DNA from: Bacteroidota bacterium
Lineage (GTDB): Bacteria; Bacteroidota; Bacteroidia; Bacteroidales; GCA-2711565
Direction: 5' to 3'
DNA length: 64,000 nucleotides
NCBI GenBank assembly: GCA_018816945.1
Contig: JAHIVC010000010.1
Location: 1-64,000, forward strand
Positions within the stretch are counted from its first letter, which is position 1; each line of letters starts with the position of its first letter. A program made the translations under genes and the position numbers. Below, piece by piece: positions 1 through 64,000 of this stretch. The notes below the pieces were generated by a model. That model worked only from the letters and a program-made list of their open reading frames with translations, was not told the origin of the DNA and did not search any database.

Positions 1-717
1 CCTTTTGTGGGTTCCGAGACCATATATCATCCAATCGAAAATTACATTAAAATTAGGAAAAACAGTTTTGAATTTAAATCTTATTGTATTCCTAAAAAGG
101 AAGAGATTGTTTCGAACATTGAAAAAAATGATCAATTAGCCAAAGCTTTTCATTTTATTCCTGGACAAACTTTGAACTTTGAAGTCACGGTTTCCGGGCT
201 CAATGAGAAAAGAAATATCATTTGGGAAATCCAGACTGACATCTATAATAATTCTGTAATATTCTGTCCGTTATCCAAGTCGAAAGCTTATTTCACCGAA
301 GGGAGCAAGGTATTTTACTTTACACACTTCTTGGGAAATAAGGATTCGCTTCTCTATTATTTTTATCTGGGATTAAACAAAGTTGTGACCGGGTTTTATA
401 AAGATATGGAAATAGTTGATGACTATCCCTTGTCAATTCTTAAACGGAGTTTTATAACCATTATTCAGGATTTTATTGCACCCTTTTATTTATTCATCAA
501 AGCAAAATACAGCATTAAATATATTCGATTGAAAGAGGACATTCTAAATAGTTCTATCGAATTGTTATCTAATGCTAAATTATCAATTGCCAAAAATATC
601 ATTAAAGAATATAAGTTTAAAACTACCATTGAAAATCAACAAATCAGGACCTTCACCATTGAAACTCTTGATAAAACAATTATCGCTAAACTAAAAAATG
701 AGAAGAACGAAAAATAA
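1..717 (+). CDS. Unknown protein, 5' end cut by window edge
   Basis: I do not recognise this protein. The frame is open from the first base, so the GTG at position 7 is probably internal and the real start lies upstream. The visible 236 residues contain no cysteine or histidine cluster, no P-loop and no long repeat. There is one weakly hydrophobic stretch around residues 145-170 (ending FIAPFYLFIKAKYSIKY) and a lysine-rich C terminus. Its last 20 bases overlap the start of the outer-membrane barrel gene, so the two are translationally coupled and the protein probably belongs to the same cell-surface pathway. No function is claimed. Confidence 0.6.
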   Translation, partial: PFVGSETIYHPIENYIKIRKNSFEFKSYCIPKKEEIVSNIEKNDQLAKAFHFIPGQTLNFEVTVSGLNEKRNIIWEIQTDIYNNSVIFCPLSKSKAYFTEGSKVFYFTHFLGNKDSLLYYFYLGLNKVVTGFYKDMEIVDDYPLSILKRSFITIIQDFIAPFYLFIKAKYSIKYIRLKEDILNSSIELLSNAKLSIAKNIIKEYKFKTTIENQQIRTFTIETLDKTIIAKLKNEKNEK

Positions 718-2065
718 TTTGAGGATTTACACCTTACTAATTATAATACTTGGGTTTTCCTGGTATAATAATGTTGCTTTTAGCCAAGTTTCTAAAGAAA
801 TTGAATTAGTTGATATTAAAACATATCAATATTATTTGGATAAAAATTGGGATGTACTGATCATTGATGGAAATAAAGCTTTAGAGAATGGAGTGGATTT
901 TTATTACTTAAGATACCGACTGGGAATAGCTTATTATATGAAACACAATTATATCAAGGCACTTATTCATTTTGAAAAAGCAGAGTCACTCTATGGTGAA
1001 GACCCAATCCTTAAAGAGTATATTTATTATTCCCGCAATTTTATGAATAGAAAGGCAGAAGCCGATCTTGTTGCAAAATCTTACCCTGAAGAAATAAGAT
1101 CAAAACTTCCGATTGAAAATACATTCATATCATCTATTAATCTTGAATCCGGATATTTATTACATAAACTGGAAACAAAAAATCTACTGGGTCAAAATGG
1201 GTTTTACGGTCAGGAAGAACAACTTGACAATCTACAATATTACCATCTGGGGATGGGTTTAAATCCTTCATCGGTATTTAAATTATACTTAGGTGGGAGT
1301 TCTCTTTTAATAAATAAAACAAAACGGGCAGAATTCAGTTTTGATCAGGGAATGACAACCCACGAAAACAAACAAGATTATTCAATCCATCAAAATGAAT
1401 TTTACTTAACAGGAACTGTTCAGGGTAAAGCCTTAAAAATTATTCCTGCTTTTCACTTTATTAAGGTAAATTATAATCTTCCCTATTTCGAACTGAATGC
1501 TTCTTTTGATGATTACTTAATTTCGACCACTCCAATTTCATTGAAACAATACGTTGGCTCTTTGTTATTATCCGGAAATTTTTCGTATTTCAATTATGAT
1601 ATTTATGCTTCCTATTCAAACCTAAATTATGCAAACCAGTTACAATTTGGGGCAAATTTATATTACTTCCCATTCGGAAATCTGAATTTTTATTCAAAAA
1701 CCGGAGTGAAATTATTTTCAGAAAGCAATGAAAACAGTAGATTGATTTTTAATCAATTAATTGGATTTAAAATTAGTCCAAAACTATGGGGTGAAACCTC
1801 AATCACTTACGGAGATTTACAAAACACAAACGAGAGCAATGCTTTTGTCGTTTATAATTTAATTGATAATATCAAATTAAAAGCCGATATAAATTTAATT
1901 CTTACTATAAGTAAAAATTTAGGTTTTTCGGTACGGTATCAAATTCAGCAACGTACAAACAACTTTTTGGTTTACTCTGATATTTCAAACACTGATAATT
2001 ATAATACTTTTAACTACACCTATTTCACAAATAATTTAATTGGAGGATTATCATGGAAATTTTAA
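698..2065 (+). CDS. Outer-membrane beta-barrel protein with helical-repeat N-terminal part
   Basis: The 455-residue product has a signal peptide (residues 1-29, hydrophobic core LLIIILGFSWYN, cleavage after AFSQ). Residues 40-110 form a helical, TPR-like part (YYLRYRLGIAYYMKHNYIKALIHFEKA). From about residue 140 to the end the sequence alternates in the manner of amphipathic strands and finishes in Phe (GGLSWKF), a usual end for outer-membrane barrels. TPR-plus-barrel proteins of the YaiO kind have this architecture, but I cannot confirm membership by eye. The gene overlaps its neighbours by 20 bp upstream and 13 bp downstream, so it sits inside a tight operon. The likely place of action is the outer membrane; the substrate is unknown. 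Confidence 0.7.
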   Translation: MRRTKNNLRIYTLLIIILGFSWYNNVAFSQVSKEIELVDIKTYQYYLDKNWDVLIIDGNKALENGVDFYYLRYRLGIAYYMKHNYIKALIHFEKAESLYGEDPILKEYIYYSRNFMNRKAEADLVAKSYPEEIRSKLPIENTFISSINLESGYLLHKLETKNLLGQNGFYGQEEQLDNLQYYHLGMGLNPSSVFKLYLGGSSLLINKTKRAEFSFDQGMTTHENKQDYSIHQNEFYLTGTVQGKALKIIPAFHFIKVNYNLPYFELNASFDDYLISTTPISLKQYVGSLLLSGNFSYFNYDIYASYSNLNYANQLQFGANLYYFPFGNLNFYSKTGVKLFSESNENSRLIFNQLIGFKISPKLWGETSITYGDLQNTNESNAFVVYNLIDNIKLKADINLILTISKNLGFSVRYQIQQRTNNFLVYSDISNTDNYNTFNYTYFTNNLIGGLSWKF

Positions 2066-2688
2066 AAACAATTAACGCAAAACAAATTCTGCCATTTATA
2101 TCATTTGTAATATTGTCTTTAAATATAAATGCACAAAATTACAAAGAAATCCAAACAGCTTTTGAAATTAGTATTGCACAAGAAAAGGATGGAAAATTTC
2201 AGGATGCCTTAAATACCATGAAGAAAGTTTATGATGAAAATTCGTATGAGGTTAATCTGCGTTTGGGTTGGTTAAGTTATTTATCCGGCATATTTAATGA
2301 ATCAATTGCATATTATAACCGCTGCATACAATTGAAGCCAATGTCTATTGAAGCATATTTTGGAATAGTATATCCAACTGCAGCATTAGGAAATTTTGAT
2401 CAGCTAAATACTTACTATAATCATATCTTAGAAATAGACCCACAGAATACAATTGCCAATTATCGTATCGGGTTAATTTATTATGGCAGAAAAGATTATC
2501 AAACTGCATCCAAATACTTACAAAAAGTATTAGACCTCTATCCTTTTGATTATGATACGCTTGTTCTATTCGGTTGGACTAATCTACAACTTGGTAAATA
2601 TAGGGAAGCAAAAGTTTTATTCAATAAATCATTGTATTTAAAACCAAACGATAAATCCGCACTTGAAGGACTGAGTTTAATAAAATAA
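2053..2688 (+). CDS. Secreted tetratricopeptide-repeat protein
   Basis: The 211-residue protein has an N-terminal export signal (hydrophobic residues 12-27, cleavage near NINAQ). It is then made almost entirely of TPR-like helix pairs, for example IGLIYYGRKDYQTASKYLQK and LGKYREAKVLFNKSLYLKP, giving about four to five repeats between residues 30 and 205. TPR proteins serve as assembly scaffolds. With the overlapping barrel gene upstream, this one is probably the periplasmic partner of that barrel. There is no catalytic motif. It is the last gene of the operon; a hairpin follows at 2717-2739. Confidence 0.75.
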   Translation: MEILKTINAKQILPFISFVILSLNINAQNYKEIQTAFEISIAQEKDGKFQDALNTMKKVYDENSYEVNLRLGWLSYLSGIFNESIAYYNRCIQLKPMSIEAYFGIVYPTAALGNFDQLNTYYNHILEIDPQNTIANYRIGLIYYGRKDYQTASKYLQKVLDLYPFDYDTLVLFGWTNLQLGKYREAKVLFNKSLYLKPNDKSALEGLSLIK

Positions 2689-2716
2689 GCTTTTCTAACT
2701 CAATTCAAAAGATAAA

Positions 2717-2739
2717 TAGGCAGGGATCTTAGCTGCCTA
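2717..2739 (+). terminator. Hairpin after the TPR/barrel operon
   Basis: TAGGCAG (2717-2723) pairs with CTGCCTA (2733-2739) around a 9-nt loop, 29 bp after the TPR gene stop. The T-tract that follows is poor, so termination here is plausible rather than clear. Confidence 0.35.
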
Positions 2740-2886
2740 ATTATTCAAACTTTTTAAAATTCCATTATTCATCATCGAAAAGTATAACCTTTTCATAAAA
2801 TCTTGTACACTTATTTCAGCAAGTATATAATAATATAGATGTCTAAATAATAATAAAATAACATTTCTAAACTTAAATAACTAATT

Positions 2887-3711
2887 ATGAAAAAACTGAA
2901 AATTATTCTTGCAATCAGTACAATAGGAATTGCAATGCTTTCATTAAATTCTTGTAAAAAAGAGGCTGATAAAAATGTTGAAGAAATTGATTCGACAGCA
3001 TATTCTAATTATCTTCAGGCAGCATCAATGTTTGCCCTACAGGATGTTGAAGAAATAACAATGGAAGATGATCATCTGAAATCAACGAACCTTCTATCAT
3101 GTTTGAAAAATACAATTATTAGGAATGAAAACGGCCAATATTGGCCCTTAAACAAAGTTCTTGATTATGGTACCGAAAATTGTGAAGATTTTTTAGGGAA
3201 TAATAGAAGAGGGATCATCAATATCAACATTTCTGACTGGTGGAGAAACGAAGGATCAGTTCGTCAAATTACATTTGATAATTATTATTTTAATGATAAT
3301 AAGCTTGAAGGAACCAAAACAATTACAAATACCGGACTTAACGCTAACGGAAACCTAACCTTTACCAAAAGGGTCGAAGATGCTTCAATTACTTATCTTG
3401 ATGGAACTTCAGTAAAGTGGGATTGTATAAGGAATAGTGAGTTGATTGAAGGGGGTAATAGTTTCATTTTCGCTGATGATGTATGGTCGGTAACTGGTTC
3501 GGGAACAGGGACAAATGTGGAAGGACAAAATTTTACAGTAACCATTACAAGTGCGTTAATATACAATAATGGTTGTTTTTTCCCGGTTAGTGGAATTGTG
3601 GAAATTGTGACCGAAGGCGGAATTACTGAAATTATCAATTATGGCAATGGAGAATGTGATAATCAGGCTACTTTGACCATAGGAGATATAACAACAATCA
3701 TTGATTTATAA
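2887..3711 (+). CDS. Unknown lipoprotein
   Basis: The 274-residue protein starts with a lipoprotein signal peptide: a KKLK n-region, a hydrophobic core (IILAISTIGIAML) and the lipobox LNSC at residues 20-23, followed by KKEADK. The acidic residues come several positions after the cysteine. The mature part is rich in Asn, Gly and Thr, has beta-strand character (GTKTITNTGLNANGNLTFTK) and contains four further cysteines (LLSCLK, ENCEDF, WDCIRN, NNGCFF, and GECDN near the end). I recognise no family. It stands alone, with 198 bp of non-coding DNA before it and a repeat-rich gap after it. It is probably a surface or periplasmic protein. Confidence 0.7.
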   Translation: MKKLKIILAISTIGIAMLSLNSCKKEADKNVEEIDSTAYSNYLQAASMFALQDVEEITMEDDHLKSTNLLSCLKNTIIRNENGQYWPLNKVLDYGTENCEDFLGNNRRGIININISDWWRNEGSVRQITFDNYYFNDNKLEGTKTITNTGLNANGNLTFTKRVEDASITYLDGTSVKWDCIRNSELIEGGNSFIFADDVWSVTGSGTGTNVEGQNFTVTITSALIYNNGCFFPVSGIVEIVTEGGITEIINYGNGECDNQATLTIGDITTIIDL

Positions 3712-3820
3712 TTCTTTCAAAAAATGGAGGGGCTGTTAATAAATAAGTTTACCCGCTGGCACTGACCTGTCTGCCGTGTCTTTTCAGCTAACAATAAGCA
3801 AAGCATGGATGAAACGTCAT

Positions 3821-3865
3821 TGCACCCTGAGTGTCCCGCAAAAAAGGCGGGATACTCAGGGTGCA
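3821..3865. repeat. Long hairpin in intergenic repeat block
   Basis: Bases 3821-3839 pair with 3847-3865 over 19 bp, with a single G-U type position and a 7-nt A-rich loop. The outer arm motif CTCAGGGTGCA recurs alone at 3949-3959, and GAAACGTC.TTGC occurs both before this hairpin and near 3912. This suggests that the block grew by duplication of short units. Function is unknown. Confidence 0.65.
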
Positions 3866-3990
3866 GCCCTTGGTGGACGTTGAGTGTTCCCGATGAAATC
3901 GGGAATGTATCGAAACGTCCTTGCTTACACCCTTCAATCTGCTTCGCACTCAGGGTGCAGAAAAAATAACTCAAGTCTTATTTTATTTTT

Positions 3991-4078
3991 GACTTCTCCC
4001 GTTCTCAATTTTGACTTCTCTCATTTATAGTTTTGAGAAGTCCCGTTTGCACTATAGAGAAGTCTCATTCTCTCTTTA
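3991..4078. repeat. 22-bp-period array with inverted cores
   Basis: The 8-mer GACTTCTC occurs at 3991 and 4013, and its reverse complement GAGAAGTC at 4035 and 4057, all exactly 22 bp apart. The bases after the cores also alternate: CCCGTT after the first and third cores, CTCAT after the second and fourth. A fifth partial unit (TTTTGACTTCT) appears near 4164. The two halves can fold back on one another. There are only four units of degenerate sequence, so this is not a CRISPR array. Confidence 0.6.
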
Positions 4079-4110
4079 CACAAGTTGTTTTGATGTAATC
4101 CATATATTAA

Positions 4111-4138
4111 GGGGTGTCACCCTGCAGGATGACACCCC
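4111..4138. repeat. GGGGTG-family palindrome, copy 1
   Basis: GGGGTGTCA (4111-4119) pairs with TGACACCCC (4130-4138) around a CCTGCAGG centre. It lies about 120 bp past the fumC stop, on the downstream side of that minus-strand gene. It is the same family as the palindromes at 5903, 54631 and 54757. Confidence 0.7.
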
Positions 4139-4261
4139 AAACTTCACTTATAATGTTGCCAATTTTGACTTCTTATAATAATTATAACCAAAGCACGTAC
4201 GAAACGCTTACCTGCGGCAGACCCGCGCTAGTCTGGTTAAAACCCTCGTAGGGTTGGAATT

Positions 4262-5647
4262 TTAGCTCCCAATCATCTTCTTCGGATCAACCCATTCCGT
4301 AAATTGTTCATCGCTTACCAAACCTAGTGAGATTGCTGCTTCACGCAAAGTACTACCTTCTTCATGGGCTTTTTTGGCGATTTTTGCGGCGTTTTCGTAA
4401 CCGATATGTGTATTTAAAGCAGTAACCAACATGAGTGAATTCTCCAGGTTTTTTTCGATGTTCTGGACATTGGGTTCAATCCCAACAGCGCAATTATCGT
4501 TGAACGAAACACAAGCATCCCCAATCAATCGGGCTGACATCAGCAGGTTGAAAATCATCATGGGTTTAAAAACGTTGAGTTGAAAATGTCCGTTCATGCC
4601 ACCAACCGTAATTGCTGCATCATTGCCAACAACCTGCGCGCAAACCATCGTTAAAGCTTCGGCTTGGGTTGGGTTTACTTTTCCGGGCATAATGGATGAC
4701 CCCGGTTCGTTGGCCGGAAAATTAATTTCACCAATTCCACATCGCGGGCCGGAAGCCAATAAACGGGTATTTTGACCGATATGCATCAAGCTTACAGCCA
4801 AAGTTTTTAAAGCGCCGGAAGTTTCCACAATGGCATCATGGGCAGAAAGCGATTCAAATTTATTTTCGGCAGTCACAAAGGGGAAATCTGTTAATTCGGC
4901 TATCTTTTTAGCAACCGATTCAGCATAGCCTTTTGGGGTATTGATTCCCGTTCCAACAGCAGTTCCACCAAGTGCAAGTTCACTCAAATGAGGTAGCGTG
5001 TTTTTCAAGCCCTTCAATCCATGATCCAATTGTGAAACATAACCCGAAAATTCCTGCCCCAATGTGAGCGGCGTTGCATCCATCAAATGGGTGCGACCGA
5101 TTTTTACAATATGACCGAATACTTTTGCTTTTGTATCGAGCGTGTTTCGCAGTAATTCAATCCCGGGGATTGTAGTTTCAACAATCATTTTATAGGCTGT
5201 AATATGCATGGCTGTTGGAAAAGTATCATTGGATGATTGTGATTTGTTTACATCGTCATTGGGATGTATTAAACTTCTTCCTTCGCCCAGTTTTCCACCA
5301 TTCAATACATGAGCCCTGTTTGAAATTACTTCGTTCACATTCATGTTCGATTGCGTTCCCGATCCGGTTTGCCAAACCACCAACGGAAAATGATCATCCA
5401 GTTTCCCTTCCAAAATTTCATCACAAACCTGAGCGATCAAATCAGCTTTTTCCTGGGGTAAAACTCCCAGTTCGTAATTAGTTTGTGCTGCGGCTTTTTT
5501 TAAATAAGCGAATGCTTCGATGATTTCTTTTGGCATCAACTGGCCGCCAATCTTAAAATTATCTTTTGATCGTTGTGTTTGAGCTCCCCAATATTTATCG
5601 GCTGGAACATTAACGGCCCCCAAGGTATCATATTCTGTTCGGTACAT
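4262..5647 (-). CDS. fumC: Fumarate hydratase, class II
   Basis: This enzyme interconverts fumarate and L-malate in the citric acid cycle, without a metal, as a homotetramer in the cytoplasm. The family signature [11 protein letters not shown] is present around residue 315, with the catalytic serine loop. [15 protein letters not shown] and [10 protein letters not shown], both of which contribute to the shared active site, are also intact. I start at the ATG at 5647 ([10 protein letters not shown]), giving 461 residues; a TTG three codons upstream is a weaker choice. The length is normal for the family. A second, unrelated class I fumarase lies 344 bp upstream on the same strand. The gap between them holds a terminator-like palindrome, so the two are probably transcribed separately. 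Confidence 0.95.
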
Positions 5648-5991
5648 GATATTCAATGTTTATGTACAGACAAAAATAGCCTAAATATTTTTGGAAAGAA
5701 ACTGATTGACAAAGAATACAGAATACAGTAGTTAGTAGTTGGTATTCAGTATGAGTATGTTTTTAGTTTTCTTTTAATTTGATGTCATTTTGAAACAAGT
5801 GTCATCATTCTATATCCCTGCCTGTTGGAAGGCATGTATTGCAACATTTTTCATTTTAACAGCTAAAATCTTGTCTCGTAATTTGGATTAAAGATCAAAA
5901 AAGGGGTGTCGCCCTGCAGGGCGACACCCCAAAAATGACGGAAGTTAGTAGTCAGAATACAGGATGAGCTTGTTTTTATTCCGTCTACTGT
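5648..5991. other. 344-bp gap between the two fumarase genes
   Basis: No gene is seen. The gap holds the palindrome at 5903-5930 and two degenerate copies of an AGTTAGTAGT..CAG.ATGAG unit (from 5730 and from 5943), with GAATACAG repeated at 5714 and 5721. These are short low-complexity intergenic repeats. The fumC promoter must lie in the part nearest 5650-5750, but I find no confident box. Confidence 0.6.
5903..5930 (-). terminator. GGGGTG-family palindrome, copy 2; likely terminator of the class I fumarase gene
   Basis: This is a perfect 28-base palindrome (14-bp arms, GGGGTGTCGCCCTG and its complement) 61 bp past the end of the class I fumarase gene. Read on the minus strand, it is followed by six T residues, the form of a rho-independent terminator. 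It belongs to the same repeat family as 4111-4138. Confidence 0.7.
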
Positions 5992-7611
5992 CTACTTCTT
6001 CATACTATAAAAATCATTCCCCTTATCATCAACCAAAATAAAGGCGGGGAAATTTTTCACTTCGATACGATAAATAGCTTCCATACCAAGTTCAGGATAT
6101 TCCAGCAATTCAACTTTGGTAATATTGTCCTGGGCAAGTATGGCTGCAGGGCCACCAATGCTACCTAGATAAAAACCGCCATGTTTTTTACAGGCATCGG
6201 TTACTTGTTGACTGCGGTTTCCTTTGGCGATCATAATCATGCTTCCACCCTTGCTTTGGAACAAATCAACATACGAATCCATTCGTCCGGCTGTAGTTGG
6301 GCCAAAAGATCCTGAAGGCATTCCTTTTGGGGTTTTAGCGGGACCGGCATAATAAATTGGATGATCCTTTATGTATTGTGGCAAGCCTTCGCCACTATCT
6401 ATTCGTTCTTTGAGTTTTGCATGAGCGATGTCCCGGCCAACAATGATGGTTCCGTTAAGCGAAAGTCTTGTTCCTACAGGATGTTTTGCAAGTAATGAAA
6501 GTATTGTTTTCATCGGTTGATTAAGATCGATGTTAACGGCACCACTTTCATCTGCATTTCTTAATTCTTCCGGAATATATTTCCCGGGATTATCTTCCAT
6601 TTTCTCAATCCAAATTCCGTCTTTATTGATTTTGGCTTTAATATTCCGATCGGCCGAACAAGAAACGCCCATACCAACAGGGCAACTTGCCCCATGTCGG
6701 GGTAATCGAATAATCCGGATATCCAAAGCAAAGTATTTTCCGCCAAACTGGGCGCCAATTCCCAAATTATAAGCGGCTTTTAATATTTTGTCTTCTAATT
6801 CAATATCGCGAAAGGCTTGTCCGCCTTCGTTCCCTTTAGTGGGTAAATTATCATAATATTTTGCAGAAGCAAGTTTTACGGTTTTTAAAGTAGTTTCGGC
6901 AGAAGTTCCTCCAATCACAAAGGCTACATGATATGGTGGGCAGGCGGCAGTTCCCAACGATTTTAATTTATCGATTAAAAAAATTTCAAGGCTTTCAGGA
7001 TTTAACAATGCCTTTGTTTGCTGGTAAAGGGTCGTTTTGTTAGCCGATCCGCCTCCTTTGGCTACAAATAAAAATTTATATTCATTTCCACCGGTGGCAA
7101 GAATATCAATTTGTGCAGGTAAATTTGTTCCTGAATTTACTTCTTTATACATATCCAGTGGGATGGTTTGAGAATACCTCAAGTTTTCCTCGGTATAGGT
7201 CTTGTAAACTCCTTTTGATAAGGCTTCTTCGTCGTTTCCATCGGTCCAGATTTGCTGGCCTTTTTTGGCCACAATCGTTGCTGTACCTGTATCCTGACAA
7301 AAAGGAAGTTCTCCTTTTGCTGATACTTCAGCATTTCGAAGCATTGTCAATCCAACATATTTGTCGTTTTCACTTGCTTCAGCATCTGTAAGAATTGCTG
7401 CCACTTTTTTTACATGTTCGGGTCGGAGCAAAAAGGATGTATCACGCAATGCAGCATTGGCCAATTTAGTCAATCCTTCAGCTTCAACCTTAACGATTGA
7501 TTTTCCTTCAAACTCAGAAACAGATACGTGATCTTTAGTGAGCAAATAATAATCTGTGCTATCCTTTCCTAAAGGAAAAGGTTCCTGGTACTTAAATTCG
7601 GGGGTTGGCAT
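5992..7611 (-). CDS. fumA: Fumarate hydratase, class I (iron-sulfur)
   Basis: This 539-residue enzyme is the oxygen-sensitive [4Fe-4S] fumarase that hydrates fumarate to L-malate. The likely cluster cysteines are in LPFCQDTGT (about residue 105), GTAACPPYH (about 225) and [13 protein letters not shown] (about 315). The C-terminal beta domain carries [20 protein letters not shown] and LGSIGGPAA. The length matches the FumA/FumB type, with alpha and beta parts in one chain. It starts with ATG at 7611. A cell with both this enzyme and FumC can run the step with iron when anaerobic and without it under oxidative stress, as in enteric bacteria; that use here is inferred. A strong terminator-like palindrome follows the gene. 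Confidence 0.95.
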
Positions 7612-7740
7612 AATAAAATAATTTTTTGATTGGGTTAAATGAATAGGTGAAATTTAATTATTTAAATTTAATCATAACTCTTTTTTGCAATTCTAAATCT
7701 AATACAGATTTCTTGATTTTATTTATAAAGTTGCTAAGCT

Positions 7741-8127
7741 TTATAATTCATTTTTTTGATTATCCGCCGGTTTGAATTTCATGATGAGCCCATTAAGGTG
7801 CATCCCAATATCCTGGCTCAAAGTCATAAATTTATCAACATCCGCATCTGAAATGAAATTAAGCTTGTTGGCAATGATAAGCAAAGTTTCAAGTTCTGTC
7901 AGTTTTTGGTAAGAAGCCATTAAGTAATTTCTTCTATCTCTAAAATCTTTAGTTGTCATGGCTTTTGAAATACCGAGTGGTATCTCGATTACTCCAGTTT
8001 TTAATTGATCAGTCAGCGTTTTTGCCTCTTCTTCAGGAAATAAACTGGTTAACACATAAATGCTTTTTACCAGATCCAGGCTATCTTGCCAAACTGATAA
8101 ATTGGTATAGGCTAGTTTGTTTTTCAT
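7741..8127 (-). CDS. Four-helix-bundle protein (23S rRNA intervening-sequence protein family)
   Basis: The 128-residue protein has the layout of the four-helix-bundle/S23 family: an LSVWQDSLDLVKSIYVLT opening, FPEEEAKTLTDQLKT, a YLMASYQKLTELETLLIIA third helix and a final helix ending FKPADNQKNEL. The usual SI..NIAEG turn is replaced by EIPLGISKA, so it is a divergent member. Family members are common as single genes in Bacteroidota and are sometimes encoded inside 23S rRNA intervening sequences; no rRNA is near here. Their biochemical role is unknown. The gene follows arsC by 28 bp and may be its last operon partner. Confidence 0.75.
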   Translation of the reverse strand: MKNKLAYTNLSVWQDSLDLVKSIYVLTSLFPEEEAKTLTDQLKTGVIEIPLGISKAMTTKDFRDRRNYLMASYQKLTELETLLIIANKLNFISDADVDKFMTLSQDIGMHLNGLIMKFKPADNQKNEL

Positions 8128-8155
8128 CCTTAATTAATTTTATGTGATCAATTTT

Positions 8156-8494
8156 TTATAATTCTGCTATTTTTTCAGGTGGTTGAGCTAAAATGGCTTT
8201 ATGCTTTTTTGCCACGATGGGGCGTTGCATTAATTTAGGGTTTTCAATCAGAATGCGAACCCACTCATCATCCGTAAATTTTTTCCCTTTTAAAACTGAT
8301 TTATACAAATCTTCCTGAGTTCGAATAATTTCGATTGGTTTTAAATTCATCTTCATCAAAAGTTCTTTTAATTCTTTTTTAGATAAAGGGTTTTTGATGT
8401 AGTCGACCACTTGAAATTCCACCTTTTTTGATTCAAGATAAGCAAGGCCTGCTCTTGATTTGCTACAACGGGGATTGTGATAAATTGTAAACAT
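8156..8494 (-). CDS. arsC: ArsC-family (thioredoxin-fold) reductase
   Basis: The 112-residue protein has the ArsC/Spx-type thioredoxin fold with a single active cysteine in YHNPRCSKSR (Cys-10). In glutaredoxin-linked ArsC this residue attacks arsenate. Two of the three arginines that bind arsenate appear retained (IIRTQE near residue 60, QRPIV near 92). The third, in the GTRL segment of the E. coli enzyme, is replaced by lysine (KKHKAIL), so true arsenate reduction is not certain. No ars repressor or arsenite exporter is nearby. The gene starts 11 bp after the prfB stop, which suggests co-transcription with it. Confidence 0.8.
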   Translation of the reverse strand: MFTIYHNPRCSKSRAGLAYLESKKVEFQVVDYIKNPLSKKELKELLMKMNLKPIEIIRTQEDLYKSVLKGKKFTDDEWVRILIENPKLMQRPIVAKKHKAILAQPPEKIAEL

Positions 8495-8505
8495 CTTATT
8501 TAGAT

Positions 8506-9595
8506 TTAGTTATTCCCGAATTCCATTAAGTATGCTTTTATAAAATCATTGATTTCACCATCCATCACTGCCTGAACATTCGAGGTTTCATAACTTGTTC
8601 TCAAATCTTTTACCATTTTGTACGGATGCATCACATACGAACGAATTTGTGAACCCCATTCAATTTTTTTCTTGTTCCCTTCAATAGCTGCCTGAGCTTC
8701 TTTTTTCTTTCTGATTTCGATCTCGTATAATTGAGATTTCAACATTCGCAATGCTTTTTCCCGATTCTGTCCTTGTGATCGTGTTTCCTGACATTCTATA
8801 ATTATTCCACTTGGCTCATGACGTAACCGTACTGCGGTTTCTACTTTATTTACATTTTGTCCGCCGGGTCCACCTGCACGAAAAGTATCCCAACTGATGT
8901 CGGAAACATTGATCTCTATATTAATGTCATCATCCACCACAGGGTAAACATAAACCGAAGCAAATGAAGTATGACGACGATTGGCAGAGTCAAATGGCGA
9001 CAACCGCACCAGCCTGTGTACTCCATTTTCTCCTTTTAAGTATCCAAATGCAAAATCGCCTTCAAACTCAAGTGAAACAGACTTGATGCCGGCTCCATCC
9101 CCTTCGTGATAATCCAATTGATTAACCTTATAATTATTTTTTTCACCCCACATGATATACATCCGCATCAACATCTCAGCCCAATCCTGACTTTCTGTTC
9201 CACCGGCTCCCGGATTGATATTCACAATTGCGCTTAAGCGATCTTCCTCTCCCGAAAGCATATTTTTAAATTCCAAATCCTCAATGATCGTTAGAGTTGC
9301 ATTATATTGTTTTTGCCATTCATCTAAACTACCTTCACCGGCATTATAAAATTCATGGATTACCACCAGATCGTCGTAACTATTTAATGCATTTTGAAAA
9401 ACATTGGTCCACCTTTTTTTTTCATTGATTGATTTCAACACCATTTCAGCTTTTTTGGAGTCATTCCAGAATGCCGGGGCTGAAGTCATCTTTTCTTCTT
9501 CAGCAATAAGTTCTAATTTACGATCGATGTCAAAGAAACCTCCTTAAAGCATCCAATCTTTTCTTTAGAATTTTAATTTCTTCCAACGTGGCCAT
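8506..9595 (-). CDS. prfB: Peptide chain release factor 2, with programmed +1 frameshift
   Basis: RF2 ends translation at UGA and UAA codons. The second reading frame carries the SPF anticodon-like loop ([11 protein letters not shown]) and the catalytic GGQ ([14 protein letters not shown]). The first frame begins with ATG at 9595 and encodes 21 residues ([20 protein letters not shown] then L) before an in-frame TGA at 9532-9530. The site reads AGGAGG TTT CTT TGA C, which matches the spacing of the known autoregulatory site. Slipping one base on CTT joins the 21 codons to 341 more, for 362 residues, a normal RF2 length. Low RF2 levels slow decoding of UGA and favour the shift, which gives feedback control. 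This is not a pseudogene. Confidence 0.95.
9529..9544 (-). promoter_or_regulatory. prfB: prfB programmed frameshift site
   Basis: On the minus strand the order is AGGAGG (9544-9539), TTT, slippery CTT, TGA (9532-9530), C. The Shine-Dalgarno-like hexamer, its 3-nt spacing to CTT and the UGAC context match the classical RF2 recoding signal. Confidence 0.9.
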
Positions 9596-9926
9596 TTATT
9601 AAAATAATTTAGTGTTTAAAAACAAATTTACAAAATATTATCCTATCATTTCCTCATGTTTTTGTTTTATGCAGAATAGAAATTAAAGGCTTAAATCTGT
9701 GAGACTATGATATTGATTCTCAAAATCATTTAGCCGAACTCCTGCCAGACGCAGGCTGGGATCCCGAGCGATAGTCGAGGAATTTCATGGGTTTTAATCC
9801 CCACATCTTGATGCGCTATGAAGAATCAAATTTCGATTGAGATAGCTTGTCAGCTTGCTGAGTAGTTTCATTTCACGATAAAAGGATCAATCTGTATGCT
9901 GAAAATAAGGATGAAACAGCATAAAT
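9596..9926. other. 331-bp gap upstream of prfB
   Basis: No gene is seen. A GC-richer fragment at 9741-9780 contains CCTGC.....GCAGG and CCCGAGCGATAGTCGAGG, a small cluster of short inverted repeats unlike the AT-rich surroundings. It resembles the GC-rich scrap at 4208-4237. The prfB promoter should lie close to 9600-9660 on the minus strand, but I see no clear box. Confidence 0.5.
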
Positions 9927-10388
9927 TTAAGGAAGTTCCTTATTTAAGATGTCCCAAACATAACCTGAATGAAAACCCTTGTTAATAGCGTAGGATGCCA
10001 ATTTGTATTTTTTCTTGAGCAGATTTGGCTCTTTTATTTCAATGGCTTTTTTTGAGAGGATTTCTTTCAGTGTTTTGAAGTATTCATCCTCGTCAATTTC
10101 ACTTAGCCCAATTTGGATAATAAGTTCAGGGATTTGTTTTTTCTTTAATTCATAAATGATTTTGTTTTTGCCCCATTTTTTATTTCGAAATTTTCCAACT
10201 GCATAGGATTGGGCAAAACGTTCTTCGTTTAAATAATTATCGGCAACGAGTTGGGCCATTATTTTTTCAGCCACCTTAGGTTGGCTTTTCCACTCAATAA
10301 GTTTTGTTTGCACTTCATAAATCGATCGCTCCTGATAGCTGCAATATTTTTGACATTTTGCCAATAAATACTGGTGATGCTCAGTCAT
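9927..10388 (-). CDS. recX: Regulatory protein RecX
   Basis: RecX binds RecA filaments and limits their recombination and co-protease activity. The 153-residue product has the expected all-helical repeat structure, with family segments CSYQERSIYEVQTKLIEW, LVADNYLNEERFAQSYA, KFRNKKWGKNKIIYELKKK and the final KGFHSGYVWDILNK. The length is normal. Its ATG at 10388 overlaps the end of the LMW-type arsC gene by 8 bp, so it is translated from the same message as that gene and the sirtuin. recA is not in the window. The operon link to a sirtuin and a phosphatase-like reductase says little about function. Confidence 0.88.
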   Translation of the reverse strand: MTEHHQYLLAKCQKYCSYQERSIYEVQTKLIEWKSQPKVAEKIMAQLVADNYLNEERFAQSYAVGKFRNKKWGKNKIIYELKKKQIPELIIQIGLSEIDEDEYFKTLKEILSKKAIEIKEPNLLKKKYKLASYAINKGFHSGYVWDILNKELP

Positions 10389-10815
10389 GGGTGTTATTTT
10401 TTATGTGGTAATAAAATTCAAGAAATTTAGCTTTAATCTGATCGCGTATGGTACGATAAAAATCCATAACCTGAGCTTCGGTCCCGGTTGCCATAGCCGG
10501 ATCGTCGAACCCAATGTGCAACCTATTTTTGACCATGCCTTGAAATACGGGACACTTTTCACGTGCATCATCGCAAACTGTTATTACATAATCGAAAGGG
10601 GAAGTGACAAAGCAATCAAGTTTTCGGGGTCTTGATTTACTAACATCAATGCCCATTTCAGCCATTACTTTAACTGTTCGGGGATTTATGATCTTTCCGG
10701 GTTCTGTTCCGGCAGAAAAAATGTCAAGTTCCGGATCGAAGGATCTTAATATATGTTCGGCCATCTGGCTTCGACATGTATTGCCTGTGCATATGATCAA
10801 TATCTTTGCTTTCAT
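10381..10815 (-). CDS. arsC: Low-molecular-weight phosphatase-type arsenate reductase
   Basis: The 144-residue protein has the phosphate-binding loop CTGNTCRS at residues 9-16 (CX5R) and the redox pair in TVCDDAREKCPVF (about residues 81-89). This is the three-cysteine layout of thioredoxin-coupled arsenate reductases such as that of plasmid pI258. It is unrelated in fold to the ArsC at 8156-8494. There is no ars regulator, ACR3 or ArsB in the window. It lies between the sirtuin (5-bp gap) and recX (8-bp overlap). An ordinary protein-tyrosine phosphatase is less likely because of the extra cysteines. Confidence 0.85.
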   Translation of the reverse strand: MKAKILIICTGNTCRSQMAEHILRSFDPELDIFSAGTEPGKIINPRTVKVMAEMGIDVSKSRPRKLDCFVTSPFDYVITVCDDAREKCPVFQGMVKNRLHIGFDDPAMATGTEAQVMDFYRTIRDQIKAKFLEFYYHIKNNTHD

Positions 10816-10820
10816 TTGGT

Positions 10821-11507
10821 TTAATTCTGAAGTAATTGTTTAACAAGCTTCGGTAATCCTTCAACGGCTGTTTTGCGGTGAACCGTTAAATTTCTCATGT
10901 TAATATTGTTCGGAGCATTCGGATCAATTAAATATTTAACACTCTCGTTTGGGGCTTCATTTACCAGCAATGCTGCAGGATAGACTGTTAAAGATGTTCC
11001 TATCACGATTAAAATATCTGCTTTAGCAACAATTTCACTTGCCTTTGAGAAATTAGGAACACTTTCGCCAAACCAAACAATATGAGGCCGTAATTGTGAA
11101 CCTTTTTCGCAAAAATCCCCCAGCTTTAACTCCCAACCTACCATCTGATAAACCAAGCCTTCATCCATGGTGCTTCTTACTTTTTTCAATTCACCATGCA
11201 GATGTAATACCTTTGCTGATCCTGCCCTTTCATGCAAATCATCAACATTTTGAGTAATGATCTGAACATCGAATTTGTCTTCTAATTTAACCAGTGCATG
11301 ATGTGCAATGTTTGGTTCTACTTCAAGCAGTTGTTTTCGTCTTTGGTTATAAAAATCGAGTACCACTTGGGGTTCTCGCTGCCATGCATTAGGACTGGCT
11401 ACTTCCTCTATTTTGTAATTATTCCATAATCCATCCTGATCCCTGAAAGTTTTAAGTCCGCTTTCAGCACTCATACCTGCGCCGGTTAGTACTATTATTT
11501 TTTTCAT
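10821..11507 (-). CDS. cobB: NAD-dependent protein deacylase, Sir2 family
   Basis: The 228-residue sirtuin removes acyl groups from lysine using NAD+. It has the NAD-binding GAGMSAESGLKTFRD, the ITQNVDDLHERAG motif and the catalytic His in HLHGEL. PHIVWFGESVP and GTSLTVYPAA complete the Rossmann part. The small zinc module is altered: the first Cys-X2-Cys expected after HGEL is replaced by KKVRSTMDEG, and only one Cys (GDFCEKG) remains, so this form probably does not bind zinc. A Tyr/Arg pair that marks desuccinylases is not obvious. The gene is first in the unit sirtuin-arsC-recX. Confidence 0.9.
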   Translation of the reverse strand: MKKIIVLTGAGMSAESGLKTFRDQDGLWNNYKIEEVASPNAWQREPQVVLDFYNQRRKQLLEVEPNIAHHALVKLEDKFDVQIITQNVDDLHERAGSAKVLHLHGELKKVRSTMDEGLVYQMVGWELKLGDFCEKGSQLRPHIVWFGESVPNFSKASEIVAKADILIVIGTSLTVYPAALLVNEAPNESVKYLIDPNAPNNINMRNLTVHRKTAVEGLPKLVKQLLQN

Positions 11508-11553
11508 GCAATTAAGTTAACCGGATGATTTGTTTTACAGGTTAAATTTAAAC

Positions 11554-11581
11554 AAAAAAAGCACCCTAATCAATAGGATGC
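11554..11581 (-). terminator. Rho-independent terminator of mdh
   Basis: GCATCCTA and TAGGGTGC pair over 8 bp (one G-U) at 11561-11581. On the minus strand the hairpin is followed by seven T residues (11560-11554). It lies 27 bp past the mdh stop. Confidence 0.8.
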
Positions 11582-11608
11582 CTTTAAATTCAATATTATG
11601 CATTGATT

Positions 11609-12547
11609 TTAAAATAATTTCATATCATCCAATACCTTCATTACCTTTTTTAAATCTTTTGCTGAATCCTGTAATAATTTAGTTTCTTCTTCGTTGAGCT
11701 TAAGTTCGAAAATGGTTTCAACCCCTTTGCTGCCAAGCTTTACAGGAACTCCCATATAGATGTCTTTTAAACCATATTCGCCTTGTAGCCATGCACAACA
11801 AGGGAATATTCGTTTTTGATCATCAACGATAGCTTCAACCATCTGAGCTGCGGCAGCACCCGGTGCATACCATGCGGAAGTACCCATGAGGTTAACTAAT
11901 TCGCCACCCCCCATACGGGTACGGGTTACAATTTTATCAATTTCATCTTTACCAAGTAATTCGGTAATTGGAATGCCATTTACAGAGGTATAGCGAGGCA
12001 AAGGAACCATGGAGTCTCCATGCCCTCCCAGGGATAATGATAAGATATCTTTTGGAGAAACGTTCAGGGCTTCAGCAATAAATGCCCGATACCTTCCGGT
12101 ATCTAAAATTCCTGCCATCCCAAATACTTTATTTGAAGGTTTGTTTGCGGCTAAATATGCTGCGTAAGTCATAACGTCTAAAGGATTTGAAACAACAATT
12201 ATTATTGCTTCAGGCGAGTATTTCACTACCTTTTCAGTTACATCTTTAACAATACTGGCATTAGTCTTGATCAGGTCGTCTCTTGTCATCCCTGGCTTGC
12301 GAGGTATTCCTGAAGTAATAACAACAACTCCCGAGCCTTTGGTTTTTAAATAATCATTTGTTACCCCTGTTACCCTAGTATTAAAATTATTAATAGAAGA
12401 GGTTTGCCAAATATCCAGCGCTTTGCCTTCAGCAACACCTTCTTTGATATCAACCAGTACCACTTCCCGGGCCAAATCTTTATGTGCAATCACATTAGCA
12501 CAAGTCGCGCCAACATTACCAGCTCCAACAACAGTTATTTTATTCAT
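11609..12547 (-). CDS. mdh: Malate dehydrogenase
   Basis: The 312-residue enzyme oxidises malate to oxaloacetate with NAD+. It is of the lactate-dehydrogenase-like type: GAGNVGATCA at residues 8-17 is the NAD site, SGIPRKPGMTRDDL carries substrate-binding arginines, VVSNPLDVMTYAAY is the usual Asn segment, and the catalytic His is in SLGGHGDSMVPLP. Arg rather than Gln in the RKPGMTR loop supports malate over lactate. It has its own promoter (12591-12621) and terminator (11554-11581), so it is a single-gene unit. Two fumarases and malic enzyme lie nearby on the same strand. Confidence 0.95.
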   Translation of the reverse strand: MNKITVVGAGNVGATCANVIAHKDLAREVVLVDIKEGVAEGKALDIWQTSSINNFNTRVTGVTNDYLKTKGSGVVVITSGIPRKPGMTRDDLIKTNASIVKDVTEKVVKYSPEAIIIVVSNPLDVMTYAAYLAANKPSNKVFGMAGILDTGRYRAFIAEALNVSPKDILSLSLGGHGDSMVPLPRYTSVNGIPITELLGKDEIDKIVTRTRMGGGELVNLMGTSAWYAPGAAAAQMVEAIVDDQKRIFPCCAWLQGEYGLKDIYMGVPVKLGSKGVETIFELKLNEEETKLLQDSAKDLKKVMKVLDDMKLF

Positions 12548-12590
12548 ATTTGTGTGTTTTTAGTTTTTAATTTGGTAGTGACATTTTTCA

Positions 12591-12621
12591 CAAATATATA
12601 AATATCTGATTGTTAAAACAA
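12591..12621 (-). promoter_or_regulatory. Bacteroidota-type promoter of mdh
   Basis: On the minus strand TATATTTG (12598-12591) matches the TAnnTTTG -7 box. A TTG (12621-12619) lies 20 bp before it, in the place of the -33 box. The start codon is 44 bp further on. Confidence 0.55.
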
Positions 12622-12718
12622 TAACAATGCTTATTTATATGAGTTTATAAATTGAGGATATTTTTTGAATAAAATTTGGCGTTTAAGATTTAAAAGTAAA
12701 TCTTCATTAATCCGCATA

Positions 12719-12747
12719 AAAAAGGTCACCCGGAAGATGACCTTTTT
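12719..12747 (-). terminator. Bidirectional terminator after malic enzyme
   Basis: AAAAAGGTCA (12719-12728) pairs perfectly with TGACCTTTTT (12738-12747) around a 9-nt loop. The stem gives T-tracts on either strand. It lies 56 bp past the malic enzyme stop. Confidence 0.85.
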
Positions 12748-12802
12748 ATAATTTGATTATTAGTTTTAGAGATTAAATTGTCAAATTTTCAAAACTCCTG
12801 TA

Positions 12803-15094
12803 TTAACAATTCTCACCTTTATCTCTTTTGGCAGTACATTGGGCATCAACAACAGAGATCATTACCATGTTTACGATATCATTAACGCTACTTCCCATGT
12901 TCAATACATGAACTGATTTATTCATCCCATTAATAACAGGCCCAATTACTTCATAATGCCCCATTTCCTGCATCAATTTATAAGCCACATTAGCTGCGGT
13001 TAAATAAGGGAATATTAAAGCGTTAGCAGGTGCTCCTGCAAGCTTTGAAAATGGGAAATTTTCATTGAGCATTTCTGCATTTAAAGCAACGTTGGCCTGC
13101 ATTTCACCATCCACAATCATGTCTGGATATTCTTTGTGCAGTTTAGCTACGGCAATTCGTTGTTTTTTTGGAATTTCACCATCGTTTGACCCAAAGTTTG
13201 AATAAGATAAGAATGCTACTCTGGGCTTAATCTTAAATTGTTCAATTGCATAAGTTGTTTGTAATGTTATTTCAACCAGCGTATCAACATCCGGATTTTT
13301 ATTAACAGTGCAATCGGCAAAGAAAATTGGGCCCATTTTCGAGTTGATGATATACATCCCGGATACAATATTGGCATTTGGTTTCATCCCAATAATTTGT
13401 AAAGCTGGTTTCAAGGTATCGGGGTAATTTCGTGTTAAGCCTGATATCATTGCATCTGCATATCCTGTTTCAACCAGCATCGGGCCATAATAATTACGAT
13501 GTTGCATCAAATCTTTAGCAGCAGTTAAGGTGACACCTCTTCTTTGACGTTTTGTATAAAGGATTTCTGCAAATCCACGACGACGGGTTTTTTCCTCATC
13601 TGATTTTGGATCTATAATATCAACTCCACTTAATTCTAAGTTATTGGTGGCAATTAAATTCTTGATGACTTCAACATTTCCTAGCAGAATGGGAGTTGCT
13701 ATCTGTTCATTGAGTACAATTTCGGCTGCCTTTAACATTTTATAATTTTCAGCTTCAGCAAATACTACTCGTTTTGGATCTCTTTTTGCCCTTGCTTTAA
13801 TTTGTCTGACAATTGGATTACTTACCCCAAGTCGCTTACGAAGTTCATCACGATAGGCATCCCAATCGGTTATTGGCTTCAGGGCCACACCAGAATCCAT
13901 TGCTGCTTTTGCAACTGCAGGAGCTACATGTTCGATGAGGCGTGGATCAATAGGTTTTGGTATAATATAATCTTTTCCAAATTTTAAATTAGTTGCATGA
14001 TAGGCAATGTTGACTTGCTCAGGAACTGGTTCTTGTGCTAATTTTGCCAATGCATAGGATGCGGCCAATTTCATTTCATCATTGATACATGTTGCACGGA
14101 CATCCATAGCACCTCTAAATATAAAGGGGAATCCCAACACATTATTAACCTGATTTGGATAATCGGATCTTCCTGTACCCATAATAAGGTCTTCTCTAAC
14201 AGAGACAGCTTCGTCGTACATGATTTCGGGAACCGGGTTTGCGCATGCAAAAACGATTGGATTTTTCGCCATAGAGCGTAACATGTCCTTTGAGAAGACT
14301 CCAGCTACGGAGAGTCCCAAAAACATATCTGCATCAACAATAGCTTCAGCAAGAGTGTGAACGTTTCTGCTTGTGGTAAATTGTTTCTTTGATTCATTCA
14401 GGTCGGTACGCGAAATATGTAATACACCTTTCGAATCGAGCATGATTACATTTTCACGTTTTACCCCGAGCGCAACGTAAAGTTTGGTGCATGAGATAGC
14501 AGCAGCACCAGCTCCATTTACAACTATCTTAATTTTTTCTATTTTCTTCTTATTGATTTTAAGCGCATTAAGAAGACCGGCAGCAGTAATAATAGCTGTT
14601 CCATGCTGATCATCGTGCATAACCGGGATATTTAGTTTTGCTTTGATCCTTTCTTCAATTTCAAAACATTCGGGAGCTTTGATGTCCTCAAGGTTTATCC
14701 CACCGAATGTTGGAGCAATGTTAATTACTGTTTCAACAAATTTGTCTATGTCTTTGGTATCGACTTCAATATCAAAAACATCAAGATCAGCAAAAATTTT
14801 AAAAAGGAGCCCCTTACCTTCCATTACTGGTTTTCCTGCTTCCGGGCCAATGTCGCCCAATCCTAGAACTGCTGTTCCGTTTGAAATTACTGCTACCAAA
14901 TTTCCTTTCGCAGTATATTTGTAAACATCTTCGGGATTATCTTTAATTTTCAAACAGGGATCAGCAACCCCTGGAGTATAAGCCAAAGATAAATCTCTTT
15001 GTGTAGAATATGGCTTGGTTGGAACCACTTCTATTTTGCCGGGTCTTCCTTCAGAATGATAGATTAAGGCATCTTTTCTAAATAAATTATCCAT
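12803..15094 (-). CDS. maeB: NADP-dependent malic enzyme with phosphotransacetylase-like domain
   Basis: The 763-residue protein converts malate to pyruvate and CO2 while reducing NADP+. The malic enzyme part covers residues 1-420: SLAYTPGVADPC (catalytic Tyr), PVMEGKGLLFK (Lys), the metal-binding DDQHGTA, and VVNGAGAAAISC for the cofactor. A phosphotransacetylase-like half follows from about 430 (RVVFAEAENYKMLKAAEIV, VDGEMQANVALN); in MaeB this part is regulatory and senses acetyl-CoA. I take ATG at 15094 (MDNLFRKDALIYH); the open frame extends 14 codons further but that part is unlike the family. The gene is followed by a strong terminator at 12719-12747. Confidence 0.93.
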   Translation of the reverse strand: MDNLFRKDALIYHSEGRPGKIEVVPTKPYSTQRDLSLAYTPGVADPCLKIKDNPEDVYKYTAKGNLVAVISNGTAVLGLGDIGPEAGKPVMEGKGLLFKIFADLDVFDIEVDTKDIDKFVETVINIAPTFGGINLEDIKAPECFEIEERIKAKLNIPVMHDDQHGTAIITAAGLLNALKINKKKIEKIKIVVNGAGAAAISCTKLYVALGVKRENVIMLDSKGVLHISRTDLNESKKQFTTSRNVHTLAEAIVDADMFLGLSVAGVFSKDMLRSMAKNPIVFACANPVPEIMYDEAVSVREDLIMGTGRSDYPNQVNNVLGFPFIFRGAMDVRATCINDEMKLAASYALAKLAQEPVPEQVNIAYHATNLKFGKDYIIPKPIDPRLIEHVAPAVAKAAMDSGVALKPITDWDAYRDELRKRLGVSNPIVRQIKARAKRDPKRVVFAEAENYKMLKAAEIVLNEQIATPILLGNVEVIKNLIATNNLELSGVDIIDPKSDEEKTRRRGFAEILYTKRQRRGVTLTAAKDLMQHRNYYGPMLVETGYADAMISGLTRNYPDTLKPALQIIGMKPNANIVSGMYIINSKMGPIFFADCTVNKNPDVDTLVEITLQTTYAIEQFKIKPRVAFLSYSNFGSNDGEIPKKQRIAVAKLHKEYPDMIVDGEMQANVALNAEMLNENFPFSKLAGAPANALIFPYLTAANVAYKLMQEMGHYEVIGPVINGMNKSVHVLNMGSSVNDIVNMVMISVVDAQCTAKRDKGENC

Positions 15095-15334
15095 TACTTT
15101 AAGTTTATTGTGAATATCTAAACAAATGAGATACAAATTTAATAATATCTATCTTACGTATGATTGAAATCCCTTATATATACTGATTAAAAATTATTCT
15201 TTGAAACATAGTCATTTGCAATGAAAACGGTTCTATTTTAGCGTAGTCAAATTTTTATCATAAAATTAAATTTGTACTTTTACTCGCTCGCAAAGTAGCA
15301 ACTGTTTTGAAATAATAACCCAAAATCCGAATAG

Positions 15335-15919
15335 ATGTATTCATATATCGAAGGAAATTTAGTTGAAAAAACACCTACCTATGTGGTAATTGATGTGAAC
15401 GGTATTGGATATCAGATTCATATTTCTCTTCATACTTATGCCCAAATTGAAGGATTAAAACGATGCAGATTACATACCCACTTTGTTGTAAGAGAAGATG
15501 CTCAACTTTTATATGGTTTCCATTCCATCAATGAGCGAAAATTATTTGTTCAATTGATTTCTGTATCAGGTGTTGGAGCCAATATCGCTCGCTTAATTTT
15601 ATCGTCGATGAGCCCAAATGAAATTGTTGCAAACATATTAAGCAGCAATATTGCCGCAATGCAATCGGTTAAGGGGATTGGTGGCAAAACTGCCCAAAGG
15701 ATTATTATTGATTTAAAAGATAAATTGGAAAAAGGAGATGGGATGGTTGATAATATTCAGTTTGCACACAATACAAAAAAGGAAGAGGCGTTATCTGGAT
15801 TGGTGGTTCTTGGTTTTAATAAAAACCTTGCATCAAAAGCCATTGATAAAGTTCTTGAAGCTAAAGGTAGCGACCTTAGTGTTGAGGAATTGATCAAAAA
15901 TGTATTAAAATCATTTTAA
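15335..15919 (+). CDS. ruvA: Holliday junction DNA helicase subunit RuvA
   Basis: RuvA binds the four-way junction as a tetramer and loads the RuvB motor. The 194-residue protein has the three expected parts: the N-terminal OB fold (YSYIEGNLVEKTPTYVVIDV), a double helix-hairpin-helix region (LISVSGVGANIARLIL and MQSVKGIGGKTAQRIIIDL) and the C-terminal RuvB-binding three-helix domain (KKEEALSGLVVLGFNKNLAS). A TAAATTTG box at 15267-15274 may be its -7 element. sprA follows after 67 bp, a neighbour order shared by many Bacteroidota. Confidence 0.95.
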   Translation: MYSYIEGNLVEKTPTYVVIDVNGIGYQIHISLHTYAQIEGLKRCRLHTHFVVREDAQLLYGFHSINERKLFVQLISVSGVGANIARLILSSMSPNEIVANILSSNIAAMQSVKGIGGKTAQRIIIDLKDKLEKGDGMVDNIQFAHNTKKEEALSGLVVLGFNKNLASKAIDKVLEAKGSDLSVEELIKNVLKSF

Positions 15920-15986
15920 CCTTTGCTTTTTTTGGATTTAAAATCATGATCGTTTCATTTTATGTTTTAATAATCGTATTCATTCT

Positions 15987-18900
15987 TTGATATCTCCAAT
16001 CAAATATATCTTTTCAAATGGATGGATTCTGATATTCATTTTTGTTCTTACTTCTATAAGTATGAAAGCCATTGCAGACGAAAATGAACTGAATAAACCA
16101 AAATACAACCCTTTCCTGACGCAGGATACCATAAGTGGGATGAAATTGCAGTACCCTTTTACAAGTCGATTTTTTGAACCTTTTAATTATAAATTTTTTA
16201 GTCCCCTATTTTTAAGAACCCCTTCAAATATTAAATCTCAGATTATTTATGATCCTCGAAATAAAGAATATCTTTTTTTTAGTCGGATGGGGAATCTGAA
16301 CTACCGTTCTCCTTTCAGCATGGGCTTTAACGAATATCAGGACTATGCATTAAAAAAATCGGAAAGTGATTATTGGAAAGAGCGGATCAATGCATCGGGA
16401 AATGATAGCAGAGCCGGTATTATTCCTGCGATCCATATCGGGGGTGAGGTGTTCGATCAGATTTTTGGAGGAAACAAAATAGACATCAGACCTCAGGGCT
16501 CAGCCGAATTAACATTTGGGGTATTATCCAATAACCGAAAAGATGAAACACTCGACGTAAGGCGAAGACGTACAACAAATTTCGATTTTAATGAAAAAAT
16601 CCAAATGAGTGTTTTGGCTAATATTGGCGATAAAATCCAATTCAAAACAAATTATAATACCGAATCAACTTTCGATTTTGAAAATAAACTGGCACTTAAA
16701 TATGAGGGCAAGGAAGACGAAATTGTTAAGCTTATTGAGGCCGGTGATGTTACCTTACCACTGCCTACAACACTCATTACCGGTAGCCAAAGTTTGTTTG
16801 GGATCAAAACAAAATTACAGTTTGGAAAAGCTACGATTACCAGTGTTTTCTCGCAGCAAAAAAGCCAAACCTCATCTATCACTGTACAAGGAGGTGCTCA
16901 AACCAACAAGTTCAGTTTAACAGCGGTTGATTATGAAGAAAACCGTCACTTTTTTGTTGGACAATATTTTAGAGAGGATGTCATCGGCCAAGATGGGAAA
17001 CCTAGTAACCGATATAATGAAGCATTAAGAAACCTTCCGGTTATAGCATCAAATGTCAATATTACACGGATGGAAGTGTGGGTAACCAACATCGGTCCGG
17101 CTGTATCCGATAACAGAAATATCATTGCCTTAGCTGATTTGGGAGAATATCATCCAAACAACAGATATATCAATCCGCTATCAGGGGGTAATTTGCCTTC
17201 AAATTTTTCCAATAACTTAATGAATAACCTGGATACAACCCAGTTGCGAAACATCAATACCGTATCTAATTATCTAAAGTACGATCCTTTAAATATTGGA
17301 CAATCAGGATATTTTGTAGCAGGGGAGGATTTTGAAAAAATTGAAAGTGCACGAAAATTAAGACCTTCAGAATATACTTATAATAGTAAGCTTGGTTTTA
17401 TTTCGCTAAATACAACACTGAATGCCGATCAAACCCTGGCAGTTGCTTATCAGTACACTGTAATTGGTAACGATCGGGTTTATCAGGTAGGTGAATTTAC
17501 GGACCAAGGGGTTGATGCCCCCGAAGTGTTGATAGTAAAATTGCTAAAAAGTACTTCTGTAAATACCCATAATAAGATGTGGGATTTGATGATGAAAAAT
17601 GTGTATTCGATCAGGGCTTACCAGGTGAATCCGGAAGATTTTATTTTTAATATTTTTTATTCCGGAAATAAAAATGGAATTCCTACGGCTTATCTAACTG
17701 AAGGGGATGAAAATATAAAGGGAGTTCCGTTGATTAGGTTATTAAATATGGATAACCTGAACCCTCAATTAAATCCTCCTCCCGATGGAATATTCGATTT
17801 TATTGATGGTGCAGCTAGGAACGGTGGAACGATTGAAGCAGCTAATGGACGAATCTTTTTCCCTCTATTGGAACCCTTTGGTAAAGATTTAAAAAAGCTG
17901 TTCACCGATCCGGAACTAGCCAATAAATATTCCTACGATTCTCTCTATACTTTGACCAAAACAGGTGCAGAGCAATATCCTGATAAAAATAAATTTTTGC
18001 TGGAAGGAATTTATAAATCATCCTCAAGTAATGAAATATCGCTAAATGCCTTAAATGTTCCTCAAGGTTCGGTAGTTGTTTCGGCAGGCGGCATCCCCCT
18101 TTCCGAAAACATTGATTATACGGTTGATTATACGCTTGGAAGAGTAAGGATTATCAATGAAGGGATCTTAAACTCAGGGACTCCGATCAGGGTATCGCTC
18201 GAAAGCAACTCAATGTTCAATTTGCAAACAAAGCGGTTGATGGGCACACATATCAATTATGCGCTGAAAGAAAATACCAATATCGGAGCTACCATTATCA
18301 ATTTGAACGAAAGGCCGCTTACCCAAAAAACAAATTATGGCGATGACCCAATTTCAAATACCATTTGGGGTATTAATTTTAATTTCGAGGAGGAATCAAG
18401 ATTACTGACCAAATTAGTCGATAAATTGCCTTTTATAAGTACTAAGGAAAAATCAATTATTAATATTGATGGTGAATTTGCGCATTTTATTCCCGGTCAT
18501 TCAAGAGCAATTGGAAAAACAGGAACTTCTTATATCGACGATTTTGAAGGAAGCAAATCAACCCTTGATTTGAAAAATTTTGGAGCATGGTTAATGGCTA
18601 GTACTCCTCAGGGTCAATTTGAAATGTTTCCGGAAGCGGCACCAAATGAAGGAATCAATTACGGAAAAAACAGGGCAAAATTCGCCTGGTATATCATCGA
18701 TCCGTTGTTTTATGATAGAAAATCAAATTTAAAACCGCCAAATATTGATAATAATGAGTTATCGAAAAATAGTGTGAGGCAGGTTCTTGAGACTGAAATT
18801 TTTCCGAATAAAGATATTCCTAATGGAATTCCTACCAATATCCCGATTTTAAATATGGCTTTTTATCCGAAGGAAAAAGGTCCTTATAATTATGATGCTG

Positions 18901-21900
18901 ATCCGGTTGGAAATCTAACTGCAGGTATCAATCAACAGGGTGAATTGAATAACCCCGAATCAAGGTGGGGTGGAATAATGCGTAAAATTGAATCAACCGA
19001 TTTTGAGGCAACTAATGTTGAATATATTGAGTTTTGGTTGATGGATCCATTCTCCGAAGATGCGACCAATAATGGAAAACTGTTCTTCAATCTTGGCGAT
19101 ATTTCAGAAGATATTTTAAGGGACTCACGAAAAAGTTTTGAGAACGGACTTCCTACAGGACCTGAAGTTGTTAATGTAGATACCACAATTTGGGGCCGTG
19201 TCCCGACTTTGCAATCACTGGTCGAATCATTCTCTAATCAGCCCGGAACCAGAAAATATCAGGATGTAGGTTATGATGGTTTAAGTGATGATGATGAAAG
19301 ATCGTTTTTTGACAGCACTAACGGTAAACACGACTATTTGAATAAAATTCAACAAATTTTTGGCCCAAATTCAAATGCTTATCTAAAAGCCATAGAGGAT
19401 CCGTCATCTGATAATTATCATTATTTCAGATCCAGTGCATATGATGACGATAACAAATTTGCGAGTATTTTGGAACGATATAAGAATTTTAATAACCCTG
19501 AAGGAAACTCACCGTCAAGCGACCAAAACATTGAAAGTTATCCAACTGCTGCCACCTCATTACCTAATATCGAGGATATTAATTATGACAATACTTTAAG
19601 CGAAGCCGAACGCTATTTCCAATATGAAATAGATCTGGATAAAGTAAAAATGAATATTGGTGAAAATTATATTACCGATATTTATGAAGCTACTACACAT
19701 CAACTTCCCAATGGAAACTTCAAAATCACAAAATGGTATCAGTTTAAGATTCCCATAAGTCAGCCTGATCAAGCCGTTGGCAATATTCAGGATTTTAAAT
19801 CCATTCGTTTTTTACGAATGTTTATGAATGGTTTTCAACGTCCGGTTGTGCTCAGATTTGCAACATTAGAACTGGTTCGGGGAGAATGGAGAAGATATAA
19901 AAATTCTTTGCTTCCGGATGAGATCTCAGACCCAATTGATTTGCAAAGCCAAACTACTTTTGATGTGTCGGCAGTAAATATCGAAGAAAACGGAAAACGT
20001 TACCCTGTTCCTTATGTTGTGCCTCCCGGAATTGAAAGGGAAATAAATATAGCCACTACTGATATCATAAGAAGGAACGAGCAATCTATGGTTTTAAAAG
20101 TTGATAATCTTGAAGATGGAGATGCACGGGGCGTATACAAAACCACTGATTTCGATTTTCGTCAGTACAAAAACCTTCGCATGTTCGTTCATGCCGAAAA
20201 AATGAATGAATCGCAAGAACTTCAAAAAGGGGAATTGAGTGTTTTTATGCGATTTGGCGCTGATTTTACAGAAAACTATTACGAATATGAAATCCCTCTG
20301 AATTTTACACCTTGGGGAACAAACGTTTCTGATCCGGAGGCCATTTGGCCTGAAGATAATAGTTTTAATATCGACCTCGAAAAACTTGTGCAAATTAAGC
20401 AGCAACGCAATATCGCTATGCGCGATCCTAACTCTCATTTAAGCAATTCTATCCCTTACGTTGTTTATGACGGAAATGCCAAAGTTACTGTTATCGGGAT
20501 GCCCAGTATAAGCGATGTAAAGGCGGTTTTAATTGGAATCAGAAATCCGAAGCAGATAAATTCGGCTGCCGGAGATGATGGATTGCCCAAAAGTGCCGAA
20601 ATATGGGTAAATGAAATGCGATTGACTGATTTCAGTAATAAAGGAGGTTGGGCTGCAACAGGGCGTATTTCAGCAAATTTGGCAGATCTTGGCCGGATGA
20701 CTTTTACAGGCAGCCACAATACTGCCGGGTTTGGAAGTATTGAACAAAGGGTCAATGAAACATTCAGAGAGGCCATTACTTCTTTTGATTTTAGTATGGA
20801 TATGGAATTAGGTAAATTTTTCACTGAAAAATCAGGTATTCGAATTCCTTTCCATTTTGATTATTCAGAAGCTCAAAGTACGCCACAGTACAATCCTCTG
20901 GATCCTGACGTAAAACTCAATGATGAGTTAGAATCATTTGAAACTAAGCTGGAACGTGATTCACTGAAAAGAATTGTTGTTGATTATGTTCAACGGAAGA
21001 ACATCAATTTTATGAATGTGAGAAAAGATAAGGTTAACAATACCAAAAGTAAAGTTTATGATGTTGAAAATCTAAATTTATCCTATGCATATTCCGAAAT
21101 TTTTTCGCGCAATATTGATGTTGAATATGATATGAAAAAGGCTTATCGTGGTGGTTTCGGATATAATTTTAATAATAATCCCAAGATCTATAAACCTTTT
21201 GGGAAATCAAAATTTCTGGCTCAATCTCCCTATTTAAAACTAATCCAGGACTTTAATTTTTATCTTGCGCCAAAGCAGATTTCGTTTCGGACTGATATGT
21301 TCCGTGAACATGATATGCGAACCCTCAGAAATAAAAGCAGGGGAGATGTTCCGATGGAAACATCCTATGTGAAAAAATGGGATTGGAACAGGAACTATAA
21401 TATTAAATTCGATTTATCACAATCTTTAAAACTTGATTTTAGAGCCAATGCTACGGCTTATATTGATGAGCCACAAGGTAATCCTGAAAAAGGAGATGCT
21501 GATTATTCTGGTTATCGAAGGGAGATTTATAAAGAAATTGGCAGCTTAGGTACAATAAACAGATATAATCAGATATTACAGCTGAATTATACTTTACCGT
21601 TGCAGAAAATTCCAATTATCGACTGGATGAGTTCTCAGTTTAATTATCAAGGTACATATAATTGGGGAGCTTCACCACGATCGTTACAGGAACGATTTGG
21701 AAATCAGATTGAAAATTCAGCTCAAATTCAGTTCACGGGTGATTTCAACTTGACACGGCTGTACGATAAAATCCCATATTTTAAATCGCTAAATCAGCCA
21801 ACAAGAAGAGTTCAAAACAGAACCCAAACAGCAATAGGACAAAATGTTCAGAAAGAAGTGATGAGAGGCCAGGAGGAAGTTGAATTGTTAAATAGAGTCA

Positions 21901-23351
21901 ATTATCTTAAAGTTGTTGCAGACAATTTTTTAAAATTTTTAATGGGAGTTAAACGTGCTTCTTTTAATTATTCTGAAATTAGTGGCACTTATATTCCGGG
22001 TTTTTATCCCGAACCAACCTCTTTCGGAAATTCATGGAAATATAGTCCCAATTCTGATATTCATAATGACGCCCCATCCAAACTTGCACCGGGAATTGGG
22101 TTTGTTTTTGGGGATCAGAGGGATATCAGAAATGACGCGGTTCGCTATGGTTGGTTATCTACCGATACCCTTTTAAATCAGCCATATGCAACTAAGAAAA
22201 CAACTAATTTGACTTTAAGGGCCTCAATTGAACCATTTCCCGGAATTAAAATTGAATTGAATGCAGATCGTGCATATTCCATGAATCATACAGAATATTT
22301 TAGGGCTGATGCCAATGGTGAATTCCACTCCTATTCACCGATTGATAATGGAAGTTTTAGTATGTCGACCATCGCTTGGTCCTCTGCCTTTAAAAAGGAA
22401 TTGGCTGATAACATGTCTGAGAATTTCGAGAAATTTAAAAACAATCGTGAAATAATCGCTTTTAGGCTCGCTGGAGAAAACCCGAACTATTCGGGCCAAA
22501 CATTTAACACGGATACCATCAACGGGATTACATCGCGTTACCCTGTTGGTTATGGCCCTGCCTCTCAGGATGTATTATTGTATTCTTTGTTGGCGGCCTA
22601 TACAGGGAAAGATGCAAAAAAAATGTCTTTGACAAAATTCCCTCGAATTCCACTTCCTAATTGGCGGATAACATTTACAGGTTTATCAAAAATTAAAGCC
22701 TTGCAAAAATTCTTCAGAAATATCACCATTATGCATGCTTACCGTGCTTCTTACAATGTTGGAAATTTTGTTTCAAGCGTTGGGCGGCAGATGGTTAACG
22801 GTTATCCAGCAACATTAAATGTTGACAGGGAAAATTATATTCCGGAATATGACATTTCACAGGTTTCAATTAGCGAGCAATTTGCACCGCTCATAAGCAT
22901 TGATGTAATTTTACAAAACAGCTTATCTGCAAAAGCTGAAATCAAAAAGTCACGTAATCTTGCATTTAGTTTTACCAACAATCAAATGATTGAAGTAAAA
23001 AGTGATGAAATTGTAGTTGGGATTGGATATAGACTTAAAGATGTTTCATTTTCAATGAAATCAAGTGGTGGGGGTAATTCGTCAAGGCGTTTGAGCAGTG
23101 ATTTAAATTTAAAAGCGGACTTCTCTATGCGTACCAATAAAACTACCCTCAGGCGCATTGATGAGGGAATTAATCAGATTTCATCGGGTCAAAAAGTCAT
23201 TTCAATTATAACATCGGCTGATTATATGGTAAATCAAAAATTTAATATTCGTTTCTTCTTTGATAAAGTTATCAATAATCCTTTTGTTAGTAATCAGTAC
23301 CCGAATTCAACAACAAATGGAGGTATAAGTTTAAGATTTATACTCAATTAG
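15987..23351 (+). CDS. sprA: T9SS outer-membrane translocon protein SprA (Sov)
   Basis: SprA is the very large outer-membrane barrel through which type IX secretion cargo leaves the cell; it is also needed for gliding in flavobacteria. The product is 2454 residues, matching the family (about 2300-2500). A hydrophobic export segment (residues 8-30) is followed by long beta-rich sequence with recognisable blocks such as AEWRxx-type NEMRLTDF, GKTGTSYIDDFEGSKS and IWGINFNFEEESRLL. It ends in a strand-like GGISLRFILN. The only plausible start is TTG at 15987, because no in-frame ATG precedes the signal segment. No PorV, PorT or gldKLMN genes are in the window. The setting between ruvA and gcvH supports the call. 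Confidence 0.93.
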   Translation: MISPIKYIFSNGWILIFIFVLTSISMKAIADENELNKPKYNPFLTQDTISGMKLQYPFTSRFFEPFNYKFFSPLFLRTPSNIKSQIIYDPRNKEYLFFSRMGNLNYRSPFSMGFNEYQDYALKKSESDYWKERINASGNDSRAGIIPAIHIGGEVFDQIFGGNKIDIRPQGSAELTFGVLSNNRKDETLDVRRRRTTNFDFNEKIQMSVLANIGDKIQFKTNYNTESTFDFENKLALKYEGKEDEIVKLIEAGDVTLPLPTTLITGSQSLFGIKTKLQFGKATITSVFSQQKSQTSSITVQGGAQTNKFSLTAVDYEENRHFFVGQYFREDVIGQDGKPSNRYNEALRNLPVIASNVNITRMEVWVTNIGPAVSDNRNIIALADLGEYHPNNRYINPLSGGNLPSNFSNNLMNNLDTTQLRNINTVSNYLKYDPLNIGQSGYFVAGEDFEKIESARKLRPSEYTYNSKLGFISLNTTLNADQTLAVAYQYTVIGNDRVYQVGEFTDQGVDAPEVLIVKLLKSTSVNTHNKMWDLMMKNVYSIRAYQVNPEDFIFNIFYSGNKNGIPTAYLTEGDENIKGVPLIRLLNMDNLNPQLNPPPDGIFDFIDGAARNGGTIEAANGRIFFPLLEPFGKDLKKLFTDPELANKYSYDSLYTLTKTGAEQYPDKNKFLLEGIYKSSSSNEISLNALNVPQGSVVVSAGGIPLSENIDYTVDYTLGRVRIINEGILNSGTPIRVSLESNSMFNLQTKRLMGTHINYALKENTNIGATIINLNERPLTQKTNYGDDPISNTIWGINFNFEEESRLLTKLVDKLPFISTKEKSIINIDGEFAHFIPGHSRAIGKTGTSYIDDFEGSKSTLDLKNFGAWLMASTPQGQFEMFPEAAPNEGINYGKNRAKFAWYIIDPLFYDRKSNLKPPNIDNNELSKNSVRQVLETEIFPNKDIPNGIPTNIPILNMAFYPKEKGPYNYDADPVGNLTAGINQQGELNNPESRWGGIMRKIESTDFEATNVEYIEFWLMDPFSEDATNNGKLFFNLGDISEDILRDSRKSFENGLPTGPEVVNVDTTIWGRVPTLQSLVESFSNQPGTRKYQDVGYDGLSDDDERSFFDSTNGKHDYLNKIQQIFGPNSNAYLKAIEDPSSDNYHYFRSSAYDDDNKFASILERYKNFNNPEGNSPSSDQNIESYPTAATSLPNIEDINYDNTLSEAERYFQYEIDLDKVKMNIGENYITDIYEATTHQLPNGNFKITKWYQFKIPISQPDQAVGNIQDFKSIRFLRMFMNGFQRPVVLRFATLELVRGEWRRYKNSLLPDEISDPIDLQSQTTFDVSAVNIEENGKRYPVPYVVPPGIEREINIATTDIIRRNEQSMVLKVDNLEDGDARGVYKTTDFDFRQYKNLRMFVHAEKMNESQELQKGELSVFMRFGADFTENYYEYEIPLNFTPWGTNVSDPEAIWPEDNSFNIDLEKLVQIKQQRNIAMRDPNSHLSNSIPYVVYDGNAKVTVIGMPSISDVKAVLIGIRNPKQINSAAGDDGLPKSAEIWVNEMRLTDFSNKGGWAATGRISANLADLGRMTFTGSHNTAGFGSIEQRVNETFREAITSFDFSMDMELGKFFTEKSGIRIPFHFDYSEAQSTPQYNPLDPDVKLNDELESFETKLERDSLKRIVVDYVQRKNINFMNVRKDKVNNTKSKVYDVENLNLSYAYSEIFSRNIDVEYDMKKAYRGGFGYNFNNNPKIYKPFGKSKFLAQSPYLKLIQDFNFYLAPKQISFRTDMFREHDMRTLRNKSRGDVPMETSYVKKWDWNRNYNIKFDLSQSLKLDFRANATAYIDEPQGNPEKGDADYSGYRREIYKEIGSLGTINRYNQILQLNYTLPLQKIPIIDWMSSQFNYQGTYNWGASPRSLQERFGNQIENSAQIQFTGDFNLTRLYDKIPYFKSLNQPTRRVQNRTQTAIGQNVQKEVMRGQEEVELLNRVNYLKVVADNFLKFLMGVKRASFNYSEISGTYIPGFYPEPTSFGNSWKYSPNSDIHNDAPSKLAPGIGFVFGDQRDIRNDAVRYGWLSTDTLLNQPYATKKTTNLTLRASIEPFPGIKIELNADRAYSMNHTEYFRADANGEFHSYSPIDNGSFSMSTIAWSSAFKKELADNMSENFEKFKNNREIIAFRLAGENPNYSGQTFNTDTINGITSRYPVGYGPASQDVLLYSLLAAYTGKDAKKMSLTKFPRIPLPNWRITFTGLSKIKALQKFFRNITIMHAYRASYNVGNFVSSVGRQMVNGYPATLNVDRENYIPEYDISQVSISEQFAPLISIDVILQNSLSAKAEIKKSRNLAFSFTNNQMIEVKSDEIVVGIGYRLKDVSFSMKSSGGGNSSRRLSSDLNLKADFSMRTNKTTLRRIDEGINQISSGQKVISIITSADYMVNQKFNIRFFFDKVINNPFVSNQYPNSTTNGGISLRFILN

Positions 23352-23390
23352 TTATTTCGTGGCTAATTTAGAGTGTTTTTAAATTAATTC

Positions 23391-23424
23391 TTTCATTTTT
23401 CTTGATCAAAATATTGTACTTTTG
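23391..23424 (+). promoter_or_regulatory. Possible gcvH promoter
   Basis: TACTTTTG at 23417-23424 fits the TAnnTTTG box and lies 27 bp before the gcvH start. The upstream TTTC at 23391-23394 is only a weak match to the -33 box and the spacing is slightly long. Confidence 0.35.
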
Positions 23425-23451
23425 ACCCATAATAATTTTAATTAATTAGCA

Positions 23452-23832
23452 ATGAATGTACCTGGAAATTTAAAGTATACCAAAGACCATGAATGGATAT
23501 TGGTTGAAGGCAACGAAGCAACAATTGGGATAACTGATTTTGCACAAAAAGAGTTGGGAGATATTGTTTTTATTGAAGTTGAAACAGTTGGCGAAATATT
23601 AGAAGCCGAAGAGGCTTTTGGTACAATTGAAGCAGTTAAAACCGTTTCTGATATGTTTATGCCGGTAGGCGGGGAAGTAATTGCTTTTAATGAAGACTTA
23701 GAAGTAGCTCCTGAGAATGTAAATAAAGATGCATACGGAAAGGGTTGGATTATTAAAATAAAAATTACAAATATACAAGAGCTGGATTCTTTGCTTACTG
23801 CCAAACAGTACAAAGATTTGATTGAAGCTTAA
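23452..23832 (+). CDS. gcvH: Glycine cleavage system H protein
   Basis: GcvH carries a lipoyl group that shuttles the aminomethyl intermediate between the P, T and L proteins of glycine cleavage. The 126-residue chain has the lipoyl-domain hairpin, with the modified lysine in [13 protein letters not shown] (about residue 64), preceded by EAEEAFG. The N-terminal [20 protein letters not shown] is typical. Length is normal. The other gcv genes are not here. Lone gcvH next to sprA is a standing arrangement in this phylum, and GcvH may also serve as a source of lipoyl groups. Confidence 0.95.
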
Positions 23833-23881
23833 TTTATATTGCAGGTAAAGGAATGTTCCCATTACACTGTTATACTTATAA

Positions 23882-24274
23882 ATGATGTTAAAAAACTTCT
23901 GGCCGGTTTTTTTATGGTCCATAATAATTTTGATCTTGTCAGGAGTTCCTGGAAACATGATTCCAAAGGTTGAAAACTTTTGGAGTTGGCTAAGACCGGA
24001 TAAAATTATGCACATTTTTTTATATGGGGTGTTTTTTTACCTTTTATTAAATAGTGTGGCAAAGCATCTAAACACAGCTGTTCTGGGAATTAAACGACTC
24101 ATAATTTTGCTAACTATTGGCATAATATTTGCAGCTTTAACAGAAATATTACAAGCTAAAATATTTATAAACAGAGATGGAAGTTTATATGATTTTATTG
24201 CGAATATGATAGGGTGTTTGGCTGGATTAACTATCTATTTAGTGACATCAAAAAAAAAGCATATTAAATTATAA
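23882..24274 (+). CDS. VanZ-like membrane protein
   Basis: The 130-residue integral membrane protein has four hydrophobic segments (about residues 6-22, 42-60, 70-90 and 103-122). It shows the VanZ-family pattern PDKIMHIFLYGVFFYLL in the second and DFIANMIGCLAGL in the fourth. VanZ proteins are found near cell-wall genes and confer low-level teicoplanin resistance in enterococci, but the biochemical role is unclear. The gene begins 49 bp after gcvH and precedes tonB, so the three are likely one transcript. Confidence 0.8.
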   Translation: MMLKNFWPVFLWSIIILILSGVPGNMIPKVENFWSWLRPDKIMHIFLYGVFFYLLLNSVAKHLNTAVLGIKRLIILLTIGIIFAALTEILQAKIFINRDGSLYDFIANMIGCLAGLTIYLVTSKKKHIKL

Positions 24275-24344
24275 AACAATAAGTTTTTTTAATATTTTAG
24301 CAAACGATTTTAAATAATTACAGATCAAGTATAAAACTAATATC

Positions 24345-25025
24345 ATGGATGCAAAAAAGACCCCAAAAGCCGACCTCGAATCAAAAAGAATGCTTTTTGT
24401 TCAATTTGGCTTAGTGATAGCCCTTTTTCTAGTGTTTGTTGCTTTCGAGTACAAAAGCTATGAAAAAAGAAAAATAGATATAGGAACGCGTGAGGCTGTT
24501 GATATTGTTGAAGAAATTATTCCGATTACGGAACAAAAGGTGCAACCACCCCCACCACCCCCTCCAACTGTAACAACTGTAATTAATATTGTTGAAGATG
24601 AAGTTGAGATTGAGACTGAAATCGAGATTGACGCTCAAGCTAATGAGAAAACAGAAATTGCAGAATATGTTCCAATCAAAATGGAGGAAGAAGCTGAAAT
24701 TAAGGAGGATCACATATTTACCATAGTTGAGGCTGATGCTGAATATCCGGGTGGTGAGAAAGCTAGAATGGAATTTCTTAACAAAAATATTAAGTACCCC
24801 ACCATGGCTCGAGAGAGTGGAATACAAGGGAGGGTGCATGTAACTTTTGTTGTTGAAAGAGATGGATCTGTTACGGACGTTCAGATTACCCGAGGTATCG
24901 GTGGTGGATGCGATGAGGAAGCCGTTAGGGTTGTAAAATTAATGCCTAAGTGGATTCCTGGTAAACAAAGAAACAAACCTGTTCGTGTTCAGTTTAACCT
25001 CCCTATTAAGTTTACATTGCAATAA
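24345..25025 (+). CDS. tonB: TonB-type energy transducer
   Basis: TonB links the proton-driven ExbB/ExbD motor in the inner membrane to outer-membrane receptors. The 226-residue protein has a short cytoplasmic start, one membrane helix (residues 17-35, VQFGLVIALFLVFVAF), a proline run (QPPPPPPPTVTT), a very acidic spacer (residues 80-120, many Glu) and the C-terminal domain. That domain starts at DAEYPGGEKARMEFLNKN and includes YPTMARESGIQGRVHVTFVV and the GGGCDEEAVRVVKLMPKW segment. Bacteroidota carry many such genes. The spacer is short, so reach across the periplasm depends on the extended acidic part. A terminator follows at 25049-25080. Confidence 0.9.
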   Translation: MDAKKTPKADLESKRMLFVQFGLVIALFLVFVAFEYKSYEKRKIDIGTREAVDIVEEIIPITEQKVQPPPPPPPTVTTVINIVEDEVEIETEIEIDAQANEKTEIAEYVPIKMEEEAEIKEDHIFTIVEADAEYPGGEKARMEFLNKNIKYPTMARESGIQGRVHVTFVVERDGSVTDVQITRGIGGGCDEEAVRVVKLMPKWIPGKQRNKPVRVQFNLPIKFTLQ

Positions 25026-25048
25026 AAAGACTTTTATTTAAATAATAG

Positions 25049-25080
25049 AAATCCCATAGCCTTAAGCAATGGGATTTTTT
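25049..25080 (+). terminator. Terminator between tonB and uvrC
   Basis: AAATCCCAT (25049-25057) pairs perfectly with ATGGGATTT (25069-25077), and T residues continue to 25081. It ends the tonB transcript and just touches the convergent uvrC stop codon, so it may act on both strands. Confidence 0.8.
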
Positions 25081-26897
25081 TATGTGATCTTATTAAAATA
25101 TTCTAAAATAATATTGGCTTTTGCATTCCCAATTACTTTTGTAATCTCTTCTAAATTTGCCTCCTGTATGTTTTTGACTGATTTAAATTTCCAGAGTAAT
25201 TTTTGGGCAGTTGAATAACCAATACCCTCTATTTCGGTCAACACTGATTTAATGGTTCCTTTTTCCATCTTATTGCGATGGTGTGTGATTCCAAAGCGGT
25301 GAGCTTCATCCCTGAGTTGTTGAATTAATTTTAAACTTTCAGATTTTTTATTGATATAAAGTGGGACCGAATCGTCAGGAAAATAAATTTCCTCTAACTT
25401 CTTTGCGATACCGATGATTGCGATCTTTCCTCTTAAATTTAGCTTTTCAAGACTTTTTATTGCTGCACTTAGTTGGCCCTTCCCACCATCAACCACGATA
25501 AGTTGTGGAAGTTCTTTATTTTCTTCAGTCAAACGTTTATACCTTCTATAAATAATTTCTTCCATTGATGCAAAATCATTGGGGCCTTCAACGGTTTTGA
25601 TATTGTAATGTCGGTATTCATTTTTATCTGGTTTGGCATTTTTAAATGAAACCATTGCAGCAACAGGATAATCTCCCTGCATATTTGAATTGTCGAAACA
25701 TTCGATGCGAACAGGTAACTCCTTTAACCTTAAATCTTCCATCAGTTGATTGAGAATGCGTTTTGAATGTCGTTCAGGATCAACCAACGATTTTTGTTTC
25801 AACTTGTCGAGCTTATAATACTTGGCATTGCGTTCTGAAAGTTCAAGTAATTTCTTTTTATCACCTTGTTTAGGAATGGTAAATTTTATTCCCGGAAACT
25901 CCAGTTTAATGTCGTGAGATAAAATAATTTCTTTGGCATTACTTTGAAATCGCTGATGTAATTCAGCTACTGCGATTGCTAAAAGCTCTTCAGGGCTTTC
26001 ATTAAGTTTCTTTTTGATTTCGATTGAATGTGCCTGAATAATTGCCCCATCAACAACTTTTAAAAAATTAGCAAATGCGTTATGTTCATCCGTAATAATT
26101 GAAAAAACATCGACATTATTTATTTTAGGGTTAACAACGGTTGATTTGCTTTTATAACGATCTAATAGTTCGAGTTTCTCCTTAACAATTTGCGCTTTTT
26201 CGAAGGCCTCCGCCTGAGCGTAAGAACCCATCAATTTCTTGAGCTGGTTTGCAACGGTACTGATATTTCCTTTGATGATATCAGTAATGTTATCAATTTT
26301 TTGACTGTAATCTTCTTTTGATTCCTTACCTACACAAGGACCCATGCAGTTCCCTAAATGATATTCAAGGCATACTTTGAATTTGTTCTGAATAATATTG
26401 GATTCTGAGAGATTGTGGTTGCAGTTTCGTAAAGGATAAAGTTGTTTCGTTAAATCCAACAAAGTATTCATCATCCGAACTGAGGCATAAGGACCAAAAT
26501 AAACCGAACCATCCTTTATCAGATGCCTTGTCGAAATAATTCGTGGAAAATTCTCATTTTTAATGCAAATCCAGGGGAAGGTTTTGTCATCCTTAAGCAA
26601 AACATTGTAACGTGGTTGATACTTCTTGATAAAATTATTCTCTAAAAGAAGGGCGTCAAATTCAGTTTCGACCACAATGAATTTGATGTCGGCGATGTTT
26701 TTAACTAATATTCTAACTTTACCATTTGCAGTCTGGTCTTTGTTAAAATAAGATGAAACCCTTTTTTTCAGGTTCTTTGCTTTTCCTACATAAATGATTT
26801 TCCCATCCTTGTTGAAATACTGATAAACCCCCGCTTTCCCGGGTAGTGATTTTATGATTTCTTTTAATAGATCAATATGTGGATTGGCGTATTTCAA
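25080..26897 (-). CDS. uvrC: Excinuclease ABC subunit C
   Basis: UvrC makes both incisions around a DNA lesion after UvrA and UvrB have located it. The 605-residue protein has the N-terminal GIY-YIG nuclease (GVYQYFNKDGKIIYVGKAKN, residues 22-41) for the 3' cut, cysteines in CLEYHLGNCMGPCVG that fit an Fe-S cluster, and the UVR helical pair that binds UvrB (about residues 200-235). It ends with the RNase H-like nuclease (IECFDNSNMQGDYPVAAMVS, IVVDGGKGQLSAA) and a C-terminal helix-hairpin-helix. Length is normal. It follows thiL by 17 bp on the minus strand. Confidence 0.96.
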   Translation of the reverse strand: MKYANPHIDLLKEIIKSLPGKAGVYQYFNKDGKIIYVGKAKNLKKRVSSYFNKDQTANGKVRILVKNIADIKFIVVETEFDALLLENNFIKKYQPRYNVLLKDDKTFPWICIKNENFPRIISTRHLIKDGSVYFGPYASVRMMNTLLDLTKQLYPLRNCNHNLSESNIIQNKFKVCLEYHLGNCMGPCVGKESKEDYSQKIDNITDIIKGNISTVANQLKKLMGSYAQAEAFEKAQIVKEKLELLDRYKSKSTVVNPKINNVDVFSIITDEHNAFANFLKVVDGAIIQAHSIEIKKKLNESPEELLAIAVAELHQRFQSNAKEIILSHDIKLEFPGIKFTIPKQGDKKKLLELSERNAKYYKLDKLKQKSLVDPERHSKRILNQLMEDLRLKELPVRIECFDNSNMQGDYPVAAMVSFKNAKPDKNEYRHYNIKTVEGPNDFASMEEIIYRRYKRLTEENKELPQLIVVDGGKGQLSAAIKSLEKLNLRGKIAIIGIAKKLEEIYFPDDSVPLYINKKSESLKLIQQLRDEAHRFGITHHRNKMEKGTIKSVLTEIEGIGYSTAQKLLWKFKSVKNIQEANLEEITKVIGNAKANIILEYFNKIT

Positions 26898-26914
26898 CAG
26901 ATAAAATGTAAAAA

Positions 26915-27967
26915 TTAATTCTCATTTTTTTTCATGGCATCCCAACCTTGCGCTTTTAGTTCTATGGCTGTTCCGGAGCGACTGATCAGGTATTCACCTT
27001 CATTTAATTCGGTCATATGGCCAATCACACTAATATCGGTTAACGACTTAATTTTATCATAATCAGCTTGTTTGATCGTAAAGAGTAATTCATAATCTTC
27101 CCCACCACTTAAAGCTGCTATTGTTGGATCCATTTTAAATTCTTCTGCCATGCTGATAGTAGTAATGTCGATAGGAATTTTTTCCTCGTAAATCTGACAT
27201 CCTAACTTAGAATTCTTGCAAATGTGTTTTATTTCAGAAGCCAATCCATCCGAAATATCGATCATTGAAGTTGGCTTAACACCAAGGGCTTTAAGCGATT
27301 TTACAATATCAATTCTAGCCTCAGGTTTTAATTGTCGTTCTAAAATATAATCGTAACCTTCTAGCTCCGGTTGCATATTCGGATCTGCTATAAAGGCTTG
27401 TTTTTCTCTTTCAAGTAAAAGCAATCCCATATAGGCTCCACCCAAATCACCACTCACACAAATCAAATCATTTTGATTTGCTGTGTTTCGATAAGTGATG
27501 TCTTCAAATTCTACTTCTCCGATTACAGTGATAGCTATAAATAAATTACCGGCACTGGAGGTCGTATCTCCGCCAATCAAGTCAACGCCGTATTTTTCGC
27601 AGGCCATGTAAATTCCTGAATACAGCTCTTCGAGTGCTTCAACCGAAAAACGATTTGAAGCAGAAATTCCAACGGTTATTTGTGTTGGCAAACCATTCAT
27701 TGCAGCAATATCCGAGAAATTAACTACTGCTGCCTTATATCCAAGATGCTTTAATGGAGAATAAGTTAAGTCGAAATGAACCCCTTCGGTGAGCAAATCA
27801 GTTGAAATTAACAGATGTGTATCCCCAGCTTTTATTACCGCTGCATCATCACCCACTCCCTTAATGGTGCTTTTGTTCTTTAGTATAATATTCTTGGTTA
27901 AATGTTCAATAAGTCCAAATTCACCAAGCTCTGATAATTCGGTACGGCTGGTATTTTGATCAATCAT
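26915..27967 (-). CDS. thiL: Thiamine-monophosphate kinase
   Basis: ThiL phosphorylates thiamine monophosphate to the active cofactor thiamine diphosphate using ATP. The 350-residue protein has the family's acidic metal-binding segments: GVGDDAAVIK near residue 40, STDLLTEGVHFDL near 55, GGDTTSSAGN near 120, SGDLGGAYMGL near 172 and MIDISDGLASEIKHI near 235. These match the AIR-synthase-like fold. DXS, encoded 6 kb away, is a thiamine-diphosphate enzyme, although it is on the other strand and not in the same operon. Confidence 0.94.
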   Translation of the reverse strand: MIDQNTSRTELSELGEFGLIEHLTKNIILKNKSTIKGVGDDAAVIKAGDTHLLISTDLLTEGVHFDLTYSPLKHLGYKAAVVNFSDIAAMNGLPTQITVGISASNRFSVEALEELYSGIYMACEKYGVDLIGGDTTSSAGNLFIAITVIGEVEFEDITYRNTANQNDLICVSGDLGGAYMGLLLLEREKQAFIADPNMQPELEGYDYILERQLKPEARIDIVKSLKALGVKPTSMIDISDGLASEIKHICKNSKLGCQIYEEKIPIDITTISMAEEFKMDPTIAALSGGEDYELLFTIKQADYDKIKSLTDISVIGHMTELNEGEYLISRSGTAIELKAQGWDAMKKNEN

Positions 27968-28063
27968 GTTTTATACTTTTGATTGTTTGATTTCAGTAGA
28001 TTTTTATAAAATTAACATTTTTAAAACGGGCAGCAAAATTATAAATTTAATCAGCACCATTTT

Positions 28064-28094
28064 TTATTATTCTGGCTTATTTTATTTATCTTTG
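28064..28094 (+). promoter_or_regulatory. Possible suf operon promoter
   Basis: TATCTTTG at 28087-28094 matches the TAnnTTTG -7 box, 54 bp before the sufB start. The -33 region is only T-rich (TTTTTATT around 28061), so the call rests on one box. No IscR- or Fur-like palindrome stands out in the leader. Confidence 0.4.
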
Positions 28095-28147
28095 CAGGCC
28101 TATTCTTATTTAAACTTAATACAAATAAGATGAAACATTTATAAGAA

Positions 28148-29596
28148 ATGAGCAAGGAGAAAAACAATATATTGGATGAGGTTACCCAAGGTGAATACAA
28201 GTACGGTTTTGTAACTGATATTGAAACAGAAACCGCCATTAAAGGGTTAACCGAAGATACCATCAGGTTTATTTCCAATAAAAAAAATGAACCGGAATTT
28301 ATGCTTGAGCAAAGGTTGAAAGCATTCCGACATTGGCAAAAAATGAAAGAACCGGATTGGGCGCATTTGAAGTATCCACCCATTAATTACCAAGATATTA
28401 TTTATTATGCTGCGCCTAAAAAGAAAGCGAGTTTAGAAAGCTTGGATCAGGTTGACCCTGAATTGATCGATACTTTCAATAAATTAGGAATTTCATTGGA
28501 TGAACAAAAACATTTGTCGGGAGTTGCCGTTGATGCTGTTATCGATAGTGTTTCCGTTAAAACTACTTTTCAGGATACCCTATCAAAACACGGGATCATT
28601 TTTTGCTCATTTAGCGAAGCTGTTCAAAATCATCCTGATCTGGTAAAAAAATACATGGGCTCTGTAGTTCCTTACACCGATAATTATTTTGCTGCTTTAA
28701 ATTCTGCCGTATTTAGCGATGGTTCTTTTTGCTTCATTCCAAAAGGTGTAAGATGCCCGATTGAGCTTTCCACCTATTTCAGGATTAATGCTGCTAATAC
28801 GGGACAATTTGAACGAACATTGATTGTTGCCGAGGACAATTCATACGTGAGTTATATGGAAGGTTGCACAGCGCCGATGCGAGATGAAAACCAACTTCAT
28901 GCTGCTATCGTAGAGATCGTTGCAATGGAAAATGCGGAAGTGAAATACTCAACCGTACAAAACTGGTACCCCGGTAATAAAGAAGGTGTTGGGGGGATCT
29001 ATAATTTTGTGACCAAGCGGGGAATGTGCAAAGGAGCAAATTCAAAAATAGCCTGGACACAAGTTGAAACAGGTTCAGCCATTACCTGGAAATATCCTTC
29101 CTGCATATTATTAGGCGATAATTCAGTTGGTGAGTTCTATTCGGTAGCGGTTACCAATAATTATCAGCAAGCAGACACAGGGAGTAAAATGATGCATATC
29201 GGTAAAAATACTCGTAGTACCATCATTTCAAAAGGAATTTCGGCAGGGCACAGTAATAACAGTTATCGGGGATTGGTAAAAGTTACCAAGAGAGCAGAAA
29301 ACGCAAGAAATTTTTCACAATGCGATTCATTGCTTTTAGGAGATAAATGTGGGGCGCATACTTTCCCTTACATTAAAACCGATAATAAATCTTCAATCGT
29401 TGAACACGAAGCAACGACCTCGAAAATATCTGATGATCAATTATTTTATTGTAATCAGCGAGGTATTGGAACTGAAAGTGCCATTGGATTGATTGTAAAT
29501 GGATACGCTAAAGAGGTTTTAAATCAACTTCCGATGGAATTTGCCGTAGAGGCACAAAAATTATTACAAATTACCCTTGAAGGGAGTGTAGGATAA
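28148..29596 (+). CDS. sufB: Fe-S cluster assembly scaffold SufB
   Basis: SufB is the core of the SufBC2D scaffold on which iron-sulfur clusters are built. The 482-residue protein shows the family beta-helix with conserved segments: [30 protein letters not shown] (the cluster-associated cysteine region), [12 protein letters not shown], and near the end [11 protein letters not shown] and [15 protein letters not shown]. Length is normal. It is first in a run sufB-sufC-sufD-sufS-sufE-sufT-like-dxs, with gaps of 16-24 bp in the suf part. The order BCDS matches other Bacteroidota; sufA is not in this run. Confidence 0.96.
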
Positions 29597-29613
29597 TCAT
29601 AAAATAGATAAAA

Positions 29614-30369
29614 ATGTTATTGAGTATTAAAGATTTACATGTTTCGATAAACGGTAAAGAAATTATTAAAGGCTTAAATCTCGGAATCAATTACGGTGAA
29701 ACTCACGCGATTATGGGACCCAACGGTACCGGAAAAAGTACCCTGGCTGCTGCCATTACCGGTCGTGAGGGTTATGAAATTACCAAGGGAGAGATTATTT
29801 ATCAAGGGAAAAGTATTTTGGAAATGGCCCCGGAAGATAGAGCCAAAGAAGGGATCTTTTTAAGTTTTCAATATCCGGTTGAGATTCCGGGAGTTAGCAT
29901 GACCAATTTCATGCGCACTGCTATAAACTCACACAGGGAATATCAGGGAAAAGAACCCATGCCTGCAGGAGAATTCCTTAAAATGATGGATGAAAAAAAG
30001 AAAATGGTCGAGATCAATTCAAAACTCACCAAGCGTTCAGTAAACGAAGGTTTTTCTGGTGGCGAAAAAAAGAAAAACGAAATTTTTCAAATGGCCATGC
30101 TTGAGCCTACTTTTTCAATTTTAGATGAAACTGACTCAGGTCTTGATATTGATGCACTGCGGATTGTAGCGAATGGTGTTAATTTGCTCAAGACCCCGCA
30201 GAATGCCTTTATGATTATCACCCATTATCAGCGATTACTCGATTATATCGAACCCGATTTTGTTCATGTTTTGTTTGATGGACGAATTGTTAAATCGGGC
30301 GGAAAAGGATTGGCATTAGAACTTGAAGAAAAAGGATACGACTGGATTAAGCAGGAAGTTGAACGCTAA
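29614..30369 (+). CDS. sufC: Fe-S cluster assembly ATPase SufC
   Basis: SufC is the ABC-type ATPase of the SufBCD complex and uses ATP to open the scaffold. The 251-residue protein has Walker A GPNGTGKSTLAAAITG (residues 35-50), the modified signature FSGGEKKKNEIFQM, Walker B FSILDETDSGLDIDA and the switch His in MIITHYQRL. These SufC-specific features (GEKKKNE, DETDSGLD) separate it from transporter ATPases. It lies 17 bp after sufB. Confidence 0.96.
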   Translation: MLLSIKDLHVSINGKEIIKGLNLGINYGETHAIMGPNGTGKSTLAAAITGREGYEITKGEIIYQGKSILEMAPEDRAKEGIFLSFQYPVEIPGVSMTNFMRTAINSHREYQGKEPMPAGEFLKMMDEKKKMVEINSKLTKRSVNEGFSGGEKKKNEIFQMAMLEPTFSILDETDSGLDIDALRIVANGVNLLKTPQNAFMIITHYQRLLDYIEPDFVHVLFDGRIVKSGGKGLALELEEKGYDWIKQEVER

Positions 30370-30388
30370 AATTTAGACACGAAGGATA

Positions 30389-31801
30389 ATGAATAAACGT
30401 GACGAACAAATATTACTGGAAAAAAAATTAGTTGATCTTTATGAAGAAAATAAAGAGACTGCTTTTACCAATGATATAAAAACAGTTTCAGCATGCAGAA
30501 CAGAGGCCATTAAGCATTTCAAAGAAAAGGGCTTTCCGGTGGTTTCAGAAGAGTTATGGCGGTCAACCGACTTATCAAAAGTTTTGTCTCAGGATTATCA
30601 TCAATTTCTTAAACCTAAAGAGGAGGGTGTTGATTTAAGCAAACTATTTGTTTGTGATGTTCATGATTTTGATACCGAAATCCTTTCGCTGTTAAATGGT
30701 TGGGTTGTAAATGGATTTCGGGAGCTTAAGACTTTACCAAATGGAGTTATCATTGGAAGCTTGTCCGAAGCAATGAAAATTTATCCCGGACTAATTGAAA
30801 AATATTATAATAAAAGTGAGCATATAAATGATCATTCAATAACCTCTTTAAATACGGCACTTGCACAAGATGGAGCGTTTATTTTTATTCCGGATGGGAT
30901 TCGGGTAGAAAAACCTATCCAAATGATTAGTATCATCAACCATAATGAAAACCTGATCGTGCAAAACAGGAATATAGTGGTTTTAGGGAAAAACAGCAGT
31001 TTAACTCTGGTTCACTGTGATGATTCGACCAACAAATTACCAAGTTTTAATAATTCGGTAACTGAAGTTTTTGTTGGAGAAAATGCAAATCTCGATCACT
31101 ATAAACTCCAAAATCTGAACAATAATTCGACCCTCATCAATTCAACATTTATCAAACTTGCTTCGAATGCCAACATTTCAAGCAACGCCATTTCGTTGAA
31201 TGGTGGTTTGATCCGAAACAATATTTTTGTGGCCTTAAATGGAAAAGGTGCAAATGCCAATGTTTACGGTGTATACTTGATGGACAAAAAGCAGCACATC
31301 GATAATTACGTTTTTGTTGATCATAAAGTTTCGGATTGTACAAGTACTGAATTGTTTAAAGGAATATTGGATGATGAAGCGAGTGGCGTATTTAATGGGC
31401 ATATTTTAGTTCAAAGAGATGCACAACGTACCAATGCCTTCCAAAACAATAAAAATATTTTACTGAAAGATACAGCCACAATCGACACAAAACCATTTTT
31501 GGAGATTTATGCCGATGATGTAAAATGTAGTCATGGCGCCACCATTGGACAATTGGATACGGAAGCAATGTTCTATATGCGATCGCGCGGAATAAGTGAA
31601 GATAATGCAAGAATGCTGTTAATGTATGCTTTTGCTGCAGAGGTAATTGATAAGATTTCAATTGAGGCTTTGCGTAGCAGAATTGACGATATGGTTAAAA
31701 AGCGTTTGCGCGGTGAGCTTTCTGTATGTGAAACTTGCGTATTGCATTGCGGAAGTCCGGAAAAAGAAATCCATTTTGATATTGATTTAAGCAAAATTTA
31801 G
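30389..31801 (+). CDS. sufD: Fe-S cluster assembly protein SufD
   Basis: SufD pairs with SufB in the SufBC2D scaffold and helps bring in iron. The 470-residue chain shares the beta-helix of SufB but lacks its central cysteines. Marker segments are GAFIFIPDGIRVEKPIQMIS, VFNGHILVQRDAQRTNAFQN, KCSHGATIGQLDTEAMFYM (the conserved His) and ARMLLMYAFAAEVIDKI. It ends with CETCVLHCG, a cysteine-rich tail whose role I cannot judge. It starts 19 bp after sufC. Confidence 0.93.
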   Translation: MNKRDEQILLEKKLVDLYEENKETAFTNDIKTVSACRTEAIKHFKEKGFPVVSEELWRSTDLSKVLSQDYHQFLKPKEEGVDLSKLFVCDVHDFDTEILSLLNGWVVNGFRELKTLPNGVIIGSLSEAMKIYPGLIEKYYNKSEHINDHSITSLNTALAQDGAFIFIPDGIRVEKPIQMISIINHNENLIVQNRNIVVLGKNSSLTLVHCDDSTNKLPSFNNSVTEVFVGENANLDHYKLQNLNNNSTLINSTFIKLASNANISSNAISLNGGLIRNNIFVALNGKGANANVYGVYLMDKKQHIDNYVFVDHKVSDCTSTELFKGILDDEASGVFNGHILVQRDAQRTNAFQNNKNILLKDTATIDTKPFLEIYADDVKCSHGATIGQLDTEAMFYMRSRGISEDNARMLLMYAFAAEVIDKISIEALRSRIDDMVKKRLRGELSVCETCVLHCGSPEKEIHFDIDLSKI

Positions 31802-31817
31802 TAATTTTGTGCTTAAG

Positions 31818-33041
31818 ATGAATCCATTTGATATTCAAAAGATTAGGGCTGACTTCCCAATTCTCAACAGAGAAGTGTACGGTAAGAAATTGGTGTATTT
31901 AGATAATGCAGCTACTGCCCAAAAACCCCAAGTTGTAATTGATACAATTGTTGATTATTATACTTGGAACAATTCCAATATACATCGTGGAGTTCATTAT
32001 TTGAGCCAAATTGCAACATCCGCCTATGAAGATGCAAGGGAAAACATTAGAGTTTATATTAACGCCAAAGAAAAGTACGAGATAATTTTTACGAAAGGAA
32101 CCACTGATGCCATTAATTTATTGGCTTATTCGTTTGGCGAAAAATTTATCCATGCAGGCGATGAAATCATTATATCCGCACTCGAGCACCATTCCAACTT
32201 AGTTCCATGGCAGATTTTATGTCAGCGAAAACAAGCCAAATTACAGATTGTTCCGGTTAATGATAAGGGGGAATTTGTTTTTGAGGAATTTGAAAAGCTT
32301 TTGAATTCCAAAACTAAATTAGTGGCCGTTGCTCATATCTCGAATGCGCTGGGGAGCATCAATCCTATAAAAAAAATCATCCAAAAAGCTCATGAACGAA
32401 ATATTCCGGTGATGATTGACGGTGCCCAAGGCATCGTTCATTCAGCCGTTGATGTTAAGGAATTGGATTGTGATTTTTATGCTTTTTCGGGCCATAAATT
32501 GTACGCGCCAATGGGAGTAGGGGTTTTATATGGCAAAGAGCAATTTTTAGAGGAAATGCCACCTTATCAAATGGGAGGCGAGATGGTTGACCAAGTGAGT
32601 TATCAGCATACAACCTACAATAGTCTTCCCTTTAAATTTGAAGCCGGAACGCCGAATGTGGAAGCCGTGTTGGGTTTGAGTGCAGCGATCAATTATATAA
32701 AAAGTATAGGTATTGAACAAATTTCACGGCATGAAAATGTGTTATTGAAATATGCTACACGAGAGTTGAAAAAGATTGAAGGAATCCGAATCATTGGTGA
32801 AGCCGATCAAAAAGCAGGGGTAGTATCATTCTTGATTGGGGAAATCCATCCGTACGATGCAGGAACTATTATTGATCATTTTGGAATCGCTATTCGTACC
32901 GGGCATCATTGTGCCCAACCAATTATCGATCATTTTAAAATACCCGGCACCATCCGGGCCTCTTTTGCAATGTATAATAATTTTGATGAAATTGACCTAC
33001 TAATTAATGCTGTCAAACAAGTTAAAAAAATGTTTGAATAA
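31818..33041 (+). CDS. sufS: Cysteine desulfurase SufS
   Basis: SufS takes sulfur from cysteine as an enzyme-bound persulfide and passes it to SufE. The 407-residue enzyme is PLP-dependent: the Schiff-base lysine is in YAFSGHKLYAPMGVGVLYG (about residue 224) and the persulfide cysteine in IRTGHHCAQP (about 363). VSALEHHSN-like ISALEHHSNLVPW and MIDGAQG are also present. I start at ATG 31818 (MNPFDIQKIRADFP); an in-frame GTG nine bases earlier is the alternative. A TAATTTTG box at 31802-31809, overlapping the sufD stop, could give a second, leaderless transcript. Confidence 0.95.
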   Translation: MNPFDIQKIRADFPILNREVYGKKLVYLDNAATAQKPQVVIDTIVDYYTWNNSNIHRGVHYLSQIATSAYEDARENIRVYINAKEKYEIIFTKGTTDAINLLAYSFGEKFIHAGDEIIISALEHHSNLVPWQILCQRKQAKLQIVPVNDKGEFVFEEFEKLLNSKTKLVAVAHISNALGSINPIKKIIQKAHERNIPVMIDGAQGIVHSAVDVKELDCDFYAFSGHKLYAPMGVGVLYGKEQFLEEMPPYQMGGEMVDQVSYQHTTYNSLPFKFEAGTPNVEAVLGLSAAINYIKSIGIEQISRHENVLLKYATRELKKIEGIRIIGEADQKAGVVSFLIGEIHPYDAGTIIDHFGIAIRTGHHCAQPIIDHFKIPGTIRASFAMYNNFDEIDLLINAVKQVKKMFE

Positions 33042-33058
33042 CTAAAAAAATCTAAGCT

Positions 33059-33493
33059 ATGGAGGTAGAAAGCATTCGTATCATAGAAGATCAGATTATT
33101 GAAGAATTTACCCATTTTGAAGATTGGATGGACAAATACAATTACATTATTGAAATGGGAAAGGATGTTCCTAAAATCGATCCTGATCTTAAAACTGATA
33201 ATAATTTAATATCCGGGTGTCAGTCGAAGGTTTGGTTACATGCTGAATATAAAGACGGACGAGTTCTTTTTAGTGCCGATAGCGAGGCGGTAATTACACG
33301 TGGGCTTGCTAGTTTATTGATCCGTGTAATGAACAAGCAAACGCCGGAAGATATCCTGAATTCTGATTTCTTTTTTGTGAAGAAATTAGGATTGAAAGAG
33401 CATTTATCACCCAATCGTTCAAACGGATTGGTTTCAATGATTAAGCAAATGAAGCTTTACGCTCTGGCATTTCAAACTAAAGTATCTAAATGA
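33059..33493 (+). CDS. sufE: Sulfur acceptor protein SufE
   Basis: SufE accepts sulfur from SufS and hands it to SufB. The 144-residue protein has the acceptor cysteine in NLISGCQSKVWLHAEY (about residue 52). It has the family start IIEEFTHFEDWMDKYNYIIE and the later LLIRVMNKQTPEDIL and LGLKEHLSPNRSNGL. Length is normal. It starts 17 bp after sufS and shares its transcript. Confidence 0.95.
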   Translation: MEVESIRIIEDQIIEEFTHFEDWMDKYNYIIEMGKDVPKIDPDLKTDNNLISGCQSKVWLHAEYKDGRVLFSADSEAVITRGLASLLIRVMNKQTPEDILNSDFFFVKKLGLKEHLSPNRSNGLVSMIKQMKLYALAFQTKVSK

Positions 33494-33517
33494 TTTCTTC
33501 ATTTTGAAAATAATACT

Positions 33518-33841
33518 ATGGCTAATATTGTTGCAAATTCTGAGCTCGAACAAAAGATAATAGAAGCATTAAAAACCGTTTTTGATCCTGAGGTCCCCGT
33601 TAATATTTATGAACTAGGATTGATTTATGAGGTTAATGTGGATGATCAAAAAAATGTTAAAATAGTCATGACTCTGACTGCCCCCAATTGCCCTGTCGCC
33701 GAAAGTTTGCCAGTTGAGGTTGAAGAAACGGTAAAAGCGCTTGAAGGCGTTAATGAGGTTGACGTGGTGTTAACTTTTGAGCCATCCTGGGATCAGGATA
33801 TGATGTCGGAAGAAGCAAAACTTGATTTGGGCTTATTATAA
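33518..33841 (+). CDS. DUF59/SufT-like Fe-S maturation protein
   Basis: The 107-residue MIP18-family protein has the usual opening (IIEALKTVFDPEVPVNIYEL) and the conserved cysteine segment MTLTAPNCPVAESLP at about residues 55-69. SufT-type members help deliver Fe-S clusters and are usual companions of suf genes in Gram-positives and Bacteroidota. It follows sufE by 24 bp. The related paaD-type proteins are longer and carry extra cysteines at the end, which this one lacks. Confidence 0.9.
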   Translation: MANIVANSELEQKIIEALKTVFDPEVPVNIYELGLIYEVNVDDQKNVKIVMTLTAPNCPVAESLPVEVEETVKALEGVNEVDVVLTFEPSWDQDMMSEEAKLDLGLL

Positions 33842-33905
33842 TAATTGTTATCCATCCCCTATTATTCATTTAATTCCTGTAATTTTGTACGAGAAGTTAC
33901 TGACT

Positions 33906-35804
33906 ATGGTAGAATATACTGGTGAGCTATTAAAACATATTGAAAATCCTTCCGATTTACGTGAGTTGAGCGAAGAAAAGCTTCCTCAGCTTTGTGATGA
34001 GATAAGGGAGTTTATCATTGAAGCTACTTCAACAAATCCGGGTCATCTGGGTGCAAGTTTAGGGGTAGTTGATCTCACGGTTGCACTTCATTACGCCTAT
34101 AATACCCCTTACGATCGCTTGATTTGGGATGTGGGTCATCAGGCCTACGCCCATAAAATATTAACCGGACGTAAAGACCTTTTTCACTTGAACCGAAAGT
34201 TCAAGGGCATCAGCGGATTCCCGAAAATGAGCGAAAGCGAATTTGATGCTTTTGGGGTTGGGCATTCATCAACTTCAATTTCGGCAGCGTTGGGTATGGC
34301 CATTGCATCTAATCTAAAAAAAGACAATAATCGTCAGCATATTGCCGTAATCGGTGATGGATCAATGACGGGTGGAATGGCGATGGAAGCCCTGAATAAT
34401 GCGGGAGTTTCCGGAACAAATTTGCTTGTTATTTTGAATGATAACGGTATTGCTATTGATAAAAATGTTGGAGCACTGAAAGATTATCTGGTTGATATTG
34501 CGACATCGCCTGTTTATAATCGACTTAAAAATTTCATTTGGAAATTATTAGGCAAGGTCACCATTAAATATGGGCCTAATCACCAGCGAATTGCCCAACA
34601 AATTGAGAATGCCATCAAAGGATCTATCCTCAGAAGAAGTAATTTATTTGAATCCTTTGGATTTCGTTATTTTGGACCGGTTGACGGGCATGATGTAAAA
34701 AGACTGGCACGTCTGTTTGTTGACTTGCAAAATATACCCGGACCGAAGCTTCTTCATATTATTACAAAGAAAGGCAAGGGATTAAAATCGGCAGAAAAGG
34801 ATCAAACCCTTTATCACGCGCCCGGAGCGTTTGATCGAAAAACAGGTCAAATTGTTCAAACCAAGTGTGCAGAAAAACAAGCTCCTAAATACCAGACCGT
34901 ATTTGGTAGGACCATTTTGGAATTGGCCGAGAAAAATGAAAAAATTGTTGGTGTCACACCTGCAATGCCAACGGGCTGCTCATTAAATTTAATGATGGAA
35001 AAAATGCCTGAAAGGGTTTTTGATGTTGGAATTGCAGAGCAGCATGCCGTTACGTTTTCAGCCGGATTGGCTGCCCAGGGAATGATCCCTTTTTGTAATA
35101 TCTATTCTACCTTTATGCAAAGAGCTTACGACCAACTCATTCATGATGTGGCTCTGCAAAAATTGCCTGTTGTATTATGCCTGGATCGTGGAGGCTTGGT
35201 AGGTGAAGATGGAGCCACTCATCATGGGGCATTTGATTTGGCCTATTTGAGGTCTGTTCCGGAAATGATTGTTTCAGCTCCGATGAATGAGGAAGAGTTA
35301 AGAAATTTAATGTTTACGGCACAGCTAAAAAATCATGGGGCATTTTCGATACGATATCCGAGAGGAAGAGGGGTAATGCCTGAATGGAAAACAGCATTTA
35401 AAGAAATTGAAATCGGTAAAGGACGAATCATTTCTGAAGGTGAAAAAATAGTTATTATTTCGATCGGGCACATCGGCAATACGGTAATAAAAGCATGTGA
35501 AAAACTGTTAGAAGAAAATATCCGGATCGGACATTTTGATATGCGGTTTTTAAAACCGATTGATGAAGAAATGCTTCACCATATTTTAAAAAATTATCAA
35601 AAAATTATTACGGTCGAAGACGGGACCATTATTGGTGGGTTGGGTAGTGCAGTAGTCGAATTTATGTCCGATCATCATTATCAGGCACCTGTTAAACGAT
35701 TGGGAATCCCAGATAGGTTTATTGAGCAGGGAAGCATTGCAGAACTAAGCAAAGAATGCGGATTTGATGCAGAAGGGATTTATCAGGAAGTTAAACGGAT
35801 GTAG
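33906..35804 (+). CDS. dxs: 1-deoxy-D-xylulose-5-phosphate synthase
   Basis: DXS condenses pyruvate with glyceraldehyde 3-phosphate, the first step of the MEP isoprenoid pathway and a supply for thiamine and pyridoxal. The 632-residue enzyme has the thiamine-diphosphate motif GDGSMTGGMAMEALNNAG, the early WDVGHQAYAHKILTGR, the catalytic FDVGIAEQHAVTFSAGLA and DRGGLVGEDGATHHG. I start at ATG 33906 (MVEYTGELLKHI); the longer open frame overlaps the upstream gene and its extra residues do not resemble DXS. A TAATTTTG box (33880-33887) lies 18 bp upstream. Its place behind suf fits because IspG and IspH of the same pathway need Fe-S clusters. Confidence 0.95.
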   Translation: MVEYTGELLKHIENPSDLRELSEEKLPQLCDEIREFIIEATSTNPGHLGASLGVVDLTVALHYAYNTPYDRLIWDVGHQAYAHKILTGRKDLFHLNRKFKGISGFPKMSESEFDAFGVGHSSTSISAALGMAIASNLKKDNNRQHIAVIGDGSMTGGMAMEALNNAGVSGTNLLVILNDNGIAIDKNVGALKDYLVDIATSPVYNRLKNFIWKLLGKVTIKYGPNHQRIAQQIENAIKGSILRRSNLFESFGFRYFGPVDGHDVKRLARLFVDLQNIPGPKLLHIITKKGKGLKSAEKDQTLYHAPGAFDRKTGQIVQTKCAEKQAPKYQTVFGRTILELAEKNEKIVGVTPAMPTGCSLNLMMEKMPERVFDVGIAEQHAVTFSAGLAAQGMIPFCNIYSTFMQRAYDQLIHDVALQKLPVVLCLDRGGLVGEDGATHHGAFDLAYLRSVPEMIVSAPMNEEELRNLMFTAQLKNHGAFSIRYPRGRGVMPEWKTAFKEIEIGKGRIISEGEKIVIISIGHIGNTVIKACEKLLEENIRIGHFDMRFLKPIDEEMLHHILKNYQKIITVEDGTIIGGLGSAVVEFMSDHHYQAPVKRLGIPDRFIEQGSIAELSKECGFDAEGIYQEVKRM

Positions 35805-35852
35805 TGAAACTACTTGCTTTACTTATAATTTTTTGTGAATATCTCTGAATCA

Positions 35853-36641
35853 TTACGATTTGATAAAGTTCTTGAAAAATTCCTGCAGATTAATAATATC
35901 AAATAAATGCAGAGAAGTCAGGATTATGACGAATATGATCACCCATCTTACAAAATTCACTCCTTTTTTCACGGCTAGTTTTGAAGCAAGCAGGGCCCCA
36001 ATAAAAGAGCCAATGGTCAACATTAGGCCATAGGCCCAGTTTACCTGATCGTTCATGATAAAAATGACCAGTGTAAAGGGAGTATAAAGAAGAACTATTA
36101 ATACCTTAATGGCATTGGTTTTCACCAAATCGTACCCAACTCCTAAAACCACCCCTGCGATTAAAAGATAGCCAACTCCAATTTGGATAAATCCTCCGTA
36201 CAATCCAATCCCAAAGAAAATTATTATTTGCCAGATGCTTATTTTTTTTTCAGTAAGTTCTTTTCTTCCATGAAGAAACTTTTTTGGATCGATTAGCATA
36301 AATACCATCATCATCAACATGATCACGGCAATGGCTCTTTCGAATATTTCTTCGTTGATATCCACTGCAATCCATGCACCTATCAATGATCCAATTACAG
36401 CAGGAATACCTAAGAGCAAACCTTTTTTGGTTTCGAGCACTTTTTGCCTTTTGAAACTTGCAACCGAAGCAATATTTTGTGCCAGAATTCCGATCCGGTT
36501 CGTTCCGTTCGCAACATTAGCCGGCAAACCCATCAGCATTAACAGAGGAAGGGAAATAATGGATCCGCCTCCCGCGAGGGTATTGATAAATCCTACAAAA
36601 ACTCCTGCAACGATCAGGATCATGATTTCATACGTGTTCAT
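35853..36641 (-). CDS. TauE/SafE (TSUP) family membrane transporter
   Basis: The 262-residue protein is hydrophobic throughout, with seven to eight predicted membrane helices. It has the twofold TSUP pattern: first half NTLAGGGSIISLPLLMLMGL, second half GGFIQIGVGYLLIAGVVL. Members move sulfite, organosulfonates or related anions; the substrate here cannot be read from the sequence. It starts 15 bp after the NhaC-type antiporter and is probably co-transcribed with it. It converges on dxs. Confidence 0.85.
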   Translation of the reverse strand: MNTYEIMILIVAGVFVGFINTLAGGGSIISLPLLMLMGLPANVANGTNRIGILAQNIASVASFKRQKVLETKKGLLLGIPAVIGSLIGAWIAVDINEEIFERAIAVIMLMMMVFMLIDPKKFLHGRKELTEKKISIWQIIIFFGIGLYGGFIQIGVGYLLIAGVVLGVGYDLVKTNAIKVLIVLLYTPFTLVIFIMNDQVNWAYGLMLTIGSFIGALLASKLAVKKGVNFVRWVIIFVIILTSLHLFDIINLQEFFKNFIKS

Positions 36642-36656
36642 CTGAACTTAACTCAA

Positions 36657-38606
36657 TTATTGATAAACTTTTGCGATACTTACTTTTTTCCCAAAAATGC
36701 GGATCACAATATACAATGCTAAAATTCCTGCAGGAAATAGCAACCATAAAGATATTCCAAAGGCAGCAGGTAACGTGCCAATTAATACCGAAACCAAACC
36801 AACCGATAATGCATAAGGTAATTGGGTTCTAACATGATCGATATGATTACAATTACTGGCCAAGGAGCTAAGTATGGTAGTATCTGAAATGGGAGAGCAG
36901 TGATCACCTAAAACAGATCCTGCCAGTACTGCAGATACTACATTGTGGAATATCGACATACTCACATCATAGCTTAATCCGTATTCACCGGCTAGAAGCC
37001 AGGAAGCCGGTAATAATAAAGGATATAAAATGGCCATGGTTCCCCATGAAGATCCGGTTGAGAAGGATACAAGCGCTGCAAGTATAAATGTTATTGCAGG
37101 AATCAAATAGGGTGAAATAGACATTGCCAACATGCTTTGAGAAATAAAATCAGCAGTATGTAAATGTTCGGTCACCATCGCAATTGACCAGGCCAAAACC
37201 AAAATAACAACTGCAGTCAACATGGTGCGAAATCCATTAATCAGGCTATCGATACTGTCTTTTAAACTGAGAATCCGCTGCCCAAGTGTGAGCGCAAAAG
37301 CAACCAAAACACTTGAAATTGATGCCCATAATAAAGCCTGATAAGAATCGGCATTGCCAATAATGGTAGATATTTTTTTGGTTAAACCAATAGTTGTATC
37401 ATTCCAAACGGCTTCATCCCAACCCGTATAGGCGAGTCCTGCAAAGGTTCCGAAAATGATCACTAAAACAGGGATAACTGCATTGTACCATCGTGCTTTT
37501 ATGGCATCTGAAATCTCTAGGTCATTAGAAAATTCCTGATTTAATTTTTGTTCTGTGATACCTACTGTTCTTGCTCGTCGCTCAGCTTTGAGCATCGGGC
37601 CGTAATCTACCTTTCGGTAGATCAGTATTAAAATAAAAATTAAGGTAAAAATAGGATAAAATGAATAGGTCAATGAATTAAGGAATACATTATAAGCACT
37701 TTCGTCCAGATTGAGCGTATCGATCCCATTTTGGATATAACTTATTTCTGCACCGATCCAGGTGGTAATAAAAGCAATGGCCGCAACAGGGGCCGCGGTT
37801 GAGTCGACAATATATGCCAGCTTTTCTCTTGAAACCCTGAGCTTATCCGTAACCGGACGCATGGTATTCCCCACTACAAGCGTATTGGCATAATCGTCAA
37901 AAAAAATGGCAACACCCATAATCCATGTAACCAGTTGACCTGATCGGGGACTCCTGGCATATCTTGATAAAATATTTACAACCCCTTTCATTCCTCCGTT
38001 TTTGGTAATCAGATTTACCATACCGCCAATCAGCAATGAGAAAATGATGATTGATAAATGCCCACGATCACTAAGCGTTGTAATAAGATAAGTGTCGATG
38101 AAAGAAAAAATGCCTTGAAAAATGGCAATAAACAAATTACTGCCCTGATAAAAATAGATGATGGTTGTTCCAAAAAGTATTCCAATGAATAAAGATGAAT
38201 AAACTTCACGGATCCATAAGGCCATCAAAATGGCGATTAAAGGCGGAAATATTGACATCCAAAGTGGAATGGGCGAATTGGTTTTCGAATAATCAAAACT
38301 TCCAATCTGAATATAGGTTGTTTCCTTTTTGATGTATTTGTAGGGGATATGGATCACTCCATCTTTTAATGCTGCTTCAACCGATTTTCCATTCAATAAG
38401 ATTTTGGGGAAATCATCATTTTGCATTAATCCCTGTATTTCGGGAGAGGGAATAATCTCAATTTCAATATTAACATTCTGAACGATGATCGATGGAAAGT
38501 TTACCTTAAAATCAGTTTCTTTGAATTGATAATCGGCTGCTATTTGAGAAAACGACAATTTTACAAATAAAACGAAAAAGACGAAGAGAAGATTTTTTTT
38601 TAGCAC
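36657..38606 (-). CDS. NhaC-type Na+/H+ antiporter with secreted N-terminal domain
   Basis: The C-terminal 530 residues form an NhaC-family antiporter with about 11-12 membrane helices. Typical segments are MGVAIFFDDYANTLVVGNTM, FITTWIGAEISYIQNGID, STGSSWGTMAILYPLLLPA and GSVLGDHCSPISDTTILSS. It probably exchanges Na+ (or a related substrate) for protons. The N terminus is unusual: a signal-like segment (NLLFVFFVLFVKLSFSQ) and then about 90 polar residues before the first transporter helix, probably an outside domain of beta character. I prefer the GTG at 38606, which places KK directly before the signal; an in-frame GTG at 38651 would add 15 residues. Confidence 0.85.
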   Translation of the reverse strand: MLKKNLLFVFFVLFVKLSFSQIAADYQFKETDFKVNFPSIIVQNVNIEIEIIPSPEIQGLMQNDDFPKILLNGKSVEAALKDGVIHIPYKYIKKETTYIQIGSFDYSKTNSPIPLWMSIFPPLIAILMALWIREVYSSLFIGILFGTTIIYFYQGSNLFIAIFQGIFSFIDTYLITTLSDRGHLSIIIFSLLIGGMVNLITKNGGMKGVVNILSRYARSPRSGQLVTWIMGVAIFFDDYANTLVVGNTMRPVTDKLRVSREKLAYIVDSTAAPVAAIAFITTWIGAEISYIQNGIDTLNLDESAYNVFLNSLTYSFYPIFTLIFILILIYRKVDYGPMLKAERRARTVGITEQKLNQEFSNDLEISDAIKARWYNAVIPVLVIIFGTFAGLAYTGWDEAVWNDTTIGLTKKISTIIGNADSYQALLWASISSVLVAFALTLGQRILSLKDSIDSLINGFRTMLTAVVILVLAWSIAMVTEHLHTADFISQSMLAMSISPYLIPAITFILAALVSFSTGSSWGTMAILYPLLLPASWLLAGEYGLSYDVSMSIFHNVVSAVLAGSVLGDHCSPISDTTILSSLASNCNHIDHVRTQLPYALSVGLVSVLIGTLPAAFGISLWLLFPAGILALYIVIRIFGKKVSIAKVYQ

Positions 38607-38806
38607 AGATATATTTTTTTGCCGTAAAAATAAGGATTTAATCCAAAGCACAAAATGAAATAGATGAAGAGTTGGAAGTAATAGATATACTCAGGTGAAA
38701 TTTTGTTTTTGTTGATCATATAAAGTAATACAATAGAAATACATTGTACTACAATTGAAAGATATTCAATTTTCAAATTGCCACACTTTCAAATTTTCAA
38801 ATTATC

Positions 38807-39304
38807 TTATTGCCCATCGTATTTTTCAATATCCTCACTAAAATAATCCAGTTTAATTCCAACTTCTTTAAACATTTCTTCCGATTCGGTAGCGGAGTGA
38901 TATCTTTTTTCACAAACCACCCTTACGATGCCACAATTGATAATGAGCATGGCACAGGTACGGCAAGGGGTCATTCGGCAATAGAGGGTCGAGCCTTCGA
39001 GTGCGATGCCCAATTTAGCAGCCTGACAAATTGCATTTTGTTCAGCATGAACGGTACGAACGCAATGTTGGGTCACTGTCCCGTCTTCATGATGAAGTTT
39101 TTTAAATAAATGGCCGACTTCATCACAATGATGCAGGCCTCTTGGCGAACCTACATAACCGGTCACGAGCATTTGTCGGTTGCGAACTATTACACAGCCG
39201 CTTCTTCCTCGGTCGCAGGTTGCGCGTTTCGAAACTGCATCGGCCATCCCGATAAAATATTCATCCCAGCTGGGTCGTTTATGCGTATTATTCGGTTTGC
39301 TCAT
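38807..39304 (-). CDS. Deoxycytidylate (dCMP) deaminase family protein
   Basis: The 165-residue zinc enzyme probably deaminates dCMP to dUMP, feeding thymidylate synthesis. Zinc ligands are in RTVHAEQNAICQAA (His, with the catalytic Glu) and MTPCRTCAMLIINCGI (two Cys). A further cysteine/histidine set (RATCDRGRSGC, LHHCDEVGH) is typical of ComEB/dCMP deaminases. Length is normal. It begins 10 bp after a P-loop kinase-like gene and is very likely co-transcribed with it. That gene order repeats the domain order of fused kinase-deaminase proteins such as yeast Dcd1 and the phage-defence protein AvcD. Confidence 0.88.
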   Translation of the reverse strand: MSKPNNTHKRPSWDEYFIGMADAVSKRATCDRGRSGCVIVRNRQMLVTGYVGSPRGLHHCDEVGHLFKKLHHEDGTVTQHCVRTVHAEQNAICQAAKLGIALEGSTLYCRMTPCRTCAMLIINCGIVRVVCEKRYHSATESEEMFKEVGIKLDYFSEDIEKYDGQ

Positions 39305-39314
39305 ATTCCTTTAA

Positions 39315-39869
39315 TTATAGAATGTTCAACATGATTTGATCTACTTGCTCATACAATTGAGTGATGTCCCTATCATTAGTCAGTACAAAATCAGCCAACT
39401 CAATACAGCGTTTTAGGTTTTGTTTGTTCGGATCATCCGATTCAAATTCTCTTTTTTCATTTTGAAGAAAAGTTTCATATGAAATGTGATCGGTTTCCGA
39501 TTTTCTGAGTTTGATGCGATCAAATCGAATCTTGCTTTCTGCATCAATTGCCAATAAATAGAAGTTTTTCTTTTTTCTTAAAGAGGTAATTTCACCTTCG
39601 GTACGGATGCTTTCAATAATACAATTAGCGCCTATTTCAATAGCCTGATTGTATAACTGATCAATGACATAGGATGGAGAATTGGCAGCTCTCAACTCGT
39701 TGGCAACACTGGTCATCGAATCGCGGTTAATTTCCAACTTTCGACGTTTGATTTCTTCAATTAAAAAACCACGAACCGAATAATGGCTAAATCCTTTTTC
39801 GTTTTCCAGATAATCTACGATAGTTCCTTTTCCTGCACCTAAAGTGCCTGTTATGCCGATTATGATCAT
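39315..39869 (-). CDS. P-loop nucleotide-kinase-like protein
   Basis: The 184-residue protein opens with a Walker A loop (GITGTLGAGKGTIVDYL) and has the fold pattern of dephospho-CoA and nucleoside-monophosphate kinases: a CIIESIRTEGEI segment at about residue 97 and an arginine-rich lid (DRIKLRKSETDH). FVLTNDRDITQLYEQVDQI near the end is like the C terminus of dephospho-CoA kinase. It is shorter than that enzyme and lacks its typical substrate loop, so I do not assign the substrate. The downstream dCMP deaminase suggests a deoxynucleotide. It could be a phosphate-transfer enzyme or only a nucleotide sensor. Confidence 0.7.
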   Translation of the reverse strand: MIIIGITGTLGAGKGTIVDYLENEKGFSHYSVRGFLIEEIKRRKLEINRDSMTSVANELRAANSPSYVIDQLYNQAIEIGANCIIESIRTEGEITSLRKKKNFYLLAIDAESKIRFDRIKLRKSETDHISYETFLQNEKREFESDDPNKQNLKRCIELADFVLTNDRDITQLYEQVDQIMLNIL

Positions 39870-39939
39870 GTGGTAAATTTAGTGAAAAGAAATCTGAAGA
39901 TGTGACATACGTAGAAATTATTATTCAGACATTATTCGT

Positions 39940-39996
39940 TTGACATTCAGTGGACATACAATAGTCATACGTTGTAATACATAGTAATACGATTGT
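39940..39996. repeat. 57-bp direct repeat, copy 1
   Basis: This copy matches 40084-40140 at 53 of 57 positions. It starts TTGACATTCAGT and ends AATACGATTGT. The differences are four single substitutions and no gaps. The shared TTTTAACAATGAAACA tail at 40006-40021 extends the similarity. Confidence 0.8.
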
Positions 39997-40083
39997 TGAG
40001 GTAGCTTTTAACAATGAAACAATCGAACAATGAGACACGTTAACACATAATCACGCGAACACCCATACACATCTTTCAGTAAA

Positions 40084-40140
40084 TTGACATTCAGTAGACA
40101 TACAATAGTCATAGGTTGAAATACATGGTAATACGATTGT
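40084..40140. repeat. 57-bp direct repeat, copy 2
   Basis: This is the second copy, 144 bp from the first. The matching tail TTTTAACAATGAAACA lies at 40151-40166, one base further away than in copy 1, so a one-base length change separates the copies. Confidence 0.8.
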
Positions 40141-40200
40141 GAATAGGAAATTTTAACAATGAAACACATTAACACTTAAACACGTTAACACACAAACACG

Positions 40201-41031
40201 TTAGTAATGGAACAGTATCGAAACATAGTTCACAACTTCATCAGAAGAATGAACCTCCCCCGAATGTCCTCGCTTTAACAAAGTGAGTTTTGGATTTTCT
40301 AAAGTCAGTTTAGCATATTCGATTAGGCTCAAAATAGGGCCAAAACCACAAACTGAAATGTTTTTCGAATTTACCTGCGCTTCAACCCCTTTTGAATTGA
40401 GCTTGTAAATTTCTTTTAATACGTAATCATCCATCTCCTTTCCTCTCTCGGGACTTAGAAAATGCGAAAAATCAGAAGAGGCAATAAAGAAAACATTTTT
40501 GCCACTTTGTTTAACTGATTTAAAAATGGCTGAGGCAATCAGTTTGGCATTTGATAAATTTTGTACCGACATGGTGATGGGGACTATCTTAAAATCATAA
40601 CCCAACACATATTTCAAAAATGGCAGCATCACTTCGGCAGCATGCTCGTACAAATGTGCTGCTTCCGACTTCGGGAATCCTAAAGAATCCATTAAATCCA
40701 AATCAAGATTTACATTGCCAAAAGGAGTTTCCCAGACTTCATTTTCATCGACTGCAATTGGCGGTCCAAATCCCCTATGATTTGGGTTGATGATAAAAAA
40801 AGTATCCGGTTTGGATGGCAGGTTTCTTAATATTTCAAATACATGAATAGCCTGGTAACCTGAATAAATAAACCCTGCATGAGGAACAATGGCCCCGATT
40901 GGATTTGCTTTTGCTAGTGCATAGTCGATGTTTTTTTCTTCAGCAGCGAGGATCTTTTTGTACAAGTTAATTATTTCTTGTTGAGTGGCAGGATAAAACC
41001 TGCCTGAGTGTGCAGCTTTCCTGATTTTCAT
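40201..41031 (-). CDS. amrB: AmmeMemoRadiSam system protein B (Memo family)
   Basis: The 276-residue protein is related to human MEMO1 and to extradiol dioxygenases. Putative metal ligands are in VPHAGFIYSGYQA (residues 48-60), INPNHRGFG and SSDFSHFLSPERG, and the C terminus has KRGHSGEVHSS. Bacterial members are encoded with a radical-SAM enzyme and usually an AMMECR1 protein; the joint reaction is unknown. Here the gene overlaps the stop of the radical-SAM gene by 4 bp and is clearly coupled to it. No AMMECR1 gene is in the window. Confidence 0.9.
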   Translation of the reverse strand: MKIRKAAHSGRFYPATQQEIINLYKKILAAEEKNIDYALAKANPIGAIVPHAGFIYSGYQAIHVFEILRNLPSKPDTFFIINPNHRGFGPPIAVDENEVWETPFGNVNLDLDLMDSLGFPKSEAAHLYEHAAEVMLPFLKYVLGYDFKIVPITMSVQNLSNAKLIASAIFKSVKQSGKNVFFIASSDFSHFLSPERGKEMDDYVLKEIYKLNSKGVEAQVNSKNISVCGFGPILSLIEYAKLTLENPKLTLLKRGHSGEVHSSDEVVNYVSILFHY

Positions 41032-42041
41032 GACGAATAATATTTAAGGATTTGTTGACCGCAATGCGCACAATTTCCTGATTTATCAAGGTGTTCAATC
41101 TTTGTGATATAACCTGAGCGGGAAATTAGCGGAGCATTACAATTAGGGCAAAGGGTATTTTGTCCTTCTAAAGTTTTCATGTTACCAAGATAAACATATT
41201 GAAGTTTACGACGGGCAATTTCATAAAGCGTTTCAAGTTTTAATTCAGGAGTAGGAAGATTTTTAATTTTGAACATCGGGAAATAACGTGAGATATGAAG
41301 CACGGTATCCTCACCAATTTCCTCCGCAATCCAATCAACCATTTCTTTAAACTTTTCTTCATCATCGTTTAATCCCGGGATGACCAAGTTGGTCAACTCA
41401 ATATGCTTACCTGCATCTTTAATTTGTTTAATGCTTTTTAAAACAGGAGCTAACCTGGAGGAAGTGAGATTTTTATAAAATTCTTCGGTAAATCCTTTTA
41501 GGTCGATACTAAAAGCATCCACAAACCCAATCAGCTTGCTTAGTGGATCAGGGTTAATAAATCCATTACTAACAAATACATTTTTTAATCCATTTTGATG
41601 AGCCAATCGTGAAGTTTCAAGCACAAATTCGTACCAAATAATGGGCTCGTTATAGGTATAGGCCAATCCAATATTTTCAGGGTTTTCAATTGCCATTTGC
41701 ACTATTTCTTCAGAAGTATAATTTTTTAAAAAAGCAAATTCATCAACCGTAACCTGTGAAATTTCATAATTCTGACAGAATTTACATTTCAAATTGCAAC
41801 CAACGCTACCAATCGAAAGGATTTTTTTGCCGGGGTAAAAATGATAAAGGGGTTTTTTTTCGATGGGATCCGTAGAGATTGCACTGAGCTTTTCATAGTT
41901 TTCGGAAAATAAATCCCCTCCAATATTTTTACGCACCAAACAGATTCCTGATTTACCATCGTCGATCAGGCAATGATGGGGGCAGAGATTACATCTTACA
42001 TTCTTTTGCCCCAACTTTTCGAAGAAAACTGCTTTTTTCAT
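41028..42041 (-). CDS. amrS: AmmeMemoRadiSam system radical SAM enzyme
   Basis: The 337-residue enzyme has the radical-SAM cysteine triad in GCNLKCKFCQNYEIS (about residues 77-91). It has an N-terminal CNLCPHHCLIDDGKSGIC motif, which may hold another metal, and the late cysteines CPNCNAPL and CAHCGQQ, a rubredoxin-like pair. This layout matches the AmrS family, related to pyruvate formate-lyase activators. The reaction is not established. It is the first gene of a two-gene unit with Memo. Confidence 0.92.
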   Translation of the reverse strand: MKKAVFFEKLGQKNVRCNLCPHHCLIDDGKSGICLVRKNIGGDLFSENYEKLSAISTDPIEKKPLYHFYPGKKILSIGSVGCNLKCKFCQNYEISQVTVDEFAFLKNYTSEEIVQMAIENPENIGLAYTYNEPIIWYEFVLETSRLAHQNGLKNVFVSNGFINPDPLSKLIGFVDAFSIDLKGFTEEFYKNLTSSRLAPVLKSIKQIKDAGKHIELTNLVIPGLNDDEEKFKEMVDWIAEEIGEDTVLHISRYFPMFKIKNLPTPELKLETLYEIARRKLQYVYLGNMKTLEGQNTLCPNCNAPLISRSGYITKIEHLDKSGNCAHCGQQILKYYSS

Positions 42042-42199
42042 GAGTCAGATTTTAGATGCCAGACACAAGACACAAGACTTGTTTGCGATTCGTTAGTCAA
42101 GATTTAATAATTCATTTTTAATAAACTAGTAACCAGCAACCAGAAACCAGTATCAAGACACAAGAATTGATAATGTCATAAAGATCAAAAATAATCAAT
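42042..42199. repeat. Low-complexity CCAG/ACACAAGA intergenic repeats
   Basis: This short gap contains repeated ACACAAGA units (near 42061-42075 and 42157) and AACCAG units (42130-42150). They are degenerate short repeats between genes. No gene or hairpin is seen. Confidence 0.5.
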
Positions 42200-42790
42200 C
42201 TAAGCGCTTTCCTCTTTTATTTCACTGATCCAGTGTGTCATTTTAACCGGTTCAAATCCTTTCAGCTTTTCCATGAGAGAGTCAATTTGATCACTCACCA
42301 TTAAATTATTGCGGTGTTCGGCACGAATAAATCCCCGGTCGACTGCATGATCAAGAAATTTTAACAGATGATCGAAGAACCCATCCACATTTAAAATTCC
42401 AATGGGTTTATCGTGAACGCGTAATTGAGTCATTACCATCATCTCAAATAATTCGTCCAAAGTTCCTACTCCTCCCGGAAATGCTATAAATGCATCCGAA
42501 ATTTCAGCCAATAATATTTTTCTTTCCTGCATCGAATTAACCACATGAAGCTTGCTCAGCTTGGTATGCCCAACCTCGATATCGATTAAAAATTGAGGGA
42601 TCACACCAACTACCCTTCCACCATTTGCAAGCATGGTATCAGCCAAAATACTCATAATCCCAACGTTTGACCCACCATAGGTAAGCTCAATATCATTGGC
42701 ACAAAAATACAGTGCCAGTTTTTTGGCTTCTTCTTTAAAAACTTCCCGATTCCCCATTGATGAACCACAAAATACGCTCACACTTTTCAT
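42200..42790 (-). CDS. LOG family protein
   Basis: The 196-residue protein has the family motif PGGVGTLDELFEMM (residues 106-119) and the nucleotide-binding start SVFCGSSMGNREVFKEEA with TYGGSNVGIMS. LOG enzymes cleave the base from nucleoside 5'-monophosphates and make free cytokinins in plants; in bacteria the physiological target is often unknown. I start at ATG 42790 rather than the TTG two codons upstream. It is divergent from manA with only 43 bp between. Confidence 0.88.
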   Translation of the reverse strand: MKSVSVFCGSSMGNREVFKEEAKKLALYFCANDIELTYGGSNVGIMSILADTMLANGGRVVGVIPQFLIDIEVGHTKLSKLHVVNSMQERKILLAEISDAFIAFPGGVGTLDELFEMMVMTQLRVHDKPIGILNVDGFFDHLLKFLDHAVDRGFIRAEHRNNLMVSDQIDSLMEKLKGFEPVKMTHWISEIKEESA

Positions 42791-42802
42791 CGACAATTTT
42801 CT

Positions 42803-42828
42803 TATTTTTGTTAATTAAACCAAAGTTA
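42803..42828. promoter_or_regulatory. Divergent promoter region of the LOG gene and manA
   Basis: Two TAnnTTTG boxes face apart: TATTTTTG on the plus strand (42803-42810, 24 bp before manA) and TAACTTTG on the minus strand (42828-42821, 31 bp before the LOG start). The 43-bp gap forces the two promoters to overlap. Confidence 0.5.
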
Positions 42829-42833
42829 GCAAA

Positions 42834-43820
42834 ATGAATACGAAATCGTTATACCCGCTAAAATTTAATTCAATTTATAAAGATAAAATTTGGGGAGGTC
42901 AGAAGATTAAAACAGTGATGGGAATGGATTTTTCACCCCTTATTAACTGTGGGGAAGCCTGGGTATTATCTGGTGTAGAAGGGGATCAAAGTGTGGTTGT
43001 TAACGGATTTTTAGCCGAGAACGAGCTCAATGAACTGGTTGAAATTTACATGGGTGAATTGGTTGGTGAAAAGAATTATGAAGAGTTTGGCGATCAGTTT
43101 CCGATCCTGGTTAAAATCATCGATTCAAACGACTGGCTCTCCATTCAGGTGCATCCCGATGATGAGTTGGCCATAAAAAGAGGCCTGGATAGGGGGAAGA
43201 CAGAAATGTGGTATTTATTGGATGCCGAAAAAAATGCCGAAATTATTTTGGGCTTTAATAAGGAAATCAAAAAGAATGATTATCAGGAACTGCTCAATGA
43301 TAAAAAATTAAAATCGGTATTAAATGCTGAAAAAGTGAAAGCCGGGGATGTTTTTTATGTGCCTGCAGGCAGGGTACATGCTATTGGCCCGGGTATCCTT
43401 TTAGCAGAAATTCAACAAACCTCCGATACCACTTACCGCATTTATGATTGGGATCGAATTGGTGTGGATGGCCTCATGCGGGAATTGCACATTGATGAAG
43501 CCCTGGATGCCATCGATTTTAAAGTTCAAAAGAATTATAAAACCGAATATTCAGTAGAAAAAAACAAGACTTCAAAAGTAGTGAAGAGTAAGTACTTCAC
43601 TACAAATTTGATAGATATGGATGTTCCGTTAAGCAAGGATTACAGCGTACTTGATTCGTTTGTCATTTATTTGTGCGTTGAAGGCAGTTATGTATTATTG
43701 TTTGGAGACGAAAGACTTACTGCGCGAAAAGGGGAAACGATACTGATTCCGGCTATCATGAATGAGGTTAAAATAATTCCGGCCCCAAAAGCAAAGATTT
43801 TGGAGGTCTATATCGCATGA
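42834..43820 (+). CDS. manA: Mannose-6-phosphate isomerase, class I
   Basis: The enzyme interconverts mannose 6-phosphate and fructose 6-phosphate, linking glycolysis to GDP-mannose and surface glycans. The 328-residue cupin protein has zinc-site segments WLSIQVHPDDELA (about residues 98-110) and YVPAGRVHAIGPGILLAEIQ (about 180-199), and the opening SIYKDKIWGGQKIKT. This is the short bacterial type; the helical insert of the larger E. coli enzyme is absent. Confidence 0.93.
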   Translation: MNTKSLYPLKFNSIYKDKIWGGQKIKTVMGMDFSPLINCGEAWVLSGVEGDQSVVVNGFLAENELNELVEIYMGELVGEKNYEEFGDQFPILVKIIDSNDWLSIQVHPDDELAIKRGLDRGKTEMWYLLDAEKNAEIILGFNKEIKKNDYQELLNDKKLKSVLNAEKVKAGDVFYVPAGRVHAIGPGILLAEIQQTSDTTYRIYDWDRIGVDGLMRELHIDEALDAIDFKVQKNYKTEYSVEKNKTSKVVKSKYFTTNLIDMDVPLSKDYSVLDSFVIYLCVEGSYVLLFGDERLTARKGETILIPAIMNEVKIIPAPKAKILEVYIA

Positions 43821-43896
43821 CATAATTTTTGGACTTGTTAATCGGTCTTTAATTATTTCTTTTTTCGTATAATTAGAATCGATTTTATTAAAAAAT

Positions 43897-43930
43897 CTTT
43901 AAATGAAATAATAGGATTAGCATATATTTG
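43897..43930 (+). promoter_or_regulatory. Possible nhaA promoter
   Basis: TATATTTG at 43923-43930 fits the -7 box, 30 bp before the nhaA ATG. CTTT at 43897-43900 is an approximate -33 element at slightly long spacing. Confidence 0.4.
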
Positions 43931-43960
43931 AATACTGATAACATTCCAAAACAGACATAA

Positions 43961-45340
43961 ATGATTCAAAAGATTATATTATCGCCTTTTCAAAAATTTG
44001 TTAAGATTGAAAGTTTTAGTGGTATATTGTTATTGATTGCTACTATCATTGCAATGCTTTGGGCAAACTCGCCTTTCGGCGAATCATATCAATCGCTTTG
44101 GCAATATAAAATTGGATTTTCTACCCAAAACTTCGAACTAAGTAAACCATTATTGCTTTGGGTAAATGATGGATTGATGGCCATTTTCTTTTTCTTAATT
44201 GGCCTGGAAATAAAAAGGGAATTTTTAATTGGAGAATTAAACTCGGTTAAAAAGGTTGCTTTCCCTCTCTTTGGGGCACTTGGAGGAATGTTGTTTCCGG
44301 TTTTAATGTTTTTTGTGCTAAATAATAAGGTTGAAACAAGCGTAGGATGGGGAATTCCGATGGCTACAGATATTGCTTTTTCACTGGCGGTTCTGAAAGT
44401 TTTAGGTGATAGGGTTCCACTCAGCCTTAAATTATTTCTGACCGCATTTGCCATAGTGGACGATATTGGAGCTGTTTTGGTTATTGCAGTTTTTTATAGC
44501 GGAAACGTTAGCATTGCTTTACTTTTCGTGGCGATGGTATTATTGGGGATTTTATACTTTTTATCTCTTAAAGGATATTATTCAAAATTCCTGATTATTA
44601 TTTTTGGGATCGCAATTTGGGTACTATTCTTAAAATCAGGCATTCATCCAACAATTGCCGGGATCTTATTAGCCTTCTCAGTTCCTGTCAGGCAAAAAAT
44701 TGATACACCAACCTTTATTGATAAATTGGTGACAATAACCAATAATATTAAAAAAGCCGCTGTTTCGAAAAAACCAATTTTATGTAAGGAACAAATAGAA
44801 CAAATTGATGATCTGGAAGACTGGACCAACAGATATCAATCTCCTCTGCAACATTTAGAGCATAAATTGCACGATTGGGTTGCCTATTTTATTATTCCCG
44901 TTTTTGCACTCGCTAATGCAGGAGTGTTCATCAGTAGGGGAGTTGAAATTGATGAAAACTTAATATGGACTATAATTTTATGTTTGGTTTTGGGTAAAAG
45001 TATAGGTATTTCATCAGTTATTTTGATTACTAAAAAAATCAGATTAGTTGAGATTCCGGAAGAAATAACGCACCGGCATATTATTGGCGTTTCTTTTTTG
45101 GCTGGTATTGGGTTTACGATGGCCATATTTATTGCAAGTTTGGCCTTTGAAAGCAACCCAATATATATCGATTCAGCTAAAATTGGGATTCTTATCGGGT
45201 CATTAATTTCAGCAATAATTGGGTATATTATTTTAAGAACCACTGGCAAAAAATCATTCAGAAATGCTAATAAAAACAGTGCAATACAGAGCGAGGACGA
45301 TTATCTTGGCATTCCGTGTAGCCAAAAAAATAAAGGATAA
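43961..45340 (+). CDS. nhaA: Na+/H+ antiporter NhaA
   Basis: NhaA exports Na+ in exchange for protons and sets salt and pH tolerance. The 459-residue protein has about 12 membrane helices. The family markers are GLMAIFFFLIGLEIKREFL (residues 72-90), GIPMATDIAFSLAVL, and the ion-binding aspartate pair in FAIVDDIGAVLVIAVFY. A hydrophilic stretch of about 50 residues at 262-312 replaces a short loop, and the C terminus has about 35 polar residues. Both extend it beyond the 388 residues of E. coli NhaA. It is followed after 4 bp by a secreted-protein gene and probably co-transcribed. A second antiporter of another family lies 5 kb away. Confidence 0.95.
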   Translation: MIQKIILSPFQKFVKIESFSGILLLIATIIAMLWANSPFGESYQSLWQYKIGFSTQNFELSKPLLLWVNDGLMAIFFFLIGLEIKREFLIGELNSVKKVAFPLFGALGGMLFPVLMFFVLNNKVETSVGWGIPMATDIAFSLAVLKVLGDRVPLSLKLFLTAFAIVDDIGAVLVIAVFYSGNVSIALLFVAMVLLGILYFLSLKGYYSKFLIIIFGIAIWVLFLKSGIHPTIAGILLAFSVPVRQKIDTPTFIDKLVTITNNIKKAAVSKKPILCKEQIEQIDDLEDWTNRYQSPLQHLEHKLHDWVAYFIIPVFALANAGVFISRGVEIDENLIWTIILCLVLGKSIGISSVILITKKIRLVEIPEEITHRHIIGVSFLAGIGFTMAIFIASLAFESNPIYIDSAKIGILIGSLISAIIGYIILRTTGKKSFRNANKNSAIQSEDDYLGIPCSQKNKG

Positions 45341-45344
45341 TCAC

Positions 45345-46259
45345 ATGAAGAAATTATGTCTAATTGTTTTTGTCTTTTTCATAGCAAATTGGACAATTGC
45401 ACAGCAGATTACAGATACAAACTATCATCCTAATATCCTAAACCCTGTTTATGAAATAGGAAAAGGACCGATCATATTTATCGACGAGGGTCATTATAAT
45501 TTCCATACAAAAGAAGGCAGATATAAATCCTTCGCGAACTTTGTGGAAAAGGATGGCTATGTAGTAACGGAATATATGGGTGAGTTTAATGAGAATGAAT
45601 TATTGAAAGGAAAAATCCTTGTTATTTCAAACGCGATCAACCAAATTAATGAACAGAATTGGTATGTACCGACCCCTTCGGCATTTACAAAGACAGAAAT
45701 AGAAACAGTTAAAAATTGGATTAGTGAAGGTGGAAGTTTATTTTTAATTGCCGACCACATGCCTTTTGGTGGTGCGGCAACCGACTTAGCTGTAGCATTC
45801 GGGTTTGAATTTTCAAACGGATTTGTAATGGATACCTTATCTCCCGGTCCGGCTTTTTTTAATCTGAAAGAAGGGACCCTTTTTGAAAGCATTATTACCA
45901 AAGGCAGGAATCATGAGGAACGTGTAGAACAGATTGCAACGTTTACCGGCCAGGGTTTCAAAATGCCCGGTGATGCTGTCCCCATTTTAATTTTTAATGA
46001 GAAATATGTGAACATGATTCCTGATTCTGCATGGGTATTTGAAGCGAAGACCCCCAGGATTAATGCCAAAGGACTTGCACAGGGAGCCTTTAAAAAGTAT
46101 GGAAAAGGAAAAGTTGTGGCATTTGGCGAAGCCGCCATGTTTTCTGCTCAACTCGCAGGACCACAAAAAATAAGAGTTGGAATGAATGGCGATATGGCTC
46201 CTGAAAATCACCAACTATTATTAAATATCATTCATTGGCTGGATGGGAAACTTGAGTAG
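45345..46259 (+). CDS. Secreted DUF4350-like protein
   Basis: The 304-residue protein has a signal peptide (KKLCLIVFVFFIANWTIAQ). The mature part resembles the DUF4350/glutamine-amidotransferase-like fold: IIFIDEGHYNFHTKEGRYKS, then LVISNAINQ, ISEGGSLFLIADHMPFGGAA and GKVVAFGEAAMFSAQ. No catalytic cysteine occurs at the usual nucleophile place, so binding rather than catalysis is likely. I start at ATG 45345; the longer frame overlaps nhaA and would bury the signal peptide. The role is unknown. Confidence 0.8.
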   Translation: MKKLCLIVFVFFIANWTIAQQITDTNYHPNILNPVYEIGKGPIIFIDEGHYNFHTKEGRYKSFANFVEKDGYVVTEYMGEFNENELLKGKILVISNAINQINEQNWYVPTPSAFTKTEIETVKNWISEGGSLFLIADHMPFGGAATDLAVAFGFEFSNGFVMDTLSPGPAFFNLKEGTLFESIITKGRNHEERVEQIATFTGQGFKMPGDAVPILIFNEKYVNMIPDSAWVFEAKTPRINAKGLAQGAFKKYGKGKVVAFGEAAMFSAQLAGPQKIRVGMNGDMAPENHQLLLNIIHWLDGKLE

Positions 46260-46274
46260 TTAAGCTCGTTTTTC

Positions 46275-47507
46275 TTAACCTAATTTGATATTTAGGTATT
46301 GTTGTGAAATTCGACGGGTTGGAATCCATGTAGCAAGTATGCCAATGATAAATACGGTAAAAAACACGTAAACAAAATCTGTCCATTGCAAAATCACGGG
46401 ATAGGAATTCACGATGAATGCTCCATTGGCATCTCCCAAACCAACAAGCCCGAATTGCATTTGCATCACACAAATGAGGGTGCCTAAAATCAATCCACTG
46501 AGGGCACCTATCATTGAAATTAAACTTCCTTCAAATAAAAAAATTCTTCGGATCAATTGATTGTTCGCACCCATACTTTGCAGCACGGCAATGTCTTTTT
46601 TCTTGTCGAGGATGAGCATGCTCAATGACCCGATTACATTAAAAGTGGCGATGAGCAGAATGAAAGTCAAAATCAGAAAAATGGCCCACTTTTCCGATTT
46701 CATGATTTTATAAAGCAATTCCTGCTGTTCGAAACGATTTTTTACCTTAAAATCGGGGCCTAAAAGGCTTTTAATCTTGGATTGAACTTGATCTGAATTT
46801 GCTCCTTCACCAAGCCCGATTTCAAGATAACTGATCTCATCATCATATTCCAAAATTTCTTTCACAAATGTGAACGGGGCAAAAATATATTTTGAATCAA
46901 AATTCTGTTCAACCATAAATACGCCCGAAACCAGAATGTTTTGGCGACTAAAATCCTGTTCGGGATTGAGGTTAAATCCTTTGCTTTTTCGGGGTGCTAG
47001 AATACTGATGGCCTCTTCTTCCAGTTTTATTCTAAAATCCAGAAAATAAGCCACCCCGGATCCGATAATAGCATAATTTAATCCTCCCTGCTTAAGTTTA
47101 AATTCCCCGTCAACCATACAGGAATCCAAACCCGACATATCCGTATAATGTTCGGGAACTCCCTTGATATTTGCAAAATGTTGCTTATCTCCACTTTGAA
47201 TTAAAACATTTTCTTCAATTACTTCCATAAAAAAATCTACCCCATCAAGGATCTTAATTTCGGCGGATGGGAATTGCGAAAGTTTGATGGTTTTTCCTTC
47301 GCTAGGGGTGATCACCAAATCGGGATTGAAATTATTAAAGAGTGAAATCACAAGACCTTCAAAGCCATTAAAGACCGACAAAATAATGATGAGGGCCATG
47401 GTGCCAATGGTAATCCCTGCAACAGAAATCCCGGAAATAATATTGATGATATTATGCGATTTCTTTGAGACTAAATAACGTTTAGCTATGTAAAACGAAA
47501 AATTCAA
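46275..47507 (-). CDS. FtsX-like ABC transporter permease (LolC/LolE type)
   Basis: The 410-residue protein has one N-terminal membrane helix (residues 21-48, IISGISVAGITIGTMALIII), a large periplasmic domain (about 50-265) and three C-terminal helices. FILLIATFNVIGSLSMLILD and KKDIAVLQSMGANNQLIRRI are typical of LolC/LolE. Such permeases release lipoproteins from the inner membrane with an ATPase LolD, which is not adjacent. It lies 3 bp after rbfA on the same strand, a usual arrangement in Bacteroidota, and converges on the DUF4350-like gene. Confidence 0.88.
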   Translation of the reverse strand: MNFSFYIAKRYLVSKKSHNIINIISGISVAGITIGTMALIIILSVFNGFEGLVISLFNNFNPDLVITPSEGKTIKLSQFPSAEIKILDGVDFFMEVIEENVLIQSGDKQHFANIKGVPEHYTDMSGLDSCMVDGEFKLKQGGLNYAIIGSGVAYFLDFRIKLEEEAISILAPRKSKGFNLNPEQDFSRQNILVSGVFMVEQNFDSKYIFAPFTFVKEILEYDDEISYLEIGLGEGANSDQVQSKIKSLLGPDFKVKNRFEQQELLYKIMKSEKWAIFLILTFILLIATFNVIGSLSMLILDKKKDIAVLQSMGANNQLIRRIFLFEGSLISMIGALSGLILGTLICVMQMQFGLVGLGDANGAFIVNSYPVILQWTDFVYVFFTVFIIGILATWIPTRRISQQYLNIKLG

Positions 47508-47510
47508 AAA

Positions 47511-47855
47511 TTAAGGGGTTTTTAGTAAATTTTCGATGTTCTCGATATAATCGAGCGAATCGTCGATATGAAACTGCAATTCAGGTACTACTCGCAATTG
47601 ATTTTTGATTCGTCCTGCCAGTTTGTGCCGCGTTTCTTTTTTATGTTCTTTTATTTTCTCCAATATTTCCGAGTTATCAGCCCCCGGCGAAAAAATACTC
47701 ACAAATGTTTTGGCAAATGAAAGATCGGGACTAACCGTAACTTTCGTAACGGTGATCATTGCTCCGGAGTAATGTGCCTTACTGTCATATTGTAAAATTT
47801 CCCCCAGATCCTTCTGAAGCAATTTCGAAATTCGATTCTGTCGTTTTGATTCCAT
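47511..47855 (-). CDS. rbfA: 30S ribosome-binding factor A
   Basis: RbfA helps mature the 16S rRNA 5' end and the 30S subunit, mostly in the cold. The 114-residue KH-like protein has the typical opening KRQNRISKLLQKDLGEILQY, the strand VTVSPDLSFAKTFVSIF and the ending LRVVPELQFHIDDSLDYIEN. Length is normal. Confidence 0.93.
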   Translation of the reverse strand: MESKRQNRISKLLQKDLGEILQYDSKAHYSGAMITVTKVTVSPDLSFAKTFVSIFSPGADNSEILEKIKEHKKETRHKLAGRIKNQLRVVPELQFHIDDSLDYIENIENLLKTP

Positions 47856-47922
47856 AATGCAAAAATACTACATTTCAGTAAAGATAAACAAAGTAGAAAG
47901 AACGCCTATATGGCATTTTAAT

Positions 47923-47930
47923 TATATTTG
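47923..47930 (+). promoter_or_regulatory. Possible -7 box close to the ABC exporter start
   Basis: TATATTTG matches TAnnTTTG and ends 6 bp before the ATG at 47937. If used, transcription would begin at about the start codon, giving a leaderless message. No -33 match is seen. Confidence 0.35.
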
Positions 47931-47936
47931 CATTTA

Positions 47937-49817
47937 ATGAAGAATCTAATCAAAATATTAAGATATATAATTCCTTATTGGGGTAAAGCCTTGCTAAATA
48001 TAGGATTCAATATTTTAGCCATTCTGTTTTCTTTAGCTTCGTTCACTTTATTTATTCCGGTTTTAAATATTCTTTTTAAAACAGCCGATCTTTCTGAAAA
48101 AGGTGCTGAAATTGCTGAAGATAAAGTTCCAGTTGAAATTATTGAAATCGTTAGTTATAATTTCAATTCACTGAAGGAGTATTTTAATTCGGTTAAGGAA
48201 TATCTTTACTATCAGATAGAAATGTTAATCGTGAAGCAGGGAGAGATGCAGGTGTTGCTCTATATTTGTATCTTGATAGTAGTGCTTTTCTTTCTCAGAA
48301 ATCTGTTCCGTTACCTCGCTTTGTTTTATTTAGCCCCAATACGTAGTAATGTTGTAAGGGATATCAGAAATAAATTGTATCGCAAAATATTGATTCTTCC
48401 ACTCTCATACTATAGCGAGCAAAGAAAGGGAGATATTATTTCTCGTATGACAGCTGATGTTCAGGAAGTTGAAGTATCAATTATGAGTTCATTGGAGATG
48501 ATGTTTCGTGATCCGATCAATATCATCGTTTATTTAATTGCCCTAATGGTAATCAATGCGCCACTTACCTTATTTGTGTTGGTTTTATTTCCAATCAGTG
48601 GTTTTATTATTGGCAGGATTGGCAAAAGTCTGAAAAGATCATCTGTGAAGGGGCAGAAACAGTTAGGAGTACTCCTGTCGATCATCGAAGAAACCATTTC
48701 AGGTTTAAGGATCATCAAAGCATTTAATGCCATCAATCTCAGTGATAATAATTTTAAAACTTCCGATCAGTATTATACCCGAACAATGATACGTTTATAC
48801 CGTAAACGTGATTTGGCTTCACCAATAAGTGAGTTTTTATCCTCTATCGTGATGGTCATCGTATTATGGTATGGAGGCCGACTGGTTCTCAGTCCTGAAA
48901 CCGAGCTCGATGCGGCTATGTTCATGACTTATTTGATCATTTTTTCTCAACTAATGCCTCCTGCCAAATCAATGACTACAGCTATTTATAATATTCAGAA
49001 AGGGGGAGCTTCCGTGGAGCGGATCCATGAAGTATTAGATGCCGAAGAAGTCATCGTGGAAATCGAAAATCCAAAAACAATCAGTGAATTTAAATCGGCA
49101 GTTGAATATAAAGATGTCAGTTTTTCTTACGACAAAACTGTCGTTCTTAAAAATATTTCTTTAAAACTTGAAAAAGGAAAAACCATTGCGCTGGTTGGAC
49201 CTTCAGGCGGTGGAAAATCTACATTTGTTGATTTATTGCCCCGCTTTTACGATTGTGTCTCAGGTGAAATATTAATTGACGGCACCTGTTTAAAAGAATT
49301 TAAAATCGACGATGTCAGAGGACTCATGGGAATAGTTTCGCAGGAGACCATCCTTTTCAATGATACGGTGATGGGAAATATTACCATGGGTATCGAAAAT
49401 GTAAATGAAGATGATGTGATTGCTGCTGCAAAAGTAGCCAATGCGCATGAATTCATTTCAAAAATGGAGAATGGATACCATACAAATATTGGTGATCGGG
49501 GTGTAAAACTCTCCGGGGGTCAGCGACAGCGAATTAGCATTGCGAGGGCCGTTTTGAAGAATCCACCAATTCTTATTTTGGATGAAGCCACCTCGGCACT
49601 TGACACAGAATCTGAACGTTTGGTTCAGGATGCGCTCTTGAAACTCATGCAAAACCGTACTTCCATCGTTATTGCGCATCGTCTGTCTACCATTCAATTT
49701 GCCGATGAAATTGTTGTGATCAGTAAAGGGGAGATTGTTGAAAGAGGAAAACATGCCGAATTATTGGCGCTAGGTGGAGTTTACAAAAGGTTGTTCGACC
49801 TGCAATCTTTTGCCTGA
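47937..49817 (+). CDS. MsbA-like ABC exporter (fused permease and ATPase)
   Basis: The 626-residue half-transporter would work as a dimer in the inner membrane. The N-terminal 340 residues hold six membrane helices, with the first extracellular loop enlarged (about residues 50-105, charged). The ATPase part has Walker A GPSGGGKSTFVDLLPRFYD, the signature KLSGGQRQRISIARAVL, Walker B ILILDEATSALDTESE and switch VIAHRLSTI. It resembles MsbA and other lipid or peptide exporters; substrate is not deducible. I start at ATG 47937; the in-frame TTG nine bases earlier lies inside a promoter-like box. Confidence 0.92.
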   Translation: MKNLIKILRYIIPYWGKALLNIGFNILAILFSLASFTLFIPVLNILFKTADLSEKGAEIAEDKVPVEIIEIVSYNFNSLKEYFNSVKEYLYYQIEMLIVKQGEMQVLLYICILIVVLFFLRNLFRYLALFYLAPIRSNVVRDIRNKLYRKILILPLSYYSEQRKGDIISRMTADVQEVEVSIMSSLEMMFRDPINIIVYLIALMVINAPLTLFVLVLFPISGFIIGRIGKSLKRSSVKGQKQLGVLLSIIEETISGLRIIKAFNAINLSDNNFKTSDQYYTRTMIRLYRKRDLASPISEFLSSIVMVIVLWYGGRLVLSPETELDAAMFMTYLIIFSQLMPPAKSMTTAIYNIQKGGASVERIHEVLDAEEVIVEIENPKTISEFKSAVEYKDVSFSYDKTVVLKNISLKLEKGKTIALVGPSGGGKSTFVDLLPRFYDCVSGEILIDGTCLKEFKIDDVRGLMGIVSQETILFNDTVMGNITMGIENVNEDDVIAAAKVANAHEFISKMENGYHTNIGDRGVKLSGGQRQRISIARAVLKNPPILILDEATSALDTESERLVQDALLKLMQNRTSIVIAHRLSTIQFADEIVVISKGEIVERGKHAELLALGGVYKRLFDLQSFA

Positions 49818-49915
49818 TTAATCTGGTTTAATCTTCAATTGTTTATAAGTGTACAAACGCAAATTTGTTTAGGAATGTGCAAATTATGTAATTTTACCAC
49901 CTCATATTTTATTAT

Positions 49916-51109
49916 ATGGAATTATTAAAAGAGAAAATAAAAAAGATCGCATCTGATTATAAGGATGAATTAATAAAAATCAGGAGGCATTTACATGCCA
50001 ATCCTGAATTATCAAATCAAGAGTATAAAACAGCTGAATATATTGCAGATAAGCTTAGAAATTTAGGAATAGAGGTTCAGACAGGAATTTTTAATACAGG
50101 CCTGGTTGCGATTATTAAAGGCAAAAACCCGTACAAAAAAGTGATTGCCCTGCGTGCCGATATTGATGCATTGCCTATTCACGAAAAAAATGATCTTCCT
50201 TATAAATCTTTAAACCCCGGAGTGATGCATGCTTGTGGGCATGATGTTCATTCTTCTTCATTAATTGGAACAGCTAAAATTTTAAATGATTTAAAAGGTG
50301 AATTTGAAGGTACGGTTAAACTAATTTTCCAACCTGCCGAAGAAAAAATTCCGGGTGGGGCTAAGCCGATGATTGAAGCTGGAGTCCTAAAAAATCCCCG
50401 ACCAGAGTTTATGTTTGGGCAGCATGTTTACCCCGATTTAGAAGCAGGTAAAATAGGAATCAGAGCTGGTAAATATATGGCCTCGGCCGATGAAATTAAT
50501 ATTACGGTTAAAGGCAAAGGTGGTCATGGAGCTATCCCTTATGCTTTGATCGATCCGGTACTTATCGCCTCTCAAATTGTTGTAGCGATGCAACAAATCG
50601 TAAGCAGAAATGCACATTTTAATGTTCCAACAGTTTTATCTTTTGGGCGCTTTATTGCCGATGGAGCTTATAATGTGATCCCTAATGAAGTAACACTTAA
50701 AGGTACTTTCAGAACCTTTGATGAAGATTGGCGTGCATTGGCACATCAAAAAATAGAAACTATGGCCAAATCTATCGCTCAGGCCTATGGGGGAGATTGT
50801 GAAGTATTTATCGACAAAGGATATCCTTTTTTGGTAAATGATGAGGCTTTGACAGGCAGAAGTTTTAATTACGCCAAAGAATATTTGGGAGAAGAAAATG
50901 TTGTTGAGCTGGATTTAAGAATGACTGCTGAAGACTTTGCTTATTTTGCTCGGGCAGTGCCAAGTTGTTTCTATCGTCTGGGAGTGAAAAATGATGCAAA
51001 AGGAATAAATTCCGGTTTGCATACTTCAACTTTCAATGTTGATGAATCAAGCCTGGAAGTAGGAATGGGCCTGATGGCCTGGTTTGCAATAAGCGAGCTG
51101 ATGCATTAA
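49916..51109 (+). CDS. M20-family amidohydrolase
   Basis: The 397-residue metalloenzyme belongs to the M20D group that hydrolyses N-acyl amino acids and related amides. Metal ligands are in MHACGHDVHSSSLIG (about residues 101-115), QPAEEKIPGGAKPMIEAGVL (Glu pair) and the final GLHTSTFNVDE. The early RRHLHANPELSNQEY and the DADIDALPI-like LRADIDALPI are typical. No signal peptide, so it is cytoplasmic. Candidates include N-acetyl-cysteine or N-acyl-amino-acid deacetylase; the substrate cannot be fixed. Confidence 0.9.
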   Translation: MELLKEKIKKIASDYKDELIKIRRHLHANPELSNQEYKTAEYIADKLRNLGIEVQTGIFNTGLVAIIKGKNPYKKVIALRADIDALPIHEKNDLPYKSLNPGVMHACGHDVHSSSLIGTAKILNDLKGEFEGTVKLIFQPAEEKIPGGAKPMIEAGVLKNPRPEFMFGQHVYPDLEAGKIGIRAGKYMASADEINITVKGKGGHGAIPYALIDPVLIASQIVVAMQQIVSRNAHFNVPTVLSFGRFIADGAYNVIPNEVTLKGTFRTFDEDWRALAHQKIETMAKSIAQAYGGDCEVFIDKGYPFLVNDEALTGRSFNYAKEYLGEENVVELDLRMTAEDFAYFARAVPSCFYRLGVKNDAKGINSGLHTSTFNVDESSLEVGMGLMAWFAISELMH

Positions 51110-51143
51110 TTTGAAAAATTCTGTAATAAAATAAATTTAAAAA

Positions 51144-51617
51144 ATGAGAAAATTTGTCTTTGGACTGATGCTATTAATAGCCTTTTCGGTTTCGGTGGAT
51201 GCCCAAAATTATAATACCGGTATTGGTTTCAGGGGTGGTTTGTCCAATGGGTTAACCATTAAGCACTATGTAAGTTCATCTAGTGCCATTGAAGGAATAA
51301 TTGCGGCCAGATGGGGCGGAATGATCATTACCGCACTTTATGAGTTTGACAATGAATTCAATACCGAAGGGTTGAATTGGTATTATGGTGCCGGAGGACA
51401 TGTGGGTATATGGAATACGCCAAAACATGCTTCATGGTGGGTTGAAGGGGATGTAAGTTCTCCGATTGTTGGAGTGGATGCAGTTTTGGGGATTGAGTAT
51501 ACTTTTCCGGAGTTCCCTCTAAGTATTTCACTTGATTGGAAACCAGCTTTTAACTTAATTGGATACACAGGAGTTTGGGTTGATTCCGGAGCTTTTTCAA
51601 TTAGATATGTGTTTTAA
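51144..51617 (+). CDS. Small secreted, probably outer-membrane barrel protein
   Basis: The 157-residue protein has a signal peptide (RKFVFGLMLLIAFSVSVDAQ). It is then Gly- and aromatic-rich with alternating strands (YNTGIGFRGGLSNGLTIKHY, WYYGAGGHVGIW, FPLSISLDWKPAFNLIG) and ends in Phe (GAFSIRYVF). This fits an eight-strand outer-membrane barrel. No catalytic motif. It lies 34 bp after the M20 gene and 51 bp before mtnA. Confidence 0.7.
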   Translation: MRKFVFGLMLLIAFSVSVDAQNYNTGIGFRGGLSNGLTIKHYVSSSSAIEGIIAARWGGMIITALYEFDNEFNTEGLNWYYGAGGHVGIWNTPKHASWWVEGDVSSPIVGVDAVLGIEYTFPEFPLSISLDWKPAFNLIGYTGVWVDSGAFSIRYVF

Positions 51618-51668
51618 AATTATCTGATCACCTGAACTAATCTCTGAAAAATAAATCATAGAAATAAA

Positions 51669-52715
51669 ATGAAAGTTGACGGTCAGGAATACCGCACCAT
51701 TTGGATGGAAGGAACTACGGTCTTTATGATCGAGCAGAATTTACTTCCATTCGAATTTAAAATTCATGAATCAAGTTCTTACTTTGAAACTTGCTTTGCT
51801 ATTACCACAATGACCGTTCGCGGAGCAGGGGCCTTGGGGGCTGCCGCCGGTTTTGCCATGGCCCAGGCATTCATGCATGCCCCTGTGAATGGTTATTGGG
51901 ATTTTATTGTTCAGGCCAGAGAAGAAATTGAAGATACGCGCCCCACTGCCAGAAACTTATTTTACGCAGTGGACAGGGTGTTCAAGGCAGGGAAGAATTC
52001 AGCAGAAAATGCAGTAAAAGAAGCCCAACTCATTGCCGAAGAAGATGCACGTGATTCAAGGATGATTGGTAAGTTTGGTGCCGAATTATTTGGTGATGAA
52101 ACAAGGGTTTTAACTCATTGTAATGCAGGTTGGCTGGCATTTGTAAACTATGGAACAGCACTTTCGCCAATATATTATGCAAATAAAGAAGGAAAAAAAA
52201 TTTTTGTTTATGTGGATGAAACCCGTCCACGGAACCAGGGAGCAAAACTGACTGCCTGGGAACTCAAAAATGAAAAAATCGAGCATGTGATCATTCCCGA
52301 CAATGCCGCTGCACACTTCATGTCCCAGAAAAAAGTGGACATGGTTATTGTTGGAGCCGATCGAATTGCCTCTAATGGAGATGTGGCCAATAAAATTGGC
52401 ACCTTGGAAAAAGCCATTATTGCAAAAGAATATGATATCCCCTTTTATGTAGCGGCACCTACTTCTACGTTCGACCTTGAATGCAAAAGTGGACAAAATA
52501 TCAAAATCGAAAATAGAAGTGAGGAAGAGGTATTATTCCAAACCGGGATGGATGCCAATGGAAATGTTAGCCGGATCAGGGTTGCAGCCATGGGCTCACC
52601 TGCCGAAAACCCTGCTTTTGATGTTACCCCTGCCAAATACATCACGGGAATTATTACCGAAAAAGGCATTATCAAGCCCTGTGTTCAGTCTATTAAAAAG
52701 GTTTGTAAAAGCTAG
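51669..52715 (+). CDS. mtnA: S-methyl-5-thioribose-1-phosphate isomerase
   Basis: MtnA converts methylthioribose 1-phosphate to methylthioribulose 1-phosphate in methionine salvage. The 348-residue protein has the catalytic cysteine in LTHCNAGWLAFVNYG (about residue 143) and the catalytic aspartate in VGADRIASNGDVANKIGT (about 225), with the family segment ETRPRNQGAKLTAWEL. The initiation-factor-2B-like relatives lack this pair. Other mtn genes are not nearby. Confidence 0.94.
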   Translation: MKVDGQEYRTIWMEGTTVFMIEQNLLPFEFKIHESSSYFETCFAITTMTVRGAGALGAAAGFAMAQAFMHAPVNGYWDFIVQAREEIEDTRPTARNLFYAVDRVFKAGKNSAENAVKEAQLIAEEDARDSRMIGKFGAELFGDETRVLTHCNAGWLAFVNYGTALSPIYYANKEGKKIFVYVDETRPRNQGAKLTAWELKNEKIEHVIIPDNAAAHFMSQKKVDMVIVGADRIASNGDVANKIGTLEKAIIAKEYDIPFYVAAPTSTFDLECKSGQNIKIENRSEEEVLFQTGMDANGNVSRIRVAAMGSPAENPAFDVTPAKYITGIITEKGIIKPCVQSIKKVCKS

Positions 52716-52776
52716 TTTCAAGGATTTTCCGTCTAAAGATAGAATGCTTCTAAATAATTTGTAATTTTGACCGATT

Positions 52777-54627
52777 ATGACGGAGCAACCTATTTCAAAA
52801 TACAGCATTACTGATTGGCTTCCAACCACACTCGAAGAGGTTAAAAGAAGGGGTTGGGATCAGTTGGATGTAATCCTTTTCTCAGGTGATGCTTATGTGG
52901 ATCATCCTTCATTTGGTCATGCCGTAATTAGCCGTATTATTGAGCAGGCCGGATTTAAAATTGCCATTGTTCCCCAACCCAACTGGCAGGATGATTTGCG
53001 CGATTTTAAAAAACTTGGCAAACCCAGATTATTTTTTGGTGTAACTGCCGGATGTATGGATTCGATGGTTAATCATTATACTGCCAACAAACGGCTCCGT
53101 TCGAACGATGCCTATACACCGGATGGTAAAGCCGGATTTAGGCCTGATTATGCTACCGTTGTTTATTCAAATATTTTAAAGAAAATTTATCCGGATATCC
53201 CTGTTGTTATTGGTGGGGTAGAGGCTTCATTGCGCAGGGTTACCCATTACGATTATTGGTCGGATCAGTTAAAACCTTCCATTTTGGAAGAGAGCAAAGC
53301 TGATTTGCTTGTCTACGGAATGGGCGAACAGGCTTTAAAAGAAATACTTGTCCGACTAAGTAACAACCATTCAATTCAGAAACTTAAAGACATTCGTCAG
53401 ACTGCTTTTTTGCAGGATGAAACAATGGAATTGCCGATTTCGGATTGTGCAACTGTGGAAATTAATTCGCATAAAGATTGTTTAAAAGACAAGAAAGCTT
53501 ACGCAAGTAATTTTAAAATTATTGAGCAGGAATCTAACAAAGTGCAAGCGCGTCGTATTGTTCAGAAAGTTGGAAAGCAAATGCTGGTTGTAAATCCTCC
53601 CTTTCCTGTGATGACTGAAATAGAGATTGATGCGTCTTTTGACTTGCCTTATACCCGTTTGCCCCACCCAAAATACAAAAAACGAGGTCCGATTCCGGCT
53701 TACGAAATGATCAGGCATTCGATCAATACACATCGGGGATGTTTTGGCGGTTGTAGCTTTTGTACCATTTCGGCCCATCAGGGAAAATTTGTGGCCAGCC
53801 GATCCGAAAAATCGATCTTGAAAGAAGTGGAAGCTGTTACGCAAATGCCCGATTTTAAAGGCTATATCAGCGATATGGGTGGGCCTTCGGCAAACATGTA
53901 CAAGATGAAGGGGATTCATCAGGGGATTTGTGATAGTTGTTTGCGGCCCAGTTGTATTTTCCCCAAAATCTGTCCGAATCTGGATACGGATCATCATCCC
54001 ATGAACGATATTTACCGAAAGGCAGCCGCTCATCCGAAAGTTAAAAAAGCCTTTGTTGGAAGTGGTATCCGATATGATATGCTGGTTGATCGCCCTGCAG
54101 AAGAGACCAAAAAGAACGGCTATAACGAATACATCGATCAGGTAGTGAAAAATCATGTTTCGGGCCGATTGAAAGTAGCACCCGAACATACTTCCGAGCC
54201 GGTTTTAAAACAAATGCGGAAACCATCATTTACCCATTTTCATTCGTTCAAAAAAATATTTGATCAGGCAAATGCGAAAGCGGGATTAAAGCAGCAATTG
54301 ATTCCTTATTTTATATCGAGCCACCCTGCAAGCACAAACGTTGAAATGGCCGAATTGGCTGTCGACACCAAAGAACTGGGGTTCCAACTGGAGCAGGTGC
54401 AGGATTTTACCCCAACCCCTATGACTCTTGCAACCGTAATTTACTATTCGGGGATCGATCCTTATACCATGAAAGAGGTATATACGGCGCGCACCAAAGA
54501 TGAAAAATTGAACCAAAAGAAATTCTTCTTTTGGTACAAACGTGAGAATTGGCAGTGGATTCGAAATACCTTGGACAAATTGAACCGACCCGATTTGGCT
54601 ACTAAGCTTTTATCGAATAAAAAATAA
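52777..54627 (+). CDS. YgiQ-family radical SAM protein
   Basis: The 616-residue protein has a cobalamin-binding-like N-terminal part (PVVIGGVEASLRRVTHYDYW). The radical-SAM core carries cysteines in HRGCFGGCSFCTISAHQGK (about residues 322-340), and a second cysteine set follows at CDSCLRPSCIFPKICPN, which may hold another Fe-S cluster. YgiQ function is unknown. A TAATTTTG box lies at 52762-52769, 8 bp before the ATG. The 3' end is of interest: a palindrome begins 4 bp after the stop, and a decayed copy of the last 18 codons follows at 54668-54724. Confidence 0.92.
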   Translation: MTEQPISKYSITDWLPTTLEEVKRRGWDQLDVILFSGDAYVDHPSFGHAVISRIIEQAGFKIAIVPQPNWQDDLRDFKKLGKPRLFFGVTAGCMDSMVNHYTANKRLRSNDAYTPDGKAGFRPDYATVVYSNILKKIYPDIPVVIGGVEASLRRVTHYDYWSDQLKPSILEESKADLLVYGMGEQALKEILVRLSNNHSIQKLKDIRQTAFLQDETMELPISDCATVEINSHKDCLKDKKAYASNFKIIEQESNKVQARRIVQKVGKQMLVVNPPFPVMTEIEIDASFDLPYTRLPHPKYKKRGPIPAYEMIRHSINTHRGCFGGCSFCTISAHQGKFVASRSEKSILKEVEAVTQMPDFKGYISDMGGPSANMYKMKGIHQGICDSCLRPSCIFPKICPNLDTDHHPMNDIYRKAAAHPKVKKAFVGSGIRYDMLVDRPAEETKKNGYNEYIDQVVKNHVSGRLKVAPEHTSEPVLKQMRKPSFTHFHSFKKIFDQANAKAGLKQQLIPYFISSHPASTNVEMAELAVDTKELGFQLEQVQDFTPTPMTLATVIYYSGIDPYTMKEVYTARTKDEKLNQKKFFFWYKRENWQWIRNTLDKLNRPDLATKLLSNKK

Positions 54628-54630
54628 ATT

Positions 54631-54665
54631 ATTAGGGGTGACACCCTTAGGGTGTCACCCCTAAT
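54631..54665. repeat. GGGGTG-family palindrome, copy 3 (ygiQ 3' end)
   Basis: The arms 54631-54646 and 54650-54665 are perfectly complementary over 16 bp around a TTA loop (centre CCCTTAGGG). The element starts 4 bp after the ygiQ stop. It lacks a T-tract, so it may protect the message end rather than terminate. Confidence 0.85.
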
Positions 54666-54667
54666 TT

Positions 54668-54724
54668 GATAAATTGAACCAACCCGATTTAGCGACCAAG
54701 CTTTAGTCGAATAAAAAATAATTT
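54668..54724 (+). pseudogene. Ghost copy of the ygiQ 3' end
   Basis: These 57 bases align without gaps to 54574-54630, the last codons of ygiQ, with 49 identities. Read in that frame they give DKLNQPDLATKL, a stop, then SNKK and the original stop. Of six altered sense codons, four changes are synonymous third-position changes (GAC/GAT, TTG/TTA, GCT/GCG, ACT/ACC), one gives Arg to Gln and one creates the stop. That pattern fits a once-coding homologous allele. Confidence 0.75.
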
Positions 54725-54756
54725 TGAAGTAATTTCTCAATGACCAAAAGGCTGTT

Positions 54757-54793
54757 CTTATGGGGTGATACCCTTAGGGTATCACCCCATAAG
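54757..54793. repeat. GGGGTG-family palindrome, copy 4
   Basis: The arms 54757-54773 and 54777-54793 are perfectly complementary over 17 bp around a TTA loop. Compared with copy 3 the arms read GATA/TATC instead of GACA/TGTC, a paired change that keeps the stem. Confidence 0.85.
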
Positions 54794-54850
54794 AATTAAT
54801 AGAATTCTATAAACTTAAATTTTTTTACGATTCGTTGAACGTATATGCCA

Positions 54851-54866
54851 TTAGGGTATCACCCCC
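54851..54866. repeat. Half palindrome, GGGGTG family
   Basis: TTAGGGTATCACCCCC repeats the loop and right arm of copy 4 and is followed by the same AAGAATT; the left arm is missing. It looks like a truncated duplicate. Confidence 0.6.
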
Positions 54867-54912
54867 AAGAATTCTAATTGCTAATTTGCAAGAGTGACAG
54901 TGGATTAAATAT

Positions 54913-55488
54913 CTAGTTTGCAGGGTAAAATTCTACCACAATAATTCTCTTAATAAAATAATCTGAAAAATCAGCATTACTTTTCAGAAGTCCGTCTGCC
55001 AAAATGTTCTTTGAGACATCACCAATAGCCTTTTTTATTTTAATATAATTTATAATGGTTGAATCCGATTCTTGAATCAACTCCAGTCCTTTCAAATATT
55101 TCCCGAATTTATTAAATGTCTTTAATGGGAATTCTTCATTAGTTAATGAAGAATTATAATTCCAAATCTCCTGTTTTAAGCCACTGCTTTCGAATAATTT
55201 GTTAATTTGTTTTTTTTCCGTTGCATTGTAATTCCAACTATATTCATCGTATTCACCACTTTTTATAATTTCAAGATATTTTGCATATGATTTCTCAATT
55301 GATATCCCAGATAAATTTGTTTGCAAAAACTTTTCAAAATCAACTACTTTTAGAGTCAACGCGTTTGCTTTATTATTACCTAAGAATTTTTCGAATTGGA
55401 TGATCCTACTTTCATTAGCTTTACTATCAATATTTTGACAGGAAAAGATTAGAAATATTGAAATTATTATAATACTAATTTTTTTCAT
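54913..55488 (-). CDS. Unknown lipoprotein
   Basis: The 191-residue protein has a lipoprotein signal (KKISIIIISIFLIFSC, lipobox IFSC at residues 14-17, then QNID). The rest is Lys-, Asn- and Ser-rich and mostly helical, with no motif I recognise. Codon use is more AT-rich than in neighbouring metabolic genes. Together with the next lipoprotein it forms a small unknown block in a repeat-rich stretch, possibly a gained segment. Confidence 0.65.
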   Translation of the reverse strand: MKKISIIIISIFLIFSCQNIDSKANESRIIQFEKFLGNNKANALTLKVVDFEKFLQTNLSGISIEKSYAKYLEIIKSGEYDEYSWNYNATEKKQINKLFESSGLKQEIWNYNSSLTNEEFPLKTFNKFGKYLKGLELIQESDSTIINYIKIKKAIGDVSKNILADGLLKSNADFSDYFIKRIIVVEFYPAN

Positions 55489-55688
55489 GATAGCATAGAT
55501 TTTGACATGGAATCCACTCGCATATAAAGATTGAAATTTAACCTATAGCAAAAATAAGATTAATGTAAAGATTTTAGCAATGTAATATTAATTAATATCA
55601 AACATATCTGTAAGGGCTAAAAATCAATTTAATTAAATTAATTTAAGAGTCTAGATATAATATATTTTCTTTTGTTTTATTTTGACCT

Positions 55689-56876
55689 CTAACAACTCCA
55701 TAATGATATTAACCCAGTAATATGATGCCATACAGACATAGCAAAATCATCATCTTCAGGTTCAAATCGTAATAATATTAAGTTTGGTTTAGATCCAGTG
55801 TAATCCATACCAGCAGTAACTGAAATTTCATGATACATGACTTGACCCAGATGAGTTTCCGTATGTATCCCAATTTGGTTTGTTAAATGATTGTCATCAT
55901 AAACAACAGTGATTTCGACATTATGATTATTATATGATGTCTCCACCTGGGCAATGTTATATGAACTTAAGCTTCCAGAATAACCTTCCACCAAATCTGT
56001 AACAAATTGTTTTTGACCACTTTCTCTTAAATTTCTAATTAGACATACTATTTCTTTAAAGACATTAGGACCATTAATATTTATTTTATCTTTTACGTCA
56101 TCAAAAAAATTACTCGTTGCACTACTACCGTTGCCACTTTCATTCTCGTCACCGAAACACTCACTATATAAATACCATTCTGTTGTTCTCGATGAACCAT
56201 CGGCATAATGATAAGTTGTAACTAAATACCAATCAATACATTCTCCAGGAAGAAGTCCACCCGGAATATCTTTCAAATTATTAGATTTGAATTTTTTTAT
56301 TCCTTGTCGTGATTTTGATGATAGAATATCACCAGTTTTTAATTCGAGTGCAAGTTGTAATTTGTTATTTAACTTCGTAAAAATTATTTCCCCAGAATAA
56401 TTGCTTTTTCTAAATGAAAATTCCTTCCTAATATCAAGAGTGTGATCTTTCTTGTCATTATAAAGAAACTCCATTAATTTGACAGAAATAATATCACTCA
56501 ATATAGTTTCAATATATTCTATAGAATGATTTGATTTAAAATTAACTATACTACCACCAATAATAATTCCTTCTTTTATGTAATAAATTACTTTTTTGTT
56601 TTCATTTAATGTATTTTTAAATCCATCTTCTTTAATATTTAAAATGATGATATTATCATCGATTAGATGCAAATTTTCAAAATCAAAAGAACCCAGACTC
56701 ATTTCTCTCTCTCCCCTATTTAATTGTGCTTTTTGCAATTCATTTTGAGTGAATAAAATAATCCCTTCAAGTAGAATGTTATCATTATTTAAATAATCTG
56801 TACCGTTTTTCTTGCAGTTACACATAATGATTGTAATTATTATAGCACCAATCATTAACTTCCATTTTTTTCTCAT
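55689..56876 (-). CDS. Unknown lipoprotein with C-terminal mixed domain
   Basis: The 395-residue protein has an N-terminal export signal with lipobox-like MCNC (residues 18-21). A middle segment (LPGECIDWYLVTTYHYADGS, SECFGDENESGNGSS) has two cysteines and a Gly/Ser linker. The C-terminal 130 residues (from NVFKEIVCLIRNLRESG) look like a folded domain containing HTETHLGQVMYHEISV. The HTETH and MYHE histidine/glutamate segments are suggestive of a metal site, but I cannot assign a family. It is AT-rich like the preceding lipoprotein gene. Not recognised. Confidence 0.65.
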   Translation of the reverse strand: MRKKWKLMIGAIIITIIMCNCKKNGTDYLNNDNILLEGIILFTQNELQKAQLNRGEREMSLGSFDFENLHLIDDNIIILNIKEDGFKNTLNENKKVIYYIKEGIIIGGSIVNFKSNHSIEYIETILSDIISVKLMEFLYNDKKDHTLDIRKEFSFRKSNYSGEIIFTKLNNKLQLALELKTGDILSSKSRQGIKKFKSNNLKDIPGGLLPGECIDWYLVTTYHYADGSSRTTEWYLYSECFGDENESGNGSSATSNFFDDVKDKININGPNVFKEIVCLIRNLRESGQKQFVTDLVEGYSGSLSSYNIAQVETSYNNHNVEITVVYDDNHLTNQIGIHTETHLGQVMYHEISVTAGMDYTGSKPNLILLRFEPEDDDFAMSVWHHITGLISLWSC

Positions 56877-57207
56877 AATTTTAAATGTTTAGGTTAATAA
56901 ATAAATAAATTATTATGTGGGGGGTTATTGATTAATTGCAGAAAAGAAGAAAAGGTAACCCTCTTTGGATAATTTTTTTAAAAATCGAATAAATCCTAGG
57001 AGAAAACAACTTGCATGCTTTTGTAAAGCATGTGAAAATTTAAAATATAACCACTTTGAAATAATACCAAATTCTTTTTGTAATTAATTGTAAAAAATAT
57101 TAACAATCAGGCATTGGTATTAAGATTTTAATCGAATGTCGATTTGATTTAGGGATTGGATAACTTGAAGCTATTTTTAATAACTTTGGATAAAACATAA
57201 TACCAAA
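56877..57207. other. 331-bp AT-rich gap
   Basis: No gene is seen. The one clear structure is a hairpin CATGCTTT tgt AAAGCATG (57014-57032). ATAATACCAAA occurs twice (near 57062 and 57199). Otherwise I see nothing; it separates two divergent genes and must hold both promoters. Confidence 0.5.
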
Positions 57208-58455
57208 GTGAAAATAGCCATTATCGGTTTTGGAGCAGCTGCAATCGGTTTTATCGAACAGATGAAAACGCATGATATCGAAATTCATGTGTTTGAAAAA
57301 AGCAAAGACATTTATTCCTCCAGTATTTCAGGAATCAGAGCGGATGGAAAATTGTTCGTTTCGAAGGAGATGGGAGGAGAACTTGATGTAGATGCTCACC
57401 TTCAAAAGCAATTGGTCGATTTCTGGATCAGTAAAACAAAAAACAACGGGGTTGAAACAGGTAAATCCTTTTCCGATCCAGAATATTATAAAGCCTTTTA
57501 TAGCAAAGGATTTCTCCCCATTCATTCCGATTTTTATCATTTGGGAACGGATCAGTTAAAAGAAGTTTTGTATAATATTTTCGAAGAGTATACCGCAGCT
57601 AAAAACATTCATTTTCATTTTAATTATGAAGTAAAATCCTTAAAAATTCAGCCAAATACGGTAATTATCAATCAGGAATATGAATTTGAAAAGGTTGTTG
57701 TTTCCGTGGGAAGAAGCGGGCATAAACTGATCAAACAAATAATTTCAACAAATCCGGAATTGGTAGTTGATGACACGAAAGTGGATTTAGGTATTCGTTT
57801 CGAGCTTCCCAACCATATTGTGGAAGACCTGAATCGTGAGATGTATGAATTTAAAGTAAAGATTAAGAGCCGTACCGGTTATATGGTCAGGACTTTCTGC
57901 AATAATCCGTCAGGTTATGTGGTAACCGAAAATTATGGGGATTTCAAAACCGTTAACGGGCATTCAAAACTTAAGGAAAAAAGCAAAAATACCAATTTTG
58001 CTATCCTGACTACTGTTCAATTGACAGAACCCTTTAACGATCCAATCGGTTATGGTTCACATATTGCCAAGTTAACGAATCTTTTGGCAGGCAATAAAGT
58101 AATCCTGCAAACCTATAGTCATTTTGTCGATTCAAAAAGAACAAAAAATTTATATCGGGTACAACCAACCTTAAATCCTAACAATTTTATTTTGGGAGAT
58201 ATTAACCTTGCGTATCCGAGGAGGGTAATTGAAAGTATTATTGATTTTATCGAGAATTTGAATGAAGTTGTACCGGGAATTTCAAATGCAGATAATCTGG
58301 TTTATGCACCCGAAATTAAGTTTTATTCAAATACATTAAATAATGAGCTCTTCCCTCATCTGAAGTTTATCGGTGATTGCTCAGGTTATACCCGTTCGAT
58401 TATATATGCTACTGCCCATGGCCATTTAATGGCTCAGGAAATATTAAAACAATAA
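57208..58455 (+). CDS. FAD-dependent oxidoreductase
   Basis: The 415-residue protein opens with the dinucleotide-binding motif IIGFGAAAIGFIEQM, missing one of the usual glycines (GxGxxG reads GFGAAA). A second FAD contact is VVVSVGRSGH at about residue 167, and FIGDCSGYTRSIIYATAHGH near the end is like the FAD ribityl contact of COG2509-type dehydrogenases. The substrate is unknown. Start is GTG at 57208 because no ATG precedes the Rossmann motif. Confidence 0.8.
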   Translation: MKIAIIGFGAAAIGFIEQMKTHDIEIHVFEKSKDIYSSSISGIRADGKLFVSKEMGGELDVDAHLQKQLVDFWISKTKNNGVETGKSFSDPEYYKAFYSKGFLPIHSDFYHLGTDQLKEVLYNIFEEYTAAKNIHFHFNYEVKSLKIQPNTVIINQEYEFEKVVVSVGRSGHKLIKQIISTNPELVVDDTKVDLGIRFELPNHIVEDLNREMYEFKVKIKSRTGYMVRTFCNNPSGYVVTENYGDFKTVNGHSKLKEKSKNTNFAILTTVQLTEPFNDPIGYGSHIAKLTNLLAGNKVILQTYSHFVDSKRTKNLYRVQPTLNPNNFILGDINLAYPRRVIESIIDFIENLNEVVPGISNADNLVYAPEIKFYSNTLNNELFPHLKFIGDCSGYTRSIIYATAHGHLMAQEILKQ

Positions 58456-58479
58456 ATCAAAATAATTAAAACAAACAAA

Positions 58480-61400
58480 ATGAAAAAATCAAACTTTATC
58501 AATTTCAAAGCAATTCCTATGATATTTATAATGATAGGACTGCTTTTATCGGGGCCGATGATGGCTCAAAAGAAAAAAGGGGAAACTCCTCCGGCTTCTA
58601 AAGATGAAATAAAATCAAGTACTGTTTCCGGATTAAAGTTCAGAAGCATTGGCCCTGCATTTACCTCAGGCCGTATTTCTGACTTTGCCGTAAACCCTGC
58701 CAATCATAGTGAATACTATGTAGCGGTTTCAAGCGGCCATGTCTGGAAAACAGAAAATAACGGGACAACCTTTACACCTGTTTTTGATAGTGAAAGATCA
58801 TACTCAATAGGAGTGGTCGTAATGGATCCGAACAACTCGAATGTAATTTGGGTAGGTACCGGTGAAAATAACCATCAACGTGCGCTTGGATATGGCGACG
58901 GGGTTTATAAATCATTGGATGGTGGGAAAAGCTGGAAAAATATGGGACTGAAAGATTCGCGTCAGATCGGCGGAATCGTGATCAATCCAAAAAATTCCGA
59001 CATCGTTTTTGTAGCAGCTGAAGGATCAGTCTGGGGACCGGGCGGTGACCGTGGTTTATACAAAACAACGGATGGTGGACAAACCTGGAAAAAAGTGATT
59101 GATGTCTCTGTAAATACCGGGATAAACAATGTGATCATGGATCCTCGTGATCCAAATACCTTGTATGCAAGCTCCGAACAACGCAGACGTCATGTTCATA
59201 CCAAAGTTGGTGGTGGCCCCGAAACGGCAATATACAAATCAACCGATGGTGGCGAAACCTGGCGCAAGCTTACTTCAGGATTACCGCGTGGTGACATGGG
59301 TGGAATGGGCCTTGCCATTTCCCCGGTTAACCCTGATGTGATTTATGCGATTATTGAAGCCGAAGGAGAATCCGGCGGGTTCTTCCGTTCAACCAATAGG
59401 GGCGAATCATGGAGTAAAATGAGCGCTTATCATTCAAGTGGGCAATATTATAATGAAATTTTTTGCGACCCGGTAGATGTTGATAAAGTTTATTCTGTTG
59501 AGACCCGTACAAAGGTCACACTCGATGGGGGTAAAACATGGACTACCGTATCGAATAATGGTGGACGGCATGTGGATGATCATGCCATATGGATTGATCC
59601 AAATGATACCAAGCATTATATGATTGGTGGCGATGGTGGTATTTATGAAACTTTTGATGATGCCGCTACATGGATCTTTAAATCTAATCTCCCGGTTACA
59701 CAGTTTTATAGAGTAGCTACAGATAATACCTATCCTTTCTATTGGGTATTTGGAGGAACTCAGGATAACAATAGTTTTGGAGGACCTACTCAAAATACCA
59801 GCCGACAGGGAGTTACCCAAGACGAATGGGTTGTTACACAAGGTGGCGATGGTTTCTGGCAAGCGATTGAACCAGGGAACCCGGATATTGTCTATTCTGA
59901 ATCACAATACGGCAATATCGGCCGATTTGATAAAAAGAGTGGTGAATCAATTAGTGTAAGACCTGCTCCAAAAAAAGGGGAAGATACTTATAAATGGAAC
60001 TGGAATGCCCCGTTCTTTATCAGTCATCATTCTCCTACCCGTTTATACATGACTGCCAATAAAGTTTTCAGAAGTGATGATCGCGGAAATACATGGAAAG
60101 TAATAAGTGACGATATTACCTCAAAAACTGATCGCAATACCTGGCCGGTAATGGATCAATACTGGAGCATTGATGCTGTTGCAAAAGATTTGTCCACCTC
60201 TTTGTTTGGTATGGGTGTTTCTTTGGCTGAATCAAAAGTGCAGGAAAACCTGATTTATGTTGGTACGGATGATGGAGTAATCTCTGTATCCGAACAAGAT
60301 GGAAAAGAATGGTTCCAGGTAAAGAGTTTTCCTGGTGTACCTGAATATACATACGTTAGTGATATCATGCCTTCAAAATTTGATGCTAACATCGTATTTG
60401 CCACTTTTGACAATATTTTAAGGGATGATTTCAAACCTTATGTTCAAAAAAGCACAGATAAAGGAAGAACTTGGAAATCAATTGCCGGCAATTTGCCTGA
60501 GAACGAAACCGTTCATTCAATTGAGCAGGATTTCGTTAATCCAGACCTACTTTTTGTAGGAACGGAATTCAGTTGTTATTTTACCATCAATGGTGGTGAA
60601 AGCTGGACAAAACTGGCTTCAGGTTTGCCTTCAATTTCGGTAAGGGATATCGCGATCCAAGAAAGGGAGAACGATCTTGTTTTGGCAACTTTCGGTCGTG
60701 GTTTCTACATTTTAGATGATTATTCTCCATTAAGAGAGTTAAATCCTGAACTTTTAAAGAAAAACGCCCATGTTTTCCCAATTAAAGATGCGTTAATGTA
60801 TCTTCAAACAAGTAATAAAAACGTTGGTCAGGGATCAAATGTTTATGTTGCTCCAAATCCTTCATACGGTGCTACGTTTACTTATTATTTAAAGGATGTT
60901 CCACAAACTTTGAAACAAAAACGGGCTGATGAGGAGAAAAAACTTTTCAAAGATAAAAAGCCAATTCCAACTCCTACAATGGATGATTTAAGAGCTGAGG
61001 AACATCAAATTGCTCCTTATCTGGTATTCACCGTTAGAGATGCAAAAGGCAACATTGTTAGAACCATAAACCAACGTCCGGGCAAAGGAATTAATCGGAT
61101 TAATTGGGACCTGAGATACGCTTCACCCGGAGCCATCAGATTGACGGGAAATAAATTCACACCTGTTGCCGGTGGTGATGGCCGATCACGATTTGGAGGC
61201 GGAGGAGGAGCCCTTGTAATGCCGGCTGTATACACCGTGTCTTTGGATATGATTTTTGACGGGAAAACCACTTCATTGGTTAATCCTGTTTCATTCAATA
61301 CAAAGAGGTTAAATAATGTGACCATTTCCGGTGATCCTGCTGAATTATTGGCCTTCCAAAATGAGGTAGCACAATTGTCAAATTTGGCTAATGGAACACA

Positions 61401-61812
61401 ATCTATAACCAACGAATTAATGACCAGGGTTCAATATGTGAAGCAAGCAGTTAACAATATGCCAAATGTTCCTTATGAATTGATGTCCAAAGCATCGGTT
61501 TTAGAAAAAGAACTGAATGATATAATATGGAAATTTAATGGTCAGCAAGCGAAAGCCAGTCAGGAAGAAAACTGGCCTGCACCTCCTTCAATAAATGAAT
61601 ATTTAGGTGTAGCAGCTTATGGTACATTCAGATCGACTACCGGTCCTACGCAAACCATGAAAGAACAAATGCAACTTGCAAAAGAAGCTTTGAAACCTGT
61701 TTACGACAGAATTAAAGTGATATTGGAAGTTGATATCTTAAAACTCGAAGCTGAGTTAGACAAATATGGTGTTCCATTTACACCGGGTCGCTTGCCTGCT
61801 TGGGTGAAATAA
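58480..61812 (+). CDS. Secreted VPS10/sortilin-like beta-propeller protein
   Basis: The 1110-residue protein has a signal peptide (residues 10-30, ending MMAQ). Between about 50 and 760 it has many Asp-box (BNR) repeats, such as YKSLDGGKSWKNM, YKTTDGGQTWKKV, YKSTDGGETWRKL, FRSTNRGESWSKM and QKSTDKGRTWKSI. These mark two seven-bladed-type propellers of the sortilin/xyloglucanase fold. The C-terminal 350 residues include a Gly-rich loop (GGDGRSRFGGGGGA) and a helical end. No typical T9SS C-terminal sorting domain is visible (end GRLPAWVK). Relatives are annotated as glycosyl hydrolases, but no catalytic aspartate is proven here. It follows the FAD gene by 24 bp. Confidence 0.88.
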   Translation: MKKSNFINFKAIPMIFIMIGLLLSGPMMAQKKKGETPPASKDEIKSSTVSGLKFRSIGPAFTSGRISDFAVNPANHSEYYVAVSSGHVWKTENNGTTFTPVFDSERSYSIGVVVMDPNNSNVIWVGTGENNHQRALGYGDGVYKSLDGGKSWKNMGLKDSRQIGGIVINPKNSDIVFVAAEGSVWGPGGDRGLYKTTDGGQTWKKVIDVSVNTGINNVIMDPRDPNTLYASSEQRRRHVHTKVGGGPETAIYKSTDGGETWRKLTSGLPRGDMGGMGLAISPVNPDVIYAIIEAEGESGGFFRSTNRGESWSKMSAYHSSGQYYNEIFCDPVDVDKVYSVETRTKVTLDGGKTWTTVSNNGGRHVDDHAIWIDPNDTKHYMIGGDGGIYETFDDAATWIFKSNLPVTQFYRVATDNTYPFYWVFGGTQDNNSFGGPTQNTSRQGVTQDEWVVTQGGDGFWQAIEPGNPDIVYSESQYGNIGRFDKKSGESISVRPAPKKGEDTYKWNWNAPFFISHHSPTRLYMTANKVFRSDDRGNTWKVISDDITSKTDRNTWPVMDQYWSIDAVAKDLSTSLFGMGVSLAESKVQENLIYVGTDDGVISVSEQDGKEWFQVKSFPGVPEYTYVSDIMPSKFDANIVFATFDNILRDDFKPYVQKSTDKGRTWKSIAGNLPENETVHSIEQDFVNPDLLFVGTEFSCYFTINGGESWTKLASGLPSISVRDIAIQERENDLVLATFGRGFYILDDYSPLRELNPELLKKNAHVFPIKDALMYLQTSNKNVGQGSNVYVAPNPSYGATFTYYLKDVPQTLKQKRADEEKKLFKDKKPIPTPTMDDLRAEEHQIAPYLVFTVRDAKGNIVRTINQRPGKGINRINWDLRYASPGAIRLTGNKFTPVAGGDGRSRFGGGGGALVMPAVYTVSLDMIFDGKTTSLVNPVSFNTKRLNNVTISGDPAELLAFQNEVAQLSNLANGTQSITNELMTRVQYVKQAVNNMPNVPYELMSKASVLEKELNDIIWKFNGQQAKASQEENWPAPPSINEYLGVAAYGTFRSTTGPTQTMKEQMQLAKEALKPVYDRIKVILEVDILKLEAELDKYGVPFTPGRLPAWVK

Positions 61813-61833
61813 TAATTGTTCAGTAACAATTTT

Positions 61834-61868
61834 AAAGAGATGGTTCCGGTTGGGATCATCTCTTTTTT
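61834..61868 (+). terminator. Terminator after the propeller gene
   Basis: AAAGAGATG (61834-61842) pairs with CATCTCTTT (61857-61865); inner pairs extend the stem to 14 bp with a GGTT loop. A run of T residues follows. It lies 22 bp past the stop. Confidence 0.88.
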
Positions 61869-62079
61869 ATCGAACAAAATATACAATTAACTTAAGGGAA
61901 AAAAAGACGTACAATGATGTTTCTAATTATTACAGTGGTTAACGTTAGTTTGTTTATTATTAGGGCATTAACAATTATCTTTATTATATTCTTATGATAA
62001 CTTGAATCTGATAAAAGTTTGATTATATTTGTATAATTGCGTATGGTTAGTTTGTCAAAACAGAGAAATATCATACAAC

Positions 62080-62844
62080 ATGAAAAGGCATTTTTTAATT
62101 TTCAACTTGGTCTTTTTTATAATTCTTAATCTGTTATTCATTCAGAGTATTCATGGTCAAACTGCTTTGAAGATTACTAAAACAGATGATTCCAGATCGA
62201 TAGTATTTTGTTATGTTGAACTTTACGGAAGGATTATTGATCTTAATAAAAAAAAGGAGAAAGGATACTGCATTGTTAATGTTATGGATAAAAATGGGGT
62301 CAAAAAATATTTCGTTGGTCAGGATAGTTCATATGTTTTACGAGAAGATTTTGTGGAAATTTTGGGAGCATTTTTTGAGTATACAACTCCTAAATCAGGT
62401 GCAGATGAAAATGTTAAAATGCAAATAATTGGGCACAATGATGGATACATTATTGCATTTACAAATGTTCCTGCCGGATTTTTTAAAATTACCAAATTAC
62501 AAACACGGAAAGAGGAAACATTTTTTACTAATCCAGTAGAATGTAAAAGCTGTTTGAATACAAATATTTCTTCAATAGTGCCATCTGGAACAGTTCATTT
62601 TATAGGATCATTTCGAATTAATTTTGGCTTTAATTATTGTTATTATCACGAATTTCAGAAAATCGGGAAAGTCATTGTTCAGGATTTTATTAGGAATCCT
62701 AAAAACAATGCATATATTCAAGATCAAAGTCTAGATGAATGTATTCAATTGGAATCTACTTCGAAGATAGAATTGATGAAAATTATGATGAAGAAGGCAG
62801 GAGGAGATTGGGGCATAATGTTGGCTAAATCTCTTGAGGAATAA
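62080..62844 (+). CDS. Unknown secreted protein
   Basis: The 254-residue protein has a clear signal peptide (KRHFLIFNLVFFIILNLLF, cleavage near IHGQ). The remainder is strand-rich with two cysteines in ECKSCLN and a helical end. I recognise no family. I chose ATG 62080 since the longer frame would place 17 residues before the signal. It stands between a terminator and the convergent ksgA. Confidence 0.7.
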   Translation: MKRHFLIFNLVFFIILNLLFIQSIHGQTALKITKTDDSRSIVFCYVELYGRIIDLNKKKEKGYCIVNVMDKNGVKKYFVGQDSSYVLREDFVEILGAFFEYTTPKSGADENVKMQIIGHNDGYIIAFTNVPAGFFKITKLQTRKEETFFTNPVECKSCLNTNISSIVPSGTVHFIGSFRINFGFNYCYYHEFQKIGKVIVQDFIRNPKNNAYIQDQSLDECIQLESTSKIELMKIMMKKAGGDWGIMLAKSLEE

Positions 62845-62965
62845 TGTGTGTAAACAAGTAAAATAAAACTCACTTTTTAATCTGAAAGCTTTAATTTTTT
62901 GACTAGTCATTTTTTGCAAGTTAGTTCATAATCTTAGAGATTATTTATCAAAAACCTTCATTATT

Positions 62966-63742
62966 TTATTCAGATAAATGATAGCCTGTTGCTTTGGTAA
63001 GAATCACAAATTCGGCAACTGAGAGCTGCTCAGCACGCTTTGTAAGTAAGTGGGCGATTTCCTCTGTCATATCAAATGAAAAGGTGCTAAGGGCATTCCT
63101 TAACGTTTTGCGCCGCTGATTAAAGGCTGTTTTTACAATGGCTTTAAAATCACTGTCACTGCATTCCAATGAGCTTACTTCATTTCTTTTTAAACGGATA
63201 ATTGCCGATTTTACTTTAGGTGGTGGAAAAAAGACGCCCTCTTTAACTGTAAATAAATATTCGATGGTATAATAAGCTTGAAGCAATACACTTAAAATAC
63301 CATAAGTTTTACTTCCCGGAGGAGCTGCAATCCGCTCTGCCACTTCTTTTTGAACCATCCCAACCACTTCGTGAACCTGGTTTTTATTATCGAGTGTTTT
63401 GAAAAATATCTGAGAAGAAATGTTGTAAGGGAAATTGCCTACGATGCAAAATTTTTCCTCCCCAAAAAGTGCTTTTAAATCATATTTTAAAAAATCGGCA
63501 AGAATCAGATTGGGCGTAATTTCAGGAAATTTTATGTTTAGATATTCAACCGATTCTCTGTCGGTTTCAATATAGCGCATATTGAGTTTTTTATTCTGAA
63601 GAAAATACTGGCTCAGAACTCCTTTTCCCGGGCCAATTTCAACAACGTTCACAGCGTCGTCGCTGATACTGCTTACAATTTTTTGAGCAATATGCAAATC
63701 TGTTAAAAAATGCTGACCGAGTGATTTTTTGGGTCGTACCAT
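62966..63742 (-). CDS. rsmA: 16S rRNA dimethyladenosine transferase
   Basis: RsmA (KsgA) dimethylates two adjacent adenines in the 3' terminal stem-loop of 16S rRNA during subunit maturation. The 258-residue enzyme has the start KKSLGQHFLTDLHIAQKIV, the SAM loop VEIGPGKGVLSQYFL, the catalytic IVGNFPYNISSQIF and the C-terminal AFNQRRKTLRNALS. Length is normal. It starts one base before the end of serS, so it is read from the same transcript. Loss of this gene gives kasugamycin resistance in other bacteria. Confidence 0.95.
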   Translation of the reverse strand: MVRPKKSLGQHFLTDLHIAQKIVSSISDDAVNVVEIGPGKGVLSQYFLQNKKLNMRYIETDRESVEYLNIKFPEITPNLILADFLKYDLKALFGEEKFCIVGNFPYNISSQIFFKTLDNKNQVHEVVGMVQKEVAERIAAPPGSKTYGILSVLLQAYYTIEYLFTVKEGVFFPPPKVKSAIIRLKRNEVSSLECSDSDFKAIVKTAFNQRRKTLRNALSTFSFDMTEEIAHLLTKRAEQLSVAEFVILTKATGYHLSE

Positions 63743-63743
63743 T

Positions 63744-64000
63744 TTAACTGATTAAATCAAATCCGGTGTAAGATTGTAATGCTTTTGGGATTTTAATTCC
63801 TTCCTGCGTTTGGTTGTTTTCGAGTAAAGCAGCAACAATACGGGGCAATGCCAAAGCACTTCCGTTTAAAGTATGAGCCAGATTTATTTTGCCGTCTTTG
63901 TCTTTAAACCTTAATTTCAAGCGATTGGCCTGAAAACTTCCAAAGTTTGAAACCGAACTTACTTCCAGCCACATTTTTTGTGCGGCCGAAAAAACCTCGA
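63744..64000 (-). CDS. serS: Seryl-tRNA synthetase, C-terminal end (cut by window edge)
   Basis: The frame continues open to the window end, so only the last 85 residues are seen. They carry class II motif 2/3 pieces of SerRS: EVFSAAQKMWLEVSSVSNFG, FQANRLKLRFKD and the motif 3 block HTLNGSALALPRIVAALLEN. GIKIPKALQSYTGFDLIS is the usual end. The enzyme charges tRNA-Ser with serine. Confidence 0.93.
   Translation of the reverse strand, partial: EVFSAAQKMWLEVSSVSNFGSFQANRLKLRFKDKDGKINLAHTLNGSALALPRIVAALLENNQTQEGIKIPKALQSYTGFDLIS

Follow-up and report, generated by a model that had tools for sequence, protein, structure and literature searches.

A hairpin as a possible further element of the RF2 frameshift cassette from Bacteroidota to E. 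coli

The window, i.e. the whole stretch of 64,000 nucleotides of contig JAHIVC010000010.1 of a Bacteroidota bacterium (order Bacteroidales) that was analysed, carries a prfB gene on its minus strand. A short ORF0 is closed by an in-frame UGA and is followed by RF2 in the +1 frame (Table 1). The +1-frame product is RF2 by the model TIGR00020 (prfB), with 486 bits against a cut-off of 370. Direct reading of the minus strand bears out the arrangement AGGAGG-TTT-CTT-TGA-C with the classical 3-nt spacing, which had been described in an earlier note on this DNA, and the coordinates 8506-9595 given there are correct for the whole prfB gene. Neither motif alone is rare: AGGAGG has 16 matches in the window with 15.35 expected, and CTTTGAC has 6 with 8.13 expected. 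What exceeds chance is the in-register combination of the two at the start of prfB, together with its conservation. As far as can be judged from the sequence, the frameshift signal of the window is real and of the known kind, and the site itself is ordinary.

Table 1. Elements of the prfB frameshift cassette in the window.
Feature	Position	Strand	Remarks
ORF0 of prfB	9533..9595	-	ATG 9595-9593; 21 codons, then in-frame UGA
SD-like hexamer AGGAGG, internal	9539..9544	-	3 nt 5' of the slippery codon
E-site codon TTT	9536..9538	-	between hexamer and slippery codon
Slippery sequence CTT T	9532..9535	-	slippery codon CTT 9535-9533; P-site CUU would slip to UUU by the known mechanism
In-frame stop TGA and following C	9529..9532	-	TGA 9532-9530; weak termination context
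RF2, +1 frame	8506..9531	-	341 aa plus stop
5' arm AAAG of the eroded hairpin	9558..9561	-	stem lies immediately 5' of the hexamer
3' arm CTTT of the eroded hairpin	9546..9549	-	unpaired base 9545 before the hexamer; position by relatives

It had been claimed that most starts in the window lack a Shine-Dalgarno (SD) sequence, and this holds: an SD core (GGAG, GAGG or AGGA at -16 to -5) precedes 1 of the 47 ORFs called by script (at least 120 aa, ATG starts only); a control stretch further upstream of the same ORFs contains it in 4. The parts of the proposed sequestration of the 16S tail are present as well. A genome search found one bS21 gene (rpsU), and its residue 54 is Tyr, which passages of PMC9976891 describe as redirecting the 16S tail in F. 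johnsoniae. The 16S tails of five same-order relatives end in CACCTCCTTTCT, the window genome's own 16S being truncated in the assembly. Because SDs are few at starts, bS21 has Tyr54 and the relatives' 16S end in such tails, there is a genuine general puzzle in the retention of a hexamer by an organism whose anti-SD is probably hidden. The genome's own rpsU (L001, contig C101, ATG at 9093) has an imperfect SD-like stretch, AAAGAGGT at 9080-9087, separated from its start by a 5-nt spacer; an extended SD of rpsU is reported for many Flavobacteriales (PMC9976891). TGA is the stop of 5 of the 47 longer ORFs in the window, and the demand for RF2 is therefore low, as is also stated for F. johnsoniae in a part of PMC12421855.

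The puzzle is not new and is in print (McNutt 2021; Naeem 2024, doi 10.1261/rna.079721.123). Parts of PMC8710568 give AGGAGGUAUCUUUGAC for prfB of F. johnsoniae, count the frameshift in 523 of 726 Bacteroidia genomes, describe the retention of the hexamer and report no obvious fitness loss upon removal of the frameshift from F. johnsoniae prfB. Low frameshift efficiency in this species is cited in a part of PMC12421855, which points to Naeem 2024.

In the same-order set, the window's own gene included, there are 57 RF2 loci; genomes G011, G016 and G018 gave RF1-like matches only and were left out. Two loci, L007 and L061, were left out of the site reading: one of the two runs into the end of its contig and the other lacks CTTTGA. 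All 55 readable sites have CTTTGA, with AGGAGG as the hexamer in 46, AGGGGG in 6, GGGAGG in 2 and CGGAGG in 1. The larger pool comprises 191 frameshift sites with the hexamer, 50 without it and 41 prfB genes without frameshift (L310 and L344 are one site and were counted once); 8 identical 30-mers remain in it, and part of the relatives' sites was taken from among the matches listed. As to whether the hexamer is conserved above codon needs, the check suggested by the earlier note, it is so by far: its first codon is AGG in 212 of 240 frameshift sites, against 43 of the 314 Arg codons that these ORF0s have further 5'. A clean hexamer is absent from 50 of the 241 sampled frameshift sites, which is not a frequency, the sample being non-random: genomes whose site had already been read were not added to one part of it, so that hexamer-bearing sites are under-represented in that part, and family f112 was chosen because one of its members lacked the hexamer.

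On aligning the sites, an inverted repeat is seen immediately upstream of the hexamer, as in AACGC-6nt-GCGTT-G-AGGAGG, AGCGC-6nt-GCGCT-G-AGGAGG and AAGGC-5nt-GCCTT-G-AGGAGG. Its position was scored as the best contiguous stem with the 3' arm ending at each position, at a threshold of -1 kcal/mol or better; an offset of -2 means one free base and then the hexamer. In the Bacteroidia set with one site per family (n = 50), 41 sites have a stem ending at -2 and 42 have one ending at -3, compared with 5 at -1 and 2 at 0; the ends at -3 and -4 are mostly shorter forms of the stem that ends at -2. A stem end at -2 is found in 75% of 147 sites from the class and the order (8% at -1), in 82% of 33 named Bacteroidota loci (9% at -1) and in 12% of 26 prfB genes without frameshift. 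The grouping of the named loci, 80 in all, relied on record titles rather than on translation of every locus; L119 and L133 lie too near an end, L109, L126, L140 and L170 are not prfB-like by eye, and L144, L173 and L176 belong to other phyla, which leaves 34 Bacteroidota loci (33 long enough) and 37 from Gammaproteobacteria. The natural stems have 3-7 bp. An Rfam search of one prfB locus each from E. coli, the present genome, Bacteroides and Halomonas gave no family for the hairpin, its one match being a chance match below the gathering score.

The window is a weak member of this pattern, with the hexamer intact and the hairpin largely eroded. Its own AAAG/CUUU stem has 4 bp only (+0.8 kcal/mol), so that no stable hairpin is predicted next to the SD or the slip site in this gene. 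The closest relative has identical letters in the hairpin region, and three other readable members of the genus keep the hairpin at -1.6, -5.4 and -5.0 kcal/mol.

The pairing was compared with that in shuffled sites, in which, for each column separately, synonymous codons of one and the same amino acid were exchanged between sites. In this comparison, which ignores common descent, the one-per-family set has a mean of -4.13 against -1.73 +/- 0.28 after shuffling (lowest of 1000 shuffles -2.65), and 210 pooled sites shuffled within GC strata have -3.49 against -2.16 +/- 0.12 (lowest of 500 shuffles -2.56). The codons of the two arms are linked: Arg CGN occurs with Ala GCG in 25 sites and with other Ala codons in 3, Arg AGR in 0 and 14, respectively; Glu GAA occurs with T-first Leu codons in 28 and with C-first ones in 0, Glu GAG in 21 and 19. 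Pairs were also counted in alignments of the CGN and AGR types, from which L053 and L055 were dropped. In the alignment of CGN-type sites (31 sites) 92.7% of the cells are paired against 21-41% in slid versions, and 4 of 500 shuffles are as high, both on cells paired and on the covariation score; two of the five measures lie within the shuffles, namely both-side pair changes (102/500) and further pair types (185/500). The AGR-type alignment (22 sites) has 84.8% paired cells against 25-61% in slid versions and is no better than its shuffles (194/500 on cells paired, 168/500 on covariation). RNAalifold applied to the CGN-type alignment prefers pairing of the hexamer with the slippery stretch, with the hairpin only partly kept. 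This alternative weak fold counts against a simple folding argument; it was given little weight because the ribosome encloses the slippery stretch at the decisive moment. A first crude measure, the fold energy of the whole 33-nt stretch against codon-order shuffles with identical stretches counted once, gave a moderate mean z of -0.83 against -0.14 and was superseded by the position-specific score. Taken as a pattern of codons, the data argue that the pairing is kept by linked synonymous changes and is not due to protein or codon bias.

The hairpin goes with the frameshift. A stem of -1 kcal/mol or better at -4 to -2 is found in 170 of 191 hexamer sites, 14 of 50 hexamer-less sites and 9 of 41 prfB genes without frameshift; at -2 kcal/mol or better the counts are 130/191, 10/50 and 6/41. 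A stable hairpin abutting the SD or the slip site is thus common among the relatives, even at the stricter threshold. Over the whole range from -4 to +4, the non-frameshift genes have a hairpin in 16 of 41. Two of these genes, L309 and L295, carry good hairpins in the usual position (AGCGC..GCGCT, -7.5, and AGCG..CGCT, -3.5, respectively), perhaps remnants of a lost frameshift.

In the hexamer-less sites a stem is found at a second position, on the place of the hexamer itself. With the threshold at -2 kcal/mol or better, stems that end at +1 to +3 are present in 33 of the 50 sites without the hexamer, compared with 30 of the 191 hexamer sites and 5 of the 41 non-frameshift genes; stems that end exactly at +3 are present in 31, 3 and 4 of them, respectively. 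Outside f112 such stems are present in L250 and L251 (CGUGCAG:CUGCACG), L307 and L326, and a strong hairpin at the old place is found in L285, L347, L236 and L243. Six of the 50 (L284, L323, L388, L403, L420 and L423) have no hairpin or only one of -0.8 kcal/mol. One of these six, L284 (genome G260), has no clear hairpin and contains in its ORF0 CACCTCCTT, letters identical to the 16S anti-SD tail. Free variation of the hexamer among relatives, the outcome which the earlier note had set against its own proposal, is therefore seen in part: the 50 sites lack a clean hexamer, but 43 of them have a hairpin of -2 kcal/mol or better nearby or in its place (ending at -4 to +4), against 12 of 41 non-frameshift genes.

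Most detail comes from f112, which is taken as Flavobacteriaceae because its sites match named Flavobacterium sites. Eighty-eight sites were read: 44 with the hexamer, 33 with the frameshift and without the hexamer (AGGCAC in 17, AGGCAA in 7, others in the rest) and 11 without the frameshift. The usual hairpin at -4 to -2 is present in 43 of the 44 and in 6 of the 33. That the hairpin at its usual place substitutes for the SD in this family was considered and rejected, as it mostly accompanies the SD. The stem of the hexamer-less sites, such as GCCUU-8nt-AAGGC, ends at +3, on the place of the hexamer; at -1 kcal/mol or better it occurs in 28 of the 33 sites without the hexamer, in none of the 44 with it and in none of the 11 without the frameshift. 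The variants GCCUA:UAGGC, GUCUA:UAGAC and GUCUAAG:CUUAGAC keep the pairing with both sides changed. At the third bases of the Leu-Leu pair, 29 comparable hexamer-less sites have T-A in 14, A-T in 4 and no pair in 11 (Fisher test on the T and A rows, p 0.045). The hexamer-less sites score -4.27 against -3.21 +/- 0.30 after synonymous shuffling within the group, with 0 of 500 shuffles as low (lowest -4.22); the whole hexamer-less group may represent one or few events. A shorter CCTT:AAGG stem ending at +2, in which part of the 5' arm (CCTT) is already in place, is present in 57% of the hexamer-bearing members and is a likely precursor of the hexamer-less stem. In most of the 44 hexamer-bearing sites (within L350-L437) the hexamer could be hidden by a competing pairing such as GCCTT..GAGGT, which may act as a switch or have given rise to the GCCTT:AAGGC stem.

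The pattern extends beyond Bacteroidota. In 38 Gammaproteobacteria sites, E. coli included, the mean is -3.68 against -2.45 +/- 0.32 in shuffled sites, with 0 of 1000 as low. Among 37 Gammaproteobacteria sites stems end most often at -3 (62%) and less often at -2 (38%) and -1 (30%), and E. coli strain CFSAN061762 has a stem of -5.2 kcal/mol at -2. Single loci of Desulfuromonadaceae and Omnitrophota fit the pattern; the one Akkermansiaceae locus examined does not. An adaptation to the hidden anti-SD specific to Bacteroidota was considered and rejected, the hairpin being present in Gammaproteobacteria too. Frameshifting is reportedly efficient with a minimal E. coli cassette that lacks the upstream part, and the hairpin therefore cannot be essential in E. 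coli.

We propose that a hairpin on the exit side, next to the SD:anti-SD helix, helps the +1 frameshifting of RF2 and takes the place of the hexamer when the SD is lost; from the sequences compared here, a probability of about 0.6 may be assigned to this reading. In the known part of the mechanism AGGRGG pairs with the 16S tail at the 3-nt spacing and strains the mRNA. With CUU in the P-site the hexamer occupies -9 to -4, and the hairpin lies immediately 5' of it. The mRNA leaves the 30S subunit near this place. The hairpin could refold there, at the exit side, 1 nt before the hexamer (0-2 nt in Gammaproteobacteria), and its stacking on the SD:anti-SD helix would add strain, the mRNA being drawn one base outwards. 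The sequences themselves show the position of the hairpin, its conservation, the synonymous covariation, the tie to the frameshift and the second position at hexamer-less sites; stacking, pulling and stimulation of frameshifting are inferred. At hexamer-less sites the hairpin, ending about 5 nt further downstream and covering the place of the hexamer, would act alone; in many of them an intramolecular helix probably replaces the helix between mRNA and rRNA. RF2 cassettes would thus keep a helix at the mRNA exit, in most cases the SD:anti-SD helix with a hairpin as its buttress and in some cases only a hairpin. The two explanations offered by the earlier note, use of the tail by elongating ribosomes or reliance on the slippery codon alone, are incomplete, since the hairpin as a third helper was left out; its interpretation is partly supported and largely in print already. 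The widest form of our proposal, that the textbook cassette has an overlooked fourth part from Bacteroidota to E. coli, a hairpin stacked on the SD:anti-SD helix and sliding into the place of a lost SD, can be put forward only tentatively, at slightly less than even odds.

The hairpin might instead not pull at all and only insulate or present the hexamer, by blocking upstream pairing with it or premature capture of the 16S tail. The stop of the stem one base short of the hexamer and its company with it (170/191 with, 14/50 without) are what such a function would leave, a part of PMC5009743 mentions that competitor SDs are lacking 5' of the SD, and the GCCTT:GAGGT pairing of f112 is of the kind that could hide a hexamer. 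However, in 33 of 50 hexamer-less sites the hairpin sits on the very place of the hexamer, where there is no need for an insulator, and we consider this explanation unlikely.

The slippery CUU UGA C alone could suffice in Bacteroidota, the hexamer being a relic. The loss of the hexamer from the 50 sampled sites and the six hexamer-less sites without a real hairpin agree with this second alternative of the earlier note. So does a result reported for F. johnsoniae in the 2024 work of Naeem, where a site without SD is said to work about as well as the native one; this work reportedly puts the frameshift efficiency at about 7%, raised by a bS21 mutation. Retention of the hexamer far above codon needs speaks against a relic, and so does the excess of hairpins at hexamer-less sites over non-frameshift genes (43/50 against 12/41). 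A slippery codon acting without any helper is accordingly judged a poor prospect, at about one chance in eight.

If there were the classical signal only, the inverted repeat would be a by-product of the conserved E-R-x-x-A-L peptide and of codon bias. These two do produce a hairpin in about 40-45% of the shuffled sites; the observed share is 82% and the highest shuffled one 58% (1000 shuffles), and the linked codons, the sharp position and the absence or shift of the stem on hexamer loss are not accounted for either. This reading is already disfavoured and very improbable. A different function in the prfB mRNA, such as initiation or decay, is hardly credible: the hairpin does lie only some 20-50 nt 3' of the ORF0 start codon, but it is missing from most prfB genes without frameshift (present in 9/41 against 170/191) and keeps a fixed place relative to the hexamer.

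In the usual description of prfB, the reference case of +1 frameshifting, the signal is made up of SD, slippery codon and weak stop. To this cassette a conserved hairpin one base from the SD adds a testable part and, if the reading that it helps frameshifting is true, would explain frameshifting in bacteria with a hidden or unused anti-SD. For SD-less sites it offers a simple answer, namely that a helix within the mRNA can replace the helix with rRNA, and annotation programs which seek the SD could find such sites by the hairpin. The hairpin is apparently so far undescribed: word searches of PMC12421855 and PMC13245932 gave no RNA hairpin in the RF2 cassette, and literature searches, including portions of PMC6321510, PMC3711429, PMC10885494, PMC5009743 and PMC3639245, gave no description of a natural hairpin at an RF2 site. 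These searches did not include Naeem 2024 and Baranov 2002, so its absence from print is not established. A passage of PMC10885494 that does not name the bacterial RF2 site speculates that weak hairpins lying upstream at frameshift sites may have escaped attention.

The cassette of the window shares its parts with the autoregulatory +1 programmed frameshift of E. coli and F. johnsoniae prfB: AGGRGG, 3-nt spacing, CUU UGA C and RF2 in the +1 frame. In the parts of PMC8710568 and PMC12421855 that describe it, it consists of SD, slippery codon and stop only, to which the hairpin is added here. The closest parallel is an artificial upstream hairpin at CUUUGA, which according to passages of PMC6321510 gave about 60% of the SD effect with E. 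coli 70S ribosomes and no RF2. It is likewise an intramolecular helix 5' of CUUUGA and raises +1 frameshifting there; its engineered stem is GC-rich and 12 bp long, whereas the natural ones have 3-7 bp and mostly stand beside a real SD. The 5' stem-loops of T4 gene 60 bypassing and of the BYDV shift site are alike in that 5' structure or exit-side refolding is held to promote recoding (passages of PMC5009743). They differ in belonging to other genes and other types of recoding, with no SD partner at a distance of 1 nt.
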